Shown here: piece by piece, positions 1 through 59,935 of the stretch
Layout: each line of letters begins with the position of its first letter
Numbering within the stretch: position 1 is the first letter of the stretch
Origin: Methylophilaceae bacterium
Lineage (GTDB): Bacteria; Pseudomonadota; Gammaproteobacteria; Burkholderiales; Methylophilaceae
NCBI GenBank assembly: GCA_014378915.1
Contig: JACMMS010000138.1
Coordinates: forward strand, 1-59,935
DNA length: 59,935 nucleotides
Direction: 5' to 3'
The notes under the pieces: generated by a model
Seen by the model: the letters and a program-made list of their open reading frames with translations, nothing else
What the model was told of the DNA's origin: nothing
Database searches by the model: none
Made by a program: the position numbers and the translations under genes

Positions 1-90
1 TGGCGGAGAGCGAGGGATTCGAACCCTCGATAAAGTTGCCCCTATGCTACCTTTCCAGGGTAGTGACTTAAACCGCTCATCCAGCTCTCC
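1..90 (-). tRNA. serT-GGA: tRNA-Ser (anticodon GGA)
   Basis: Read on the minus strand this is a full class II tRNA with a 7-bp acceptor stem GGAGAGC/GCTCTCC, discriminator G and encoded CCA (rc of 1-3). The anticodon loop is CTGGAAA between CTACC and GGTAG, giving anticodon GGA (rc of 54-56), so it decodes UCC/UCU. The long variable arm and the T-arm GGTTCGAATCC are present. A TATAAT hexamer on the minus strand at 124-129 is a plausible -10 element. Confidence 0.96.
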
Positions 91-205
91 GAGTAACTCA
101 TATTAATTCCAGCGTTCGACGGCATTATATAACATCTGCACTCATATTTTATTGATGGATTTTTAACTATTGTAGGTAAATAATCTAAAGTCAACAAAAT
201 ATATA

Positions 206-1459
206 TTATACAATTTTACTTTTCAAAATATAGGTTTCTACTTTGCCCTTGCCCTTTATGTCTATTGCGCCACGGGCCTCAAACACAAAATCATTTTTAA
301 TTAAATCGTAAGTTGATTGAGATACCTGAATTTGGTTTGAAAAACTTGTTTTTTCCATTCGACTAGCCATATTGACTGAATCACCCCAAATGTCGTAACT
401 AAATTTACTTGTACCAATCACACCTGCCACTACCGGGCCGCTGCTTAGACCAAAACGCATTTGTAACGGCATTTTTCTTTGGTAAGCGATACTTTCTACC
501 GCATCCAACATTTCCATAGCGAGTTTAGCAACAACTCGGGCATGATCTTTACATTGCAGTGGCGCGCCACCAACCACCATGTACCCATCACCTATCGTTT
601 TAATTTTCTCTAGGCCATTATTTTCAGCCAACTGATCAAACGATGTAAATATTTGACTTAAAAGTTCAACTAAATCAACTGGTTGCATTTTTGCAGATAG
701 CTTGGTAAATCCTACAATATCTGCAAACATAATGGTGACTGAATCGTAGCTATCGGCAATCCAAATATCATTATCTTTTAAACGCTCAGCGATCGCTTTA
801 GGTAAAATATTGAGTAATAGCTTCTCTGAGCGCGCTTGCTCTAAAGCTAATTGATTTAAGGTGCGCTCTTTTTGTGATTGAAAATATCGCATTACCGCAT
901 ATAAAATAAAGGCTATGCCCATTACATTCATTAAAAAGAACGCATCTTTTGTATGTTGAGGTATTGGCAATGCATTGATTGAAAACAAGCTATTAAAATA
1001 CCATGATAGGCCTGCCAATAAAGCGAATAAGCTAAACCAGCCAGTGGATTGACGTGTGCCTAAAATCATCAAGGCGCCAATTGGTGATAAGATTGCCCAG
1101 ATAGCGACTCCACTCGATGCTTCATAGCCGCCAATTGCCCATTGCATAAAGAAAGGCATCACTAACAACATGACTAATTGAGTAAAAGTGAAATATTCGA
1201 AATGTTTAGTTTTGTAAAAAACTAACAAACTTACATAAGAAAAAACGATATAGATATAAGGCACTGCAGCCATAACTGCATAACCTTCACCCAAACCTGA
1301 TAGGGTGAAAATCCAAAAAATACAGACCAAACTTTCGGCAAAAACTAGGGAAGAAAGTATTGATTTACCTAATACGTCATCTGATGGATTACTGACTTTT
1401 AGCCAAAATTCACGAGCTTTTAAAAGGTGTTTATTAGTTGTTATGGTTTGAGAAATCAT
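206..1459 (-). CDS. Membrane-anchored class III adenylate cyclase
   Basis: The protein has 417 residues and probably makes cAMP from ATP. The N-terminal half (about 33-195) holds roughly six hydrophobic segments and serves as a membrane sensor or anchor of unrecognised type. A short helical linker (about 196-235) leads into a class III cyclase domain. The metal-binding Asp residues are D247 (in FADIVGFT) and D291 (in TIGDGY). The substrate pair K287 and D356 (in YDIWG) is the adenylate-type pair rather than the Glu/Cys of guanylate cyclases, and N363 and R367 (in VNMASR) are the transition-state residues. All catalytic positions are intact. It stands alone between tRNA-Ser and the divergent aldehyde dehydrogenase. 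Which signal it senses cannot be read from the sequence. Confidence 0.9.
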   Translation of the reverse strand: MISQTITTNKHLLKAREFWLKVSNPSDDVLGKSILSSLVFAESLVCIFWIFTLSGLGEGYAVMAAVPYIYIVFSYVSLLVFYKTKHFEYFTFTQLVMLLVMPFFMQWAIGGYEASSGVAIWAILSPIGALMILGTRQSTGWFSLFALLAGLSWYFNSLFSINALPIPQHTKDAFFLMNVMGIAFILYAVMRYFQSQKERTLNQLALEQARSEKLLLNILPKAIAERLKDNDIWIADSYDSVTIMFADIVGFTKLSAKMQPVDLVELLSQIFTSFDQLAENNGLEKIKTIGDGYMVVGGAPLQCKDHARVVAKLAMEMLDAVESIAYQRKMPLQMRFGLSSGPVVAGVIGTSKFSYDIWGDSVNMASRMEKTSFSNQIQVSQSTYDLIKNDFVFEARGAIDIKGKGKVETYILKSKIV

Positions 1460-1871
1460 TAATTTAAATATTCAGATTCACTTTATCGTCATTAACAAAA
1501 TATCTGTGCAATTTAGCATTGAATCAGACGTATCAGAATGGCTAGACTATAACTTAACCTATGCTATCAATCTACATTTTTGATAAGTTTTACATTGTCG
1601 ATTAATCACAGCAAAATCTGAGGGTTAGTTGATTACAAAGTGTTGCGTTATCAAGCATTAAGTATTATCTTAACGATTGATATTTAAATTTAGTAATATG
1701 CAAAATACAAAGCAAAAGCCTGCAATATTATTGTGTGCTACAGCCTATCGCTCATATTCACTAAGGTCCTAAAAGCTAGGCTTTAAAGCCAATATCATTA
1801 ATTATAATTCTTTGTGCATAAATTTTTTATGCTTAAAACATAACATTAAAATACAACTTTGGAGAATCAGC
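1460..1871. other. Intergenic region between cyclase and aldehyde dehydrogenase
   Basis: About 410 bases of AT-rich sequence between divergent genes. I see no coding region. The half next to the aldehyde dehydrogenase carries a -10-like TATAAT and two palindromes, listed separately. The half next to the cyclase holds no motif that I can support. Confidence 0.6.
1779..1832 (+). promoter_or_regulatory. Putative regulated promoter of the aldehyde dehydrogenase
   Basis: A perfect 12-base palindrome GGCTTTAAAGCC (1779-1790) lies where the -35 box would be relative to TATAAT at 1803-1808. A second inverted repeat, GCATAAA-TTT-TTTATGC (1816-1832), lies just after the expected start of transcription. 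No good TTGACA is present. A promoter that needs an activator, or one blocked by a repressor, is an inference from this arrangement. Confidence 0.45.
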
Positions 1872-3392
1872 ATGAGTTTGGAGTTATTAAAAGGTATGGG
1901 CGTTAAAATCCCTTATAAAGCAAAGTACGATAACTTTATTGGCGGTAAATGGGTTGCACCAGTTAAAGGTGGGTACTTTGATGTGATTTCTCCAATTACG
2001 GGCAAACCTTACACAAAAACCTCACGTTCTAGCGCAGAAGATGTTGAATTAGCTTTAGATGCAGCCAACACGGCGGCAGAAAAATGGGGTAAAACTTCAA
2101 CAACTGAGCGCTCTAACATCTTACTTAAAATCGCTGATCGTATCGAAGCAAACTTAGAACTTATTGCAACAGCTGATACCGTTGATAACGGCAAGCCAAT
2201 TCGGGAAACCATGAATGCAGATATTCCACTAACTATTGATCATTTCCGTTATTTTGCTGGTGCGATTCGCGCACAAGAAGGCAGCATTAGTCAAATCGAT
2301 AATGATACAGTGGCCTATCACTTCCAAGAACCATTAGGTGTTATTGGTCAAATTATCCCTTGGAATTTTCCAATTTTAATGGCTGCATGGAAATTAGCGC
2401 CGGCGTTAGCTGCAGGTAACTGTGTGGTGCTAAAACCAGCTGAATTCACACCTATTAGCATTATGATTATGATGGAAGTCATTCAAGATTTAGTTCCTCC
2501 TGGCGTGATTAATATTGTTAACGGCTACGGCCGTGAAGTCGGTGCCCCACTAGCCAACAGCAAGCGCATTGCTAAAATTGGGTTCACTGGTTCAACCGCT
2601 ACAGGTCGTGTGATTGCACAAGCAGCTGCTTCAAACTTGATTCCCGCCACCTTAGAGTTAGGTGGTAAATCACCTAACGTATTCTTTGCTGACATCATGG
2701 ATGAAGACGATGCTTTCTTTGATAAAGCCATTGAAGGTTTAGTATTGTTTGCGTTTAATCAAGGTGAAGTATGTACTTGCCCATCACGTGCAATTATTCA
2801 AGAATCTATTTACGATAAATTCATGGAGCGTGTCATTGGTCGTGTTCAAGCCATTAAACAAGGCAACCCATTAGACCCAAACACCATGCTTGGCGCGCAA
2901 GCTTCACAAGACCAACTAAACAAAATCATGAGCTATATTGATATTGGTAAACAAGAAGGTGCAGAAGTGTTAATTGGTGGTAGCCGTAACCTATTAGGCG
3001 GAGACTTGGCTGAAGGCTATTATGTACAACCTACCTTACTACGTGGTCACAACAAAATGCGTGTGTTCCAAGAAGAGATTTTTGGTCCAGTATTAGCCGT
3101 GACCACATTTAAAGATGAGGCAGATGCCTTAGCGATTGCAAATGACACCATTTTTGGCCTAGGTGCTGGTGTATGGAGCCGTAATGGCACGACTGCTTAC
3201 CGTATGGGTCGTGGCATTAAAGCGGGTCGTGTTTGGACTAACTGCTACCACGCCTACCCTGCTCATGCGGCTTTTGGTGGCTATAAAGAATCTGGTATTG
3301 GTCGCGAAAATCACAAAATGATGTTAGATCACTACCAACAAACTAAAAACTTACTCGTCAGCTATAACCCAAATAAATTAGGCTTCTTCTAG
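1872..3392 (+). CDS. NAD(P)+-dependent aldehyde dehydrogenase (ExaC/AldB-like)
   Basis: This is a 506-residue ALDH-superfamily enzyme that oxidises an aldehyde to the acid. The start at 1872 is chosen because GGAG at 1861-1864 sits seven bases before it; a longer reading frame upstream has no such site. Visible landmarks are the oxyanion/cofactor motif PWN (163-165), the Rossmann turn FTGSTATG (about 238-245), the general base E262 in LELGG and the catalytic C301 in NQGEVCTC, with a second Cys at 303. The motif and length resemble ExaC/acetaldehyde dehydrogenases. It is followed by a DUF779 gene, a common pairing for this group. In a methylotroph the substrate could be acetaldehyde or another short aldehyde; it cannot be fixed from sequence. 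Confidence 0.93.
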
Positions 3393-3426
3393 TCAGTTTT
3401 TAGGTTACATGAGCAGGTAAAATAAA

Positions 3427-3445
3427 GGGGCGACTTACTTGCCCC
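3427..3445 (+). terminator. Weak hairpin between aldehyde dehydrogenase and DUF779 gene
   Basis: GGGGC-gacttactt-GCCCC followed by TTGATCTTTTG. The stem has only five pairs and the T tract is broken, so it may be an attenuator or an mRNA-processing site rather than a full stop. Confidence 0.4.
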
Positions 3446-3481
3446 TTGATCTTTTGTATCTTTAGTATTTGGAGAATTATC

Positions 3482-3865
3482 ATGGCTGAACGTGTGTCAG
3501 CAACACCATCCGCATTGGAGCTAATCAATAAACTTACGGCACAATTCGGGCCAATTATATTTTTGCAATCTGGAGGATGTTGCGAGGGTAGTGGTCCATT
3601 GTGCATGCCTGCTAACGAATTTCATGGAAGTGCATCAGACGTAAAACTTGGTACTTTTGGTCCAGATAACCGTACTACTTTTTATATGGGTGATAGTCAC
3701 TTTAGCTTTGCCGAAAATATGCATACTATTCTAGATGCTGTGCCAGGATCTAGCGGATCATTTTCTCTGGATTGTGGTACTGGAATGGCATTTATCACGC
3801 GTGGTCGCTTGTATAGCAACGAAGAATTAGCTAGTCTTCCACCGGTAATTCGGCATGGATACTAA
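3482..3865 (+). CDS. DUF779 family protein, aldehyde dehydrogenase partner
   Basis: A 127-residue protein of the DUF779 family. The start at 3482 follows GGAG (3471-3474) with a normal gap. The sequence has the conserved Cys-rich stretch SGGCCEGSGPLC (about 34-45), a later CGTGMAF motif, and no signal peptide or membrane segment. Members of the family are usually found directly after ExaC-type aldehyde dehydrogenases, as here. The biochemical role is not known to me; the clustered cysteines would suit metal or thiol chemistry, but that is inference. Confidence 0.85.
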   Translation: MAERVSATPSALELINKLTAQFGPIIFLQSGGCCEGSGPLCMPANEFHGSASDVKLGTFGPDNRTTFYMGDSHFSFAENMHTILDAVPGSSGSFSLDCGTGMAFITRGRLYSNEELASLPPVIRHGY

Positions 3866-3940
3866 AGTATTTATAAACTAATCTAAAAAATCTTATTTAT
3901 CAATGCCGAGAAAGCCATAAAGTATTGTAAAATTACATTT

Positions 3941-4037
3941 GGCGGGTCTCTCCGCATTGTAAAGTAGCCAACCTGGTCAGATGCGGAAGCAAGCAGCCAC
4001 AACTATTGAAGCAAGTGCCGGAGTTCAGGCTCGCCTC
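3941..4037 (+). ncRNA. ffs: Signal recognition particle RNA (4.5S, bacterial small type)
   Basis: The segment folds into the single long hairpin of bacterial SRP RNA. GGCGGGTC at 3941-3948 pairs with GGCTCGCC at 4028-4035. The apical domain contains the conserved GGTCAG...GGAAGCAAGCAGCC loop that binds Ffh (about 3975-3999). TAAAAT at 3928-3933 is a fitting -10 box. It sits immediately before dnaX, a frequent location in proteobacteria. The exact 3' end is uncertain by a few bases. Confidence 0.9.
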
Positions 4038-4113
4038 CCTCGTTTTATCATCTAGCTAATTAAGCACTTTTAAGCTAAAGTTTAAGCATTAATTTGTCGA
4101 ACATAATCTACAC

Positions 4114-5805
4114 ATGAGTTATCAAGTTTTAGCCCGCAAATGGCGTCCAAAATCGTTTGATACGCTTGTTGGACAAGAGCATGTTGTGCGTGCACTAACC
4201 AATGCGCTCGAGCAGCAACGTTTACATCACGCATATCTATTTACTGGTACGCGAGGCGTTGGGAAAACGACTATTGCGCGCATCATGGCTAAATCGCTTA
4301 ACTGTGAAACAGGCATCACCGCAACACCATGTGGCGTATGCTCAGCTTGTATCGAGATTGACCGTGGACGTTTTGTTGATATGCTAGAAGTGGATGCCGC
4401 TTCCAATACGCAAGTTGACGCTATGCGTGATTTACTAGATAACGCTCAATATGCGCCGACTGTTGGCCGCTTTAAAGTGTATATCATCGATGAGGTGCAC
4501 ATGCTTTCTAAAAGCGCCTTCAACGCTATGCTTAAAACGCTAGAAGAGCCACCTGCACACGTTAAATTTATATTAGCCACAACCGACCCACAAAAAGTCC
4601 CCGTGACTGTGCTATCGCGTTGCTTGCAATTTAATTTGCGCCAAATGGCAGGCACAACGATTACCGAGCATCTTAAAAATATACTGGGTCAAGAAAATAT
4701 CAGTTTTGAAATCCCTGCATTACACCTAATAAGTCGTGCTGCACAAGGTAGTATGCGCGATGCGCTATCACTCACCGATCAAGCAATTGCTTACGGTAAC
4801 AATAATGTGAACGAGGCAGAAGTACGTGCTATGTTAGGTGCAATAGACCAAAGCTATCTGTTCGAAATATTAAATGCTTTGGTTGAGCAAAATGGTGGCG
4901 CACTGTTAGCCAAAGCTAAACAAATGGAGCAACGCAGCATTTCATTTGAAGCAGCACTGAGCGACTTGGCCGCTTTATTGCAACAAATTGCCGTAGCGCA
5001 AACTATCCCCAGCAGTATTGAAGCTGACTCACCTGAACGCCTGAGCTTACTAAATTTGGCTGAAAAAATAAGTGCAGAAACTCTGCAGCTTTACTACCAA
5101 ATCGCTTTATTAGGTCGACGAGATATTAGCCTGGCACCTGACGAGTATGCTGGGTTTACCATGAGTTTATTGCGAATGTTAGCGTTTACGCCTAATGCAA
5201 GTAATAACAGCAAAACAAATAACTTAGCAGCGAATGCAATACCAAAACAATCAATCTCGCCGATAGCCAATGAAATAGCGCCTAAAGTGGCTCAAACAAT
5301 CAGCGAAGCGATAATTGAAGTGCCTATTAATAAGCCTGAGGTAATTGTTACACATACGATTGTAGAAGCCGCTAAGAACGAAACTCCTAATCCACTAGTT
5401 TCTAAGATAGTGAATACCAGCACCTATGCATTTGATGGTGATTGGTTTAACTTAGTTAAACAGCTTAACTTAGGGCTTGCACGTACTTTAGCGCAAAATT
5501 CAGAACTTATTAGCTACGATGGAATGCATTTTCAACTTACCGTCTCGGAAACACAAAAACACCTATTAAGTGCTAGTAATCAAGAGAAACTAAGTGCGGC
5601 TATTAATCAACATTTTGGTAAGAAAGTAACTTTACAATTTTCTATTGGTTGTTCTGGCAATACACTCGCACAACAAAATGCAACAACCAAAGCAGAGTTA
5701 CAATCTAACGCTGAAACTTCAATATTAGAAGATAGTTTTGTACAGGCTTTAATCAACGATTTTGGTGCTCAAATTGTGCCCTCTAGTATCAAACCCGTTC
5801 AGTAA
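4114..5805 (+). CDS. dnaX: DNA polymerase III subunit tau/gamma
   Basis: 563 residues. This is the clamp-loader ATPase that loads the beta clamp and ties together the replicative polymerase. It begins with the typical MSYQVLARKWRP. Walker A is GTRGVGKT (45-52). A zinc-binding Cys cluster (about 65-80) follows, then the DEVHMLS Walker B motif, the LEEPP segment and the sensor SRC motif. The C-terminal third (from about 360) is low-complexity linker followed by a polymerase-binding domain, so the full-length product is tau. I saw no clear A-rich slippery sequence for a shorter gamma form. It starts the classic dnaX-ybaB-recR operon. Confidence 0.97.
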   Translation: MSYQVLARKWRPKSFDTLVGQEHVVRALTNALEQQRLHHAYLFTGTRGVGKTTIARIMAKSLNCETGITATPCGVCSACIEIDRGRFVDMLEVDAASNTQVDAMRDLLDNAQYAPTVGRFKVYIIDEVHMLSKSAFNAMLKTLEEPPAHVKFILATTDPQKVPVTVLSRCLQFNLRQMAGTTITEHLKNILGQENISFEIPALHLISRAAQGSMRDALSLTDQAIAYGNNNVNEAEVRAMLGAIDQSYLFEILNALVEQNGGALLAKAKQMEQRSISFEAALSDLAALLQQIAVAQTIPSSIEADSPERLSLLNLAEKISAETLQLYYQIALLGRRDISLAPDEYAGFTMSLLRMLAFTPNASNNSKTNNLAANAIPKQSISPIANEIAPKVAQTISEAIIEVPINKPEVIVTHTIVEAAKNETPNPLVSKIVNTSTYAFDGDWFNLVKQLNLGLARTLAQNSELISYDGMHFQLTVSETQKHLLSASNQEKLSAAINQHFGKKVTLQFSIGCSGNTLAQQNATTKAELQSNAETSILEDSFVQALINDFGAQIVPSSIKPVQ

Positions 5806-5830
5806 TTTAATAAAATTTTAGGAGAAAAAT

Positions 5831-6139
5831 ATGATGAAAGGTGGCATGGGTAATTTAATGAAGCAAGCCCAGCAAATGCAAGCCAATATGCAAAAAGCAC
5901 AAGCTGAACTTGCTAACGTTGAAGTTGAAGGTATTGCTAGTAATGGCTTAGTAAAAGTGCTGATGACTTGCCGCAATGAAGTAAAGCGCGTGAGCATTGA
6001 CGATAGCGCAATGGATGATAAAGAAACTTTGGAAGATCTGATTGTAATTGCCTTGAAAGATGCAACGCAAAAAGTTGAGGCCACTTCGTCTGCCCGTATG
6101 AGCGGTATGATGCCTGCTGGTATGAAATTACCCTTTTAG
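5831..6139 (+). CDS. ybaB: YbaB/EbfC nucleoid-associated protein
   Basis: A 102-residue DNA-binding protein of the YbaB/EbfC family, a homodimer with a tweezer-like shape. It opens with the Met- and Gln-rich helix ([13 protein letters not shown]) and the [12 protein letters not shown] strand segment characteristic of the family. GGAG at 5821 precedes the start. It lies 25 bases after dnaX and 19 before recR. Its precise role is unsettled; the conserved place suggests a link to replication or RecR-dependent repair. Confidence 0.95.
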
Positions 6140-6158
6140 CACTTAAATTAGTCACTAA

Positions 6159-6758
6159 ATGAAATCACCTGCCGCGCTAGACCAATTGATTGATGCCTTG
6201 CGCTGTTTGCCAGGTGTAGGCCCAAAATCTGCTACGCGCATGGCTTATCATTTGCTACAACGTGACCGCAAAGGTGCAAATGGGCTAGCTGTTGCATTGG
6301 ATACAGCTTTGCAAGTCATCGGGCATTGCACGCTATGTAACAACTTTAGCGAGCAACCTATTTGCAGTTTGTGCACATCTGAGCAGCGAGATGCAACAAC
6401 GCTATGTGTGGTTGAAATGCCGACTGATTTAATGATGTTAGAGCAAACTCGGTCTTATAAAGGTATGTACTTTGTGTTGATGGGCAGACTATCACCACTC
6501 GATGGCATTGGCCCTAAAGAAATTCATCTCGATAGACTCATTAAGCGCGCACAAGATGGTGTTGTGAATGAAGTTATATTGGCTACTAACTATACATCTG
6601 AAGGCGAAGCTACGGCGCATTATGTCAGTGAGCTAATCAAGGTAAGGGGCCTCAAAGTGAGCCGTATTGCACGTGGCTTACCGATGGGGGGTGAGATTGA
6701 ATATGTAGACAGCGGAACGCTTGCGCAAGCTTTACTAGAGCGAAAAAACATCACTTAA
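6159..6758 (+). CDS. recR: Recombination mediator protein RecR
   Basis: 199 residues, the normal family length. RecR works with RecF and RecO to load RecA onto SSB-coated gaps. The N-terminal helix-hairpin-helix ([12 protein letters not shown], about 15-26) is followed by a four-Cys zinc motif (CTLC...CSLC) and a Toprim domain beginning at LCVVEMP. The C-terminal Walker-like segment [14 protein letters not shown] closes the protein. It is the last gene of dnaX-ybaB-recR. Confidence 0.97.
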
Positions 6759-6764
6759 TAATTT

Positions 6765-6783
6765 GCAAGATTTTATCTCTTGC
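6765..6783 (+). terminator. Weak terminator after recR
   Basis: GCAAGA-ttttatc-TCTTGC followed by TATTTTA, 7 bases past the recR stop. The short stem makes it only a modest candidate. Confidence 0.4.
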
Positions 6784-6870
6784 TATTTTAGCTAAATGAT
6801 AGCGTAGCTAAAGATAAAGTAGCTTATTAGTAGCATAGAAAAAAACTAGCCCAATAAAATGATTTTTGTC

Positions 6871-6899
6871 ACTCATCTTTCGCAAAACTTAAGATGAGT
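6871..6899. terminator. Hairpin between convergent recR and gph
   Basis: A 9-bp perfect stem ACTCATCTT / AAGATGAGT with an 11-base loop lies just beyond the 3' end of gph on the minus strand. No strong T run follows in either direction. It may protect the 3' ends of the two convergent transcripts. Confidence 0.45.
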
Positions 6900-6910
6900 A
6901 AGTAAGGTTC

Positions 6911-7585
6911 TTAGGTGTTAGAGATAATATGCAGTATTTCATCGGGCGATTGAATCATGATATTGGCTCCCCATTCGCTAGGCTTATCAGTCTCTGCAAT
7001 ATATCCCCATAAAGCAACTATTGTCTTCATCCCAGCTGCATTACCTGCCTCAATATCTCGCTCTGCATCACCAATATAAACACAAGAGTCTGCCGGCACG
7101 TTGGCTTGCACGCAGGCCAAAAGTAAGGTATCTGGATGTGGCTTAGCACGTGGCGCATCATCACCACTCACAATACACGTAGCACGTTGATGCAGATTAA
7201 TCGCTTGCATCAACGGTTGAGTAAAGCGGCTTGGCTTATTAGTTACAACACCCCAGCTTAAACCTTTACTTTCAATCATATTTAGCAAATCAGACACACC
7301 ATCAAATAATGCAGGAGAGCGCGTAAAAACTTGGTCATATAGATTCAAGTACTCATCGCGCATCACGATAAATTCTGCATCTTCAGGTGTAATCCCAAAA
7401 CCTAGCTTTAACAAGCCTAATGACCCATGCGAAGCGATTGGACGGATTTTTTCCATCCCTAATGCTTGCTTGCCATACCGTTCTAACTGAAGATTAAGTG
7501 CGTAGCCCAAGTCTGCCGCGGTATCAACTAGTGTACCATCGAGATCAAAAAATATCGTTGTAATACTGCTCTTAGTAACACTCAT
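6911..7585 (-). CDS. gph: Phosphoglycolate phosphatase (HAD family)
   Basis: 224 residues of the Gph group of haloacid-dehalogenase phosphatases, which remove the phosphate from 2-phosphoglycolate formed during DNA repair. HAD motif I is FFDLDGTLVDT (about 12-22), motif II is GVVTNK, motif III contains the Lys of PRAKPHP, and motif IV is YIGDAERDIEAG. Its ATG overlaps the ubiG stop in an ATGA, so the two genes are translationally coupled. The same ubiG-gph pairing occurs widely in Betaproteobacteria. Confidence 0.93.
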   Translation of the reverse strand: MSVTKSSITTIFFDLDGTLVDTAADLGYALNLQLERYGKQALGMEKIRPIASHGSLGLLKLGFGITPEDAEFIVMRDEYLNLYDQVFTRSPALFDGVSDLLNMIESKGLSWGVVTNKPSRFTQPLMQAINLHQRATCIVSGDDAPRAKPHPDTLLLACVQANVPADSCVYIGDAERDIEAGNAAGMKTIVALWGYIAETDKPSEWGANIMIQSPDEILHIISNT

Positions 7586-8286
7586 AAACTAACTAATTTC
7601 ATAGTTTGCATCATGTAATTAACCGATATATCATCACTCACACTATAAATTTTCGTGATTGGGTTATAACCCAAACCCTTGGTACCAACTAAAGTTAAGT
7701 CGGATTGGCGCGCCCAAGCAGATAGCTCAGAAGGCTTAATAAACTTAGCATAATCATGCGTGCCACGTGGCAACATATTGAGCACATATTCCGCGCCGAT
7801 CACAGCCAATAAATAGGCTTTGGGATTACGATTAATAGTTGAGAAAAATACTGTACCATTTGGCTTTACTAAGCGTGAACATGCAAGAATTACCGAAGCA
7901 GGATCTGGCACATGCTCCAGCATTTCCATGCATGTCACTACATCAAAACTTGTAGGCATTTCCTCGGCTAGTTTTTCTACCGCAACTAAGCGATAGTTAA
8001 CCGTAATACCAGTTTCCAAACTATGTAATTGCGCTACTTTAAGTGCCTTTTCACCCAAATCGATACCCATAACAGTCGCGCCCTTTTCTGCCATGGACTC
8101 TGACAAAATACCACCACCACAACCAACATCCAGCACCGTCTTCCCATTTAAGTTCACGGCTTTATTGATGTAATTAAGCCTAAGCGGATTAATCTCATGT
8201 AGTGGCTTAAACTCACTGTTTTTATCCCACCACTTGTGTGCCAGTTCACCAAATTTGCTCAATTCTGCTGCATCTACATTGTCCAT
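7582..8286 (-). CDS. ubiG: Ubiquinone biosynthesis O-methyltransferase
   Basis: A SAM-dependent methyltransferase that performs both O-methylations in ubiquinone synthesis. The chosen start gives 234 residues beginning MDNVDAAEL and follows AGGATAAAA with good spacing; a frame nine residues longer (from 8313) lacks such a site. The SAM-binding glycine motif VLDVGCGGGILSE is at about residues 50-62, followed by the acidic loop GIDLGE and the motif MEMLEHVPDP. It forms a minus-strand group with the amidohydrolase upstream and gph downstream. Confidence 0.95.
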   Translation of the reverse strand: MDNVDAAELSKFGELAHKWWDKNSEFKPLHEINPLRLNYINKAVNLNGKTVLDVGCGGGILSESMAEKGATVMGIDLGEKALKVAQLHSLETGITVNYRLVAVEKLAEEMPTSFDVVTCMEMLEHVPDPASVILACSRLVKPNGTVFFSTINRNPKAYLLAVIGAEYVLNMLPRGTHDYAKFIKPSELSAWARQSDLTLVGTKGLGYNPITKIYSVSDDISVNYMMQTMKLVSL

Positions 8287-8349
8287 TTTTATCCTATTCA
8301 GCTTATTAATCATCTAGTCATTGAAATTCGGCCTAACTTTATAATACAT

Positions 8350-9711
8350 TTAGGCTTTAAATTGCATTAGTTTGGGTTGCCAATAAGCCATCATCTCAGT
8401 TAGCTGATGTAATGGAATCCCAGAAAAAACCCCAGCTTTGTGTTCATGCTTTTGATACTGCAATTGTCCAGCAATCCAAGTATGCGTTACCTGATTACTT
8501 GCCGTAGCGTAAACCAATTGTGATAGCGGATCAAAGCAAGGCTGTGATGCAATATTGCTCATTTTAACTGCAATTAAATCAGCCAGCTTACCGACTTCAA
8601 TCGAACCTATTTCTTGATCTAAACCAAGCGCCTTTGCACCATTAATAGTGGCCATTTCTAATGCTGCCATGGCGGGTACGCTTGCAGCATCAGCACTCAC
8701 TCCTTTAGCTAACAAGGCGCTCAAGCGCATTTCAGCAAACATATCTAAGCGGTTATTACTTGCTGCGCCATCTGTACCTATTCCCACATTCACTTGCTGA
8801 GCTAATAATTTTGATAATTGCGCAATACCGCTACCTAACTTTAAATTAGACGCTGGACAATGTGCAATATGACAACCATGCTGCGCTAAAAGTGCCATTT
8901 CATCGACCTGCAAATACACGCCGTGCGCCGCCACAAAATTGGGCCCAAGCAAGCCCAATTCCGCCAATCTTTTTAATGGACGCATACCGTATTGCGCCTC
9001 ACTTTGGGCTATCTCGTCTAATGTTTCATGTAAATGCGTATGAATACCTAGGCCCAACTCCTCTGCTAGTGTTATTAATGTTGTAAATGTTTGATCAGAA
9101 ACAGAGTATGGCGCATGTGGTGCAAAACTAGCTGTAATTAATGGATTATCGCCCCAGCTATCTTTAGCGTCAGATCCGCGCTTAATGTAATCTTCTGCAT
9201 CGTTAGCATAATTGGTAGGAAACTCAAGCACAACTAATCCGAGTTGTGCACGCATCCCAGCTCGGGTAACAGCTTCTGCTGCAGCTAACGGATAAAAATA
9301 CATATCGTTAAAAGTAGTAATGCCACCTTGCAACATTTCTGCACAACCCAACAAAGTACCATCGTGGACAAACTTTTCTGAAACTACCTTTTTTTCGGCT
9401 GGCCAAATATGATTATTTAACCATGGCATTAAAGATAAATCATCAGCTAAGCCACGCATTAGAGTCATCGCAGCATGTACATGCAAGTTAATTAAACCAG
9501 GCATCAATACATGTTCATCACATTTAACCGTATGATTCGGTTGATATTTTAAATTTATTTCAGAAATACTGCATATCTCTAATATCTTACTCTGATGGAT
9601 CACTACTGCCGAATATTCAAGCAATAGTCCGCTTGGTACTACAGGCAATAGCCACCGAGCTTCTATCACTAAATCTACGACAATCAGATCAACTTGCTGG
9701 AATTCGGACAT
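8350..9711 (-). CDS. TRZ/ATZ family amidohydrolase (MtaD-like deaminase)
   Basis: A 453-residue metal-dependent amidohydrolase close to 5-methylthioadenosine/S-adenosylhomocysteine deaminases. The metal site is visible: LINLHVHAAM (first two His), the HTHLHET strand, HCPASN and the GTDGAASNN loop with its metal Asp. The start at 9711 is an ATG; a TTG two codons upstream is an alternative. The gene precedes ubiG-gph, a conserved betaproteobacterial arrangement. Converting SAH or MTA would fit a methyltransferase-rich operon, but older annotations call this group chlorohydrolases, so the substrate is inference. Confidence 0.85.
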   Translation of the reverse strand: MSEFQQVDLIVVDLVIEARWLLPVVPSGLLLEYSAVVIHQSKILEICSISEINLKYQPNHTVKCDEHVLMPGLINLHVHAAMTLMRGLADDLSLMPWLNNHIWPAEKKVVSEKFVHDGTLLGCAEMLQGGITTFNDMYFYPLAAAEAVTRAGMRAQLGLVVLEFPTNYANDAEDYIKRGSDAKDSWGDNPLITASFAPHAPYSVSDQTFTTLITLAEELGLGIHTHLHETLDEIAQSEAQYGMRPLKRLAELGLLGPNFVAAHGVYLQVDEMALLAQHGCHIAHCPASNLKLGSGIAQLSKLLAQQVNVGIGTDGAASNNRLDMFAEMRLSALLAKGVSADAASVPAMAALEMATINGAKALGLDQEIGSIEVGKLADLIAVKMSNIASQPCFDPLSQLVYATASNQVTHTWIAGQLQYQKHEHKAGVFSGIPLHQLTEMMAYWQPKLMQFKA

Positions 9712-9753
9712 TTGCAACCAAATCTTAAAATTTAAATACCAAATCTATAAAAA

Positions 9754-9776
9754 AAGCCCCGCACTTGGCGGGGCTT
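9754..9776 (-). terminator. Intrinsic terminator of the ompA-like gene
   Basis: A perfect 9-bp stem AAGCCCCGC/GCGGGGCTT with a 5-base loop. On the minus strand it is followed by a run of seven T, so it is a strong terminator 34 bases after the ompA-like stop codon. Confidence 0.9.
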
Positions 9777-9809
9777 AAATTGTTCTATTTTGTAGTAGCA
9801 ATTTATTGC

Positions 9810-10919
9810 TTATTTGCAACCTGATTCACGTACTTTTTCTGCTGAAATAATAACGCGACGATTTGGTGCTAAGCACTCAATCAATTTTTTACCTTTAACA
9901 CCAGTACAAGCTTGAACTGGATCAGCTTCGCCTTTACCTACTGCGTGCAACCGAGAAGCATCAACACCTCCAGCAACTAAGTATTCTTTAACTTGGTTAG
10001 CACGACGCTCTGAAAGTTTTTGGTTGTACTTATCAGAACCTAAGCGGTCTGTATAACCCGTGACCATAACCACCTCGATATCAGGATTAGACTTCATTTT
10101 TTCAATAACACCAGCTAAAATTCCTTTGCCTAAATCCTTTAGTTTAGATTTATCAAATCCAAACAATTTTTCAGCAGAAATATCAACGGTTTCCATAGTT
10201 GGCTTACAGATTGGTGCCATTTCAACTGGTGCTGGTGCTGGTGCTGGTGCTGCTACAGCCACTGGAGCGGGTTCTGGTGCAGCTACTGGCGCTGGTTCAG
10301 GCGCAGCCATAGCAACTGGCGTTGGCGCACCAAAACGGAAGATACCACCTAAGCTAAGTAGTGTATTACCAATTGTGCCATCTGCATCAAAAGAAGTGCC
10401 GGGAGCTTTAGCACTTGATTTTGACCATTGATGGCGCAAATCAGCTTGCAAACCAAAAGAGTCACTGAATAAATACTGTGCACCTAGACCAACATTAGCC
10501 ATCCATGAATTTCTTGATCTGTTCTCTAATGTCGGGATGCCGCTATAGTCAACATTATTACGTGCAGCACCAAGGCCAGCCAATAAGAATGGACGGAAAT
10601 TGCTACGGCTAAACATGTATAAAGCGTCAACACCTAAAGTCGTTTGTTTGTAACGACCACCTGCCCCAGCAATACCTGTGTCTTCACCAGCACGGTTATA
10701 ACCTATACCGCCTTGAATGTCCCAGCTTTCACTCAACTCTTTTCCGAGTTTAAGGAAAACACCGCCTCCGTTATTAGCGTCTAAATCATTGTCTGTATTC
10801 ATGTAGCTAACGCCTGGTACTAAATACCAAGCACCGCGGTACATATCTTCAGCTACTGCTGAGAATGCAGCCAAACTTAAACTTGCTGCAACTGCTAGAC
10901 TAATAATGTTTTTCTTCAT
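9810..10919 (-). CDS. ompA: OmpA-family outer membrane protein
   Basis: 369 residues. A signal peptide (MKKNIISLAVAASLSL..., cleavage probably after SAVA, about residue 23) leads to an eight-strand beta-barrel domain (about 25-200). A Pro/Ala-rich linker (about 203-235) follows, then a C-terminal OmpA domain that binds peptidoglycan, with the motif GYTDRLGSDKYNQKLSERRA and the late NRRV segment. Two Cys pairs in the C-terminal part may form disulfides. AGGAG precedes the start. It has its own promoter and terminator, as expected for an abundant structural porin. Its place near ubiG-gph is common in related bacteria. Confidence 0.93.
   Translation of the reverse strand: MKKNIISLAVAASLSLAAFSAVAEDMYRGAWYLVPGVSYMNTDNDLDANNGGGVFLKLGKELSESWDIQGGIGYNRAGEDTGIAGAGGRYKQTTLGVDALYMFSRSNFRPFLLAGLGAARNNVDYSGIPTLENRSRNSWMANVGLGAQYLFSDSFGLQADLRHQWSKSSAKAPGTSFDADGTIGNTLLSLGGIFRFGAPTPVAMAAPEPAPVAAPEPAPVAVAAPAPAPAPVEMAPICKPTMETVDISAEKLFGFDKSKLKDLGKGILAGVIEKMKSNPDIEVVMVTGYTDRLGSDKYNQKLSERRANQVKEYLVAGGVDASRLHAVGKGEADPVQACTGVKGKKLIECLAPNRRVIISAEKVRESGCK
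10227..10250 (-). repeat. Hexanucleotide repeat in the ompA linker
   Basis: Four tandem copies of TGGTGC (plus-strand reading) encode the Ala-Pro repeats of the linker between barrel and peptidoglycan domain. The unit is six bases, so a change in copy number would keep the reading frame. Confidence 0.8.
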
Positions 10920-10966
10920 TCTTGATTACTCCTAATTGAATTACATGTACAAAAAATCATAAAATC

Positions 10967-10995
10967 ATCATACCTAATATTAATTAAGTATGCAA
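10967..10995 (-). promoter_or_regulatory. Sigma-70 promoter of the ompA-like gene
   Basis: On the minus strand TTGCAT (10995-10990) and TATGAT (10972-10967) are separated by exactly 17 bases. Transcription would begin about 40 bases before the start codon. It is one of the clearest promoters in the window. Confidence 0.8.
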
Positions 10996-11010
10996 CGCGA
11001 GAATGGCTGT

Positions 11011-11736
11011 TTAGTGGGCTATTTCGGTTAATTTGTTGTATTTTAGCAACATATTTTTTATCTGTATTATTTTGCTAATATCTAGTTTAGATTGCCTATT
11101 TAAATCTTGGCAAACGCCCCCCCTGAAGCCTAAATAACTTGGCTTTAAACGAACCAGGTTATCCACTGATCCTAATTGTAAAGAGCCCGCTAAACCGCTA
11201 ATAAATTCATACTGCCCACAAACTTCAATGAACTCTGTTAATAATGCTATTGAAAGATGATAAATGAGGCTTTGACCATTCTTATGTGCGGTATCCAACA
11301 TAACCCCATCAAAACCTATTTTTTTTAATGATGGCATAATGCCCATTGCTAAATTTTGGTCGGCAAATAGCACAGCAACTAATTTTACTTTGTTGTTTTT
11401 TAATTGATTTACTTTTTCTATAAAGCCTATGTCCGACAACAAACTTTCTGCCAAGGCTGTACTTAATGCAATTTTGACAATATCAACGCCTAAACTAGCC
11501 GTATGCTCAATAGCTAAATTTAAATCTAAAATGGATTGATGATGTTCGCCAACCGTTGCACTAACTAGGGTACGGTGATTAATTGTCTGCACAATATCGT
11601 GCGTTATTTGGTAAGGCAACGCACCTAATGCACCAACGTTTGGATCTTTTAAATCAATAATATCGGCACCAGCATTCATGGCGATTAATGCTTCTGTAGT
11701 ATTAGTGACGCTAATAAGTAATTGTGTGTTCGTCAT
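11011..11736 (-). CDS. mfnB: (5-formylfuran-3-yl)methyl phosphate synthase
   Basis: 241 residues of the MfnB family (formerly DUF556). The enzyme condenses two glyceraldehyde-3-phosphate molecules into the furan precursor of methanofuran/methylofuran. It is a TIM-barrel protein; K30 in DLKDPNVGALG matches the Schiff-base Lys of the archaeal enzyme and K152 in DTAHKNG matches the second catalytic Lys. The gene starts nine bases after the DUF447 stop. It supplies the furan cofactor used by the FhcABCD complex encoded at 51.9-56.7 kb. This family is confined largely to methanogens and H4MPT-using methylotrophs. Confidence 0.92.
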   Translation of the reverse strand: MTNTQLLISVTNTTEALIAMNAGADIIDLKDPNVGALGALPYQITHDIVQTINHRTLVSATVGEHHQSILDLNLAIEHTASLGVDIVKIALSTALAESLLSDIGFIEKVNQLKNNKVKLVAVLFADQNLAMGIMPSLKKIGFDGVMLDTAHKNGQSLIYHLSIALLTEFIEVCGQYEFISGLAGSLQLGSVDNLVRLKPSYLGFRGGVCQDLNRQSKLDISKIIQIKNMLLKYNKLTEIAH

Positions 11737-11745
11737 ATGCCTAAG

Positions 11746-12318
11746 TTAAACTTTACTCGATATATTTTGATAGATTTTCTCGACCAGCCAGCCCCAAGCT
11801 TCTAGCTCGCGCTCACCTGCTGTTTTATCAATGGCAATTTGTAAATACTGCATTTCATTTTGAATTTTTTCGATGGGTAGCATATGCAAGCGACTCACCA
11901 ATACAGCCAATTCTACCACAGCGGATTGAGCACGATTAAAACCTTGAAATGGCTTATGATTAGCTTGATACACCACATCAAATACTAAAGTTGGTCGAAC
12001 ATTATCTTCGTTTACTTCAATTAAATGCAACTCTTTATGCGCTAAAGCTCCATCCAAAGCATGGCCTGAAATAATATTGGCAGACTTTAACTTCCATGTT
12101 TGGTGCTCAGTTAAGGCACCTGCAAAAATACGTACATCATCAGTAAAATTGATTACTGCCGACTTAGTCGCAATTACATTACTCAAGGTAGTAGATGGAC
12201 GAAATGGTGAAATGAGCACTTGATCATTTTGGTAACGAATGCCGAATGGCGTTACATGAGGCTTTCCAGCAACATCATTTGTCACTACTATCGTTTCAAA
12301 AATCATCTGTTGAGTCAT
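11746..12318 (-). CDS. DUF447 family protein of the H4MPT/methylofuran gene set
   Basis: 190 residues with no signal peptide or membrane segment. The sequence (MIFETIVVTND... HVTPFGIRY, and later INFTDDV) matches the DUF447 family, which has an FMN-binding split-barrel fold in archaea and is found with C1-cofactor genes. The start codon overlaps the DUF6513 stop by four bases (ATGA), so the two proteins are translationally coupled. A flavin-dependent or structural role in methylofuran or H4MPT synthesis is inference; no catalytic residue can be named. Confidence 0.82.
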   Translation of the reverse strand: MTQQMIFETIVVTNDVAGKPHVTPFGIRYQNDQVLISPFRPSTTLSNVIATKSAVINFTDDVRIFAGALTEHQTWKLKSANIISGHALDGALAHKELHLIEVNEDNVRPTLVFDVVYQANHKPFQGFNRAQSAVVELAVLVSRLHMLPIEKIQNEMQYLQIAIDKTAGERELEAWGWLVEKIYQNISSKV

Positions 12319-13820
12319 AAATTTGGTTTTGTGATAGTTTCATTAGAAGCAATTTCAGTCAATAATCTCTGGTTTTTATTAGTCTTTTCTACTTTTGAGG
12401 CCTCACGGTGCGATGAGCTACCAAAAGCATCCTTCTTAGGCGTCCCTACCCCCCAATTAAGTTCTTCATCTTGAACGTAACGTTTTTTTAGCTGCCATGC
12501 AATTTGCGCGCGTGCTAACTCTACACCCAAATAAAATGCGTGTGAGGCATCATTTTCCACCTTTAAAAACGGATAAAATTTAAACGGGTCAAGTTCCGTA
12601 AATAAGCCATCTCTATTGAAGATATGCACGCCTTCTTCAGACACTTGAATCCTAAAGCTGGGGTCTTTAATTTGAGAAGCTAACTCGGCAATTTCTTCAT
12701 TAGTATAAGTAAATGGGCGTCTATCATGTAAGCCCATCAAACCGTTACCATAACCACGAGGAAGTCGATTATCATCATGTGCGGCATGCATCATACGGCG
12801 AGCAACATCCGCTTCAGCAATCGCATTGACGGCATGCGAGCTCACAGACGTTGCTAAAACAGCATTGATATTAAGTTCACTAATCATGCCAAACAGCAAT
12901 GCATTAATACCTGTAGTATCGGCTTCAGTAAGCTCAGTTAAATTGCCAATACCCATCATAATAGAGATTTCTGGGTATTTTTTACGTAGCTTTTGATAGC
13001 GCACAATAGACGTGGTGAAACCGAAATGTATCGGGTCTAGAATTGCATCCGCAATAAAGGCTCTACCCTTAGCTTGACAATGTTCAATAGCACGATATAA
13101 AGATGCTAAACCACCACGCTTACCACGATTAGCCTCTGGAATAAGAATAGGTGTTGAGGGCACTTCATCGGCAATCCATAAGGTTTTTTCAGTTAGGCTT
13201 AGTAGATAGTCTGCACCTGATTTTCCTGCCAGCAATAAATCATCTGTATTAAGAGAATCAACGCTCACTTTTAATCCATGCTCGTGCAAGGCCTGAATTG
13301 TTTCGCTTAAGTGTGGAAATGGCGTATTGGGCAAGCAACCTAAATCAATCACATTAGCCCCCTGTTGACTAAAGCTCTGTGCTTTCGCAACTATACCAGC
13401 CACACTTAAAAATGGTGCATCAACAATTTCCGCAAAAATATCTACTGAGTATTTTGATAAATCTGGCACTTTTGCACCTTGTCCAAAATACTGTGGCAAA
13501 TCTTTTAAGTCATTTGGGCCTAGCTCAATGGGCACGCCGTACTTGGCTTGCAAAGGTCTTAGATCACCTTGGCATAGCCCAGGTAAAATAATCTTGTCTG
13601 CATCATTAATATTATTTAAGCGCCGCGCTATAAGCTGTGGCGTCATTAGCGCAGCAACAGATACACCTATTTGCTCTACCCGATAATTAAATGGTTCAGT
13701 TTTAGGATTACTTTGCACTTCTTTCAAAACCTTGTGTAAGCTTTTTTCCGCAAGTTTACCTGTCACAAATAATAGGTTCTTGGGTTTAACTGTAGATGAT
13801 ATTTTTTGTCGTTTTGTCAT
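12315..13820 (-). CDS. DUF6513 dihydropteroate synthase-like protein
   Basis: 501 residues. An N-terminal segment (about 12-120, beginning LLFVTGKLAEKSL) precedes a TIM-barrel region (about 150-370) related to pterin-binding enzymes, with NVIDLGCLPNTPFP, KVSVDSL and an IMMGIGN strand. The C-terminal part ends in a charged tail. This family is a fixed member of H4MPT gene clusters in methylotrophic bacteria and archaea. A role in pterin or furan cofactor assembly is likely, but I know of no proven reaction. It sits 53 bases after the DmrB-like gene and overlaps DUF447. Confidence 0.82.
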   Translation of the reverse strand: MTKRQKISSTVKPKNLLFVTGKLAEKSLHKVLKEVQSNPKTEPFNYRVEQIGVSVAALMTPQLIARRLNNINDADKIILPGLCQGDLRPLQAKYGVPIELGPNDLKDLPQYFGQGAKVPDLSKYSVDIFAEIVDAPFLSVAGIVAKAQSFSQQGANVIDLGCLPNTPFPHLSETIQALHEHGLKVSVDSLNTDDLLLAGKSGADYLLSLTEKTLWIADEVPSTPILIPEANRGKRGGLASLYRAIEHCQAKGRAFIADAILDPIHFGFTTSIVRYQKLRKKYPEISIMMGIGNLTELTEADTTGINALLFGMISELNINAVLATSVSSHAVNAIAEADVARRMMHAAHDDNRLPRGYGNGLMGLHDRRPFTYTNEEIAELASQIKDPSFRIQVSEEGVHIFNRDGLFTELDPFKFYPFLKVENDASHAFYLGVELARAQIAWQLKKRYVQDEELNWGVGTPKKDAFGSSSHREASKVEKTNKNQRLLTEIASNETITKPNL

Positions 13821-13873
13821 GCGATTTTTGACATATTTAAGTAAATCATATCAAAACAATGAATCCACACGAC

Positions 13874-14440
13874 TTAAGCGAGTCTATTTAAACGGTTGAG
13901 AATTGCATTGTGCAGGGAAGGAATATCAGCTACCACGGCAGTAAGTTCAAATTTTGCTAGCTTTTGTACATTATCCAAATCAACTTGACGTGGATAAACT
14001 TGTACTATATTTTCACGTGGAGCCTCTGATTCAATAAATAATGAATCAGGAGCAGGCGCAGTGTCACAAGCAAATATAATGCTCGACACACGAGTTTTTC
14101 CAGCTTGTGCGAACAGGTTGGTAACAAGGCTATCAGAGAATCCATACGCCATTTTAGCCACCGTGTTCGATGTGGCAGGCGCAATCACCAAAGTGTGATA
14201 TTTGCCTCCGTAAAACAGCTCCACAGGTATGCTGCTCGCAGTTTTATCTTGGTACACTTTATGACCAGTTGAATCTAAATCTGTTTGAAAACCATATTGC
14301 TTGATAATTTCAGCAGCAGCTTTACTTAAAAAAATATCGACATTCTCAAGGGTTTTCAACAAAGCTAAAGATTCACGTAAATAGTGCCCAGAGCCAGTAA
14401 TTGCCCATGCTAAACGCTGATTGGCTACATTATTTCTCAT
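13874..14440 (-). CDS. dmrB: Dihydromethanopterin reductase-like flavoprotein (DmrB/AfpA)
   Basis: 188 residues of the flavoprotein family with a Rossmann-like fold and FMN binding. WAITGSGHYLRES (about 12-24) is the nucleotide-binding start, and VIAPATSNTVAKMAYG is the typical flavin-contact segment. It resembles archaeal AfpA and bacterial DmrB, which reduces dihydromethanopterin to H4MPT in the last step of cofactor synthesis. It begins 23 bases after the purA stop and leads the run DmrB-DUF6513-DUF447-MfnB. The exact assignment as reductase rests on context and family resemblance. Confidence 0.8.
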   Translation of the reverse strand: MRNNVANQRLAWAITGSGHYLRESLALLKTLENVDIFLSKAAAEIIKQYGFQTDLDSTGHKVYQDKTASSIPVELFYGGKYHTLVIAPATSNTVAKMAYGFSDSLVTNLFAQAGKTRVSSIIFACDTAPAPDSLFIESEAPRENIVQVYPRQVDLDNVQKLAKFELTAVVADIPSLHNAILNRLNRLA

Positions 14441-14463
14441 GTGCTGATAAAATAAAAAACATA

Positions 14464-15798
14464 CTACGCAGCAAAAGGATGTTGTAGGACAATCGTCTCA
14501 TCCCGTTCTGGGCCTGTCGAAACAATGGCAATTGGCACGCCGCATAAGGCTTCTAAGCGCATAAGATAGTTCTGCGCATTTTTGGGCAAACCATCCCAAG
14601 TTTTCACTCCAAAGGTATTGTCATGCCAACCTGCAACAGTCTCGTAGATTGGCTTACAACGTGATACATCATCTGCACCAACTGGCAACATATCGATGAC
14701 TTTGCCATCCAGTTCATAGCCCGTACAAATATCAAGCGAGTCAATACCGTCTAATACATCAAGCTTGGTAATGCATAAGCCTGTGAGGCCATTAATACGT
14801 GCTGAACGGCGCAATGCAGCGGAATCAAACCAGCCACAACGACGCTTACGCTTAGTCACAGTGCCAATCTCCTGACCTTTATTAGACATTTGGTAACCAG
14901 GCACGCCCGCAGTTTCAATATCTAATTCGCTAGGGAAAGGACCACCGCCCACACGGGTTGTGTAAGCTTTAGTAATACCCAATACGTAGTGCAACATATT
15001 AGCGCCAACACCAGTGCCAGCAGAAGCTTGGCCTGCAATACAGTTACTTGATGTGACGTATGGATATGTGCCGTGATCGATATCTAACAACGTGCCCTGT
15101 GCACCCTCAAACAACAGATTATCGCCCCTATCATTAGCTGCATAAAGCTCGGCAGAAATATCGGCTATCATTGGTTTAAGGGCAATTGCATGCTGCATGC
15201 TAGCATCATATTGCTGATTGTAATCAACGGCTTGTGCACCCAAATACTGCGTGAGTACAAAGTTATGATAATCCATCACATCGCGTAATTTTTCAGCAAA
15301 GCGCTCAGGATAAAATAAATCATAAACGCGTAATGCACGACGTGCTACTTTATCTTCATAGGTTGGGCCAATACCTTTTCCTGTGGTGCCAATTTTTTTA
15401 TCCGCACTACGTTTAGCTTCACGCGCGATATCCACAGCCACGTGGTGACTTAAAATTAATGGACAGCCTGGGCTTACTTTTAAACGACCTTTCACCTCTA
15501 AACCATTTTTTTCAAGTGCAATAATTTCGCCCAATAAATGACCCGCATCTAACACAACGCCATTACCAATATAGCAATTAATACCAGATCGTACGATGCC
15601 GGATGGCACCAAGTTTAACTTATACACACGCTGTGCATCACCTTGACCAACAACCAATGTGTGGCCTGCATTATGTCCACCTTGAAAGCGCACTACACCT
15701 TGCGCATGGTCAGTTAGCCAATCAACAATTTTACCTTTACCTTCATCACCCCATTGCGTACCAATGACTACTATGTTTTTTGCGGTGCTTTTTACCAT
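14464..15798 (-). CDS. purA: Adenylosuccinate synthetase
   Basis: 444 residues. The enzyme joins IMP and aspartate using GTP, the first committed step to AMP. Visible motifs are the P-loop-like [11 protein letters not shown] (about 13-23), the catalytic Asp of DEGKGK and HNAGHT with its catalytic His, [14 protein letters not shown], and [10 protein letters not shown]. Length and motifs are normal. It follows hisZ in the hfq-hflX-hflK-hflC-hisZ-purA order that is standard in Betaproteobacteria. Confidence 0.97.
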
Positions 15799-15858
15799 AA
15801 TTTACTTAATATTTATACTTTTAAATTGTTTAATTGTTACTGTTTCTAGACTTTGATT

Positions 15859-17022
15859 CTAAATTTTAACAACATGCCAGCCAGAGTTGTAATGCTCTAG
15901 TTTACGGTCGCAATTGAGCTCACCTCGATGTTCTTCGTGGCCTGAAAGTTCTTGAATCACGATTTCGCCATCATGGCGTAAAGCTTCAATTTTTGCGATC
16001 AAATCCAGATCATTACCTAGCGGCGCAAATATCGCTTTAGGTAAAACGGCAGGCGGCAATGCTAGCACCACACCACGTAAATCTAAACTAAAGCCTGAAG
16101 CACAACGCGCACGACCAAATACTGAACCCACTTCATCATAACGTCCACCCAGCGCTAATGGACCTGAGCAACCATGCGCATAGGCAGCAAAAACCATGCC
16201 GCTGTGGTAATGGTAACCCCGTAACTCGCTTAAATCGAAACCTACTTTTACACCTAAATCTGCAAGCTGGTTACTCACCTGACGTATATCTTGCAAAGCT
16301 TGTTGAATGACTGGAGTAGCTGGTAAGATTTTTTCTGCTTGATCAATAATACTCACATCACCATTTAAATCAGTCAAACTGATTAAAGCATTATGTATTG
16401 CTTTGTCCAAACCCTTGGCTAGCTGGCTAACCGCTGACTTATCTTTACTTTGTAGCGCGGCATATAAAGCCTGCTCTAAAGCGTCACTTAATTTGTTTTC
16501 TTTAACCAGACTGCCGAAAATGCCAACATGACTAAAATCAATATGTAGATCTTTAATACCAGTTGCCTGAAGGGCTTTAATCATTAAACGCTGAATTTCG
16601 ATATCACTCTCAACCCCAGCATGACCATATAACTCGGCGCCAACTTGCAGCGGCTCGCGTGTCTGAGCCAGCCCATCTGCCTTAGTACGCAAGACACTGC
16701 CAGCATAACAGAGACGGGTAACACCTTGATTATTAAGCATATGTGCATCAATACGTGCTGTTTGTGGCGTCATATCAGCGCGCACGCCCATTAAGCGCCC
16801 AGTCAACTGATCCACCACTTTAAAGGTTGCAATGTCTAAATCATGACCAGTGCCTGTAATCAACGACTCTAAATATTCCAACATGGGTGGAATAACATAC
16901 TGATATCCATGTGATCTAAATAAATCGAGCAAGCGACGACGCAGCTGCTCAATGCGCGCAGCTTCTGTGGGCAGCACATCTTCAATATATTCGGGGAGTA
17001 ACCAATTATCCATACGTGGCAA
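15859..17022 (-). CDS. hisZ: ATP phosphoribosyltransferase regulatory subunit
   Basis: 387 residues of the HisZ family, a paralogue of histidyl-tRNA synthetase without charging activity. It combines with short-form HisG to catalyse and feedback-control the first step of histidine synthesis. The class II synthetase-like core shows MGVRADMTPQTARI (motif 2 region) and the C-terminal ALGGRYDEVG. It lacks the anticodon-binding domain, unlike HisS at 45.7-47.0 kb. HisG is not in this window. Confidence 0.93.
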   Translation of the reverse strand: MPRMDNWLLPEYIEDVLPTEAARIEQLRRRLLDLFRSHGYQYVIPPMLEYLESLITGTGHDLDIATFKVVDQLTGRLMGVRADMTPQTARIDAHMLNNQGVTRLCYAGSVLRTKADGLAQTREPLQVGAELYGHAGVESDIEIQRLMIKALQATGIKDLHIDFSHVGIFGSLVKENKLSDALEQALYAALQSKDKSAVSQLAKGLDKAIHNALISLTDLNGDVSIIDQAEKILPATPVIQQALQDIRQVSNQLADLGVKVGFDLSELRGYHYHSGMVFAAYAHGCSGPLALGGRYDEVGSVFGRARCASGFSLDLRGVVLALPPAVLPKAIFAPLGNDLDLIAKIEALRHDGEIVIQELSGHEEHRGELNCDRKLEHYNSGWHVVKI

Positions 17023-17190
17023 ACACTTTTGGGAGTTTTTATTTAAGAATAAGTTGAGATTATAACGTTGAATTACAAATTAGCTAAATTCACTCAATTT
17101 TTTAACACTTTTATTAAGCGTTAATTAGGCTGGTTAAGTTAACTTTCAACCCTCTCACCATCAAGCTATTTTTTACAGACTTTAACCTGC

Positions 17191-17379
17191 TTAGTGCTTA
17201 CTCAAATAAATTAGCACCATACCAGCGACTAGTGAAATTAAGCCCATAAATCTTAATTGACCATCTTTGAGTTCAATTAGACGTTTAAATGTTTCACGCC
17301 AACTTTTTGGGCTTATAAATGGGAATAGGCCTTCAAAAACAAACATAAACCCAAACGCTAATAACAGTAGATCACGCAT
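17191..17379 (-). CDS. DUF2065 small membrane protein
   Basis: 62 residues with two hydrophobic segments (about 2-22 and 42-60) separated by a short basic loop. It matches the DUF2065 (YjeT-like) family, normally found between hflC and hisZ/purA as here. Function is unknown; location suggests association with the HflKC membrane complex. Confidence 0.85.
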   Translation of the reverse strand: MRDLLLLAFGFMFVFEGLFPFISPKSWRETFKRLIELKDGQLRFMGLISLVAGMVLIYLSKH

Positions 17380-17422
17380 TTATTTATGTGAGATTAAATG
17401 GGATTAATGGCTATTTCAAGCT

Positions 17423-18313
17423 CTATTTCTTGACGGCTGGCGCAACCTTGCCACCAGATGAGCGCATATATTTTAAAAAGTCTGAGTTTGCATCTAACAC
17501 CATCACATCACTCTTATTTTTAAAGCTGTTTCTGTAAGCTTCTGTGCTTCGATAAAAGGCATAAAACTCAGGACTTTTGCTGTAGGCTACTGAATAGATT
17601 TCACTGGCTTTAGCATCACCTTCACCTTTAGTTTGTTGCGCGTCACGGTAAGCTTCAGCAATGATTACCTCACGCTGTTTATCTGCATCTGCACGGATTT
17701 TCTCTGAGGCAGCAAAACCTTGAGAGCGTAACTCATTGGCGACACGTTTACGTTCTGCTTCCATACGTTGATAAACTGAACCGCTAATTTCGTCGGTGTA
17801 ATCGACACGTTTTAAGCGCACATCAACCACTTCTATACCCATAGAAGCCGCTTCAGCATTGGCTTTCGCACGCAATATATCCATGATCTGACCGCGCTCA
17901 CCTGCAATGACTTCATGAATAGTCCGGCGACCAAATTCTGCACGCAATCCATTATTGACGTTTTGAGATAATCTACGTTCAGCGCTCACTTCGTCCCCGC
18001 GCACAGACACATAGTATTTAATGGGATCAATAATGCGCCATTTGACAAATGAATCGACTAACATATATTTGTTTTCTGCCGTGTTAAAGCGCTCTGCATC
18101 ATCCTTATCCAAAGTAAAAATACGTTTTTCATAGAATTTGACTTCATCTATTAAAGGCATTTTAAAAAACAAACCTGGCGTTTTTTCTACTTTTACAATT
18201 TGCCCAAGCCTAATAACAATTGCATATTCGCGCTGGTCTACTGTAAAAGCAGACAAACTAAATAGCATTAAGGCTACAGACACGCCTACTAATACTTTGA
18301 CTAAATTTTTCAT
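17423..18313 (-). CDS. hflC: Protease modulator HflC
   Basis: 296 residues of the stomatin/prohibitin (SPFH) family. One N-terminal membrane segment (about 5-23) anchors a large periplasmic SPFH domain with the motif FTVDQREYAIVIRLG and a long coiled coil rich in Arg/Glu/Ala (about 180-250). HflC forms a large cage with HflK that controls the FtsH protease. It lies 96 bases after hflK. Confidence 0.96.
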   Translation of the reverse strand: MKNLVKVLVGVSVALMLFSLSAFTVDQREYAIVIRLGQIVKVEKTPGLFFKMPLIDEVKFYEKRIFTLDKDDAERFNTAENKYMLVDSFVKWRIIDPIKYYVSVRGDEVSAERRLSQNVNNGLRAEFGRRTIHEVIAGERGQIMDILRAKANAEAASMGIEVVDVRLKRVDYTDEISGSVYQRMEAERKRVANELRSQGFAASEKIRADADKQREVIIAEAYRDAQQTKGEGDAKASEIYSVAYSKSPEFYAFYRSTEAYRNSFKNKSDVMVLDANSDFLKYMRSSGGKVAPAVKK

Positions 18314-18409
18314 TGCTTATCTTTCATTATCATATTTGCCATTATCATTTTTTGCAGTGTATTTAATTAGCCATTTATTCAACTAATGTCGCAGCTAGCA
18401 GCACGATTA

Positions 18410-19591
18410 TTAACGCTCAACTCTATCACGACTTCTATCGTCACTCGCTGGCACTTGGGCAGGCACGGTAGCTGCTGTGCTAGCAGCCACTGGAGCCGAT
18501 GAAGTATTATTGATATTATTAGTAGTACTGGCAGATATGAGTTTATCCAAAGGTAAATACAACATGCTGTTACCGTTTTTCTGATCTACAAGTACTTTGC
18601 TCACACTAGATAGTATTTGCTCTTGAGCATCGATGTATAAGCGTTGTCGTGTGACCTCAGGTGCACGGTTATACTGCGTTAGAATTAGCTCAAAACGGCT
18701 AGCATTACCTTTAGCCTCATTTTCTACGCGTAATTTATATCCTGCTGATTCTGCTACCAAGCGTGATGCAGTACCTCGCGCTTTAGGAATAACATCGTTA
18801 GCATATGCCTGACCTTCGTTTTTTTGACGTTCTAAATCCTGATTAGCACGGTTGACGTCATCAAAGGCCTCTTGCACCTGTTTAGGTGGTGATGCACCTT
18901 GCATAGAAATACTGACAATATTGATTCCTGTTTCATATCTATCCAAAATTTGTTGAGTCAATATTTTTGTTTTCGTTGAAACATCTTCACGACCATTTTG
19001 CAATACGTAATCTAGCTTACTTTTACCAACAACTTCACGCACGGCCGACTCAGTAGCTGAGCGCACAGCACCATCGGCATTTAAGTTCTTAAATAGATAA
19101 TCTTCAGCACTCTTTAAGTCGTATTGCACGGCAAATTGTAAATCAATGATGTTTTCATCATCAGTTAACATCAGCGCTTCAGCAGGCTGTTTAATTTTAG
19201 AGCCACCGCTATCATCTGTTCTATAGCCTAGTTCTATCGTACGAACTTGTTGCAAATTAACAGTTGTCACACTTTCAATTGGATAGGGAATATGCCAATG
19301 TGGTCCTGCAACTGTGGTTTCCACATGCTTACCAAAGCGCAGCACTACACCACGTGAACCTTGATCAACAATATAAAATCCTGTCATTAGCCATACAATG
19401 GCGATGACAACTAGGATTGGTAAAATAGGCACATCGCGCCCAGTAAAGGGGTTGCCTGCTGGAGGCGTGTTGCTACCACCAGAGTTATTGTTTTTGCCGA
19501 ATAAAGTATTCAATTTGCGACTGAAATTACGCAATATTTCGTCTAAATCTGGCGGCCCATCATTACGATTACCACCTTGATTATTTGCCAT
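18410..19591 (-). CDS. hflK: Protease modulator HflK
   Basis: 393 residues. The N-terminus is Asn/Gly/Pro-rich and cytoplasmic (MANNQGGNRNDGPPDLDE...). A single membrane helix lies at about 52-70, then the SPFH domain starting FYIVDQGSRGVVLRFGK, a coiled coil, and a low-complexity Ala/Thr tail. GGAG precedes the ATG. It pairs with HflC to regulate FtsH, and is encoded directly upstream of it. Confidence 0.96.
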   Translation of the reverse strand: MANNQGGNRNDGPPDLDEILRNFSRKLNTLFGKNNNSGGSNTPPAGNPFTGRDVPILPILVVIAIVWLMTGFYIVDQGSRGVVLRFGKHVETTVAGPHWHIPYPIESVTTVNLQQVRTIELGYRTDDSGGSKIKQPAEALMLTDDENIIDLQFAVQYDLKSAEDYLFKNLNADGAVRSATESAVREVVGKSKLDYVLQNGREDVSTKTKILTQQILDRYETGINIVSISMQGASPPKQVQEAFDDVNRANQDLERQKNEGQAYANDVIPKARGTASRLVAESAGYKLRVENEAKGNASRFELILTQYNRAPEVTRQRLYIDAQEQILSSVSKVLVDQKNGNSMLYLPLDKLISASTTNNINNTSSAPVAASTAATVPAQVPASDDRSRDRVER

Positions 19592-19702
19592 GTAGAACTC
19601 CGAGTTTTTTGTTTACGGTTATTTTTAATTGAAATTATTACTATCCAAAATTAATTAGGCCAACATATCTTTAAGCTAAAGCAACTTTAAGACAAAGAAA
19701 TT

Positions 19703-20833
19703 TTAAGCATATGCACTTTCTTCAGTACTTAGTTCTTTTAGATACTGCTGGTGCGCTAACATCGCTTGCTTAATCAAATCCAAGCCCGCGCCTGTCATTG
19801 CTGATACTCTTACTTTAATGATTTTACCATACTCATCAAACTCAATTCCTGGCGGTAAACCTAGTCTATCAATTTTATTGAGCACTAATATTTGCGTGAC
19901 TTTAGATGCACCGATTTCGTTAAGCACTAAATTAACTTGTGCAATTTGAGCATCACGGTTGGTACTTGCAACATCTACTACATGTAATAACAAATCTGCC
20001 TGAGCTGCCTCTTCTAAAGTTGCACCGAATGCTTCAATAAGCGTGGTCGGCAGATGTTTGATGAAGCCCACAGTATCAGACAATACAACAGGATAGGTCG
20101 CTTCTGACAAATACATTTTACGTGAAGTGGTATCTAATGTTGCAAAAAGCTGGTCAGCCGCATGCACAACAGATTGTGTTAATTGATTAAATAAAGTGGA
20201 TTTTCCAGCGTTGGTGTAACCCACCAGAGATACGGTCATGAGTCTCGAACGCTTGCGAGCTTGGCGCTGCATGCCGCGCTGTTGTTTGAGTTTCTTGAGT
20301 TTCTCACGCAATTGCTTTACACGCCCACGCAACATGCGTTTATCCATTTCCAGCTGCGTTTCGCCTGGGCCACCGCGAACGCCAATGCCACCTTTTTGGC
20401 GCTCAAGGTGGGTCCAACCGCGCACAAGGCGTGTAGATAAATGCTCGAGCTGAGCTAACTCAACTTGTAATTTACCTTCATGACTTTGCGCCCGTTGTGC
20501 AAAAATATCGAGGATTAAACCTGTACGATCTGCTACGCGACATTTTAGCAATCGCTCTAAATTACGTTGTTGCGAAGGGCTTAAATCATGATTAAAGGCA
20601 ACCACATCAGATTCGCTGGCCATTAGCACGTCACCTATTTCATTCGCCTTACCAGACCCTACATAATATTTTGCATCTGGTACTGTGCGCTTGCCTTCTA
20701 CGGTGGCACGTATTTTCATGCCTGCACTTAATACTAGTTGACGAAGTTCGTACAGGCTTTCTTCATAATCTGGCTCGCCAAAATCGATACTAACTAATAC
20801 AACCGCATCACTGCCGCTAGGTCTATCAAACAT
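19703..20833 (-). CDS. hflX: Ribosome-associated GTPase HflX
   Basis: 376 residues. HflX splits stalled 70S ribosomes during heat stress. The N-terminal nucleotide-binding domain contains YYVGSGKANEI and FNHDLSPSQQRNLE; a basic helical linker rich in Arg/Lys (about 165-195) follows. The GTPase domain carries G1 GYTNAGKST, G3 DTVGFIKHLP and G4 NKID. It sits between hfq and hflK, the standard order. Confidence 0.96.
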   Translation of the reverse strand: MFDRPSGSDAVVLVSIDFGEPDYEESLYELRQLVLSAGMKIRATVEGKRTVPDAKYYVGSGKANEIGDVLMASESDVVAFNHDLSPSQQRNLERLLKCRVADRTGLILDIFAQRAQSHEGKLQVELAQLEHLSTRLVRGWTHLERQKGGIGVRGGPGETQLEMDKRMLRGRVKQLREKLKKLKQQRGMQRQARKRSRLMTVSLVGYTNAGKSTLFNQLTQSVVHAADQLFATLDTTSRKMYLSEATYPVVLSDTVGFIKHLPTTLIEAFGATLEEAAQADLLLHVVDVASTNRDAQIAQVNLVLNEIGASKVTQILVLNKIDRLGLPPGIEFDEYGKIIKVRVSAMTGAGLDLIKQAMLAHQQYLKELSTEESAYA

Positions 20834-20927
20834 TATTTTGTTGAGTCACTATCTTTGTTAAGTTACGTTTCAATATGATTAGATTTTTTGCTGTCTAAAA
20901 TTTGTTGGCTAAAAATAAGAGTTTCAC

Positions 20928-21167
20928 TTATTCTTCTTCATGTGCAATAGCTGGCATCACCACCGCGCGTGCTGGCACAATGGTAGAAATTGCATGTTTA
21001 TAAACCATTTGAGTGACTGTATTTTTAAGCAAAATTACGTACTGATCAAATGAATCTACCTGACCTTGCAACTTAATGCCATTGACCAAATAAATGGATA
21101 CTGGCACATGCTCTTTACGCAGCGTATTTAAAAATGGATCTTGTAGCATTTGGCCTTTACTGTTCAT
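20928..21167 (-). CDS. hfq: RNA chaperone Hfq
   Basis: 79 residues, an Sm-like hexameric protein that pairs small RNAs with mRNAs. The Sm1 motif ([19 protein letters not shown]) and Sm2 motif with [10 protein letters not shown] (about 56-65) are intact, and the N-terminus [19 protein letters not shown] is typical. The C-terminal tail is short, as in many Betaproteobacteria. GGAG lies five bases before the ATG. It heads the hfq-hflX-hflK-hflC group. In many relatives der lies just upstream, but here der is 20 kb away. Confidence 0.97.
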
Positions 21168-21285
21168 AGCAGCTCCCTATATTGTTATATTAGATTATGG
21201 AGTTCTTATTAAAAAATTCAACATTAATCTTTAATTACACTTCATTTACTTATATTACTTTGCAATCAAATCTTCATCTATGACT

Positions 21286-21314
21286 AATTGTTAGGGTGTT
21301 TGTTCTTAACAATT
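21286..21314. terminator. Hairpin between gltX and hfq
   Basis: AATTGTTA and TAACAATT form an 8-bp stem around a 13-base loop about 90 bases past the gltX stop (minus strand). There is no T tract. It is a possible 3' end or regulatory structure upstream of hfq. Confidence 0.3.
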
Positions 21315-21406
21315 TGGCGATAACATTAAATTATTACTTAAATACACATGATTTACCTCATATTTTTTAAATCTTAAATACTTACTTAACTTGCACATGA
21401 CAATAC

Positions 21407-22801
21407 TTAACCAATCACTGTGCCCAATCTAGCTAATACTTCTTCACGCCCTAAAATCGCCATTACCGCATCGATGCTTGGTGATTGAGCAACGCCAGTT
21501 AGCATAACGCGCAATGGCATTGCCACTTTAGGAAATTTCAAAGCATTGGAAGTCGCCACATGATTAATAGCCTCGTGAATAGCTCCAATAGTCCAATCGC
21601 ATGTTACTAACTCATAGGCCAAAGCTTTAATAACAGGCAAAACTTCAGGTGTAACATGTTTTTCAACATCAGCAGCATCAGCGGCTGGCAGCTTATAGAA
21701 ATAAGCAATATCTTTAGCTAACTGATTCAAATTATTAGCGCGCTCTCGATATAAACCTAGTACAGCAATTAAATCTGGTGCTCTAGCTACTGTGACTTGC
21801 ATTGCAGCTAAACGTTTGGTGATATCAACTCCTAACTTAGTAATATTAGCTTCTTTAATGTAATGTGCATTGAGCCAATTTAGTTTTTCAGTGTTAAATT
21901 GTGCGGCTGAGGGTGTGATATGGTCTAAATCAAACCTTTGACAAAATTGCTGCATTGTAAAAATTTCATCATCGCCGTGGCTCCAGCCCAAACGTGCTAA
22001 ATAATTAAGTACGGCTTCAGGCAAATAACCATCATCATCATATTGTATGACGCTGACAGCACCATGCCGCTTAGACAATTTTTGTCCGTTATCGCCTAAA
22101 ATCATCGACAAATGCGCATATTGTGGAATAGTTGCGCCCAATGCTATAAGCATGTTGATTTGACGCGGGGTGTTATTGACATGATCATCACCACGAATGA
22201 CATGCGTTATACCCATTTCCCAATCATCTACCACCACACAAAAATTATAAGTTGGGGTGCCGTCACCACGCGAAATAATAAGATCATCTAATTCTTCGTT
22301 AGCAATGCTGATATGACCTTTGACTAAGTCATTCCAAGTAACCGCACCTGTTTGAGGATTTTTAAAACGGACTACCGGTTTAATGCCTTCAGGAGGTGAA
22401 GGTAACACTTTGCCTTCTTCAGGCCGCCAGCGACCATCGTAGCGTGGCTTAAGGTTGTTAACCATTTGGCTTTCACGCAAAGCCTCTAGCTCTTCTTTAG
22501 TACAATAACAAAGATAAGCATGACCACTCGCTAACATGGTTTGAATATGCACTTTATATTCTTCCATACGTTGCATTTGATAAAACGGACCTTCGTCATA
22601 ATCAATGCCTAGCCATTGCATACCATCTAAAATGGCTTGCACAGCCTCTGGTGTTGAGCGTGCAACATCTGTATCTTCTACGCGCAAAATAAACTGGCCG
22701 CCCAGCTTACGTGCGAAAGCCCATGAAAACAAAGCAGTGCGGGCGCCACCAATGTGTAAATAGCCAGTAGGGCTAGGAGCAAAGCGAGTACGAACGGTCA
22801 T
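21407..22801 (-). CDS. gltX: Glutamyl-tRNA synthetase
   Basis: 464 residues of class I synthetase. It charges tRNA-Glu with glutamate. The HIGH motif reads HIGG in PSPTGYLHIGGART (about 9-22), and the KMSKS counterpart is KLSKRHG (about 237-243). The central CYCTKEEL region carries the zinc-type Cys pair, and the helical anticodon-binding domain fills the C-terminal third. Nothing appears broken. Confidence 0.97.
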   Translation of the reverse strand: MTVRTRFAPSPTGYLHIGGARTALFSWAFARKLGGQFILRVEDTDVARSTPEAVQAILDGMQWLGIDYDEGPFYQMQRMEEYKVHIQTMLASGHAYLCYCTKEELEALRESQMVNNLKPRYDGRWRPEEGKVLPSPPEGIKPVVRFKNPQTGAVTWNDLVKGHISIANEELDDLIISRGDGTPTYNFCVVVDDWEMGITHVIRGDDHVNNTPRQINMLIALGATIPQYAHLSMILGDNGQKLSKRHGAVSVIQYDDDGYLPEAVLNYLARLGWSHGDDEIFTMQQFCQRFDLDHITPSAAQFNTEKLNWLNAHYIKEANITKLGVDITKRLAAMQVTVARAPDLIAVLGLYRERANNLNQLAKDIAYFYKLPAADAADVEKHVTPEVLPVIKALAYELVTCDWTIGAIHEAINHVATSNALKFPKVAMPLRVMLTGVAQSPSIDAVMAILGREEVLARLGTVIG

Positions 22802-22951
22802 AAATTAAATTGTAAAATTAAAAGTAAATTTTACCACGTACTTAAGCTATAAACTCAGGTTATGTGCCTGACTAGATAAGCTGATTTTCACGCACTTCAT
22901 TCGTTGTAGCATGCTTGATAAATTACTGAATAATCATTACATTGTGGTTAT

Positions 22952-24655
22952 ATGGCTAATTTTATAAAAAAATTTTTTAAGACAAGCATTAGCAAAGTAG
23001 CGATAAAAAATTTACCATCGGAACTTGCATGGCTAAAATCGTTAACTACGCTTGATGATGTCAGTGCTTTAAATTTGACAACTAAACATCTTGCCCTTAT
23101 TCTTAATAATGATGCACTCACTGTTAAAAAGCGCATTGACTATTTATCAGTCATTGATGATCACACTCTCCCTCGTGCTGAAAAATTAACTTATCAATTT
23201 GCTAAATCAGGTAATTTACGTGCTGATTTAGAATTGAGCATGACGAATGCAGCATTTAATTATTACCGTCAATCTTACCTAAACTATTTGCGTTTAATCG
23301 AGCTACTCACTCCCGCACCTTTGGATAGCAACATTGACCACAACGCCCTACTTATTTTAATAGCTAACGTTGTTAGCATTTCTATTAATATGTTGAAATG
23401 GCGTTATTTTGATCATGTACCAGCACCTGCAAACATGTGGCTACAATTATTTAAACTGTATGAAATTGCAGATAAAAAAAATATGCTTAACATTCCAATT
23501 CAAGCATTTGGCACAGTATTTGAAAATGCACCTAGCAGTACAATTTCGGCCTATATTATGCAGGTTTCTATACTTGGCACCTTAGAGAATACCAACATGC
23601 AACGCATGCATTTTCAAACAGCGGTGTACTTACTTAATACTTGGCTCAATAACGTTGAAATGGCTACTAAATTTGATGAGTCAGCACATTTGTTTGTAAT
23701 AGATTTAAAGAAAGATGCCTCTGCAAAAAGAATCCGACACTTCACAACAACATCAAGCTGTCGATATTGCCATATTGATGCACTTGAGTCTAAATTAACT
23801 AACGCTTTACAACTCACTGGGCAAGGAAAAATTCCAGAAGATTTAGCTCTCACTGAAGTAGGCGATGTAAAAAACCTGCGTGAAACATTGCAGATTTTAA
23901 GTTCTGAATGGTCAAAATCCCACTATGTTAGGCAACGTAGAAAAGAAGAACGGCAAGGAATTGAAAAAACAGCAGCAATCGCTTACGGCATTTTAGATAT
24001 ATGCAATCAAGTAGAGCATTACTTAAAAAAAACGTCCAACGTAGGTCTGAATATTTTATCTAATAGAAAAAGTTTTGACGAAAAACTATCATCTCACACC
24101 TCAATTAGACGTGAAAGTAGCATTAATATCTTACAAATTGAGCCACAGCGTGAAGCATGGACAATCTCTGATGAAAGCCCTAGAGGGCTAGGTGCTACTA
24201 CTTCAAAAGAATCTAAAACATGGTTAAAAACTGGGAGGCTAGTTGGCTTAGCAATGGATGAAAGGCCGCCACGAGTAGTACTTGCTTTGGTACGTGCAGT
24301 AATGCCTATGCGCGACTTAGATAAACTGCATGTTGGCTTAGAGGTAATTGCACGATTTGCTAACTGGGCACATATGCGCGCAATTGAGCCACAAGCTATC
24401 ATTGAGCCGACTAATAAATTTGCACCGCTAGCAGGTAGCAATTCAATTAGCATGGGTTTTAATGCCCTATATTGCCCTATAGAAGCTGGGTTATCAGAGG
24501 AGTCTACTTTAATCTTACCCAAAGTAGAATATCGCCAAAATGAAATTTATGAAATAACAGTCAATCGATCTACCAAACTCATTAAACTTGGAAGCCCGGT
24601 TGATGCTAAAGATGATTGGGTAAAAGTTGTATTCCCACATGTGGCTGTGGGATAA
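22952..24655 (+). CDS. Large protein with a PilZ-like C-terminal domain, function unknown
   Basis: 567 residues that I do not recognise as a named family. There is no signal peptide or membrane helix. Residues 1-340 look mostly alpha-helical. A CxxCH motif (SCRYCHID, about 270-277) sits in the middle. From about 400 the character changes to beta strands: SDESPRGLGA has the DxSxxG signature of PilZ c-di-GMP receptors, followed by a GRLVGLA strand and HVGLEVIARF. The RxxxR motif that normally precedes it is not intact (only RRES and a later QRE). It is monocistronic on the plus strand between gltX and the efflux operon. A c-di-GMP-related role is a hypothesis only. Confidence 0.6.
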   Translation: MANFIKKFFKTSISKVAIKNLPSELAWLKSLTTLDDVSALNLTTKHLALILNNDALTVKKRIDYLSVIDDHTLPRAEKLTYQFAKSGNLRADLELSMTNAAFNYYRQSYLNYLRLIELLTPAPLDSNIDHNALLILIANVVSISINMLKWRYFDHVPAPANMWLQLFKLYEIADKKNMLNIPIQAFGTVFENAPSSTISAYIMQVSILGTLENTNMQRMHFQTAVYLLNTWLNNVEMATKFDESAHLFVIDLKKDASAKRIRHFTTTSSCRYCHIDALESKLTNALQLTGQGKIPEDLALTEVGDVKNLRETLQILSSEWSKSHYVRQRRKEERQGIEKTAAIAYGILDICNQVEHYLKKTSNVGLNILSNRKSFDEKLSSHTSIRRESSINILQIEPQREAWTISDESPRGLGATTSKESKTWLKTGRLVGLAMDERPPRVVLALVRAVMPMRDLDKLHVGLEVIARFANWAHMRAIEPQAIIEPTNKFAPLAGSNSISMGFNALYCPIEAGLSEESTLILPKVEYRQNEIYEITVNRSTKLIKLGSPVDAKDDWVKVVFPHVAVG

Positions 24656-24708
24656 ACTAAAGCTTAGTCTTCTACTACAAGCTTGATTAGTTGAACTAGA
24701 TTAAGCAA

Positions 24709-26169
24709 TTATTTTTTAGCCTCATCTAACTTCATCCCTTGCCAGCCACCGCCTAATGCTTTAAATAAATCCACGGTAGCCACTAATCTTGCCTGACGAC
24801 TTTGTATAAAGTTAGTAGCAGATTCGTTATATACGCGTTGCGCATCTAATACATCTAAATAAGCGGTGTAACCTGCTTTATAACGATTTTCTGAAATGCG
24901 TAATACTTCTTTTGCTGCTTGCTGACTGGCATTTAAGGCCGCTTCACGTTCAGTATTTTTACGTACATTCACAAGCGCATCATTAACTTCCGTAAACGCC
25001 GTTTGTACGGCACCTTCATAACTTGCAAGCAATCGTTTTTGTTGCGCTGTGACTTGATCTACACGCGAATTTAAGCGACCTGAATCAAAAATAGGTAAAT
25101 TTAAACCTAAACCTAACGACCAAACACGCGCTGGCGTTTTTAAAATATCACCTAGCTCTGCACTTTCACCACCAAACAAGCCAGTGAGTGAAATAGTTGG
25201 ATACAACGCTGCTTTTGCTACACCAATATTGGCATTGGCTGAGACTAAGTTCTGCTCCGCTTGTGCAACATCAGGACGATTCTCTAATAAAGCTGATGGC
25301 AACCCTACCGGCGGTGCTGGTGGTATTGGCAATGTTTTTAAATCGTTGCTTGTATTAGAACTAGCCAAATTTAAGCTTAAATCACCTGTTAGTAAGGCTA
25401 GTTGATGTAAAACAACTTCACGCTGACGTTCTAGTTCAATAATTTGCGCAACCAAATTACTACTATTCACTTGTGCTTGTTGTACATCTAAATTGGATAC
25501 AACACCCCCGGCTAAGCGACGTTTGGTGAGCGCTAAGCTTTCATCGCGGCTGCGCAGATTGTCTTTAGAAACTGCTATTTGTGCCTCTAAACTACGTAAT
25601 TGCAAGTAGTTGGTAGCGATTAAACTAGATAAAGACAAACTCACTGTATCTTTTGCGTAGCGACTAGAAAGTGCAAGTGCGCGAGCTGATTCTTTAGCAC
25701 GACGTAATTTACCCCAAAAGTCGATTTCGAATGATGTACTTAATTGCACTTTATAAATCGTACTAAGCGGTTGAAAACCAGGCTGGCTCGAGCGACTCGT
25801 TAATTGTGAAGAACGTGAGCGTGTTCCGCTCGTATCTAAATCCACTTGCGGGAATAGCGCCGCGCCCACTTCCCGAGCATAAGCATCGGCTTGTTCAATA
25901 CTTGCAACGGCAGATTTTATCTCCGTATTATTTTGTAAAGCTTTAGTAATAAGGTCATTCAAAATGGGGTCTTGATATAAAGTCCACCAATCTTTTGCAA
26001 TGGCAGCATTGGCTGAATTAGACTCTGCATTGTTATCGACATTAGCATATTCAGCTGGTGTAGTAATAACTGGGCGGCTGTAATTCGGACCAATTAATGC
26101 GCAACTTGATAACGCCATAGGCAACAACAGACTGATAACTGCTGCACGTGTTACTTTCAATTTAAACAT
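24709..26169 (-). CDS. Outer-membrane efflux lipoprotein (OprM/NodT family)
   Basis: 486 residues. A lipoprotein signal with lipobox LSSC places the mature N-terminal Cys at about residue 23. It then has the two outer-membrane efflux repeats typical of TolC-like trimers (about 60-250 and 270-470). The start at 26169 is chosen because AAGGAT lies nine bases upstream; an ATG three codons earlier (26178) is too near that site. The gene overlaps the end of the RND pump gene. It forms the exit duct of the tripartite pump with the two proteins encoded upstream. Confidence 0.93.
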   Translation of the reverse strand: MFKLKVTRAAVISLLLPMALSSCALIGPNYSRPVITTPAEYANVDNNAESNSANAAIAKDWWTLYQDPILNDLITKALQNNTEIKSAVASIEQADAYAREVGAALFPQVDLDTSGTRSRSSQLTSRSSQPGFQPLSTIYKVQLSTSFEIDFWGKLRRAKESARALALSSRYAKDTVSLSLSSLIATNYLQLRSLEAQIAVSKDNLRSRDESLALTKRRLAGGVVSNLDVQQAQVNSSNLVAQIIELERQREVVLHQLALLTGDLSLNLASSNTSNDLKTLPIPPAPPVGLPSALLENRPDVAQAEQNLVSANANIGVAKAALYPTISLTGLFGGESAELGDILKTPARVWSLGLGLNLPIFDSGRLNSRVDQVTAQQKRLLASYEGAVQTAFTEVNDALVNVRKNTEREAALNASQQAAKEVLRISENRYKAGYTAYLDVLDAQRVYNESATNFIQSRQARLVATVDLFKALGGGWQGMKLDEAKK

Positions 26170-29100
26170 TTGGTGCATCCTTATTTTCTACTTGATGTTC
26201 AACTTGTACTGTATTTGGCTCCTCTTGATGTGATGCATGGTAGCCATCCACACCTTCTACATGGCCGTGATGGCGAACGTGCTTACCACTTAACCAAGTA
26301 AAGAATAGCGGAATAAAAATAATCGCGACAAACGTTGCTACTAACATACCACCGAATACGCCTGTACCCATACTGCGCCTTGCAGCAGCACCCGCACCAC
26401 TCGCAAAAACCAATGGCACCATACCCATAATAAAGGCAAGGGATGTCATGCAAATAGGTCTAAAGCGCAATTTTGCAGCTTCTAATGCGGCTTGCGTTGG
26501 TGGCATACCCTCTTCCATTTTTTGACTTGCAAACTCAACAATCAAAATCGCGTTTTTAGCAGCAAGTCCTACCAGCGTGATTAAGCCAATTTGAAAGTAA
26601 ATATCATTGGGCATTCCACGTATTAATACTGCAATAAGTGCACCTGCTAACGCAAATGGCACAGCCATAATCACCGCTAATGGTAACGCCCATGTTTCAA
26701 ACTGTGCGGCTAAAATCAAGAACACCATGATAATCGCAAAACCGAAAGCGAAAATAGCTGCCGAACCCGTGCGTTTTTCTTGGTAAGCTTGTCCTGTCCA
26801 AGCAATTTGATAGCCTTCTGGCAAACTTTGAGCAGATATTTTTTCTACCATTTTAATCACATCGCCAGAGCTAACTCCAGCTGCACCACCACCTAATACT
26901 TTGGCAGATAATAAGCCGTTATAGCGCTCTAACTGTTCTGCACCTACTAAATCACTGACTTTACTAAGCGCTGATAGCGGAATCATTTGACCTGTAGCAG
27001 AACGTACATAAACTTTACCTAAATCTTCAGGTTTCATCCTAAATTCAGGCTCTGCCTGCAGTTGTACGCGATAAGTACGACCAGATTTATTAAAGTCATT
27101 CACATACAGCTGCCCCATGGTACTTTGTAAAGTGGCATAAATATCCGCCACTGCCACGCCTTGTGATATAGCTTTTGCTTCATCGACTTCTACAAATAGT
27201 TGTGGCACAGTTGGGCGGAAAAACGTATTGATGCCAGCCAATTTTGGCTCTCTTTTAAGTGCATCCATAAAGTCATTTACAACACCTGCTAAATGCTGCG
27301 GATTGGTATCAGAGCGGCTTTGTACATACACCTCAAAACCACCAGAATTACCCAAACCACGTATTGCTGGTGGATTAAAAGCAATGGCAATACCATCTGG
27401 CTGGTTCATACCAATACCAAATAACTTACCTACAACCTGTTCTGCGGTAGTGCTACGTTCATCCCAATCTTTCATTCGCACAAACATTGTAGCCGCACTG
27501 GTTTTATTACCATTACCAATTAAATCGAAACCATTGACAACAAATTGATGCGCAACCGCAGGATCTTTTGATATAGCAGCACGAACGGCCTCAGTAGTTT
27601 TAGTGGTGCGACTTAGCGTAGAGCCATCAGGCATAATCACGGCAGCAATCACGTAACCTTGATCTTCTGCTGGCACAAAGCTACCTGGCACCAATCTGAG
27701 CAATATCGCCACAAACGCGATGACACCACCAAATATAATAGCACCGACAATTCTATGTTTTAAAGTAAACGATACGGAATTGCTATAAGCGTTAGTTAAT
27801 TTAGTAAATCCACGATTAAATGGCTTAAAAAAGTTATTTTCTTCATGTACGGCTTTTAATAAAATTGCACACAAAGCTGGGGTCAGCGTTAAGGCTACAA
27901 TGCCCGAAATCACCACAGAAACTGCTACAGTTACAGCAAACTGACGGTACATTTCACCCGCAATACCGCCTAAGAAAGCAACTGGCACAAATACGGCACA
28001 CAGCACCAATACAATCGCAATCACTGCACCTGAGACTTGCTCCATTGACTTAATCGCTGCATTAATTGAAGATAACTTTTCTTCACTCATCAATCGCTCA
28101 ACGTTTTCCAGCACTACAATCGCGTCATCCACCACAATACCAATCGCTAGCACCATGGCAAACAAAGTGAGAGTGTTAATAGAAAAACCAAATATAAACA
28201 AACCAGCAAATGTTCCAATTAAAGAAATCGGCACCGCAATAAGCGGAATTAACGTAGCACGCCAACTTTGTAAAAACACAAACACTACCAGCACCACTAA
28301 CACCATGGCCTCACCTAAAGTTTTAATCACTTCAGTAATGGATGATTTAACAAAAGCACTCGTGTCATACGGCACTTCGTAATCAATACCTGGTGGGAAG
28401 CGTTTTTTCAGTTCATCTACACGATCTTTAACTGCTTGTGCAGTATCTAAAGCATTAGCGCCACTTTGCAAGAAAATAGGAATACCGATGCCTGGTAAGC
28501 CATCTAATGATGTACGTACGTTATAACTTTGTGAGCCTAACTCGACTCTGGCCACATCTTTTAGGTGCAGTACACCATTGGGCCCACTAGCACGTAAAAT
28601 AATATTACCGAATTCTACAGGCTCAATTAAACGACCTTTTGCAGTCACGGTATATTCTAATAATTGCTCACTAGTATTAGGTTCTTGACCAATTTTACCC
28701 GCGGCATACTGCGCATTTTGCGATTGAATAGCTTTAGCGACATCTGTCGTCGTCACACCTAACTGCGCCATGCGGTCTGGGCGTAACCAAATACGCATGG
28801 CATAATCTTGTGCACCAAAAATACTTGCATCACCTACGCCTTTTACACGTTTTACTTCATCTAATACGTTAAGCGTTGCATAGTTACTTAAAAATAAAGT
28901 GTTATATTTTTTCTGTTTGTCAGTCAGCATCACCACTAACAAAATATCATTAGAACGTTTTTGCACCACTACACCTGTACGGCGCACTTCCTCTGGTAAA
29001 CGAGGCGTAGCAATATTCACGCGGTTACTTACGTTAAATGTCGCTTTATCTACATCGGTACCAACTTCGAAAGTCGCAGTGATCGTTAAGGCGCCGCTAG

Positions 29101-29350
29101 AGTCAGCACTAGAGTTAAAGTACAGCAAGCCCTCAACACCACTTAACTGTTCTTCAATGGGTGCTGCTACCGTTTTAGAAAGCGTATCAGCACTCGCACC
29201 AGGATAAGTAGCCGTAATCAGCACAGTTGGCGGCGCAATTTGCGGATATTGCGCAATTGGTAATTTAAATGCTGCTGCTAAACCAGCCAGCAGGATGATA
29301 ATGGACAGCACGGAAGCAAAAATTGGCCGTGTAATAAAAAATTTGGTCAT
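26162..29350 (-). CDS. RND efflux transporter, hydrophobe/amphiphile type (AcrB/MexB-like)
   Basis: 1062 residues, typical of the HAE-1 family of proton-driven drug pumps. It begins MTKFFITRPIFASVLS and has twelve membrane helices in two halves. The proton-relay Asp pair is visible in AIGIVVDDAIVVLENVER (about 400-417), and the C-terminal half repeats the helix pattern up to GTGVFGGMLVATF. A His-rich tail (HVRHHGHVEGVDGYHASH) is unusual in charge but common among environmental homologues. It lies 91 bases after the adaptor gene and overlaps the outer-membrane gene. Confidence 0.96.
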   Translation of the reverse strand: MTKFFITRPIFASVLSIIILLAGLAAAFKLPIAQYPQIAPPTVLITATYPGASADTLSKTVAAPIEEQLSGVEGLLYFNSSADSSGALTITATFEVGTDVDKATFNVSNRVNIATPRLPEEVRRTGVVVQKRSNDILLVVMLTDKQKKYNTLFLSNYATLNVLDEVKRVKGVGDASIFGAQDYAMRIWLRPDRMAQLGVTTTDVAKAIQSQNAQYAAGKIGQEPNTSEQLLEYTVTAKGRLIEPVEFGNIILRASGPNGVLHLKDVARVELGSQSYNVRTSLDGLPGIGIPIFLQSGANALDTAQAVKDRVDELKKRFPPGIDYEVPYDTSAFVKSSITEVIKTLGEAMVLVVLVVFVFLQSWRATLIPLIAVPISLIGTFAGLFIFGFSINTLTLFAMVLAIGIVVDDAIVVLENVERLMSEEKLSSINAAIKSMEQVSGAVIAIVLVLCAVFVPVAFLGGIAGEMYRQFAVTVAVSVVISGIVALTLTPALCAILLKAVHEENNFFKPFNRGFTKLTNAYSNSVSFTLKHRIVGAIIFGGVIAFVAILLRLVPGSFVPAEDQGYVIAAVIMPDGSTLSRTTKTTEAVRAAISKDPAVAHQFVVNGFDLIGNGNKTSAATMFVRMKDWDERSTTAEQVVGKLFGIGMNQPDGIAIAFNPPAIRGLGNSGGFEVYVQSRSDTNPQHLAGVVNDFMDALKREPKLAGINTFFRPTVPQLFVEVDEAKAISQGVAVADIYATLQSTMGQLYVNDFNKSGRTYRVQLQAEPEFRMKPEDLGKVYVRSATGQMIPLSALSKVSDLVGAEQLERYNGLLSAKVLGGGAAGVSSGDVIKMVEKISAQSLPEGYQIAWTGQAYQEKRTGSAAIFAFGFAIIMVFLILAAQFETWALPLAVIMAVPFALAGALIAVLIRGMPNDIYFQIGLITLVGLAAKNAILIVEFASQKMEEGMPPTQAALEAAKLRFRPICMTSLAFIMGMVPLVFASGAGAAARRSMGTGVFGGMLVATFVAIIFIPLFFTWLSGKHVRHHGHVEGVDGYHASHQEEPNTVQVEHQVENKDAPNV

Positions 29351-29441
29351 GTTTTTCTCTTAGTATTTAACACTTAAAGACTCCGTTTATTCAGAAGCCA
29401 TATCACTCGATACGAGGCTGTATCCTGAAAGCTATTATTAT

Positions 29442-30623
29442 TTACTTACGCGGAGACATTGCTGGGGCTTTTCCTGGCGCATGTGGCACAACCGATCTAC
29501 CAGGATGCAGTTTAAGTAAATTATCTGTCACTACTTTCTCACCCGTAGTTAACCCGGATAAAATGACCCAACCTTTACCTGACCAATCACCCACAACAAC
29601 TGGGCGCGACACAGCCTCATTCTTTTGGTTAATTACATAGACGAACTTACCTTGATCATTGGTCAGTACCGATGTTTGCGGCACAATAAAAACCCCCTCG
29701 CGAGTGCCAGTTGTGACACGAATACGTGCAAATTGACCTGGCAATAAACTTTTATCCGCATTATTAAATTCAGCGCGTAATTGCTGTGTTCCAAGAGTAG
29801 GATCAATTTGACTAGCTGCAAAATTTAGTTTGCCTTCTTGTTTATACTCAGTTCCATCAGGCAATATTAGGCTAACTTTTTTAACGGTAGTTTGGTTAAG
29901 TTGTCCACCGAGTTCTTTGATTTCATTATCTGAAAAACTGAAACGCACCCAAATTGGTGATAGCTGCACAATAGTAGTCAAGAGACTTGTATTTGCAGAA
30001 ACTAATGCACCTTCGGAAAATTGAAAGCGTCCAGAAATACCGCTAGACGGTGCCAATACAGTGCTATAAGATAAATTTAATTCAGCTTCATGCACAGCCG
30101 CCAATGCTTGCTGTAAAGTTGCAACAGCGGTTGCGTTATCACTTACAGCATTGTCATATTCGCGTTGGCTAATAGATTGTGTTTCAAGCAAAGTTTGCAA
30201 GCGCGCAGCCTCACGTTTAGTTTGGTCAATTTTAGCTTGTTGCTGAGCCATTTGGGCTTTAGCGAGTGATAATGCAATTTGATATGGGACTGGATCAATT
30301 AAAAACATAGGTTGACCAGATTTAACCGCTGTACCCTCTTGATATAGTCTCTTTAAAAGAATTCCACCAACACGCGGCCTAATTTCCACCTCGCTCGCGC
30401 CCTCAGTTTGTGCGACTGCCTCAGCAGTAATTGGTACATTAGTCGGCTCCATGCTAATAACAGTTACGGGCATCGCTGGCATGCCACCAACTGGACCTCC
30501 TGCTCCTGCTGAATCTCCTTTACTACAAGCAGACAAATTTAACGTGATACCTATAGCGGCTAATATAGCAATATGCCTAAGGCTTTTGTTAAGTACTACC
30601 TGATTCATTTTTTTAGCCTGCAT
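29442..30623 (-). CDS. RND efflux periplasmic adaptor (AcrA/MexA-like)
   Basis: 393 residues of the membrane fusion protein family. A lipoprotein signal with lipobox LSAC ends at about residue 33. It continues with a beta-barrel and lipoyl part (VEIRPRVGGILLKRLYQEG), a helical hairpin (about 120-190), and the return lipoyl segment (STVLAPSSGISGRFQFSEG). GGAG seven bases before the ATG supports this start. It is the first gene of the efflux operon and is divergent from the TetR-family repressor. Confidence 0.94.
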   Translation of the reverse strand: MQAKKMNQVVLNKSLRHIAILAAIGITLNLSACSKGDSAGAGGPVGGMPAMPVTVISMEPTNVPITAEAVAQTEGASEVEIRPRVGGILLKRLYQEGTAVKSGQPMFLIDPVPYQIALSLAKAQMAQQQAKIDQTKREAARLQTLLETQSISQREYDNAVSDNATAVATLQQALAAVHEAELNLSYSTVLAPSSGISGRFQFSEGALVSANTSLLTTIVQLSPIWVRFSFSDNEIKELGGQLNQTTVKKVSLILPDGTEYKQEGKLNFAASQIDPTLGTQQLRAEFNNADKSLLPGQFARIRVTTGTREGVFIVPQTSVLTNDQGKFVYVINQKNEAVSRPVVVGDWSGKGWVILSGLTTGEKVVTDNLLKLHPGRSVVPHAPGKAPAMSPRK

Positions 30624-30812
30624 GTTGAAACTCCGAATAATGACTGTATTTAATTTAAGTATTTAATTGAGTGCTTATTGAATGATTTAATTTCTTAGTG
30701 TATTAATTTTTGTTGTCAACTGTATTTAAATCACCTTACAACAAAAATATGGCTAGTTGAGCTATTGTTTTAAAATGATTTACTCATTCAGTAATGCAAG
30801 AATAGCTTGCTA

Positions 30813-30831
30813 ACATTCATGAATGTATGTA
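30813..30831 (+). promoter_or_regulatory. AcrR-like operator palindrome
   Basis: ACATTCATGAATGT (30813-30826) is a perfect 14-base palindrome. Its right arm reads GAATGTATGTA, the same as the right half of the known Escherichia coli AcrR operator (recalled from the literature). TTGCTA (30807-30812) and TATGTA (30830-30835) flank it with 17 bases between, so the site may sit inside the repressor gene promoter. Confidence 0.65.
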
Positions 30832-30844
30832 TGTATGTATGTAT
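30823..30844. repeat. Tetranucleotide repeat (ATGT)5.5
   Basis: Five and a half tandem ATGT units start inside the right arm of the operator palindrome and run on toward the repressor gene. Tracts of this kind can gain or lose units by slippage. Confidence 0.9.
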
Positions 30845-31034
30845 ATTATGTACAAACAAGAATGCATGTAAATAGTTAGTTCAATAATTTAACTGAAATA
30901 TTAATTAAAATGAGGTGTATTTTTCAAGGATTAGCTTTTAGGGAATTAACTTAATAACAAAATTAATGATTTAGCATGTAGTTCACATTTAACCAAAAGA
31001 TTAATGTCTATCATGCTAATCAAGGTAACAAGAA

Positions 31035-31652
31035 ATGGCCAGAAAAACTAAACAAGATGCCTCTATTACACGTCAGCTTATTATTGACGCTGCACGAGAG
31101 GTATTTGCTGTGCGTGGTGTAAGTCGTACTACGTTAGAGCATATTGCAACTAAAGCGGGTGTGACACGTGGCGCGGTTTATTGGCACTTCGAAAACAAAA
31201 GCCAATTATTTAACGCCATGCGCGAACAGGTACTATTACCAATTATTGACCGAATGGAAGATAAGCAACTAGACAACCTCAACACTGATCCACTTACCGC
31301 TTTGGAAAATGCATTAAAAGACACTATCGCAGGCCTTGAAACGTGTTCTATTACACGTCAAACGTTTGAAATTATGATGACAAAATGTGAATACGTAGAA
31401 GACTTAAGCCTAGCACTAGAAACTACCATAATGAATTGTCAAAGCATTGTTGAAAAGTACGAAGTCACGTACACTCGTGCACAAAAATTAGGTTTAATCA
31501 GCCCAAAATTAAGCCCTGCAGAACTAGCCATTGATACGCATATGTTTTTTGGTGGTTTATTACATTTATGGGTAAAAGATTTTAAAGGCACACATATCCG
31601 GGCCATTGCTAACACTGTAATTGAAGCACATATGCAACTGCGCAGAATTTAA
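31035..31652 (+). CDS. TetR/AcrR family transcriptional repressor
   Basis: 205 residues. The N-terminal helix-turn-helix (about 10-60, with VRGVSRTTLEHIATKAGVTR and GAVYWHFENKSQLF) is very close to AcrR/TtgR-type repressors of RND pumps. The C-terminal helical domain resembles the drug-binding domain of that group (MAATS-type C-terminus). The gene is divergent from the adaptor-pump-duct operon, the usual arrangement for a local repressor that releases its operator when it binds a pump substrate. Confidence 0.93.
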   Translation: MARKTKQDASITRQLIIDAAREVFAVRGVSRTTLEHIATKAGVTRGAVYWHFENKSQLFNAMREQVLLPIIDRMEDKQLDNLNTDPLTALENALKDTIAGLETCSITRQTFEIMMTKCEYVEDLSLALETTIMNCQSIVEKYEVTYTRAQKLGLISPKLSPAELAIDTHMFFGGLLHLWVKDFKGTHIRAIANTVIEAHMQLRRI

Positions 31653-31745
31653 TTTATTGCTGCTTAATTTATTGCTTGTGAAGCACCAATCTAGGCGCCA
31701 TGATGCGAAAAAAATACGATTAAGGTTAAGTCAGGACTGAGTTCA

Positions 31746-32144
31746 ATGCAATTAGAAAAAATAAATCCCAACAGAATAAATCCCGGTAAATCCAGCGAAA
31801 TTCAAAGTGGCGAGATTTACGGCAAGCAAACCAATGCCAAATTTGTGATGTATAGCGTACTAAAAGTTGCTAACGGTGTTGTTACCCTGCAAAATATAGA
31901 TAATCCACTGAGTTTATTTGAAACTACTGGTCAAAAACTTTATTCTTCTGGCTATATCCGCATCAGCCAAACGCCCTACATTAACCCAAATATTACTGGT
32001 GCTAAAAAAAGAAAAGCAGCACATAAACCGACGCGCTGCCCGCATACTTTAGACTTTATAGAAGAAAGAGCTGATAATCAGCGTCCTGCTCCAATTATGC
32101 CTGATTTATTTGACACTAGAGTTAACTCAGTTTTTGAAAAATAA
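31746..32144 (+). CDS. Hypothetical protein
   Basis: 132 residues, not recognised. The N-terminus has a NPNRINPG turn-rich segment, the middle has short beta-like strands, and KKRKAAHKPTR (about 87-97) is a basic patch. There is no signal peptide, membrane helix or clear domain. AGGA lies about ten bases before the ATG. It is on the same strand as the TetR gene, 93 bases downstream. Coding is plausible because the frame is open for its full length with a ribosome site, but it could be poorly conserved. Confidence 0.55.
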   Translation: MQLEKINPNRINPGKSSEIQSGEIYGKQTNAKFVMYSVLKVANGVVTLQNIDNPLSLFETTGQKLYSSGYIRISQTPYINPNITGAKKRKAAHKPTRCPHTLDFIEERADNQRPAPIMPDLFDTRVNSVFEK

Positions 32145-32698
32145 AATAGAGACTGTGTTGTTTAACAGATAAGAAGCTCTGAGCAGAGAATAAGATTGAC
32201 AGGTAAAATTTAGCTAAGTAATAAAAGCTAATCGAGCATTTTGTTGTTGGTACAACTGCAAAAGGCGCAGGAGCCTTGATATGCACTAATCGCATTACAA
32301 CTGCCTGTTACTTTCAACGATTGGGAGAGATTTTCGCCCGAGAAATAGTACAAAGCCGCATTTAAAGTGTTTGATGCAGGAGATTGTATTTGATGATAGC
32401 TGCTTTGGTGATACGGGTAAAGGCACGTGAGGACGACATGCGGCAGGTGAGGTCCCTAGATTAGGTCTATAAAACGCGATAACAAAGTGTATGCTAGGTT
32501 CATTGCAGATGTTAGCAGCCAGACTTACTGCACATCACTTACTCTAAAGTCCTCCCTTAAAATTGTGTATTTACATATTTGACATGTGTATTAGATGTTT
32601 CTGAATTTAGCATTATCGCATTAACAACTTAAAGTTATTTGTAGACAAGCAGAATCAAATTAACTGCATCGAGAGTTTTTGGAACCTAAAAAGGACAG
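32145..32698. other. Long gap, possibly with a decayed gene
   Basis: 554 bases without an intact gene. Part of it (about 32290-32400, plus strand) reads as a protein-like run interrupted by stop codons, suggesting a remnant coding region, but I cannot name the family. No RNA gene or repeat was recognised. The base composition is mixed, with a short GC-richer patch at 32420-32460. Confidence 0.4.
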
Positions 32699-33799
32699 AT
32701 GCATAAGTTTAACGGTATGCCTAAAGCTAATTTTAGTTTGTTTTTAAGGGAGTGCGGGTGTTTTAACAATCCAAGACCACAAGCACATTTAAAACAATGG
32801 GTTAAACAATATATTAGCTATTATCTTGGACCACTCAGAATTAAATTAGCTGTTAGAAAAACCACATTTCTTGTAGGATATCAGTACATCAGTAAATGGA
32901 ACATGAATATGAATCCGATCGTTAAGTTCGCGGTAAAGCTTAGAGGCTCTCTTAATAAACCTGGTAATTATAATTTTATTAAAGATGTCGCCATTTCAGA
33001 TCGAGTTCCTAAAATAATCCATCAGACATACCACAATAAAACCCTACCTTTAGCGCTAGAACAAAACACAAATAAACTTAGACAAGATAATCCAGATTGG
33101 GAGTTACGTTTGTATGACGATGATGATATTGACCATTATATTCAAACTAAATTTCCTGATCTACATAGTATTTACAAAAAAATAAACTCTAATTATGGTG
33201 CTGCAAAAGCAGATTTTTTTAGATATTTAGTGGTTTATGCAGAAGGTGGCGTTTATTTAGATATAAAAAGCAATGCTGAAAAACCTCTCGATTCGATCAT
33301 TAAAGCTTCTGATAAATATATTTTGTCCCATTGGCCGCGGTCTTATCCCAAAATTATGCTTGGTCAGCATATTGACATCAGCAATCCTATCGGTGAATTT
33401 CAGCAATGGCATGTTATTTCAGTGGCTGGACACCCATTTTTAAAGGCAGTCATTAATAATGTTTGCAACAACATACTGCATTACAACCCATTTTTTCATG
33501 AATTTGGCGCTTTTGGTGTATTCAACTTAACGGGTCCAATTGCTTATACTGAAACTATTTATCCTTTGTTATCTAAATATCCATATAGATTAGAAAAAGA
33601 TCATCTTGATATCGGCCTAATTTATTGTGCTATTGATCAAACGAATACTTTATCTGGGCATCATAAAGTATTTACTAAAAAACATTATTCAAAACTAGAA
33701 GAACCTGTTGTTAATCAAACAAAATTGATGTCCATTTTATTTTATGCAATTAAACCTACTTTTAAGTTTACGAAATCCAACCTAAAGAAAATTATGTAA
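32699..33799 (+). CDS. Glycosyltransferase, GT32/DXD sugar-binding family
   Basis: 366 residues. Residues 103-112 (VPKIIHQTYH) and the later WELRLYDDDD and GAAKADFFRYLVVYAEGG segments are the signature of the GT32/OCH1-like sugar-transfer fold. The DXD region reads GGVYLDIKSN, so the second Asp is Lys (D188, K190). AGGA lies close before the ATG at 32699, supporting the long form with a basic N-terminus of about 95 residues. There is no polysaccharide locus around it, so it stands as a single gene. It probably adds a sugar to a surface glycan; acceptor and donor are unknown. Confidence 0.8.
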   Translation: MHKFNGMPKANFSLFLRECGCFNNPRPQAHLKQWVKQYISYYLGPLRIKLAVRKTTFLVGYQYISKWNMNMNPIVKFAVKLRGSLNKPGNYNFIKDVAISDRVPKIIHQTYHNKTLPLALEQNTNKLRQDNPDWELRLYDDDDIDHYIQTKFPDLHSIYKKINSNYGAAKADFFRYLVVYAEGGVYLDIKSNAEKPLDSIIKASDKYILSHWPRSYPKIMLGQHIDISNPIGEFQQWHVISVAGHPFLKAVINNVCNNILHYNPFFHEFGAFGVFNLTGPIAYTETIYPLLSKYPYRLEKDHLDIGLIYCAIDQTNTLSGHHKVFTKKHYSKLEEPVVNQTKLMSILFYAIKPTFKFTKSNLKKIM

Positions 33800-33850
33800 A
33801 TAGTTTAACATTGTCGATAATCGTATAAATTCGGGATTAATTTTTCAGTA

Positions 33851-35215
33851 TTAATGGTTTGGTGGGCCACCCCATAAGTCATGCCCATCCGCACTGGTAA
33901 TTTGCACTTCTACCAAATCACCTGGCAGTAAATCTACCCCATCATCCAAATAAACCACGCCGTCAATCTCTGGTGCGTCTGCTTTAGTACGTCCAATCGC
34001 AATCGCGTTGCCATTGTCATCTTCAGTGATTTCATCCACCAACACGGTTTGCAAACTCCCTACTTTCTTCTGCAGCTTGGCAGCGCTAATCGCTTCTTGC
34101 ACTTCCATAAAGCGGCTTAAACGTTCTTTTTTCAGCGCTTCCGGCACATGATTATCCAGCTTATTGGCAGTTGCGCCATCCACTGCCGAGTAAGTAAAGC
34201 ACCCTACTCTATCTAACTGCGCTTCTTGTAAAAAGTCGAGCAGCATTTCAAAGTCATCTTCCGTTTCACCTGGGAAACCTGTGATAAACGTACTGCGAAT
34301 GGTGATATCTGGACATATATCACGCCATGCGTTGATACGTGCAAGGTTATTCTCACTGCTTGCTGGGCGCTTCATAGCCTTAAGTATGCGTGGGCTAGCA
34401 TGCTGAAATGGCACGTCGAGGTATGGCAGAATAATGCCATCCGCCATCATTGGGATGATTTCATCCACATGCGGATATGGGTAAACATAATGCAGACGCA
34501 CCCATACGCCAAGTTCGCCCAAGGCACTTGCTAGCTCTGTCATACGAGTTTTAACTGGGCGGCCATTCCAAAATCCCGGGCGATACTTAACATCTACGCC
34601 ATAAGCAGAGGTATCTTGCGAAATGACTAAAATCTCTGAAACGCCTGCTTTTACTAGGTTTTCGGCTTCATTCATCACATCACCAATTGGGCGACTGACT
34701 AAATCTCCACGCATACTGGGGATAATACAGAAGCTACATTTGTGGTTGCATCCTTCAGAGATTTTTAAATATGCATAATGGTTAGGCGTTAAACGCACAC
34801 CTTGCGGTGGCACTAAATCAACGTAGGGGTCATGTAATTTTGGTAAGTTAGCATGTACGGCTGTCATCACTTCTTCTAACGCGTGTGGGCCAGTAACGGC
34901 CAACACAGTAGGGTGAGCGGCCTCAACCACGCCAGACTTTGCCCCTAAACAGCCCGTAACAATGACTTTGCCATTTTTAGCAATCGCTTCGCCAATGGCA
35001 TCGAGCGATTCTTCTACCGCACTATCAATAAAACCGCAGGTATTGACTACCACTAAATCAGCATCTTCATAACTGCCAGATATTTCATACCCTTCCGCAC
35101 GCAATTGCGTCAGAATACGCTCGGCGTCTGAACCCGCTTTCGGGCAACCTAGTGAAACGAAGCCAACTTTAGGTGGGCTGTTGATAGTTTTAGTCGGTGC
35201 TAGTGTTGTATTCAT
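33851..35215 (-). CDS. rimO: Ribosomal protein uS12 methylthiotransferase RimO
   Basis: 454 residues. RimO adds a methylthio group to an Asp of ribosomal protein S12. The N-terminal UPF0004 domain holds three cluster Cys residues ([22 protein letters not shown]). The radical-SAM core has CNHKCSFC (CxxxCxxC, about 160-167), and a C-terminal TRAM domain ends the protein. The methylthiotransferase motifs and the TRAM-domain end point to RimO rather than MiaB. Confidence 0.95.
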
Positions 35216-35243
35216 ATTTTACTCAACTCTTTAAATATTTCGT

Positions 35244-35249
35244 TATAAT
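35244..35249 (+). promoter_or_regulatory. -10 element next to the small membrane protein start
   Basis: A perfect TATAAT ends six bases before the ATG of the following gene, so transcription would start at or next to that ATG. No ribosome-binding site is seen. A -35 box is not evident. Confidence 0.5.
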
Positions 35250-35255
35250 TTATGT

Positions 35256-35450
35256 ATGTATATTATTTTAATTGCTTGGATGTATGTCGTAGTGCTAATG
35301 GCCGCGGCTGAAAACAGTATTACCACTGGCGTACTCACCTTTTTATTTTATGGCTTGATCCCCTGTGCAATATTGCTTTGGGTTTTAGGAGTTAAACATA
35401 GACGCTTTAAAAAAGCCGCAAAAGAAAACTCCGAAGAATTAAATCAATAA
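35256..35450 (+). CDS. Small two-helix membrane protein
   Basis: 64 residues with hydrophobic segments at about 2-18 and 25-46, and a Lys/Arg/Glu-rich C-terminal tail (HRRFKKAAKENSEELNQ). Similar short proteins occur in Betaproteobacteria, but I know no function. It is divergent from rimO with only 40 bases between them and convergent with the ZIP gene. The close TATAAT suggests a leaderless mRNA. Confidence 0.75.
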   Translation: MYIILIAWMYVVVLMAAAENSITTGVLTFLFYGLIPCAILLWVLGVKHRRFKKAAKENSEELNQ

Positions 35451-35462
35451 TTATTTTTTTAC

Positions 35463-36383
35463 TTATTCCGCAATCAAAAATTTAGTGAGTGCAATAGACC
35501 CAATGCCCAAGGCAATTAACACGACTTGGCTCAATGTCTCTTTTAATTGCGTGCGTTTATGTAAACTTGGAATTAAATCCGCTACTGCCACATAGAGCAT
35601 ACTAGATGCAGCTAAACCTAAAATAGTTGGTACCCAACTTTGCACAGATTGTAACGCAAGGTAAGCAAGCAAACCGCCGACCATAGTCGCTAAACTTGAA
35701 ATCAAATTAAACGCCAACGCTTGTTTCTTAGTGTAGCCAGAATGCAACAGAATTAAAAAATCACCTACTTCTTGTGGAATTTCATGCGCGATAATTGCAA
35801 TTGATGTCACAACGCCTAATTTAATATCTGTCATAAATGCAGCGGCAATTAACACGCCATCTACAAAGTTATGAAAAGTATCACCCACCATGACCATCAA
35901 CCCGCTGCGACCACCATCATGAGCGTGGCTGTGCGAATGAATGTGCACTGGTTTGGATACAATAAGTGAAGGAGTTTGTTTTATCACTTGCTTGTACTTT
36001 GATGCACTATTACCTGGATCATTGCCATTATTGTGTTCAGGGCAATCGTCCTCAGTATGTAGTGCATGCACTTCACAATGGTTACCATGACAATGGCGCC
36101 AAATTACGAGTTTTTCTAAAATAAAGAATAATAAAATGCCGAGCAATATCGTCGTAGTCATGCTCTCGATGCTAGTGGCCACTTTAAAAGCTTCTGGCAG
36201 AATCTCCAAAAACACTGCACCAAGCATTGCACCAATCGCATAACTAATCAGCAAAGGCACCCAAGTACTGCGTGTATTAAGTGCAACTGCACCAGCGCCA
36301 AGTACGCTTAAGAAGCCGCCAAATAAGCTGGAAGCTACTATCCATGCGAGTACAGACAGGTTGGAAAATTCTGGGATTGACAT
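35463..36383 (-). CDS. ZIP family metal transporter
   Basis: 306 residues from the ATG at 36383 (MSIPEF); a longer frame from a GTG at 36437 is less likely. The protein has about eight membrane helices with a His-rich cytoplasmic loop (HCHGNHCEVHALH and HIHSHSHAHDGG). The metal pathway motifs HNFVDG and HEIPQEVGD in the fourth and fifth helices are intact. ZIP proteins usually bring zinc or a similar divalent metal into the cytosol. It is followed, in the opposite orientation, by the small membrane protein gene. Confidence 0.9.
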   Translation of the reverse strand: MSIPEFSNLSVLAWIVASSLFGGFLSVLGAGAVALNTRSTWVPLLISYAIGAMLGAVFLEILPEAFKVATSIESMTTTILLGILLFFILEKLVIWRHCHGNHCEVHALHTEDDCPEHNNGNDPGNSASKYKQVIKQTPSLIVSKPVHIHSHSHAHDGGRSGLMVMVGDTFHNFVDGVLIAAAFMTDIKLGVVTSIAIIAHEIPQEVGDFLILLHSGYTKKQALAFNLISSLATMVGGLLAYLALQSVQSWVPTILGLAASSMLYVAVADLIPSLHKRTQLKETLSQVVLIALGIGSIALTKFLIAE

Positions 36384-36462
36384 TGATGTTGCTTGAATAT
36401 TTAATCTAGCATTATAAACTAGGCTAATAAGTAGCACGTAGCTAATATGCTAAGCCGTGTTC

Positions 36463-37236
36463 TTAAGTAAACCAGATAATAGTGGCCATTCGCCCAGTGA
36501 CATTATCACGACGGTATGAAAAGAATCGCGCTTCATCAGTATAAGTACAAAAATCGCCACCATATATTTGGCTAACACCGATAGTATTCAACCGTTGTCG
36601 GGCTAGCTGATAAATGTCACCCAACCATTTATCATAGCTAGCCTCATTATTGCCTGCCGATTTAAACGCTACGGTTGCATTTGCATCAACAGTCACAAAA
36701 GCTTCGCGCACTTCACTACCCACCTCAAATGCTTGTGGGCCAATGGCTGGACCAAGCCAAACCATTAGATTTTGTGGTGCAAGATTTGGCATTGCTACCA
36801 GCATTCTATGCACTGTGCTTTCAATCACGCCGTCTAGCAAACCTTTCCAACCAGCATGCACGGCGGCTACTATAGTCCCCGCCTGGTCGCAAAGTAAAAC
36901 GGGTAAACAATCTGCGGTCATTGTCACGCAAACAGTATTTTCTTTAATAGTGTATGCGGCATCAGCTTCAGCTGCACAACCTGCAATTGCGGCATCAATC
37001 GCCTTTACACCGTGCACCTGATTAATCCAAACAGGTTCAGATGGCATAAAAGGGCTTAATAATTGGCGGTTGTGTGCAACCGCCATGGCATCATCATTCA
37101 CGTGTGCACCTAAGTTAAAGTCATGGTATGGTGCGAGACTCACCCCACCTGCGCGAGTAGTTTGCATTGCGCGCACATTGGCTGGTGATGGCCAATTTGG
37201 GGTTATAAATGAAGACTTTAAATCTAGCGAACTCAT
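36463..37236 (-). CDS. pgeF: Peptidoglycan editing factor PgeF (laccase-domain/YfiH family)
   Basis: 257 residues. The family is a copper/zinc laccase-like fold that hydrolyses a misplaced serine from UDP-MurNAc and also acts as a purine nucleoside phosphorylase. Visible residues are GGVSLAPYHDFNLGAHV, the Cys of TADCLPVLL and the metal His in AVHAGWKG. It lies 6 bases after rluD, a widespread pairing, and the two are probably one transcript. Confidence 0.9.
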   Translation of the reverse strand: MSSLDLKSSFITPNWPSPANVRAMQTTRAGGVSLAPYHDFNLGAHVNDDAMAVAHNRQLLSPFMPSEPVWINQVHGVKAIDAAIAGCAAEADAAYTIKENTVCVTMTADCLPVLLCDQAGTIVAAVHAGWKGLLDGVIESTVHRMLVAMPNLAPQNLMVWLGPAIGPQAFEVGSEVREAFVTVDANATVAFKSAGNNEASYDKWLGDIYQLARQRLNTIGVSQIYGGDFCTYTDEARFFSYRRDNVTGRMATIIWFT

Positions 37237-37242
37237 GAGTAA

Positions 37243-38340
37243 TTATGCTTCATCATCTTCATCGTTAGACTCTTCAAGCATATCTTCGTCGTCGAAATCA
37301 TCAAGTTCATCGTCATCGCCGATATAAAGTCCATTTTCATCAACACCAAAATCGTAAGGTGAGGGTTCATCAAACCCTTCATCTTTAACATCTTCGTGTC
37401 GCATAGCTTCTAGCAAGGCTTTCATATCATCAGCCAGTTCAATTTGCCATTCCATAATCTCATTGGTTTCTGGATGAATTAAACCTAACTTAACCGCATG
37501 TAGGGCTTGACGATTGAAATCATCAACCGCTTCGCGCAAGGTCATCGTCATGGCTCGAATTGGTACAATTCCACGAAAACCATAGACGTTGTCACCTACC
37601 ATCGGCGCTTTTAAAAATTGCATGTGCACGCGAATTTGATGTGTGCGTCCAGTTTCTAAATTACAGCGCAAGTAAGTATGCACAGAAAAGCGCTCTAACA
37701 CTTCATATCGAGTGACGGCTGGCTTGCCTGATTTATTAATCGCCATTTTAGTACGTGAGCGAGGATCGCGACCTATAGGTTGATCAATTACACCATTACG
37801 CCAGATTTGCCCCCAAACAATTGCACGATACTCACGCTTAACGGTACGTGCCTGCAACTGGCGCACAAGGCTGGTTTGTGCAGCTAAAGTTTTTGCCACC
37901 ACTAATAATCCGCTAGTATCTTTATCCAGGCGATGTACGATGCCACACCGTGGCACCTCTTTAATTGCAGGGTGATGATGCAGCAATGCGTTAAGAAGAG
38001 TACCGTTCCAATTGCCTACTGCTGGATGCACTACCATGCCAGCGGGTTTGTTAATGACTAAAATATGGTCATCTTCATAGATAATTTCTAAAGGAATGTC
38101 TTCCGCCATGTAAGCATGCATTTCTGGTGCGGCTTGCGGCAAGACAATGATTTGCTCACCGCCCCATACTTTAGTTTTTGCAGTGGTTGTTTTGCCGTCA
38201 ATAGTGACGAGCTGCTCTTTAATCCAGGCTTGTAAACGAGAACGCGAATGTTCTGGCAACATTTTTTGCAGAGCAACGTCCATACGCAAGCCACCTAAAT
38301 CGTGCGGAACAGTAAGAGATATGCGTGTGAGTTCTGTCAT
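37243..38340 (-). CDS. rluD: 23S rRNA pseudouridine synthase RluD
   Basis: 365 residues. RluD makes pseudouridines 1911, 1915 and 1917 in helix 69 of 23S rRNA. It has an N-terminal S4 RNA-binding domain (about 10-75) and the catalytic motif HRLDKDTSGLLVVAK with its essential Asp (about 140-154). The C-terminal 49 residues form an unusual tail rich in Asp and Glu, absent from many homologues. It overlaps nothing, and the bamD gene is divergent with about 40 bases between starts. Confidence 0.94.
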   Translation of the reverse strand: MTELTRISLTVPHDLGGLRMDVALQKMLPEHSRSRLQAWIKEQLVTIDGKTTTAKTKVWGGEQIIVLPQAAPEMHAYMAEDIPLEIIYEDDHILVINKPAGMVVHPAVGNWNGTLLNALLHHHPAIKEVPRCGIVHRLDKDTSGLLVVAKTLAAQTSLVRQLQARTVKREYRAIVWGQIWRNGVIDQPIGRDPRSRTKMAINKSGKPAVTRYEVLERFSVHTYLRCNLETGRTHQIRVHMQFLKAPMVGDNVYGFRGIVPIRAMTMTLREAVDDFNRQALHAVKLGLIHPETNEIMEWQIELADDMKALLEAMRHEDVKDEGFDEPSPYDFGVDENGLYIGDDDELDDFDDEDMLEESNDEDDEA

Positions 38341-38380
38341 CGGTTATAATATTTTAAAATTTATATGGATATATCTATTA

Positions 38381-39229
38381 ATGAATCAAAGTTCAATCAT
38401 GCAAGTATCTGCGAAAAGCTGGTTTCACTCATTTAGCCTAGCGCTTATTTTAGTAACGTTGTTAAATGGTTGCGCTATTTTCGGTGCACCGACCGAGTTT
38501 GATGATACAAAAAACTGGGGTGTTGAACGTATTTATGAAGAAGCCGAAACTAAAATGGCTGATAAAGACTACGAAAAAGCACTCAAGTATTTTAACATCA
38601 TAGTGTCACGTTACCCGCATGGTAAATATGCTGCGCAGTCACAATTGGAAATTGCTTACGCTAATTATAAGCATGACGACCCAGTGGCCGCAGTTGCAGC
38701 TACCGATAGATTCATCAAGTTACACCCAAACCACCCTAACGTAGATTATGCCTACTATTTAAAAGGCCTCACAAGCTTTAATCAACGCGGTGTGTTAGAA
38801 AAAATTACCTTACAACAGATTAGTGACCGCGATGCGGGTGCTTTACGTGGCTCATTCAACGCATTTAAAGAGCTCGTTACCCGCTACCCTAAAAGTCGTT
38901 ACGCAAAAGATGCCACGTTACGCATGACCTATTTAGTGAACACATTATCGGATGGTGAGTTGCATGTAGCACGCTACTATATGAAACGCCAAGCGTACAT
39001 AGCCTCAATTAATCGTTGCAAATATGTGCTGGAATACTACCCAAACTCTACTGCCATAGAAGAAGCGCTGGTGATTATGATTAGCGCCTACGACTTACTG
39101 GGTATTGAAGACCTTAAAAACGATACTTTTAGGATATTACAAACCAATTACCCTCAGAGCGCTATGCTAAAAGGCAACGCCCCCGATGATGAAAAAGTAT
39201 GGTGGAAGTTTTGGGAAAGCTTGTATTAA
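38381..39229 (+). CDS. bamD: Outer membrane protein assembly factor BamD
   Basis: 282 residues. BamD is the essential lipoprotein of the BAM complex that feeds beta-barrel proteins to BamA. The signal peptide ends in lipobox LLNGC (mature Cys at about 30), followed by five TPR-like helical repeats with YPHGKYAAQSQ and RYPKSRYAKDA. The start at 38381 is the first ATG in range with a TATAAT promoter element at 38345-38350; an ATG six codons on (38399) is possible. Confidence 0.94.
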   Translation: MNQSSIMQVSAKSWFHSFSLALILVTLLNGCAIFGAPTEFDDTKNWGVERIYEEAETKMADKDYEKALKYFNIIVSRYPHGKYAAQSQLEIAYANYKHDDPVAAVAATDRFIKLHPNHPNVDYAYYLKGLTSFNQRGVLEKITLQQISDRDAGALRGSFNAFKELVTRYPKSRYAKDATLRMTYLVNTLSDGELHVARYYMKRQAYIASINRCKYVLEYYPNSTAIEEALVIMISAYDLLGIEDLKNDTFRILQTNYPQSAMLKGNAPDDEKVWWKFWESLY

Positions 39230-39242
39230 ATTGAGCAGCTAG

Positions 39243-39267
39243 GCCTTGTTAGTTGAGCTAACAAGGC
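39243..39267 (+). terminator. Hairpin after bamD
   Basis: A perfect 10-bp stem GCCTTGTTAG/CTAACAAGGC with a 5-base loop, 14 bases past the bamD stop. The T tract is poor, but the stem is strong enough to mark the 3' end of the transcript. Confidence 0.65.
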
Positions 39268-39321
39268 TGAATTAATATTGACTGAATGTGCAAAAAAAAA
39301 TCACTTAATCAGAGGTTAGCA

Positions 39322-40026
39322 ATGGTTCTGGACCAATCATCTAAAAATCGTTTTTTACGGTTACTAAAAGCTGAAACCTTATCTAAATTAGAAAAAAATC
39401 TATCCGTTTGCAAGCTAGCACGTGATGATGATATGTTTCAGCATGTTATTCAGATTGATTATATTTACTTTCCCATTACTAGCATCATCGCAGTTATTAA
39501 TCATTTAGATGATGGTACAGCGCCTGAAGTCGCTACTATAGGCAATGATGGCATTGTGGGCATCGAAGCATTAATAGGCACCAAATCACAGACTCGAAAA
39601 TATATAGTGCAAAGTGCTGGTACTGCTTATAAAATTCCAGCAGACCTTATCAGAAAGATATTTGATGAAGATGCTGAATTTAGAGATAAACTACTTAGAT
39701 ACATTAATACTCTTTTTGCGCAGGCAGCACAATTAGCCGTATGCAATCGTTTTCATAATATAGATCAACAACTTTGTCGATTCTTACTCACTTCAATTGA
39801 TCGCTGGGATTCCCACAGAATAAGCCTTACCCATCAAAGAGTAGCCACTTTATTAGGGGTAAGAAGACCTAGTGTATCTGAAGCTTCTGCCAAATTAGCG
39901 CGTGCAGGCCATATTCATTATCATCGCGGATGCGTCACTATTTTGAATAAAACTGGCTTGCAGCAACAAGCTTGCGAGTGTTATCTGGTGATTAAAAAAG
40001 AAATTAATGCGTTATTGAATTATTAA
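39322..40026 (+). CDS. Crp/Fnr-family transcriptional regulator
   Basis: 234 residues from the ATG at 39322, which follows AGAGG at a good distance; an ATG twelve codons earlier lacks a site. The N-terminal part is a cyclic-nucleotide-type beta roll (about 20-120, with GNDGIVGIEALIG). A dimer helix follows, then a C-terminal winged helix-turn-helix (HQRVATLLGVRRPSVSEASAKLARAG, about 170-195). No Fnr-type Cys cluster is present, so it does not look like an oxygen sensor, and the usual cAMP-contact Arg/Ser are not obvious. The neighbour downstream encodes a BLUF-like protein. Confidence 0.85.
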   Translation: MVLDQSSKNRFLRLLKAETLSKLEKNLSVCKLARDDDMFQHVIQIDYIYFPITSIIAVINHLDDGTAPEVATIGNDGIVGIEALIGTKSQTRKYIVQSAGTAYKIPADLIRKIFDEDAEFRDKLLRYINTLFAQAAQLAVCNRFHNIDQQLCRFLLTSIDRWDSHRISLTHQRVATLLGVRRPSVSEASAKLARAGHIHYHRGCVTILNKTGLQQQACECYLVIKKEINALLNY

Positions 40027-40078
40027 CTTAGTAAACTATAAACTTAGTCTGCTAGCGTACCAATGGTTTTAGAATAAC

Positions 40079-40099
40079 ACATTATGATTCGCATAATGT
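40079..40099. promoter_or_regulatory. Inverted repeat, possible operator for the BLUF-like gene
   Basis: ACATTATG-attcg-CATAATGT has perfect 8-base arms and a 5-base spacer. It lies 54 bases before the BLUF-like start codon and after the regulator gene. It could be an operator of the neighbouring regulator, but it is not the standard Crp or Fnr consensus. Confidence 0.5.
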
Positions 40100-40153
40100 T
40101 GTGGAATCAAACTTTCACATATTTTCAATAACTAGTCATTAAAGGTTACTGCA

Positions 40154-40591
40154 TTGAGTGAAACAATTTATACCTATGTTCACATGAGCGAATTAGCAAA
40201 CGATATATCCCCTAAAGATTTTAGCCAAATCATTAGTCATTCCAGAGCGAATCATTTATTAAAAAAAATTAGTGGGATTTTATTTTATGATGGCGCACAT
40301 TTTTTTCAATATTTAGAAGGTCATTATGACAACATACTAGAGGTTATAAGCGAGATAGAGGCTTCAAATCAACAACATAATATTAAAACACTTTATAAAA
40401 GTAAAGTCATATTAGACCATAGAAGGTTTAATAGTTGGAAACTTGGCTATGTGGACTCTGCGAACTCTGCGAGTATTTTTGAAACTTTTAAACACTTTAT
40501 TAATGAAAAGTCAGAAAATTTGCTAAAAGATGATTTACTAAAAATCGAACAAGCAATGACACCGATGATTCGATATTCTGACATTTTGTAA
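40154..40591 (+). CDS. Degenerate BLUF-domain protein
   Basis: 145 residues. The BLUF fold is recognisable from SGILFYDGAHFFQYLEG (about 40-56) and RRFNSWKLGY. The TTG start at 40154 is supported by AAAGG eight bases upstream, and the next ATG would cut into the first strand. An ungapped match to standard BLUF proteins puts H10 in the place of the photoactive Tyr and H34 in place of the flavin-binding Asn; Q52 and the Trp near residue 97 are kept. It may not respond to light by the normal route. Its function is unknown; its neighbour is a Crp/Fnr regulator. Confidence 0.75.
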   Translation: MSETIYTYVHMSELANDISPKDFSQIISHSRANHLLKKISGILFYDGAHFFQYLEGHYDNILEVISEIEASNQQHNIKTLYKSKVILDHRRFNSWKLGYVDSANSASIFETFKHFINEKSENLLKDDLLKIEQAMTPMIRYSDIL

Positions 40592-40602
40592 TAATTGAAG
40601 AT

Positions 40603-42036
40603 TTAGCGGCTTTTATTATCCTCGTCTTTTTTAGCTTTTAACTCTGCTCTATGCGCTGTTTTGCGACGGCGCATACTGACTATACCCTCACCTGATTTAC
40701 GTTTATCAGGCTCTGCAAACGGGTTTTCACCTTGTTTATATTGAACACGCAGTGGCGTACCGGAGAGCTGGAAGGCTTTACGGAAAGTCTTTTGTAAAAA
40801 GCGTGTATAGGCATCTTTGACGCCATCTAAATGGCTACCGTGAATCACGATAATTGGGGGATTACTGCCGCCTTGATGGGCATAACGCATTTTAGGACGT
40901 ACACCTTTGCTAATTGGCGGCTGGTGTTGTTGTATCGCATCCTCTAACACACGTGTAATTTGCGGCGTTGCGAGTTTAGCAAAAGCCGCTTTAAATGCAA
41001 TATCGACTGATCTAAATAGCTCAGTTAAGCCTTTTTTCTTAAGTGCAGAAATATAATGGAATTCAGCAAAGTCTAAAAACTGTAACTTACGGTCAATCTC
41101 GCGTTTAATCCAATCGCGCTCTTCGTCTTTTAAGCCATCCCACTTGTTAATCGCAACGACTAATGCACGTCCAGTATCCAAGATATAAGCGGCCACATGA
41201 GCATCTTGCTCGGTAATGCCTTCTTGCGCATCCACCACCAAAACTGCGACATTACATTCTTCAATCGCTTGAATCGTCTTAATCACAGAGAATTTTTCAA
41301 TGGCCTCAAACACGCGACCGCGTTTACGTACCCCTGCGGTGTCGATAATTACATAGTTTTTGCCATCACGTTCTAAGTCAATATAAATTGAATCACGTGT
41401 AGTACCTGGTTCATCGAATGCAATAACACGCTCATGTCCTAGCAAGCTGTTCACTAGCGTAGATTTACCAACATTAGGACGACCCACTATTGCCACTTTA
41501 GGAACACGCCCATCATCAGCAACACGCTCTTTTGGCTCATCAGTCATAAAGTCTTCTAAAGCCAAATCGACAATATCACGCACACCCTCGCCATGTGCAG
41601 ATGAAATGGATAGGGGTTCACCCAGCGCTAATTCGTGAAAATCCGCACTAACAATCGCCTTTTGCATACCTTCGGTTTTGTTAACCGCTATCAAAATTTT
41701 ACGCTGACTTCTACGTAATTTGTCTGCAATTACTTTATCTTGGGGAGTTAAACCTTGACGACCATCGACTACGAAAATAATGACATCAGCTTCATCTATC
41801 GCGAGTAACGTTTGACGCGCCATTTCTTTTAAAATACCAGATTCTGCAAGTGGCTCAAAACCACCCGTATCAACGACTAAAAAAGGGATACTTGCACCTA
41901 ATCCACGACCATAATGTCGGTCACGTGTAAGTCCGGGCAAGTCCGCCACTAGGGCATCGCGACTTTTGGTTAACCTATTAAATAGGGTGGATTTGCCAAC
42001 GTTAGGTCGGCCTACTAATACAATGGTGGGTAACAT
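40603..42036 (-). CDS. der: Ribosome biogenesis GTPase Der
   Basis: 477 residues with two tandem GTPase domains, each with a P-loop GRPNVGKST (about 8-16 and 187-195), and a C-terminal KH-like domain that contacts 50S rRNA. The G4 motifs NKTE and NKWD are visible. Der is needed for maturation of the 50S subunit. It closes the hisS-yfgM-bamB-der run; hfq does not follow it directly here. Confidence 0.96.
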
Positions 42037-42117
42037 AATGTTTCTTAATAGCCGAAATATTCAGCTGGAGTTTTACTTAAGCCAAACGCTTGAATTATAA
42101 GGTCATTAACTTAATAG

Positions 42118-43326
42118 TTATTTAATCGATATAGCAAATAATTTACCGTCGCGAGTTTGAGCAATTAACTGACCAGTGCCAACCGCCACCATTTGTGGCA
42201 TCACCGCCGTATCATCAGTTTTAACTCTTGCAGAAAATGCGCCGTCCTCACGATTTAAAAAGTGTATATACCCTTCAAAGTCTCCTACAGCAATAATACT
42301 ACCTAAGGAAACTGGCGTTGTAAGTTTACGATTTAGCAGCCCTGGTTGGCGCCAGAAAGTTTTACCTGCATTATCATCTAACGCATAAACCGAACCAGCA
42401 GTATGAGAAACAAATACTTTTCCCGCATCTGTAGTTAATCCAGCAAAGCTTGAAATATCTCTACTCCAAACAATCCGACCATTGGTGCGATCAACGGCAG
42501 CAATTTTACCTTGATAAGCAACTGCATATACCAATGCACCATCAACCACAGGTAAGCTAGTGATGTCTGCGATACGTTCTATTTCGGTCACACCTTTAGG
42601 TTGAGCTACCGTGGCTTCCCACAATATATTGCCGTTATCGGCGCGTAATGCGACCATTTTACCACCAGCAAAACCTGCATAAACTGCGCCGGCATCAACT
42701 ACAACACCGGCACTGGACCGCAAGCTTAGGCTTGGGCTAGCACGTTGATACACCCATTTGCGCGACCCATCATTAGCATTTAGTCCTACAATGTGGTTAT
42801 CGCCTGAGCGTACAACAACAACGCCGTCAAATACGCGCGGTACACTTAACACCTCGCTGCTTAACTTAGCTTTCCATAGGGCTTTACCTGTGTAATCATA
42901 AGCTATGACAGCACCTTGCGCCGTACCCAAAAGCACAATATTTTGACCAACCCCTACGCCGCCAGATAGTTTCTCACCTGCTTTAATTCGCCACTCTTGT
43001 GCACCAGTAGTTAAGTTGACTTTAACTACATCGCCTTCTGAATCAGCAACAAATACAGAGTTTCCGTCAATTGCTGGCGTAAAATCAAAACCGCCAGTTT
43101 CACCAACTTTAAAGTTCCATAAAATTTTTGCATCAACGCTAGGTTTAAAATCGGTCAATTCTGCTGGTGGATTAGGGTCTTCTTTACCGAAAACTTTCTC
43201 CGACACGCTATCTTTAACATCACCATACAAACTACAGCCAGTAACTGCACCCACTAAAAAAACAGTAAAAATAGTGCGCGATACAACTAGCAACAAAGGG
43301 CGAAATAAAGGATTAAACATTATCAT
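42118..43326 (-). CDS. bamB: Outer membrane protein assembly factor BamB
   Basis: 402 residues. A lipoprotein signal with lipobox VTGC places the mature Cys near residue 31. It continues as an eight-bladed PQQ-type beta-propeller with repeated Trp/Gly motifs (ILWNFKVGE, ALWKAKL, RKWVYQR, IVWSRDI, FWRQPG). BamB helps BamA accept substrates. The stop of yfgM is three bases before its start, so the two are coupled. Confidence 0.95.
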   Translation of the reverse strand: MIMFNPLFRPLLLVVSRTIFTVFLVGAVTGCSLYGDVKDSVSEKVFGKEDPNPPAELTDFKPSVDAKILWNFKVGETGGFDFTPAIDGNSVFVADSEGDVVKVNLTTGAQEWRIKAGEKLSGGVGVGQNIVLLGTAQGAVIAYDYTGKALWKAKLSSEVLSVPRVFDGVVVVRSGDNHIVGLNANDGSRKWVYQRASPSLSLRSSAGVVVDAGAVYAGFAGGKMVALRADNGNILWEATVAQPKGVTEIERIADITSLPVVDGALVYAVAYQGKIAAVDRTNGRIVWSRDISSFAGLTTDAGKVFVSHTAGSVYALDDNAGKTFWRQPGLLNRKLTTPVSLGSIIAVGDFEGYIHFLNREDGAFSARVKTDDTAVMPQMVAVGTGQLIAQTRDGKLFAISIK

Positions 43327-43329
43327 TAC

Positions 43330-43953
43330 TTAACCTAGCGCTTCTAACTTTTGACTTGTATATTGGTGATATCGACCTTTTAAATCCAACCTGGTCAACG
43401 CTTCTTGATATGCCTTTTTAGCCTCCACCGATTTACCAAGCGCAACATAAATATCGCCTTTTAAATCAGCGTTCAACCCAGCAAAGCCTGCATCTTTTGA
43501 TTCATCTAATACTTTTATCGCAGCATCATAATTTTTTTCTTCAACCAAAATACCTGCTAACTGCAAAATTGCCATGGCTTTCACAGCTGATTCTTTAGCA
43601 TTTTTAGCAGACCATTCTAGTTGTGCTTTTGCACTTTTACTGTCATTGGCATGATAGTTAGCTTTAGCAGCTAAGAGCGCGGCGCGGCCTGCATAAGGCG
43701 TGCCCTTGAAGTTTTCTATGATTTTGGCAGATTGCATTTTGATCGCATTAACATCTGTCGGATTAATTTGCGTCAACACCTGATATAAACTAGAAGCCTC
43801 AACAGATTGTTTGTTTTGATAATATTTCCAAGCTTGCAAAGCGCTATAAACAACTAACGCCGCAATAATCACATTCATCAGCATATTACCATAGCGTTTC
43901 CACCACGCTTTAAATTCGTCAATCTGTTCCTGCTCTTCTAAATCGTATGCCAT
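43330..43953 (-). CDS. yfgM: YfgM family tetratricopeptide protein
   Basis: 207 residues. A single membrane helix near residues 24-43 follows a short cytoplasmic N-terminus (MAYDLEEQEQIDEFKAWW, a typical YfgM start). The periplasmic part holds TPR-like helices. YfgM associates with the Sec translocon and periplasmic chaperones. It sits in the hisS-...-bamB context that defines the family, here separated from hisS by two ABC genes. Confidence 0.93.
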   Translation of the reverse strand: MAYDLEEQEQIDEFKAWWKRYGNMLMNVIIAALVVYSALQAWKYYQNKQSVEASSLYQVLTQINPTDVNAIKMQSAKIIENFKGTPYAGRAALLAAKANYHANDSKSAKAQLEWSAKNAKESAVKAMAILQLAGILVEEKNYDAAIKVLDESKDAGFAGLNADLKGDIYVALGKSVEAKKAYQEALTRLDLKGRYHQYTSQKLEALG

Positions 43954-44002
43954 GCTATTTTCCTAAATTTCTTTACTCTGATTGGTTTGTAATTATTGCC
44001 TT

Positions 44003-44821
44003 TTAGGCATTTAAAGCTTGTTTACGCAGATGCTTTTGACCTGGAATCGCACTCAACAGTTGCTGCGTATACGTTTGCGTAGGATTTTCATAAATCTCTG
44101 CAACCTCGCCCTGCTCAACTATCTTTCCCCGATTCATCACCACAATATCATCTGCAATATGGCGTACCACACGTAAGTCATGGCTAATAAATAGTGTGCT
44201 TAAAGCCATTTCGGCTTGCAACTCTTTAAGTAACAATAAGATCTGCGCTTGCACCGAAACATCAAGTGCTGATACTGGCTCATCACATATCAGCACTTTT
44301 GGCGATAATACTAGTGCCCGGGCGATACCAATACGTTGCCGCTGACCACCTGAGAACTCATGCGGATATTTTTTCACATCTTCTGATTTTAAACCCACAC
44401 GATTTAGCATACTAAGCACTTGGCTTTTTTGCTCATCACGGCTACCCAAACCATGAATTAACAAGCCTTCGCCAACAATTTCACCAATACGCATACGTGG
44501 ATTAAGCGAAGCAAATGGATCTTGAAACACCATTTGTAAGTCACGACGCGTTACGCGTAAATCCTCACCCGACATTTGAGCTAAGTCTTTTCCTTGAAAA
44601 AACACTTCACCACTTTCTAAAGGTTGCAATTGTAACAGACAACGCGCCAAGGTGGATTTTCCACTACCAGATTCGCCGACGACGGCTAAGGTTGAGCCTG
44701 TACGTAATTGAATGCTAACGTTATCTAATGCCTGCACTAGGGTCGTACCAAAACCAAATCGACCACTACGCTGGGTATAGGTTTTATTAAGATTTTTAGC
44801 TTCTAGAATAATTTGGCTCAC
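44003..44821 (-). CDS. Peptide-type ABC transporter ATPase, second subunit (DppF/OppF-like)
   Basis: 272 residues. Walker A GESGSGKST (about 50-58), signature FSGGQRQR (about 155-162), and Walker B VLICDEPVSALD are intact. The C-terminal extension PTQTYTQQLLSAIPG is the mark of the oligopeptide/dipeptide family. Its start overlaps the stop of the paired ATPase gene by four bases. Permease and binding-protein genes are absent from the window, so the pair must serve a transporter encoded elsewhere or form a YejF-like module split in two. Confidence 0.9.
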   Translation of the reverse strand: MSQIILEAKNLNKTYTQRSGRFGFGTTLVQALDNVSIQLRTGSTLAVVGESGSGKSTLARCLLQLQPLESGEVFFQGKDLAQMSGEDLRVTRRDLQMVFQDPFASLNPRMRIGEIVGEGLLIHGLGSRDEQKSQVLSMLNRVGLKSEDVKKYPHEFSGGQRQRIGIARALVLSPKVLICDEPVSALDVSVQAQILLLLKELQAEMALSTLFISHDLRVVRHIADDIVVMNRGKIVEQGEVAEIYENPTQTYTQQLLSAIPGQKHLRKQALNA

Positions 44822-45654
44822 GTTGTAACCTCACCTTTCAACCATGCGTAATCCATCGGCTTGAGTTCTTTTTTTCCCGCTGCATCTGGCACGCAATCAA
44901 GCAATGCTTTGGTATATGGATGTTGTGGATTACTGAGAACCTGCTCCACAGCCCCTGTTTCTACAATTTCACCACGAAACATTACAACGACATCATTCGC
45001 AATATCAGCAACCACGCCAAAATCATGGGTAATAAACAGCATGGCCATGTTCATGCGCGTTTTTAACTCATCTAACAGCTTCAGTATTTGCGCTTGCACA
45101 GTGACGTCTAAAGCTGTTGTTGGCTCATCCGCAATTAATAATAAAGGCTCACAAGCAATACTCATGGCAATCATCACGCGCTGACGCTGGCCACCCGAAA
45201 GCTCATCTGGATAGCTATCTGCCCGACTTTCAGGAATACCCACTTGTTGCAAAAGATTGGCGATGCGGGCTTTAAGTGCCGCGCCTTTTAATCCTAAATG
45301 TACCGTCAGTGATTCGCCAATTTGATAACCAACAGTCAGCACAGGATTAAGTGAAGTCATTGGTTCTTGAAAAATCATACCAATCTTTTTACCACGAATC
45401 TCGCGCAATTGACTATTATTGAATAGGGTTAAATTTTGCTCTTGAAAAACAACGCTACCCTGTGTTTGCACTAGCTGTTTAGATAACAAACCCATAATAG
45501 AGAGTGCCGTAAGGCTTTTGCCGCTGCCAGACTCACCAACGATACAGGTAGTTTTACCTGGCTGTAATGAAAAAGACACATTTTTCACTAGCAAGCGACT
45601 GGCATTAACTTTTGTCGCTACAGTTAAATTTTTTACGCTTAAGATAGAGGTCAT
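44818..45654 (-). CDS. Peptide-type ABC transporter ATPase, first subunit (DppD/OppD-like)
   Basis: 278 residues with Walker A GESGSGKS, signature LSGGQRQRVMIAM and Walker B LLIADEPTTALD. The C-terminal PQHPYTKALLDCVPDAAG is the oligopeptide-family segment. Together with the overlapping downstream gene it makes a complete ATPase pair. The pair lies between hisS and yfgM, a place where most Betaproteobacteria have no transporter genes, so an insertion into the conserved block is likely. Confidence 0.9.
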   Translation of the reverse strand: MTSILSVKNLTVATKVNASRLLVKNVSFSLQPGKTTCIVGESGSGKSLTALSIMGLLSKQLVQTQGSVVFQEQNLTLFNNSQLREIRGKKIGMIFQEPMTSLNPVLTVGYQIGESLTVHLGLKGAALKARIANLLQQVGIPESRADSYPDELSGGQRQRVMIAMSIACEPLLLIADEPTTALDVTVQAQILKLLDELKTRMNMAMLFITHDFGVVADIANDVVVMFRGEIVETGAVEQVLSNPQHPYTKALLDCVPDAAGKKELKPMDYAWLKGEVTT

Positions 45655-45702
45655 TTTATTAAATTACTTGGTTGAATAGCGCTAATGAATGGGTTATGCC
45701 AG

Positions 45703-47001
45703 CTATCTTTTAATAATACTAAATACATCAGACACTTTGCATTTTACTTGCTCACCCACTTCTAATAAAGGCTTGAGAGACACCTCACCTAATGCAGCTT
45801 CATCATCACCGAGAATTGCAGCATAACGTGCATTGCTTTTATCGGCTTTTTTCATTTGCGATTTAAAACTACCGCCGCCCGCATGCAACACTACACTTAA
45901 GCCGGCATTACGCATAGTTTCTGCCATATCAAAAGCCTTTTTCTCAGCTAACTCACCCACATTGACTAGATACACGTCTGGTGTTTCATTCGCTACAATC
46001 CCATACTCTTGCATAAGTAAAAATACACGCTCTAAGCCAATACCAAAGCCGCAAGCAGGAGTTGCATCGCCACCTAATCTTTCGACCAGACTGTCATAGC
46101 GTCCGCCGCCAGCGATTGTGCCTTGAGCGCCCAGTTTGGTTGTCACCCATTCGAATACGGTGCGGTTGTAGTAATCTAAACCTCGTACTAAACGTGGGTT
46201 AACTTTGTAGGCGACACCAGCATCTTTTAACAACACACACACACCTTCAAAATGCATGCGAGTTTCATTGCCCAAAGAATCCATTAGTTTAGGCGCAGCT
46301 TCGCAGATAGCTTGCATCTTTGGATTTTTGCTGTCTAAAATTCGCAGCGGATTAGTCTGCAAACGACGCATTGCATCTTCATCAAGCACATCAGTATGTT
46401 GCTCAAAGTAGTCAATAAGCGTCTGACGGTATTGCGTTCGCTCTACTGCATCACCAATACTGTTGATTTGCAACTCTACATCTTCAATACCTAACTCGCG
46501 CCACAATCTTGCTAACAGTACAATTTGCTCTGCATCAACATCTGGCGTTCTGTAGCCAAAGGCCTCCACGCCAATTTGGTGAAACTGCCGCTGCCGGCCT
46601 TTTTGTACATTCTCATGCCTAAACATTGGTCCCATGTACCATAAGCGCACTGGGCCATTGTAGGTCAGATTACTCTCAACCACGGCGCGTACACAGCCAG
46701 CAGTACCTTCTGGACGTAAGGTCAAACTATCACCGTTAAGTGAATCCGTCCAAGCGTACATTTCTTTTTCAACAATATCGGTATGCTCGCCCACACTACG
46801 CACAAAAAGCTCGGTGGATTCCACAATTGGGATACGAATATTTCGATACCCGTACTGGTTTAACACACGGCGCGCTGTATCCTCTAACTTTTGCCAAAGC
46901 GGTGAATCCTCTGGCAAAATGTCATAAAAACCTTTAATACTTTGGAATTTTGTATTTTTAGTTTGGCTTACTTTACTATTACTCAATTGGCTTGCACTCA
47001 T
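45703..47001 (-). CDS. hisS: Histidyl-tRNA synthetase
   Basis: 432 residues, class II synthetase. Motif 2 is [11 protein letters not shown], the HisA motif is [13 protein letters not shown], and motif 3 is FGIGLERV. The C-terminal anticodon-binding domain follows from about 330. It lies two bases downstream of ispG, so the genes are cotranscribed. Confidence 0.97.
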
Positions 47002-47002
47002 A

Positions 47003-48283
47003 TTAACTAACTACTTTAATTGGTATGGTTTTATTAACAATTGCTTTATGTAACTTACCACCCTCTGCATAATTTAACTGCACATAACTTTCAACGATTT
47101 GTTGAAACTCAGCTGCAATATGGTCACCTTTGAGTGTGACAGTTTTTTCACCATCGACAAACACAGGGGCTACTGGCGTTTCACCAGTACCAGGCAAACT
47201 GATACCTATATTGGCTAATTTTGATTCACCCGGGCCGTTCACAACGCAACCCATCACTGCCACACTCATGTTTTCTACACCGGGATAATCGCTGCGCCAT
47301 ATTGGCATTTGCGTACGTAAGTAGCTCTGAATCTGCATCGCTAATTCTTGGAAATAAGTAGAAGTTGTGCGACCACAACCTGGGCAAGCTGTCACTAACG
47401 GCGTAAATGAACGAATACCCATCACTTGCAGAATCTCTTGGGCTACCACAACTTCCTTAGTGCGTGATTCATTAGGTTCTGGGGTTAAACTAACACGGAT
47501 CGTATCGCCTATGCCTTCTTGTAATAGTAGTGATAAAGCGGCAGTTGATGCCACAATCCCTTTCGAACCCATTCCAGCTTCAGTTAAACCTAAATGCAGC
47601 GGGTATTGACAACGTGTGGCCAAATCGCGATAAACCGTGACTAAATCTTGTACATTACTAACCTTGCAAGAAATAATGATTTGATTAGGAGATAAGCCAA
47701 TGGCCACTGCCTGCTCTGCACTTTCAAGCGCAGATTGAATCAATGCTTCGCGCATTAAAGCGCCAGCTTCCAATGGATGTACTAACTTAGCATTATCATC
47801 CATCATCTGCGCCATTTTCGCTTGGTCTAAACTGCCCCAGTTGACACCAATACGGACAGCTTTTTTATATTGAATAGCGGTTTCTATCATGGCGGCAAAC
47901 TGTTCATCACGTTTACTGCCCCTGCCCACATTACCTGGATTAATACGGTATTTGGCAAGTGCTTCAGCACACTCGGGATAAGCACTCAATAATTTATGGC
48001 CGTTATAATGAAAATCGCCAACTAGTGGCACATTGCAGCCCATAGCATCCAGTTCGGCACGAATACGCCCAACTTGTGCGGCCGCTTCTGGTGAGTTTAC
48101 GGTAATACGCACTACTTCACTGCCGGCTTGCCAAAGTTCAAACACTTGTTTAACGGTGGCCACTGCATCGGCAGTATCAGTATTAGTCATGGATTGCACC
48201 ACAACAGGGGATATCACAGTACTATCTAATCCCCCACCCACTGCTACATGGCCAATCATTACTTGCAAAGTATTACGACGCAT
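47003..48283 (-). CDS. ispG: 4-hydroxy-3-methylbut-2-en-1-yl diphosphate synthase (flavodoxin)
   Basis: 426 residues. IspG performs the penultimate step of the MEP isoprenoid pathway and carries a [4Fe-4S] cluster. The TIM-barrel part opens with [14 protein letters not shown]. The cluster Cys residues are in TACPGCGRT (about 300-308) and GCVVNGPGE (about 345-353). It lies between rodZ and hisS, the standard order. Confidence 0.97.
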
Positions 48284-48302
48284 ATTTCTCTATAATCTAA
48301 AT

Positions 48303-49385
48303 TTATTTTAATGAAAATCTTGCCACATTGACCTTAGCATAGCTTTTAAGATCAACAGCATTACCGTTAAAACTAAAACTAGTGCCATTTATATTGCCTA
48401 CTATTACTTTAACTGGCAACGCAACTGGGTTCACTTGAACGCTGTCTTGTGAATCTGGACTTAATACTTTACTGTAAACAACACGCCCATTTACATCAAT
48501 AATATTAATCCAAGTTTCTTGCTTGGCTATGAAATTTAATGCTGATAAATTTATTGTGTTGCCACTTGCATTGTTAGATACCAAAGCATTGGCCGCGGCT
48601 AAAGTAGGGTTTGGCATTCTTGGTTCGGGCTGCAATTCAATAACTTTAGCTGCCGATGAATTAGGAGGTGCGGTTGTTGTTTGATCACTTACAATGCTAG
48701 TCGCAACATTAATTGCGTGGGGTTGCTCTGCAGCCGCGCGCTCAGCTGCTGGTAAGGCGATTTCTGGTAATGGTTCAGGCGAACTCGTTGATTCACTCTC
48801 TACTGCTGCATTTGTTTGTGCATTACTGGTCGAGGAAACACCCACATCTTTTGCTAAATCTCCTAGTTTTATAGGCATGTCCACCATATTGGTGTAGATC
48901 AGCCAAGCCGCTACTGCTAATAATACCAAGCCACTTGCCAATAAATATTTAAACCAAGATTGTTTTTCTTTACTTGCAATTGGCTGGTTAATATTGGATT
49001 TTACGATATGAGGATTACGGGCTATTTCTGGTACTTTAGCTTTATAAAAATCTAATACGGGTGCGGCATCTATACCCAGTAACCGCGCATAATTGCGGAT
49101 AAAACCACGCACTATCATAGGTTGTGGCAAGTTGGTGAAATCACCATTTTCTAACGCTTCTATCTGCTTCACACTAATACGCAGCTGATTTGACACTTCC
49201 TGCAAACTTAATTTTTTAATATCTCTAGCCTCACGTAACAGCGAGTGATGTACCACCAACTTTGCTTGCTCATGGTCAGAAGTCTCAACGGACATTTCTG
49301 CTGGCTGATTGAGCTGGTCATTAGTCAGATCTTTAACTATGAATTGGATATCCTGATCGCTAGTTTTTTTCATGTTATTGGCCAT
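48303..49385 (-). CDS. rodZ: RodZ-like cytoskeletal membrane protein (helix-turn-helix/DUF4115)
   Basis: 360 residues. An N-terminal XRE-like helix-turn-helix (about 48-115, LREARDIKKLSLQEV...RGFIRNYARLLG) is followed by one membrane helix (about 148-166), a Ser/Ala/Pro-rich linker, and a C-terminal DUF4115 beta domain. RodZ links MreB filaments to the membrane to keep rod shape. Its start overlaps the end of pilW by 11 bases. Confidence 0.9.
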   Translation of the reverse strand: MANNMKKTSDQDIQFIVKDLTNDQLNQPAEMSVETSDHEQAKLVVHHSLLREARDIKKLSLQEVSNQLRISVKQIEALENGDFTNLPQPMIVRGFIRNYARLLGIDAAPVLDFYKAKVPEIARNPHIVKSNINQPIASKEKQSWFKYLLASGLVLLAVAAWLIYTNMVDMPIKLGDLAKDVGVSSTSNAQTNAAVESESTSSPEPLPEIALPAAERAAAEQPHAINVATSIVSDQTTTAPPNSSAAKVIELQPEPRMPNPTLAAANALVSNNASGNTINLSALNFIAKQETWINIIDVNGRVVYSKVLSPDSQDSVQVNPVALPVKVIVGNINGTSFSFNGNAVDLKSYAKVNVARFSLK

Positions 49386-50142
49386 TTAACAAAAGCTTAG
49401 TCTGTTCAGAATTGGGATATTGTTTGCGCAAAGCCAACGCATAGCTTGACTCAGCATCTTTATCACCTAGTTTTCGGGCAATCTTTATACCTAGCCATAA
49501 TACATCTGGCGATTGAGCAACAATTAATGCATTTTGCAATGCGTTGTTAGCACCCTGAACATCACCACGATTAAATTGAATTTGAGCTAAAGAAAGTGCA
49601 GCCGTGTGATTAAGCGGATCTAATTGAAGCGCACGCTGTAAGTATATTTCAGCCGATTTAATATCGTTTTTACGCAAAGAGCAAATACCCGCATTGGTGA
49701 AAGCCACTGTAGGCGTGCTATATAAAGGGTTTTTTACCGCCTCTAGAAATTGTGTAATAGACTCATCATAGCGCTGACGACCACATAAGAAGCTACCATA
49801 GTTATTATGTGATTCTGAATTGCTAGGTTCCAACTGTATGGACTTTTTAAAGTTAGCATCAGCCTCAGCCACTTGTCCTAATGCGGCATACACCAAACCT
49901 AATCCGTTATACGCTAAGCTATAACTCGCATCTACTTTAATCGCCTCGTTAAATTCTTCTAAGGCAATTTCCATATTGTTTTGCTGAAAATAGGCTGCGC
50001 CAAGCTCGGTATGAGCACGCGCACGTTTAGCATCTGGATTATCACTATTTGAGCTAGCACTGCCTGTTTGATTGGTCGCGCAGCCAACTAGTACAACACT
50101 TACAACAAATAATATGGTTAAAAATAATCCCGATTTTTTCAC
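49375..50142 (-). CDS. pilW: Type IV pilus biogenesis lipoprotein PilW/PilF (TPR)
   Basis: About 255 residues. The GTG at 50142 is preferred over the ATG at 50154, because GGAGGG lies four bases before it and the resulting MKKSGLFLTIL... gives a normal lipoprotein signal with lipobox VLVGC. Six TPR repeats follow (ARAHTELGAAYFQQNNMEIA, SLAYNGLGLVYAALGQ...). PilF/PilW stabilises the outer-membrane secretin of type IV pili. Its place between rlmN and rodZ is conserved. Confidence 0.9.
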   Translation of the reverse strand: MKKSGLFLTILFVVSVVLVGCATNQTGSASSNSDNPDAKRARAHTELGAAYFQQNNMEIALEEFNEAIKVDASYSLAYNGLGLVYAALGQVAEADANFKKSIQLEPSNSESHNNYGSFLCGRQRYDESITQFLEAVKNPLYSTPTVAFTNAGICSLRKNDIKSAEIYLQRALQLDPLNHTAALSLAQIQFNRGDVQGANNALQNALIVAQSPDVLWLGIKIARKLGDKDAESSYALALRKQYPNSEQTKLLLNGQ

Positions 50143-50208
50143 AAAACCCTCCATGCTATTAAGTAGACCTGATTGTTATTATTGATTTAGTTTGAAATCG
50201 ATATCAAC

Positions 50209-51315
50209 TTATTCTGCTTCTGCAATAATTGCAATATGTCGTGCTGCACGCTTGGTTTTATCCAGCACTTTGCCAGCCAGTTGACCGCAGGCGGCATCAA
50301 TATCATCGCCACGCGTTTTACGCACAGTAACAATATAACCAGCTTGCATCAATATATCTCTAAACACCCGAATCTGGCTAGCTTTAGATGTGTCATAGCC
50401 ACTATTGGGGAAAGGATTAAACGGGATTAAATTAAACTTACATGGCACATTCTGCACCACATCGAGTAGCTGATGTGCATGCTCGACTGTGTCATTCACA
50501 CCATCAAGCATCACATATTCAAACGTAACAAAATCGCGTGGCGCTTTAACCAAATAGCGCTCACAAGCAGCCATAAGCGCTTTTAGTGGATATTTTTTAT
50601 TAATAGGAACTATTTCATCACGTAGCGCATCATTTGGCGCATGTAAAGAAACCGCCAAAGCAACAGGGCAATCTTCTTTTAATCTATCTATTGAAGGTAC
50701 CATGCCGCTAGTAGAAAGTGTCACACGGCGACGGCTTAGACCATAGGCTGCATCATCCAACATGATTTGCATGGCAGTGACGACATTATCGTAATTGGCA
50801 AGCGGCTCGCCCATGCCCATCATCACGACATTACTAATAATACGGTCATTTGCCGATAACAACTCATAACCATCAGCCGCGCGTAATGATTTATTAGCAA
50901 TCCACAATTGTCCGATAATTTCGGAAACACTTAAATTTCGATTAAATCCTTGACGACCAGTACTACAAAAAGTGCATTCTAAGGCACAGCCAACTTGGCT
51001 AGAAACACACAAAGTACCTCGATCATCCTCTGGAATGAATACCGTTTCAACTGAATTACCTACGCCGGTGCCGATTAGCCACTTACGTGTGCCGTCATTG
51101 GATATTTGCTCCAACTCAACATGAGGCAAGGCAATGGTCGTGTCGCGCGTTAATTTTTCGCGCAACACTTTTGCAATATCGGTCATCTGCTCAAAATCAT
51201 TCACACCAAAATGATGCATCCAGCGCATGATTTGTTTAGCGCGAAAAGGCTTCTCGCCAATACTTTCAAAATATTGGGTGAGTTGGGGTAAATTAAAATC
51301 GAGCAGGTTGACCAA
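50209..51315 (-). CDS. rlmN: Dual-specificity RNA methyltransferase RlmN
   Basis: 368 residues, radical-SAM enzyme. RlmN methylates A2503 of 23S rRNA and A37 of some tRNAs. The cluster motif [14 protein letters not shown] (CxxxCxxC, about 110-117) is intact, and the C-terminal Cys of [13 protein letters not shown] is the methyl-carrying Cys. It lies 31 bases after ndk. Confidence 0.97.
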
Positions 51316-51346
51316 AATATTATCTTTGAACTAATGCAACCAGAAC

Positions 51347-51754
51347 TTACTTACCGAAAAAGTAAGCGATTTCAATCGCTGCGTTTTCAATAGAATCAGA
51401 ACCATGAACAGCATTTGCATCAATGCTTTCAGCGAAGTCAGCGCGGATAGAACCAGCAGCCGCATCTTTTGGATTTGTAGCGCCCATTAAATCACGGTTT
51501 TTTAACACAGCGTTTTCGCCTTCGAGCGCTTGAATCATTACTGGGCCAGAAATCATAAATTTAACTAAATCTTTAAAAAATGGGCGTGCTGCGTGAACAG
51601 CGTAAAAACCTTCAGCTTCAGCTTGTGTTAATTGTGCCATTTTAGCGTGTACAATTTTTAAGCCGCTAGACTCAAAACGCGTGTAAATTTGACCAATTAC
51701 ATTTTTTGCAACTGCGTCTGGTTTGATTATGGATAAAGTACGTTCTGCAGCCAT
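51347..51754 (-). CDS. ndk: Nucleoside diphosphate kinase
   Basis: 135 residues from the ATG at 51754, which follows GGAG by five bases; the longer frame upstream is unsupported. The catalytic His is in NAVHGSDS (about 117), and [13 protein letters not shown] is the usual opening. It stops at YFFGK, six to eight residues shorter than most homologues, which end in a tail such as the one in E. coli. It supplies NTPs and precedes rlmN. Confidence 0.96.
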
Positions 51755-51921
51755 GATAACTCCGATAAAATAACTTATTGAAAAACAATAAAATACCATT
51801 TTTAGGGCTTAAAATAAACATAAGAATTTTTAAGGCTGAGTTAAAGATTCGGCATTTAAACGCGTTTTTAATTAAATCCTACGCAAACTAGCCAAACAAT
51901 ATGGCAAAATAATAATTAAGT

Positions 51922-53265
51922 ATGAATAATACACATCACACTGAAATGGCGCCTAATCAAATGAAAGTAACTTGTCCAGCTTGCAGCTTACTTTGCGATG
52001 ATATCGTTGTAAAACTCGACGAGCACCAGCAAAGCATGAAGGTCATTGCCAACGGTTGTGCAAAAAGTATTCAATTTTTTGAGCAAACCGTCACAGATTC
52101 TAAGCCAACGATTAATGGCAACCCAGTTGATTTAAATACTGCCATTAATAAAGCAGCTGAGATTTTAAAGCTAGCTAATCAACCGCTGATTGCAGGGCTT
52201 GGAACCGAAGTACAAGGCATGCGTGCGATAATGCATCTTGCAGACAAAACAGGGGCGACGCTAGACCATATGCATAGCGATGCCACCATGCGCAACACGC
52301 TTGTGTTACAAAACTCAGGCTGGCAAACCACTACATTGACCGAAGTTAAAAATCGTGTTGATTTATTATTGGTCATTGGTACCGATATTGTGAGCAGTTT
52401 GCCACAGTTTTTTGAGCGAATTATCTGGAATGAATCCACACTTTTTGAGCAAGACACAAGCACGCGTGAAGTTATTTATCTGGGGGGCGGTAAGGGTTTA
52501 GATACTTCTGCCGGCAATTCACCAAACGGTACGCAACCTTCTGTAATCAATTGTGAAAATGCGCAGCTTCCAGAAGTGATTGCCACGCTCAATGCATTAA
52601 TTAATGGCAAGAACTTAACTACAGATAAAATTGCAGGCATCAACTTAGTCGATTTACAAAGCATTGCTGATAGACTCAAATGCGCAAAATATAGTGTGAT
52701 TACCTGGGCAAGCTCAGCCTTTAAGTTTGGTCATTCAGAGCTTTTAGTACAAGCCATTACAGAATGTGTGAGAACGCTCAACACAGGCTCATTTAAATTT
52801 AGCACGCGCTCTGCAGGCTTGCCACTAACAAGCGGGGATGGCGATAGTAGCGTGAGCAATGTTGCCACATGGATGAGCGGATATCCTTTAAGGAGCAGCT
52901 TTAAGCGTGGGTATCCAGAATATAACCCGTATGAATTTACAACCGAAAAATTACTTTCTAATAACGAAGCAGATTTGCTAATTTGGATTAGTAGTTTTAA
53001 ACCTGTTGCGCCTAGCCCAAATAGTTTAGCAAATCATAAATTGCCTGTCATTGTTATTGGTCATCCCAATATGCAATTTGAACAACAGCCCGATGTTTTC
53101 ATCCCTGTTCGTATATTAGGTTTACAAGAAAAAGGCTTAATGTTCCGCATGGATAGCTCAGTGACATTACCTTTGACACAAATCATGAACTCTAATTTAC
53201 CAAGTTTAAGTGACGTTTGTACACAAATTGAATTGGCATTAAATAATCATGAAAGCGGCAAATAG
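51922..53265 (+). CDS. fhcB: Formyltransferase/hydrolase complex subunit B (FhcB)
   Basis: 447 residues, related to subunit B of formylmethanofuran dehydrogenase. The N-terminal Cys motif CPACSLLCDDI (C18, C21, C25, with C46 in NGCAKS) is kept. The segment corresponding to the tungsten/molybdenum Cys ligand reads HMHSDATMRN, without Cys, in line with FhcB being a scaffold that has lost redox activity. TLTEVKNRVDLLLV is the conserved continuation. It begins the fhcBADC operon, with no good ribosome site in view at 51922. Confidence 0.93.
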   Translation: MNNTHHTEMAPNQMKVTCPACSLLCDDIVVKLDEHQQSMKVIANGCAKSIQFFEQTVTDSKPTINGNPVDLNTAINKAAEILKLANQPLIAGLGTEVQGMRAIMHLADKTGATLDHMHSDATMRNTLVLQNSGWQTTTLTEVKNRVDLLLVIGTDIVSSLPQFFERIIWNESTLFEQDTSTREVIYLGGGKGLDTSAGNSPNGTQPSVINCENAQLPEVIATLNALINGKNLTTDKIAGINLVDLQSIADRLKCAKYSVITWASSAFKFGHSELLVQAITECVRTLNTGSFKFSTRSAGLPLTSGDGDSSVSNVATWMSGYPLRSSFKRGYPEYNPYEFTTEKLLSNNEADLLIWISSFKPVAPSPNSLANHKLPVIVIGHPNMQFEQQPDVFIPVRILGLQEKGLMFRMDSSVTLPLTQIMNSNLPSLSDVCTQIELALNNHESGK

Positions 53266-53266
53266 C

Positions 53267-54946
53267 ATGAGTTTAATTAAATTAGCCAATGGCAAAATTT
53301 ACGACCCAGCACATCAAGTCGATGGCATAGTCAAAGATATTTTCATTCGCGATGGTCGTATTGTCAATCGACCACATAATGATGAGCCAATTACGCAAAC
53401 CTATGATTTAACAGGTAAAGTCGTGATGGCAGGTGCAATTGATATGCACACTCACATAGGTGGTGGCAAAGTAAACATTGCACGCATGATGTTGCCAGAA
53501 GATCATCGCGGTAATGAACAGGCTCATACAGATGTTTGCGGCTCTGGCTGTGGTCATGCCGCGCCTAGCACACTGACTACAGGTTATCGCTATGCAGAGA
53601 TGGGCTACACCGCAGGATTTGAACCTGCTATTTTGCCCATTAATGCACGACAATCCCATCTTGAAATGGGCGATACACCGATTATCGATAAAGGTGGCTA
53701 CGCCATGTTGGGTAGCGATGACTTTTTGTTGCGCATGCTAACCGCAAAGCAAGATCAAAACGCGATTAATGATTATGTGGCGTGGACACTGCACGCAACG
53801 CAGGCAATCGGTATTAAAGTAGTTAATCCTGGCGGCATCAGTGCTTTCAAATTTAATCAACGCAAACTTGATTTAGATGAACATCACGCTTATTACGATG
53901 TAACACCACGCGATATCTTAAAAACGCTATCACGAGCGGTACATGAACTAGGTGTCCCACATCCTTTGCATGTGCATGCCAATAATTTAGGCGTGCCGGG
54001 CAACTTTGAAACCACCCTTAGTACTATGGGTGCAAGCGAAGGATTTCCGCTACATCTCACCCATATTCAATTTCATAGCTATGGTAATGAGGGCGACCGC
54101 AAATTTTCATCCGCCGCAGCGCAGATTTCTGAAGCTTTAAATAACAATAAAAACATCTCCGCGGATGTTGGACAAATTCTCTTTGGTCAAACAGTTACCG
54201 CTTCGGGCGATAGCATGATGCAACATTTAAATGCCAACCATGCTAACCCAAAAAAATCTGTCATTATGGATATTGAATGTGATGCTGGTTGCGGTGTTGT
54301 ACCATTTAAATACCGTGACCAAAATTACGTTAATGCCTTGCAATGGGCAATTGGGCTTGAGATATTTTTACTATCTAATGACCCATGGCGTATCTTTTTA
54401 ACTACGGATCACCCCAATGGCGCACCTTTTACAAGCTACCCACACCTCATTAAACTATTGATGGATAAAAGCTTTCGCGATGAAACCTTTGCCAAACTCA
54501 ATTTAGATGCGCAAGCAATGAGTACATTAAGCAGCATAGATCGCGAATATAGCTTATATGAAATAGCCATTATGACGCGTGCGGGTGCAGCTAAATTAGT
54601 TGGTTTGCGCGACAGGGGCCATTTGGGCGCAGATGCAGCGGCAGATATTACGGTATATACAGATAACGCAGACCGCGAAAAAATGTTTGCTAAACCTGAT
54701 TTCGTATTTAAAGATGGTGAGTTAGTAGTTAAAGATGGGGCTGTTATTAAAGTCACATGGGGTGCTACGCATACCGTTAAACCAGAGTTTGATCGCGGCA
54801 TTGAAAAAGATCTACTTCAATATTTTGATAAATATCACACAATACAATTAGATAACTTCAAAATTGGTAACGATGAAATTGAGAATAATGGGCGTGGCAA
54901 AATCATTGTGCAACCTTGTGAAGGTCGCAGAGAAAAATCGGTTTAA
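53267..54946 (+). CDS. fhcA: Formyltransferase/hydrolase complex subunit A (FhcA)
   Basis: 559 residues, amidohydrolase-type zinc enzyme that hydrolyses formylmethylofuran to formate. Metal ligands line up with FwdA: H61 and H63 in MHTHIGGG, K184 (carboxylated Lys site), H235/H237, H263/H266 and D381 in TTDHPN. The start at 53267 is chosen because the alternative ATG at 53249 lies inside fhcB. The stop TAA shares its last base with the fhcD start. Confidence 0.95.
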   Translation: MSLIKLANGKIYDPAHQVDGIVKDIFIRDGRIVNRPHNDEPITQTYDLTGKVVMAGAIDMHTHIGGGKVNIARMMLPEDHRGNEQAHTDVCGSGCGHAAPSTLTTGYRYAEMGYTAGFEPAILPINARQSHLEMGDTPIIDKGGYAMLGSDDFLLRMLTAKQDQNAINDYVAWTLHATQAIGIKVVNPGGISAFKFNQRKLDLDEHHAYYDVTPRDILKTLSRAVHELGVPHPLHVHANNLGVPGNFETTLSTMGASEGFPLHLTHIQFHSYGNEGDRKFSSAAAQISEALNNNKNISADVGQILFGQTVTASGDSMMQHLNANHANPKKSVIMDIECDAGCGVVPFKYRDQNYVNALQWAIGLEIFLLSNDPWRIFLTTDHPNGAPFTSYPHLIKLLMDKSFRDETFAKLNLDAQAMSTLSSIDREYSLYEIAIMTRAGAAKLVGLRDRGHLGADAAADITVYTDNADREKMFAKPDFVFKDGELVVKDGAVIKVTWGATHTVKPEFDRGIEKDLLQYFDKYHTIQLDNFKIGNDEIENNGRGKIIVQPCEGRREKSV

Positions 54947-55872
54947 TGATGATTATTAATGGCGTACAAATAGACGACACTTATGCCGAAGCATTTAATA
55001 TGCGCGGCACACGAGTCATTATTACAGCAATCAACTTAAAATGGGCTTATCACGCTGCTAATGCAATGACAGGCTTTGCAACCAGCGTTATTGGTTGTGG
55101 CGTAGAGTCTGCCATCGAAAAAGAATTAAGTGGCAACGAAACTCCTGATGGTCGCCCTGGTGTCGCAATCTTTATGTTTGCAATGGGTTCTGCAGTATTG
55201 ATGAAGCAACTCGAAACTCGCATGGGGCAATGTATACTCACCTGCCCCACTGCTGCTGCATTTAGCGGTATTGATAGCCCGGAACAAATTAGCCTTGGTA
55301 AAAATCTACGTTATTTTGGTGATGGTTTTCAAACATCAAAATTAATACAGAATCAAGATGGTATCGCCAAAAGATACTGGCGTATACCCGTGATGGATGG
55401 CGAATTTTTAATTGAAGAAACGACGGGAATGGTGCGTGCTATTGGAGGTGGCAATTTCTTAGTATTAGCCACATCGCAAGCTCAGGCATTAGCGGCTTGC
55501 GAAGCTGCTATTGAAGCCATGAAAAAAATACCTAACGTGATTATGCCTTTCCCAGGTGGTGTTGTACGCTCTGGCTCGAAAGTTGGTGCAAAATACAAAA
55601 CCATGTTTGCCAGCACCAATGACGCTTTTTGTCCTACGCTCAAAGGTAACACAAAAACTGAGTTATCGCCCGATATAGAATCTGTGATGGAAATCGTGAT
55701 TGATGGCATTAGCTTTGAAGATATCGCCAAAGCCATGCAGGTTGGTATTACCGCAGCCTGCTCATTAGGAAGTGAGAATGGTATCAGACGTATTTCAGCA
55801 GGTAACTACGGTGGAAAACTTGGGCCGCATCTTTTCAAATTACATGAAATTATGAGTATAGCGCAATCATGA
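54946..55872 (+). CDS. fhcD: Formylmethanofuran-H4MPT formyltransferase (FhcD/Ftr)
   Basis: 308 residues. The enzyme moves the formyl group between H4MPT and methylofuran. INGVQIDDTYAEAFNMRGTR is the typical start, and GSAVLMKQLETRMGQCILTCPT the conserved core. Overlap TAATG with fhcA and ATGA with fhcC shows tight translational coupling. Ftr is homologous to the archaeal enzyme. Confidence 0.96.
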   Translation: MMIINGVQIDDTYAEAFNMRGTRVIITAINLKWAYHAANAMTGFATSVIGCGVESAIEKELSGNETPDGRPGVAIFMFAMGSAVLMKQLETRMGQCILTCPTAAAFSGIDSPEQISLGKNLRYFGDGFQTSKLIQNQDGIAKRYWRIPVMDGEFLIEETTGMVRAIGGGNFLVLATSQAQALAACEAAIEAMKKIPNVIMPFPGGVVRSGSKVGAKYKTMFASTNDAFCPTLKGNTKTELSPDIESVMEIVIDGISFEDIAKAMQVGITAACSLGSENGIRRISAGNYGGKLGPHLFKLHEIMSIAQS

Positions 55873-56696
55873 GTGAAGCCATGAACACACTCAGTCTCAC
55901 TATTAAAATCACCTTGCAGCAAAGACTTGACTGCACACCACTCACGCCTTGCAAATTAAACAACTTAACTCAAACTGAAATTGCGAGTATTCCACTGTAT
56001 TACGGTAAAGCTCAATTACGCGTAGATGAAGTTTTTGAACTTGATTTTAATAACAATCCGGCTATTTCAAGCATTATATTTAATGATGCCAATGAAAAAA
56101 TGGATTGCATAGGCGCAAACATGAGCGCCGGCGAATTAAGCATTAACGGTAATGCAGGCAATCAGCTAGGTTTTAAAATGAGTGCGGGTAAAATATTTTG
56201 TTCGGGTAACGTTGGCGAATTTGCTGGTTGTGGCATGAGTGATGGCTTTATTAATATCCATGGTAACGTAGGTGACTTTTTAGGTGCGGCACTTACTGGT
56301 GAGCGCAAAGGTATGCGAGGTGGCACCATTATCATCAAGGGTAATGCAGGCGATAGAGTTGGCGACCAAATGCGCCGAGGGCTCATACTTATTGAAGGTA
56401 ATGCAGGTGACTACTGCGGCTCACGCATGATTGCAGGCACCATTGGCGTGTTAGGCACATTGGGACAATATACGGCTTATAGCATGCGCCGTGGTACGCT
56501 ATTACTCAAAACCTTACCCACGCTGCACGCAACAGTACAAGACTGCGGCACCCATACATTGCCATACTTAAGCTTACTATTTAATTCGTTTAAGCGCTTT
56601 GATACGCCATTCAATCAGATAAAAAGCCAACGTGTACAAAGATATGTAGGTGATTTGGGTACTAGTGGCAATGGTGAAATCCTCATTATTCAATAA
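55869..56696 (+). CDS. fhcC: Formyltransferase/hydrolase complex subunit C (FhcC)
   Basis: 275 residues with an N-terminal short domain and a right-handed beta-helix built from GNxG repeats (INGNAGNQLG, CSGNVGEFAG, IHGNVGDFLG, IKGNAGDRVG, IEGNAGDYCG, about 95-185), as in FwdC and the glutamate synthase alpha end. It holds the FhcABD subunits together. The start overlaps fhcD by four bases. It closes the operon. Confidence 0.95.
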   Translation: MSEAMNTLSLTIKITLQQRLDCTPLTPCKLNNLTQTEIASIPLYYGKAQLRVDEVFELDFNNNPAISSIIFNDANEKMDCIGANMSAGELSINGNAGNQLGFKMSAGKIFCSGNVGEFAGCGMSDGFINIHGNVGDFLGAALTGERKGMRGGTIIIKGNAGDRVGDQMRRGLILIEGNAGDYCGSRMIAGTIGVLGTLGQYTAYSMRRGTLLLKTLPTLHATVQDCGTHTLPYLSLLFNSFKRFDTPFNQIKSQRVQRYVGDLGTSGNGEILIIQ

Positions 56697-56801
56697 ACAA
56701 TATTTGTCACATTAAGTACTATGCGCAATTGTTGCAAGTCGTTTTACCGATACAAGTTGCAATGGTAAAATATTCACTTTAGATTAAACCTAAGTCGCGA
56801 C

Positions 56802-57755
56802 ATGTCATTGTTAACTAGCAACAAATACCTCACTGCTGCACTATATAAGTTCGTTAGCTTGCCAGACTACATCAGCATGCAAGTGCCTATTCTCGAAGCT
56901 TGCGAAAGGTATAACATCAAAGGAACTGTATTGCTAGCCCCTGAAGGCATCAATGGGACAATAGCTGGATTACCTAATGATATTCACAATGTACTCAACT
57001 ATTTGCGTACTGATGCACTTTTTGCTGGGCGCTTTGCTGATTTAGAACATAAAGAATCTTTTGCAAACGAACATCCTTTTTATCGCATGAAAGTGCGTTT
57101 AAAAAAGGAAATTGTAACCTTAGGTGTTACAGGTGTTAGCCCAACGAAACAGGTCGGCACTTACGTAAAACCAGAGGATTGGAATGCGTTAATTAGTGAC
57201 CCAGATGTGATTTTGGTAGATACGCGCAACGATTACGAAGTCGATATTGGTACATTCAAAGGTGCATTAGACCCAAAAACCACTACGTTTCGCGAGTTTC
57301 CACAATACGTGGCTAATAATCTCGATAAAAATAAGCACAAAAAAGTCGCCATGTTTTGCACAGGCGGTATTCGATGCGAAAAAGCTTCCTCATTTATGCT
57401 GGATCAAGGTTTTGAAGAGGTTTACCATTTACAGGGCGGTATTTTAAAGTACCTCGAAAATATTGCAGAAGAACAAAGTTTATGGGAAGGCGAATGCTTT
57501 GTGTTTGACCAGCGTGTAGCGGTTAAACATGGCTTAGAAGTCGGTGAGTTTGATCAATGCTACGCATGCCGCCACCCGCTTTCTCCAGAAGAATTGCAGT
57601 CACAAGAATATACACCTGGCATTTCATGTCCTTATTGCTACAACACATTATCTGAACAGAAGCGCGCCAGTTTAACTGAGCGACAAAAACAAGTGATTTT
57701 AGCCAAGCAAAGAGGTGAAGCACATATTGGTGAAAAACATCCACCAAAAGCTTAA
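56802..57755 (+). CDS. trhO: tRNA 5-hydroxyuridine synthase TrhO (rhodanese family)
   Basis: 317 residues. TrhO makes 5-hydroxyuridine at position 34 of tRNAs using oxygen. The N-terminal acylphosphatase-like part is followed by a rhodanese domain with catalytic Cys in [12 protein letters not shown] (about 187-198), and a C-terminal zinc-type CYACRHP ... CPYCYN motif. It lies after fhcC with a 105-base gap that contains an inverted repeat TTTTACC/GGTAAAA (56742-56770). Confidence 0.94.
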
Positions 57756-57804
57756 GTTGCTTTTTGGCTATGCTTATGACGTATTAGGATAAAACCTTAC
57801 TTTG

Positions 57805-58113
57805 CTAGCTCGCTAGCACTCTTTTAGTGATCTTTCCATCAGCAGCACGCTGCCTGCGCACCTCTTTAGGGTCAGCAATGAGTGGTCGATAAATTTCCAC
57901 TCTGTCTAAATGGCGCAATGGTTTATCAAGCTTTGTAAGCTTGCCAAACAAACCAATTTTATTAACTTCTAAGTTAATTTCTGGATATTTAGATAGAATT
58001 TTTGAAGCTATAATGGCTGCTTCAGTGGTTGTTTCTGGCGCAACACTCACCGGGATAATCACCTGTTCATTTGGCAATGCATAAGCAACTTCAACTGTAA
58101 TATGATTAGACAT
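57805..58113 (-). CDS. rnfH: RnfH family ubiquitin-like protein
   Basis: 102 residues from the ATG at 58113; an in-frame GTG two codons earlier is possible. The beta-grasp sequence HITVEVAYALPNEQVIIPVSV and the motif DRVEIYRPLIADPKEVRRQRA are the RnfH signature. Function is uncertain; it is normally beside ratA, as here, 39 bases downstream. Confidence 0.92.
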   Translation of the reverse strand: MSNHITVEVAYALPNEQVIIPVSVAPETTTEAAIIASKILSKYPEINLEVNKIGLFGKLTKLDKPLRHLDRVEIYRPLIADPKEVRRQRAADGKITKRVLAS

Positions 58114-58152
58114 AGTCACTACCTCAAAATATAAATCAATACTAACAACTTG

Positions 58153-58584
58153 TTAAATATATACTTTATCTGCGCGCGTAACAAAACCATCAACAAAAGT
58201 ATTACTAATATGGCTAAAAACAGGCGCAATCAACTTTTCTAAAAAGCCATTAGCAAATTCGTAATTAAGCCTAAAAATAATTTTACACGCATCATCCGAT
58301 AAACGAATAAATTGCCAATCACCTTCTAAATATTTGAATGGACCATTTTTGAGCTTGATTTCCATTAGACTAGGAAAAGTTTTGTAATTTTCAGTAGTAA
58401 AACTTTGCTTGATGCCATGAAAAGCAATGTGCAATGTCGCAGTAGTTATAGCCTCATCGCGGGCAAGAATCTCCACACCACCACACCATGGTAAAAATTG
58501 CGGGTAATTTTCCACAGCGTCTACCAGCGCATACATTTGCTCAGCAGAGTGCATTACTAATACAGTTTTCTCAACAACATTCAT
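58153..58584 (-). CDS. ratA: RatA family SRPBCC protein (coenzyme Q-binding/ribosome association)
   Basis: 143 residues of the START/SRPBCC fold, close to RatA and Coq10. Sequence landmarks are SAEQMYALVDAVENYPQFLPWC and the C-terminal FVDGFVTRADKVY. In E. coli the RatA protein blocks 70S formation, while the mitochondrial relative binds ubiquinone. The gene is divergent from smpB. Confidence 0.92.
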   Translation of the reverse strand: MNVVEKTVLVMHSAEQMYALVDAVENYPQFLPWCGGVEILARDEAITTATLHIAFHGIKQSFTTENYKTFPSLMEIKLKNGPFKYLEGDWQFIRLSDDACKIIFRLNYEFANGFLEKLIAPVFSHISNTFVDGFVTRADKVYI

Positions 58585-58661
58585 CTAAATTATCTTTAAT
58601 GGAAATTATCTCTAATGCATTTCTGGCGTAAAATATGTATTTTAAGCTATTCATTGCATTT

Positions 58662-59111
58662 ATGAGCATCGCGCAAAACAAAAAAGCATTTCACGATTAC
58701 TTTATAGAAGATAAATACGAAGCTGGTATAGTTCTTGAAGGCTGGGAAGTAAAAGCTATTCGTGATAATCGCGCCAATATTAAAGAAGCCTACGTTATTA
58801 TTCAACGTGGTGAGATTTACTTAATTGGTTGCCATGTCACGCCAATGGGAGCGGCCTCTACCCATATTCGACCAGATACGATTCGCACGCGTAAGCTACT
58901 TTTACATAATGAAGAAATCATTAAGCTAATTGAAAAAGTAGAACGTGCTGGCTACACGATTGTGCCATTAGACTTACACTTTCTAAAAGGTCGCATTAAA
59001 GTACAAATTGGCTTGGCTAAGGGTAAAAAACAACACGATAAACGTGATAGTGAAAAAGAAAAAGATTGGGAGCGCGAAAAAGGCAGGATTATGCGCTCGC
59101 ACAATAAATAA
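58662..59111 (+). CDS. smpB: SsrA-binding protein SmpB
   Basis: 149 residues from the ATG at 58662 ([14 protein letters not shown]), the length expected for the family; an ATG nine codons earlier would add a hydrophobic tail. SmpB brings tmRNA to stalled ribosomes. The oligonucleotide-binding core shows [14 protein letters not shown], and the C-terminal tail is Lys/Arg-rich. The ssrA gene follows directly, the classic order. Confidence 0.97.
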
Positions 59112-59141
59112 CTTAAGAGCTATTAAGTGATAACAAATACT

Positions 59142-59168
59142 TTGATGTAAATATTAAAAGCGTATAAT
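59142..59168 (+). promoter_or_regulatory. Likely promoter of ssrA
   Basis: TATAAT at 59163-59168 is a perfect -10; TTGATG at 59142-59147 with a 15-base spacer is a short but plausible -35. The mature tmRNA starts 13 bases downstream. Confidence 0.6.
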
Positions 59169-59181
59169 TCAATTTCTGTTT

Positions 59182-59548
59182 GGGGCTGACCAGGTTTCGA
59201 CGTGGGTTGCAAAGCAGTGCAGGGCATACCGAGGCTCAGATTACCTCGTAAATACAGCTGAACAAGTATAGTCGCAAACGACGAAACTTACTCTCTAGCC
59301 GCTTAAGACCGGCTGGACGCTGCACCACCTCTCCCGTGGGGTGGATGGCCTTAAAACCATGGCAGTGTCATATACACGGGATACGTGTTGTGTTGGGTCA
59401 CTTAGCACTTCATTAACCTTTAGGTAACTCGTCTGCACACTGCTTGTCTGTTGGTGTGGTGCAGATTAAACTAAACAACAAGGCTAAGTATGTAGAACTG
59501 TCTGTGGAGGGCTTGCGGACGCGGGTTCGATTCCCGCCAGCTCCACCA
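59182..59548 (+). ncRNA. ssrA: Transfer-messenger RNA (tmRNA)
   Basis: The one-piece tmRNA starts GGGGCTGACC and ends in the T-arm GGTTCGATTCCCGCC followed by AGCTCCACCA, giving a tRNA-Ala-like acceptor GGGGCTG/CAGCTCC and encoded CCA. The tag frame at 59274-59306 encodes ANDETYSLAA and stop, close to the proteobacterial ANDENYALAA tag. It frees stalled ribosomes and marks the unfinished protein for proteolysis. Confidence 0.97.
59274..59306 (+). other. tmRNA tag reading frame (ANDETYSLAA)
   Basis: Ten codons plus TAA inside ssrA. The resume codon is GCA. The tag ends in LAA, the ClpXP recognition signal. Thr and Ser replace the Asn and Ala of the E. coli tag at positions 5 and 7. Confidence 0.9.
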
Positions 59549-59556
59549 AAAATTGA

Positions 59557-59580
59557 TGCCCAACGGTTCTCCGTTGGGCA
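59557..59580 (+). terminator. Intrinsic terminator of ssrA
   Basis: A perfect 10-bp stem TGCCCAACGG/CCGTTGGGCA with loop TTCT and a T-rich tail TTTTCTTT. It lies nine bases past the mature 3' end. Confidence 0.92.
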
Positions 59581-59716
59581 TTTTCTTTGCGGAATCCCGA
59601 AAACACGCGGGGATTCGTGCGGAAACCTGCGGACTTCGCCAGCCGACCATCCGACCCTTTTAGACCACTTTCTGCTCTGAGTTAGACCCGATTTAGCAGC
59701 AGGGCAAGTTTGATTA

Positions 59717-59935
59717 TTATGCTGCATTTTTATGTTGCTGTGCCAGCCAAGCCTGAGCGAGTTGGGCAGGGATTTGATTATTTATTTTCGCATTTCTGCG
59801 AATACGATTGTAAAACACCTCAATATATTCAAACGGCACACGCTTGGCTTCTTCTCTCGTTTTAAATTTGTAATGATGTAAGCATTCAGTCTTCAACGTG
59901 TCGAAGAAACTCTCCATAGGCGCATTATCCCAACA
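59717..59935 (-). mobile_element. IS3-family transposase OrfB, cut by the window edge
   Basis: The visible 72 residues are the C-terminal end of an IS3-family DDE transposase. The reading frame continues upstream of the ATG at 59917 to the window end as CWDNAP, followed by MESFFDTLKTECLHH, which holds the catalytic Glu of the DDE triad. The C-terminus EYIEVFYNRIRRNAKINNQIP is typical. The rest of the gene and the left IS end lie beyond 59935. The right IS end should lie somewhere between the ssrA terminator and 59717, but I could not fix its inverted repeat. Confidence 0.9.

Follow-up and report, generated by a model that had tools for sequence, protein, structure and literature searches.

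The H4MPT gene sets of bacteria

H4MPT is a one-carbon carrier in methanogens and methylotrophs, and several steps of its synthesis had no assigned enzyme; a table from 2011 put the number of unknown proteins in this synthesis at an estimated seven (PMC3087415). The closest described bacterial systems share a small group of genes. A published table lists orf22, orf19, orf20 and afp among the H4MPT genes in all nine genomes compared (PMC4109929), the island of Methylosinus trichosporium is given in the order orf19-orf20-afpA-orf21-orf22 (PMC3615186), and orf22 is equated with MfnB (PMC8141765).

The window analysed here is a 59,935-nucleotide stretch of DNA from a Methylophilaceae bacterium (contig JACMMS010000138.1). 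It contains the four-gene cassette of Table 1, which is the already known bacterial afp-orf19/20-orf22 set. The original prediction placed these genes in H4MPT and methylofuran synthesis, as one cassette. This reading was right; the ORF coordinates also confirm the layout it had described, namely four contiguous minus-strand genes with one ATGA overlap and short gaps next to purA. The gaps are 23 bases (purA-AfpA), 53 bases (AfpA-DUF6513) and 9 bases (DUF447-MfnB), and the DUF6513 and DUF447 genes have four bases in common. The fhc genes, the first ORF of which (fhcB by position) gave no Pfam match, lie 36 kb from the cassette, both being inside the window, while mptG, mtdB, mch and CitG are on another contig of the same genome. 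There CitG sits in the mptG-mtdB-mch cluster, beside a RimK-type orf5-like gene after mch, which matches the position of orf7; by elimination DUF447 and DUF6513 are thus orf19 and orf20, either way round.

Table 1. Features of the cassette and of related genes in the window
Feature	Coordinates	Strand	Basis
MfnB, (5-formylfuran-3-yl)methyl phosphate synthase family	11011..11736	-	PF04476; 4rc1 (MJ1099)
DUF447 protein, predicted FMN-type split barrel with helical C-terminal domain	11746..12318	-	PF04289 + PF20766
ATGA overlap, DUF6513 stop/DUF447 start	12315..12318	-	sequence
DUF6513 protein, TIGR00284-like	12315..13820	-	PF20123; dihydropteroate-synthase-like barrel, extra N-terminal domain, DUF4346-like end
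AfpA/DmrB-like flavoprotein, proposed dihydromethanopterin reductase	13874..14440	-	PF02441; solved match 3wis
purA, housekeeping neighbour, not counted as a functional part	14464..15798	-	PF00709
fhcB (position only), fhcA, fhcD, fhcC; formyltransferase/hydrolase genes belonging to this pathway	51922..56696	+	PF07969, PF01913/PF02741, PF01493

Families and folds of the encoded proteins

The best solved match of AfpA is 3wis, a putative dihydromethanopterin reductase (AfpA/DmrB), which it matches over its full length (E 7.6e-47, residues 7-187 of 188); its scores are below the curated cut-offs of TIGR02699 (98.9 of 192.45) and TIGR02700 (100.6 of 251.35). One of these two models bears the name archaeoflavoprotein, and the other takes its name from MJ0208. 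MfnB reaches 199.9 bits with PF04476 (cut-off 22.4) and E 5e-19 with the solved 4rc1 (MJ1099), and is below the NCBIfam curated scores, the best being NF002576 (234.2 of 297).

The DUF6513 protein is well over the gathering cut-off of PF20123 (113.9 versus 23.9 bits). With TIGR00284 it scores 186.5 bits, under the cut-off of 256.65, and it was therefore filed under DUF6513, as a TIGR00284 relative. When the family profile was compared with solved structures (E up to 0.1), 20 of the 22 matches were named dihydropteroate synthase, Sul or folate synthesis protein. Residues 124-353 of the predicted structure, a weak model (mean pLDDT 60.9, poorer in its second half), superimpose on the dihydropteroate-synthase barrel 1ad1 with Z 20.3 (219 residues aligned, rmsd 3.0), D159, D188 and D258 align with Asp residues of dihydropteroate synthases, and an archaeal relative matches Pterin_bind (47.1 bits, cut-off 25.5). 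Dihydropteroate-synthase-type activity was reportedly described for an M. jannaschii protein (Xu et al., 1999). We consider it fairly probable that DUF6513 couples an activated dihydropterin to RFAP. It would then be the H4MPT counterpart of dihydropteroate synthase, with the C-riboside arylamine RFAP as the partner of the pterin.

Alternatively, DUF6513 might bind a pterin for another purpose, for instance as a methyltransferase-like enzyme, and not join pterin and RFAP. The methyltransferase 2yci matches the model as closely as the dihydropteroate synthases do (Z 19.4), an archaeal relative also exceeds the cut-off of PF03599 (CdhD; 27.2 versus 24.8 bits), and GxGN stands in 32 out of 32 aligned sequences (18 of 20 bacterial loci, with long matches, and 14 of 16 archaeal ones, with more than 400 residues) at the presumed position of the SRK motif of dihydropteroate synthases. 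Owing to the lack of SRK we did not file the protein as a dihydropteroate synthase. However, the names of the 20 solved structures argue against a methyltransferase-like role, as does the cassette itself, in which no other gene suggests itself for coupling; we regard this alternative as unlikely and retain the pterin-RFAP coupling.

The DUF447 protein exceeds both Pfam cut-offs (PF04289, 83.5 versus 24 bits; PF20766, 73 versus 24.8 bits). Its predicted structure (pLDDT 91.1) is that of an FMN-type split barrel, matching 3b5m (Z 22.4), the FMN-bound 2nr4 (Z 19.9), 2iml (FMN, Z 18.7) and 2ptf (FMN, Z 18.2). Residues E8, T13, G26, T44, N47, D61, R129, R143 and E171 are kept in bacteria and in both methanogen-type and FTR-less archaea, and two otherwise conserved sites are changed in the FTR-less archaea (P24 to Ala, 0.95; N57 to Gln, 0.9). 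The literature that we consulted assigns no reaction to DUF447 or DUF6513, and the papers searched make no mention of DUF6513, TIGR00284, MJ0107 or DUF4346; DUF447 is linked to cannulae in one report (PMC13140500).

Gene order and phylogenetic profiles

The arrangement of the cassette is not due to chance, since contiguity is kept across 20 Burkholderiales loci: counting the present locus, both DUF6513-DUF447 and DUF447-mfnB are contiguous in 19/20. In 16 of the 20, afpA lies directly upstream of DUF6513; among the other four, L029 and L031 end upstream at a contig end, L027 ends with the examined stretch, and L022 has no afpA within about 7 kb upstream. The original prediction took translational coupling of the two unknown proteins as a pointer to joint action. 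Projected overlaps, however, occur in 13 of 19 contiguous pairs at DUF6513/DUF447 and equally in 13 of 19 at DUF447/mfnB, so overlap does not set the former apart as a pair.

It was also proposed that attachment to purA ties purine supply to pterin synthesis. We analysed 60 Methylophilaceae genomes, which yielded 57 loci (G311 had no purA match, and purA was in pieces in G294 and G315); part of these loci were covered for about 4 kb, where afpA and DUF6513 alone are visible, G312 ends after afpA, and the best afpA match of G277 is outside the usual place. Cassette genes follow purA in 49 of the 57 loci; in the genome of the window purA gave a single match. The other eight, from two genera with genomes of 1.3-1.4 Mb, read hisZ-purA-TRZ hydrolase without the cassette; hisZ precedes purA in every one of the 57. 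Outside the family, purA was not found in any of the 16 loci, the upstream sequence of three of which ends early. The purine link is therefore not supported: purA keeps its place without the cassette, and its association with the cassette looks positional, that of a neighbour at the site. A functional tie, through purine supply or a PurA-type amination in arylamine formation, would fit the 49 loci and the archaeal methanopterin arylamine step, which is described as resembling PurA chemistry and in which PurB takes part (PMC3261824), but the cassette-free hisZ-purA loci, the constant hisZ and the loci outside the family make it very improbable.

For phylogenetic profiles, FTR served as the marker for the H4MPT/methanofuran pathway. 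Among 14 named controls, DUF447 and RFAP synthase occur in the same four (M. jannaschii, H. volcanii, S. acidocaldarius and M. acetivorans) and FTR in the two methanogens only; FTR is thus absent from S. acidocaldarius, which has DUF447 and DUF6513, and from H. volcanii, which has DUF447. In an order-wide sample of Burkholderiales (n=120), DUF447 and RFAP synthase are both present in 19 genomes, both absent from 99 and discordant in 2; the corresponding numbers for DUF447 and DUF6513 are 20, 99 and 1. G084, a bacterial genome that is 97% complete, carries DUF447 and DUF6513 but lacks RFAP synthase and FTR.

In 148 archaeal genomes PF20123 gave any match in 74 (54 over the cut-off) and TIGR00284 in 128 (114 over the cut-off; 121 counted as strong, leaving out seven with E 5e-4 to 5e-7). 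PF20123 alone understates archaeal DUF6513, and TIGR00284 was therefore used in its place. Of the controls it matched seven, three of them over the cut-off; the seven include E. coli, B. subtilis, Synechococcus and Thermotoga and not Haloferax, the pattern that cross-hits to ordinary dihydropteroate synthases would give in the bacterial controls. Strong TIGR00284 matches agree with FTR in 143 of the 148 Halobacteriota. The 24 FTR-less genomes, which are probably largely one clade and so not independent of each other, have both DUF447 and RFAP synthase in 21 cases and neither in three. The exceptions among Halobacteriota are genomes with DUF447 in which RFAP synthase is under the cut-off (nine) or missing (one), and five with RFAP synthase and without DUF447. 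In summary, DUF447 follows RFAP synthase, with exceptions in both samples, and in Halobacteriota DUF6513/TIGR00284 follows FTR. The profiles thereby part two proteins formerly lumped together and tie DUF447 to the RFAP branch.

In the bacterial sample both proteins do travel with H4MPT or methylofuran genes; the claim that they always do so fails for DUF447 in the 21 FTR-less Halobacteriota and H. volcanii. The original prediction had itself counted homologues common in organisms without these cofactors as a refutation; judged by FTR, this applies to DUF447 and not to DUF6513. A DUF6513 product cannot be the substrate of DUF447 in every case, as TIGR00284 is missing from the FTR-less Halobacteriota. 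The profiles suggest that the two proteins belong to the pterin cofactor and not to the furan one. A role beside MfnB in methylofuran synthesis would agree with the DUF447-mfnB contiguity and overlaps, yet we give it hardly any probability, given that S. acidocaldarius, H. volcanii and the 21 Halobacteriota keep DUF447 without FTR.

Archaeal neighbourhoods and a proposed pathway

CitG adjoins DUF447 in 16/16 archaeal loci chosen for a nearby TIGR00284, was found in 21/25 DUF447 loci in a scan of genome contigs, and is directly upstream of DUF447 in 20/20 FTR-less loci (tblastn recount), which represent 20 of the 21 genomes with DUF447 and RFAP synthase. Gene calling in GC-rich archaeal loci was conservation-based. 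The FTR-less loci also carry CofD and a Dus-like gene, and the neighbours of RFAP synthase in FTR-less archaea were uninformative. By our reading, only 15 of the 118 archaeal genomes that have both DUF447 and TIGR00284 place them within 5 kb of each other, and MfnB was not seen among the archaeal clusters displayed. The FTR-less RFAP synthases exceed the TIGR00144 cut-off of 113.5 in 19 of 20 cases (G147 has 111 bits). With residues numbered as in PMC6787355 and located by their spacing, all 20 carry Arg at the presumed position of R26 and Asn at that of D19; a D19N enzyme is reported there as active.

A DmrX-type flavoprotein is present in 13/16 and 16/25 of the archaeal DUF447 loci, directly downstream of DUF447 in 11 of the 16. 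Together with the flavin-reductase fold, this could mean that DUF447 has no pathway substrate of its own and instead supplies the AfpA/DmrX dihydropterin reductase, as a flavin reductase or electron carrier. We doubt this, because the 20 FTR-less loci keep CitG beside DUF447 with no gene labelled DmrX or AfpA, archaeal DmrX brings its own ferredoxin domains, and the fixed bacterial neighbours of DUF447 are DUF6513 and MfnB. That DUF447 is an FMN-type protein acting on an RFAP-derived intermediate is, in our judgement, likely.

The explanation as a whole, to which we give about an even chance, is a cassette in which three genes serve (dephospho-)H4MPT and one, mfnB, methylofuran, with DUF6513 and DUF447 acting as proposed above and purA standing only as a neighbour. 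AfpA/DmrB would reduce dihydropterin to tetrahydropterin, and MfnB would make the furan precursor. The direct basis of the scheme is gene content, folds, profiles and neighbourhoods, from which we infer all reactions of DUF6513 and DUF447. An open-chain deoxyribitol requires ring reduction, and in extracts one of the reductions in methanopterin synthesis reportedly relied on reduced flavin; to our knowledge, no enzyme is assigned to the conversion of the ribofuranosyl group to deoxyribitol. This two-electron reduction would be the likeliest single step for DUF447, an assignment that we offer tentatively. H4MPT has a second ribose, and halophilic archaea are held to use plain folate. Rather speculatively, the ribofuranosyl ring, on RFAP itself or on its pterin conjugate, might be opened by DUF447 as an FMN-dependent reductase before a CitG-type ribosylation, and halophilic archaea with the RFAP synthase-DUF447-CitG branch might produce a methanopterin-like arylamine or C1 cofactor that has gone unrecognised. 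The profiles also direct attention to the role of these three genes in archaea that lack FTR.

Among known systems, the afp-orf19-orf20-orf22 H4MPT genes listed for Methylophilaceae are the same gene set as the cassette (PMC4109929), while the cassette differs from the Methylosinus trichosporium island in lacking orf21 (MfnE) and in its place after purA. Dihydropteroate synthase has the barrel fold in common with the DUF6513 model (Z 20, 219 residues), but DUF6513 has extra N- and C-terminal parts, lacks SRK and is expected to use another second substrate. The solved proteins 2nr4, 2iml, 2ptf and 3b5m share family and fold with the DUF447 protein, FMN appearing in three of the four titles, and their titles carry no assigned function. 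The archaeal CitG-DUF447-DmrX(-TIGR00284) cluster shares with the cassette homologues of DUF447, the flavoprotein and the DUF6513-type gene, which some of the genomes keep linked; unlike the cassette it includes CitG, joined in FTR-less archaea by CofD and the Dus-like gene.

Cassette and the site after purA

The original prediction of a four-gene cassette behind purA was borne out by sequence and Pfam, all five genes being on the minus strand: purA is followed after 23 bases by a gene for an AfpA/DmrB-like protein and, 53 bases further on, by the DUF6513 gene, which shares an ATGA overlap with the DUF447 gene; mfnB comes after a 9-base gap. The AfpA/DmrB-like product matches the solved AfpA/DmrB structure 3wis (E 7.6e-47) and MfnB matches MJ1099 (E 5e-19).

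Among 20 Burkholderiales loci (own included, drawn from 120 genomes), DUF6513-DUF447 and DUF447-mfnB are each contiguous in 19, and afpA lies directly upstream of DUF6513 in 16. At single loci, DUF447 has no mfnB after it (L034), DUF6513 lies ~9 kb away from DUF447 (L027), or afpA was not found in ~7 kb upstream (L022). With gene starts projected from the window proteins, overlaps occur in 13 of 19 contiguous DUF6513/DUF447 pairs and equally often (13/19) at DUF447/mfnB, so the coupling of the two unknown proteins does not stand out.

The 4 of these 20 loci where purA precedes the cassette are the 4 of the window's family; in the other 16 purA was not found, the upstream sequence being cut off in three. 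The 60 genomes sampled from the family gave 57 usable loci; in every one hisZ lies upstream of purA, and cassette genes follow purA in 49. The other 8, all from 1.3-1.4 Mb genomes of two genera, keep hisZ, purA and a TRZ-type hydrolase together with no cassette match in between. Planktonic Methylophilaceae with much smaller genomes and without H4MPT/methanofuran functions are described in an excerpt of PMC5020050. The source genome has a single purA match. The 8 cassette-less loci and the non-family loci argue against a tie of purA to pterin synthesis; the simplest reading is that the block was inserted at, or lost from, the site after purA, and that purA is a bystander.

Distribution and neighbours of DUF6513 and DUF447

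In the 120 Burkholderiales genomes we matched DUF447 in 20, RFAP synthase (the mptG product, which makes an arylamine C-riboside) in 20 over cut-off (21 with any match), DUF6513 in 21 and FTR, our marker of the H4MPT/methanofuran pathway, in 19. DUF447 is missing from G006 (68% complete) and FTR from G030; G084 (L039; 97% complete) has afpA-DUF6513-DUF447-mfnB and gave no hit to either RFAP synthase or FTR.

Across 148 Halobacteriota, DUF447 was matched in 140, RFAP synthase in 144 (135 over cut-off), FTR in 124 and TIGR00284, the profile for archaeal DUF6513 relatives, in 114 over cut-off. The expectation that both unknowns travel with H4MPT genes stood for DUF6513/TIGR00284, which, with 121 matches taken as strong, tallies with FTR in 143 genomes (120 both, 23 neither), but not for DUF447, which is also present in 21 of 24 FTR-less genomes (119 both, 21 DUF447 only, 5 FTR only, 3 neither). 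Within those 24, DUF447 and RFAP synthase occur either together (21) or not at all (3), without exception (Fisher p 0.0005, kinship ignored). Over all 148, the two give 139 both, 1 DUF447 only, 5 RFAP synthase only and 3 neither with any match, and 130, 10, 5 and 3 when RFAP synthase must be over cut-off. A strong TIGR00284 match was found in one of the 21 (G255, left out of the loci fetched) and not in the other 20. Named controls were consistent with this profile: M. jannaschii, H. volcanii, S. acidocaldarius and M. acetivorans gave matches to both DUF447 and RFAP synthase; FTR was confined to the two methanogens, and PF20123 (DUF6513) was matched in M. jannaschii and S. acidocaldarius. Judging from the Haloferax control, most FTR-less genomes are presumably haloarchaea.

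Of the 118 archaeal genomes with both, 15 have DUF447 no more than 5 kb from TIGR00284 (one further pair at ~7.5 kb), so their linkage is a minority. CitG adjoins DUF447 in all 16 loci with TIGR00284 nearby; a DmrX-type flavoprotein (Flavoprotein and ferredoxin domains) occurs in 13 and directly follows DUF447 in 11. A scan of genome contigs gave CitG in 21 and DmrX in 16 of 25 loci. The FTR-less loci (L152-L171) come from genomes with neither FTR nor a strong TIGR00284 match; all 20 carry CitG immediately upstream of DUF447, and the cluster includes CofD in 19 of them and, likewise in 19, a Dus-like gene. By these counts CitG is the most constant archaeal partner of DUF447.

Folds and conserved residues

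The predicted DUF447 model (pLDDT 91.1) matched the four solved members of its family at Z 18-22, of which three name FMN in the structure title, followed by flavin reductases at about 16-17. Residues E8, T13, G26, T44, N47, D61, R129, R143 and E171 are common, at 0.85 or above, to the 20 bacterial sequences, the 16 from methanogen-type loci and the 20 from FTR-less archaea; this last group has Ala and Gln in place of P24 and N57, which do not vary in the other two. The DUF6513 model is of lower confidence (pLDDT 60.9); its barrel scored about Z 20 against dihydropteroate synthases, with one methyltransferase level with them, and among 22 profile matches 20 were dihydropteroate synthase, Sul or folate synthesis proteins. 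D159, D188 and D258 line up with Asp positions of dihydropteroate synthase, and what we take to be the site of its SRK motif reads GxGN.

Proposed steps and known systems

The pterin-binding-type barrel and the restriction to H4MPT-type organisms suggest that DUF6513 joins dihydropterin to RFAP. As an FMN-type protein that accompanies RFAP synthase even without FTR and TIGR00284, DUF447 may reduce an RFAP-derived compound, ring opening to deoxyribitol being the candidate step; where DUF6513 is absent, its substrate would be free RFAP or a conjugate made by another route. The CitG family transfers a triphosphoribosyl group, and CitG could add the second ribose. The two unknowns are set apart, each protein has a testable step, and there is a case against the purA link. 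The cofactor link makes doubtful the tie of DUF447 proteins to cannulae of Pyrodictiaceae, as given in part of a 2026 genome paper (PMC13140500).

In the RFAP synthases of FTR-less Halobacteriota (L172-L191), the presumed D19 site is Asn and the presumed R26 site Arg in 20 of 20, both sites being located from the seven-residue distance between them. According to an excerpt of PMC6787355, D19A and R26A are inactive, and D19N and R26K are active with higher KM for 4-aminobenzoate; the residues would fit an active enzyme. This would be at odds with the relevant part of PMC8305020, where haloarchaea are held to be folate users and the Haloferax homologue HVO_2628 is judged unlikely to make RFAP.

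Features of the window located by coordinates
Feature	Position	Remark
Formyltransferase/hydrolase (fhc) complex genes	51922-56696	first ORF assigned by position only
tmRNA gene	59182-59548	near right end; tag ANDETYSLAA

A second contig of the source genome carries, in order, RFAP synthase (mptG), mtdB, an ATP-grasp gene, mch, a RimK-type ligase, CitG, transaldolase, a HUMPS-family gene and a SIS gene; CitG here sits in the mptG cluster. With the fhc genes and the cassette, this contig indicates that the genome encodes a large part of the H4MPT pathway, and the organism is probably a methylotroph of the Methylophilaceae. The cassette itself is an already known island. Orf22 is MfnB (PMC8141765, in excerpt), and the gene set agrees with that of the Methylophilaceae, whose table, in the part of PMC4109929 consulted, places orf22, 19, 20 and afp among the H4MPT genes.
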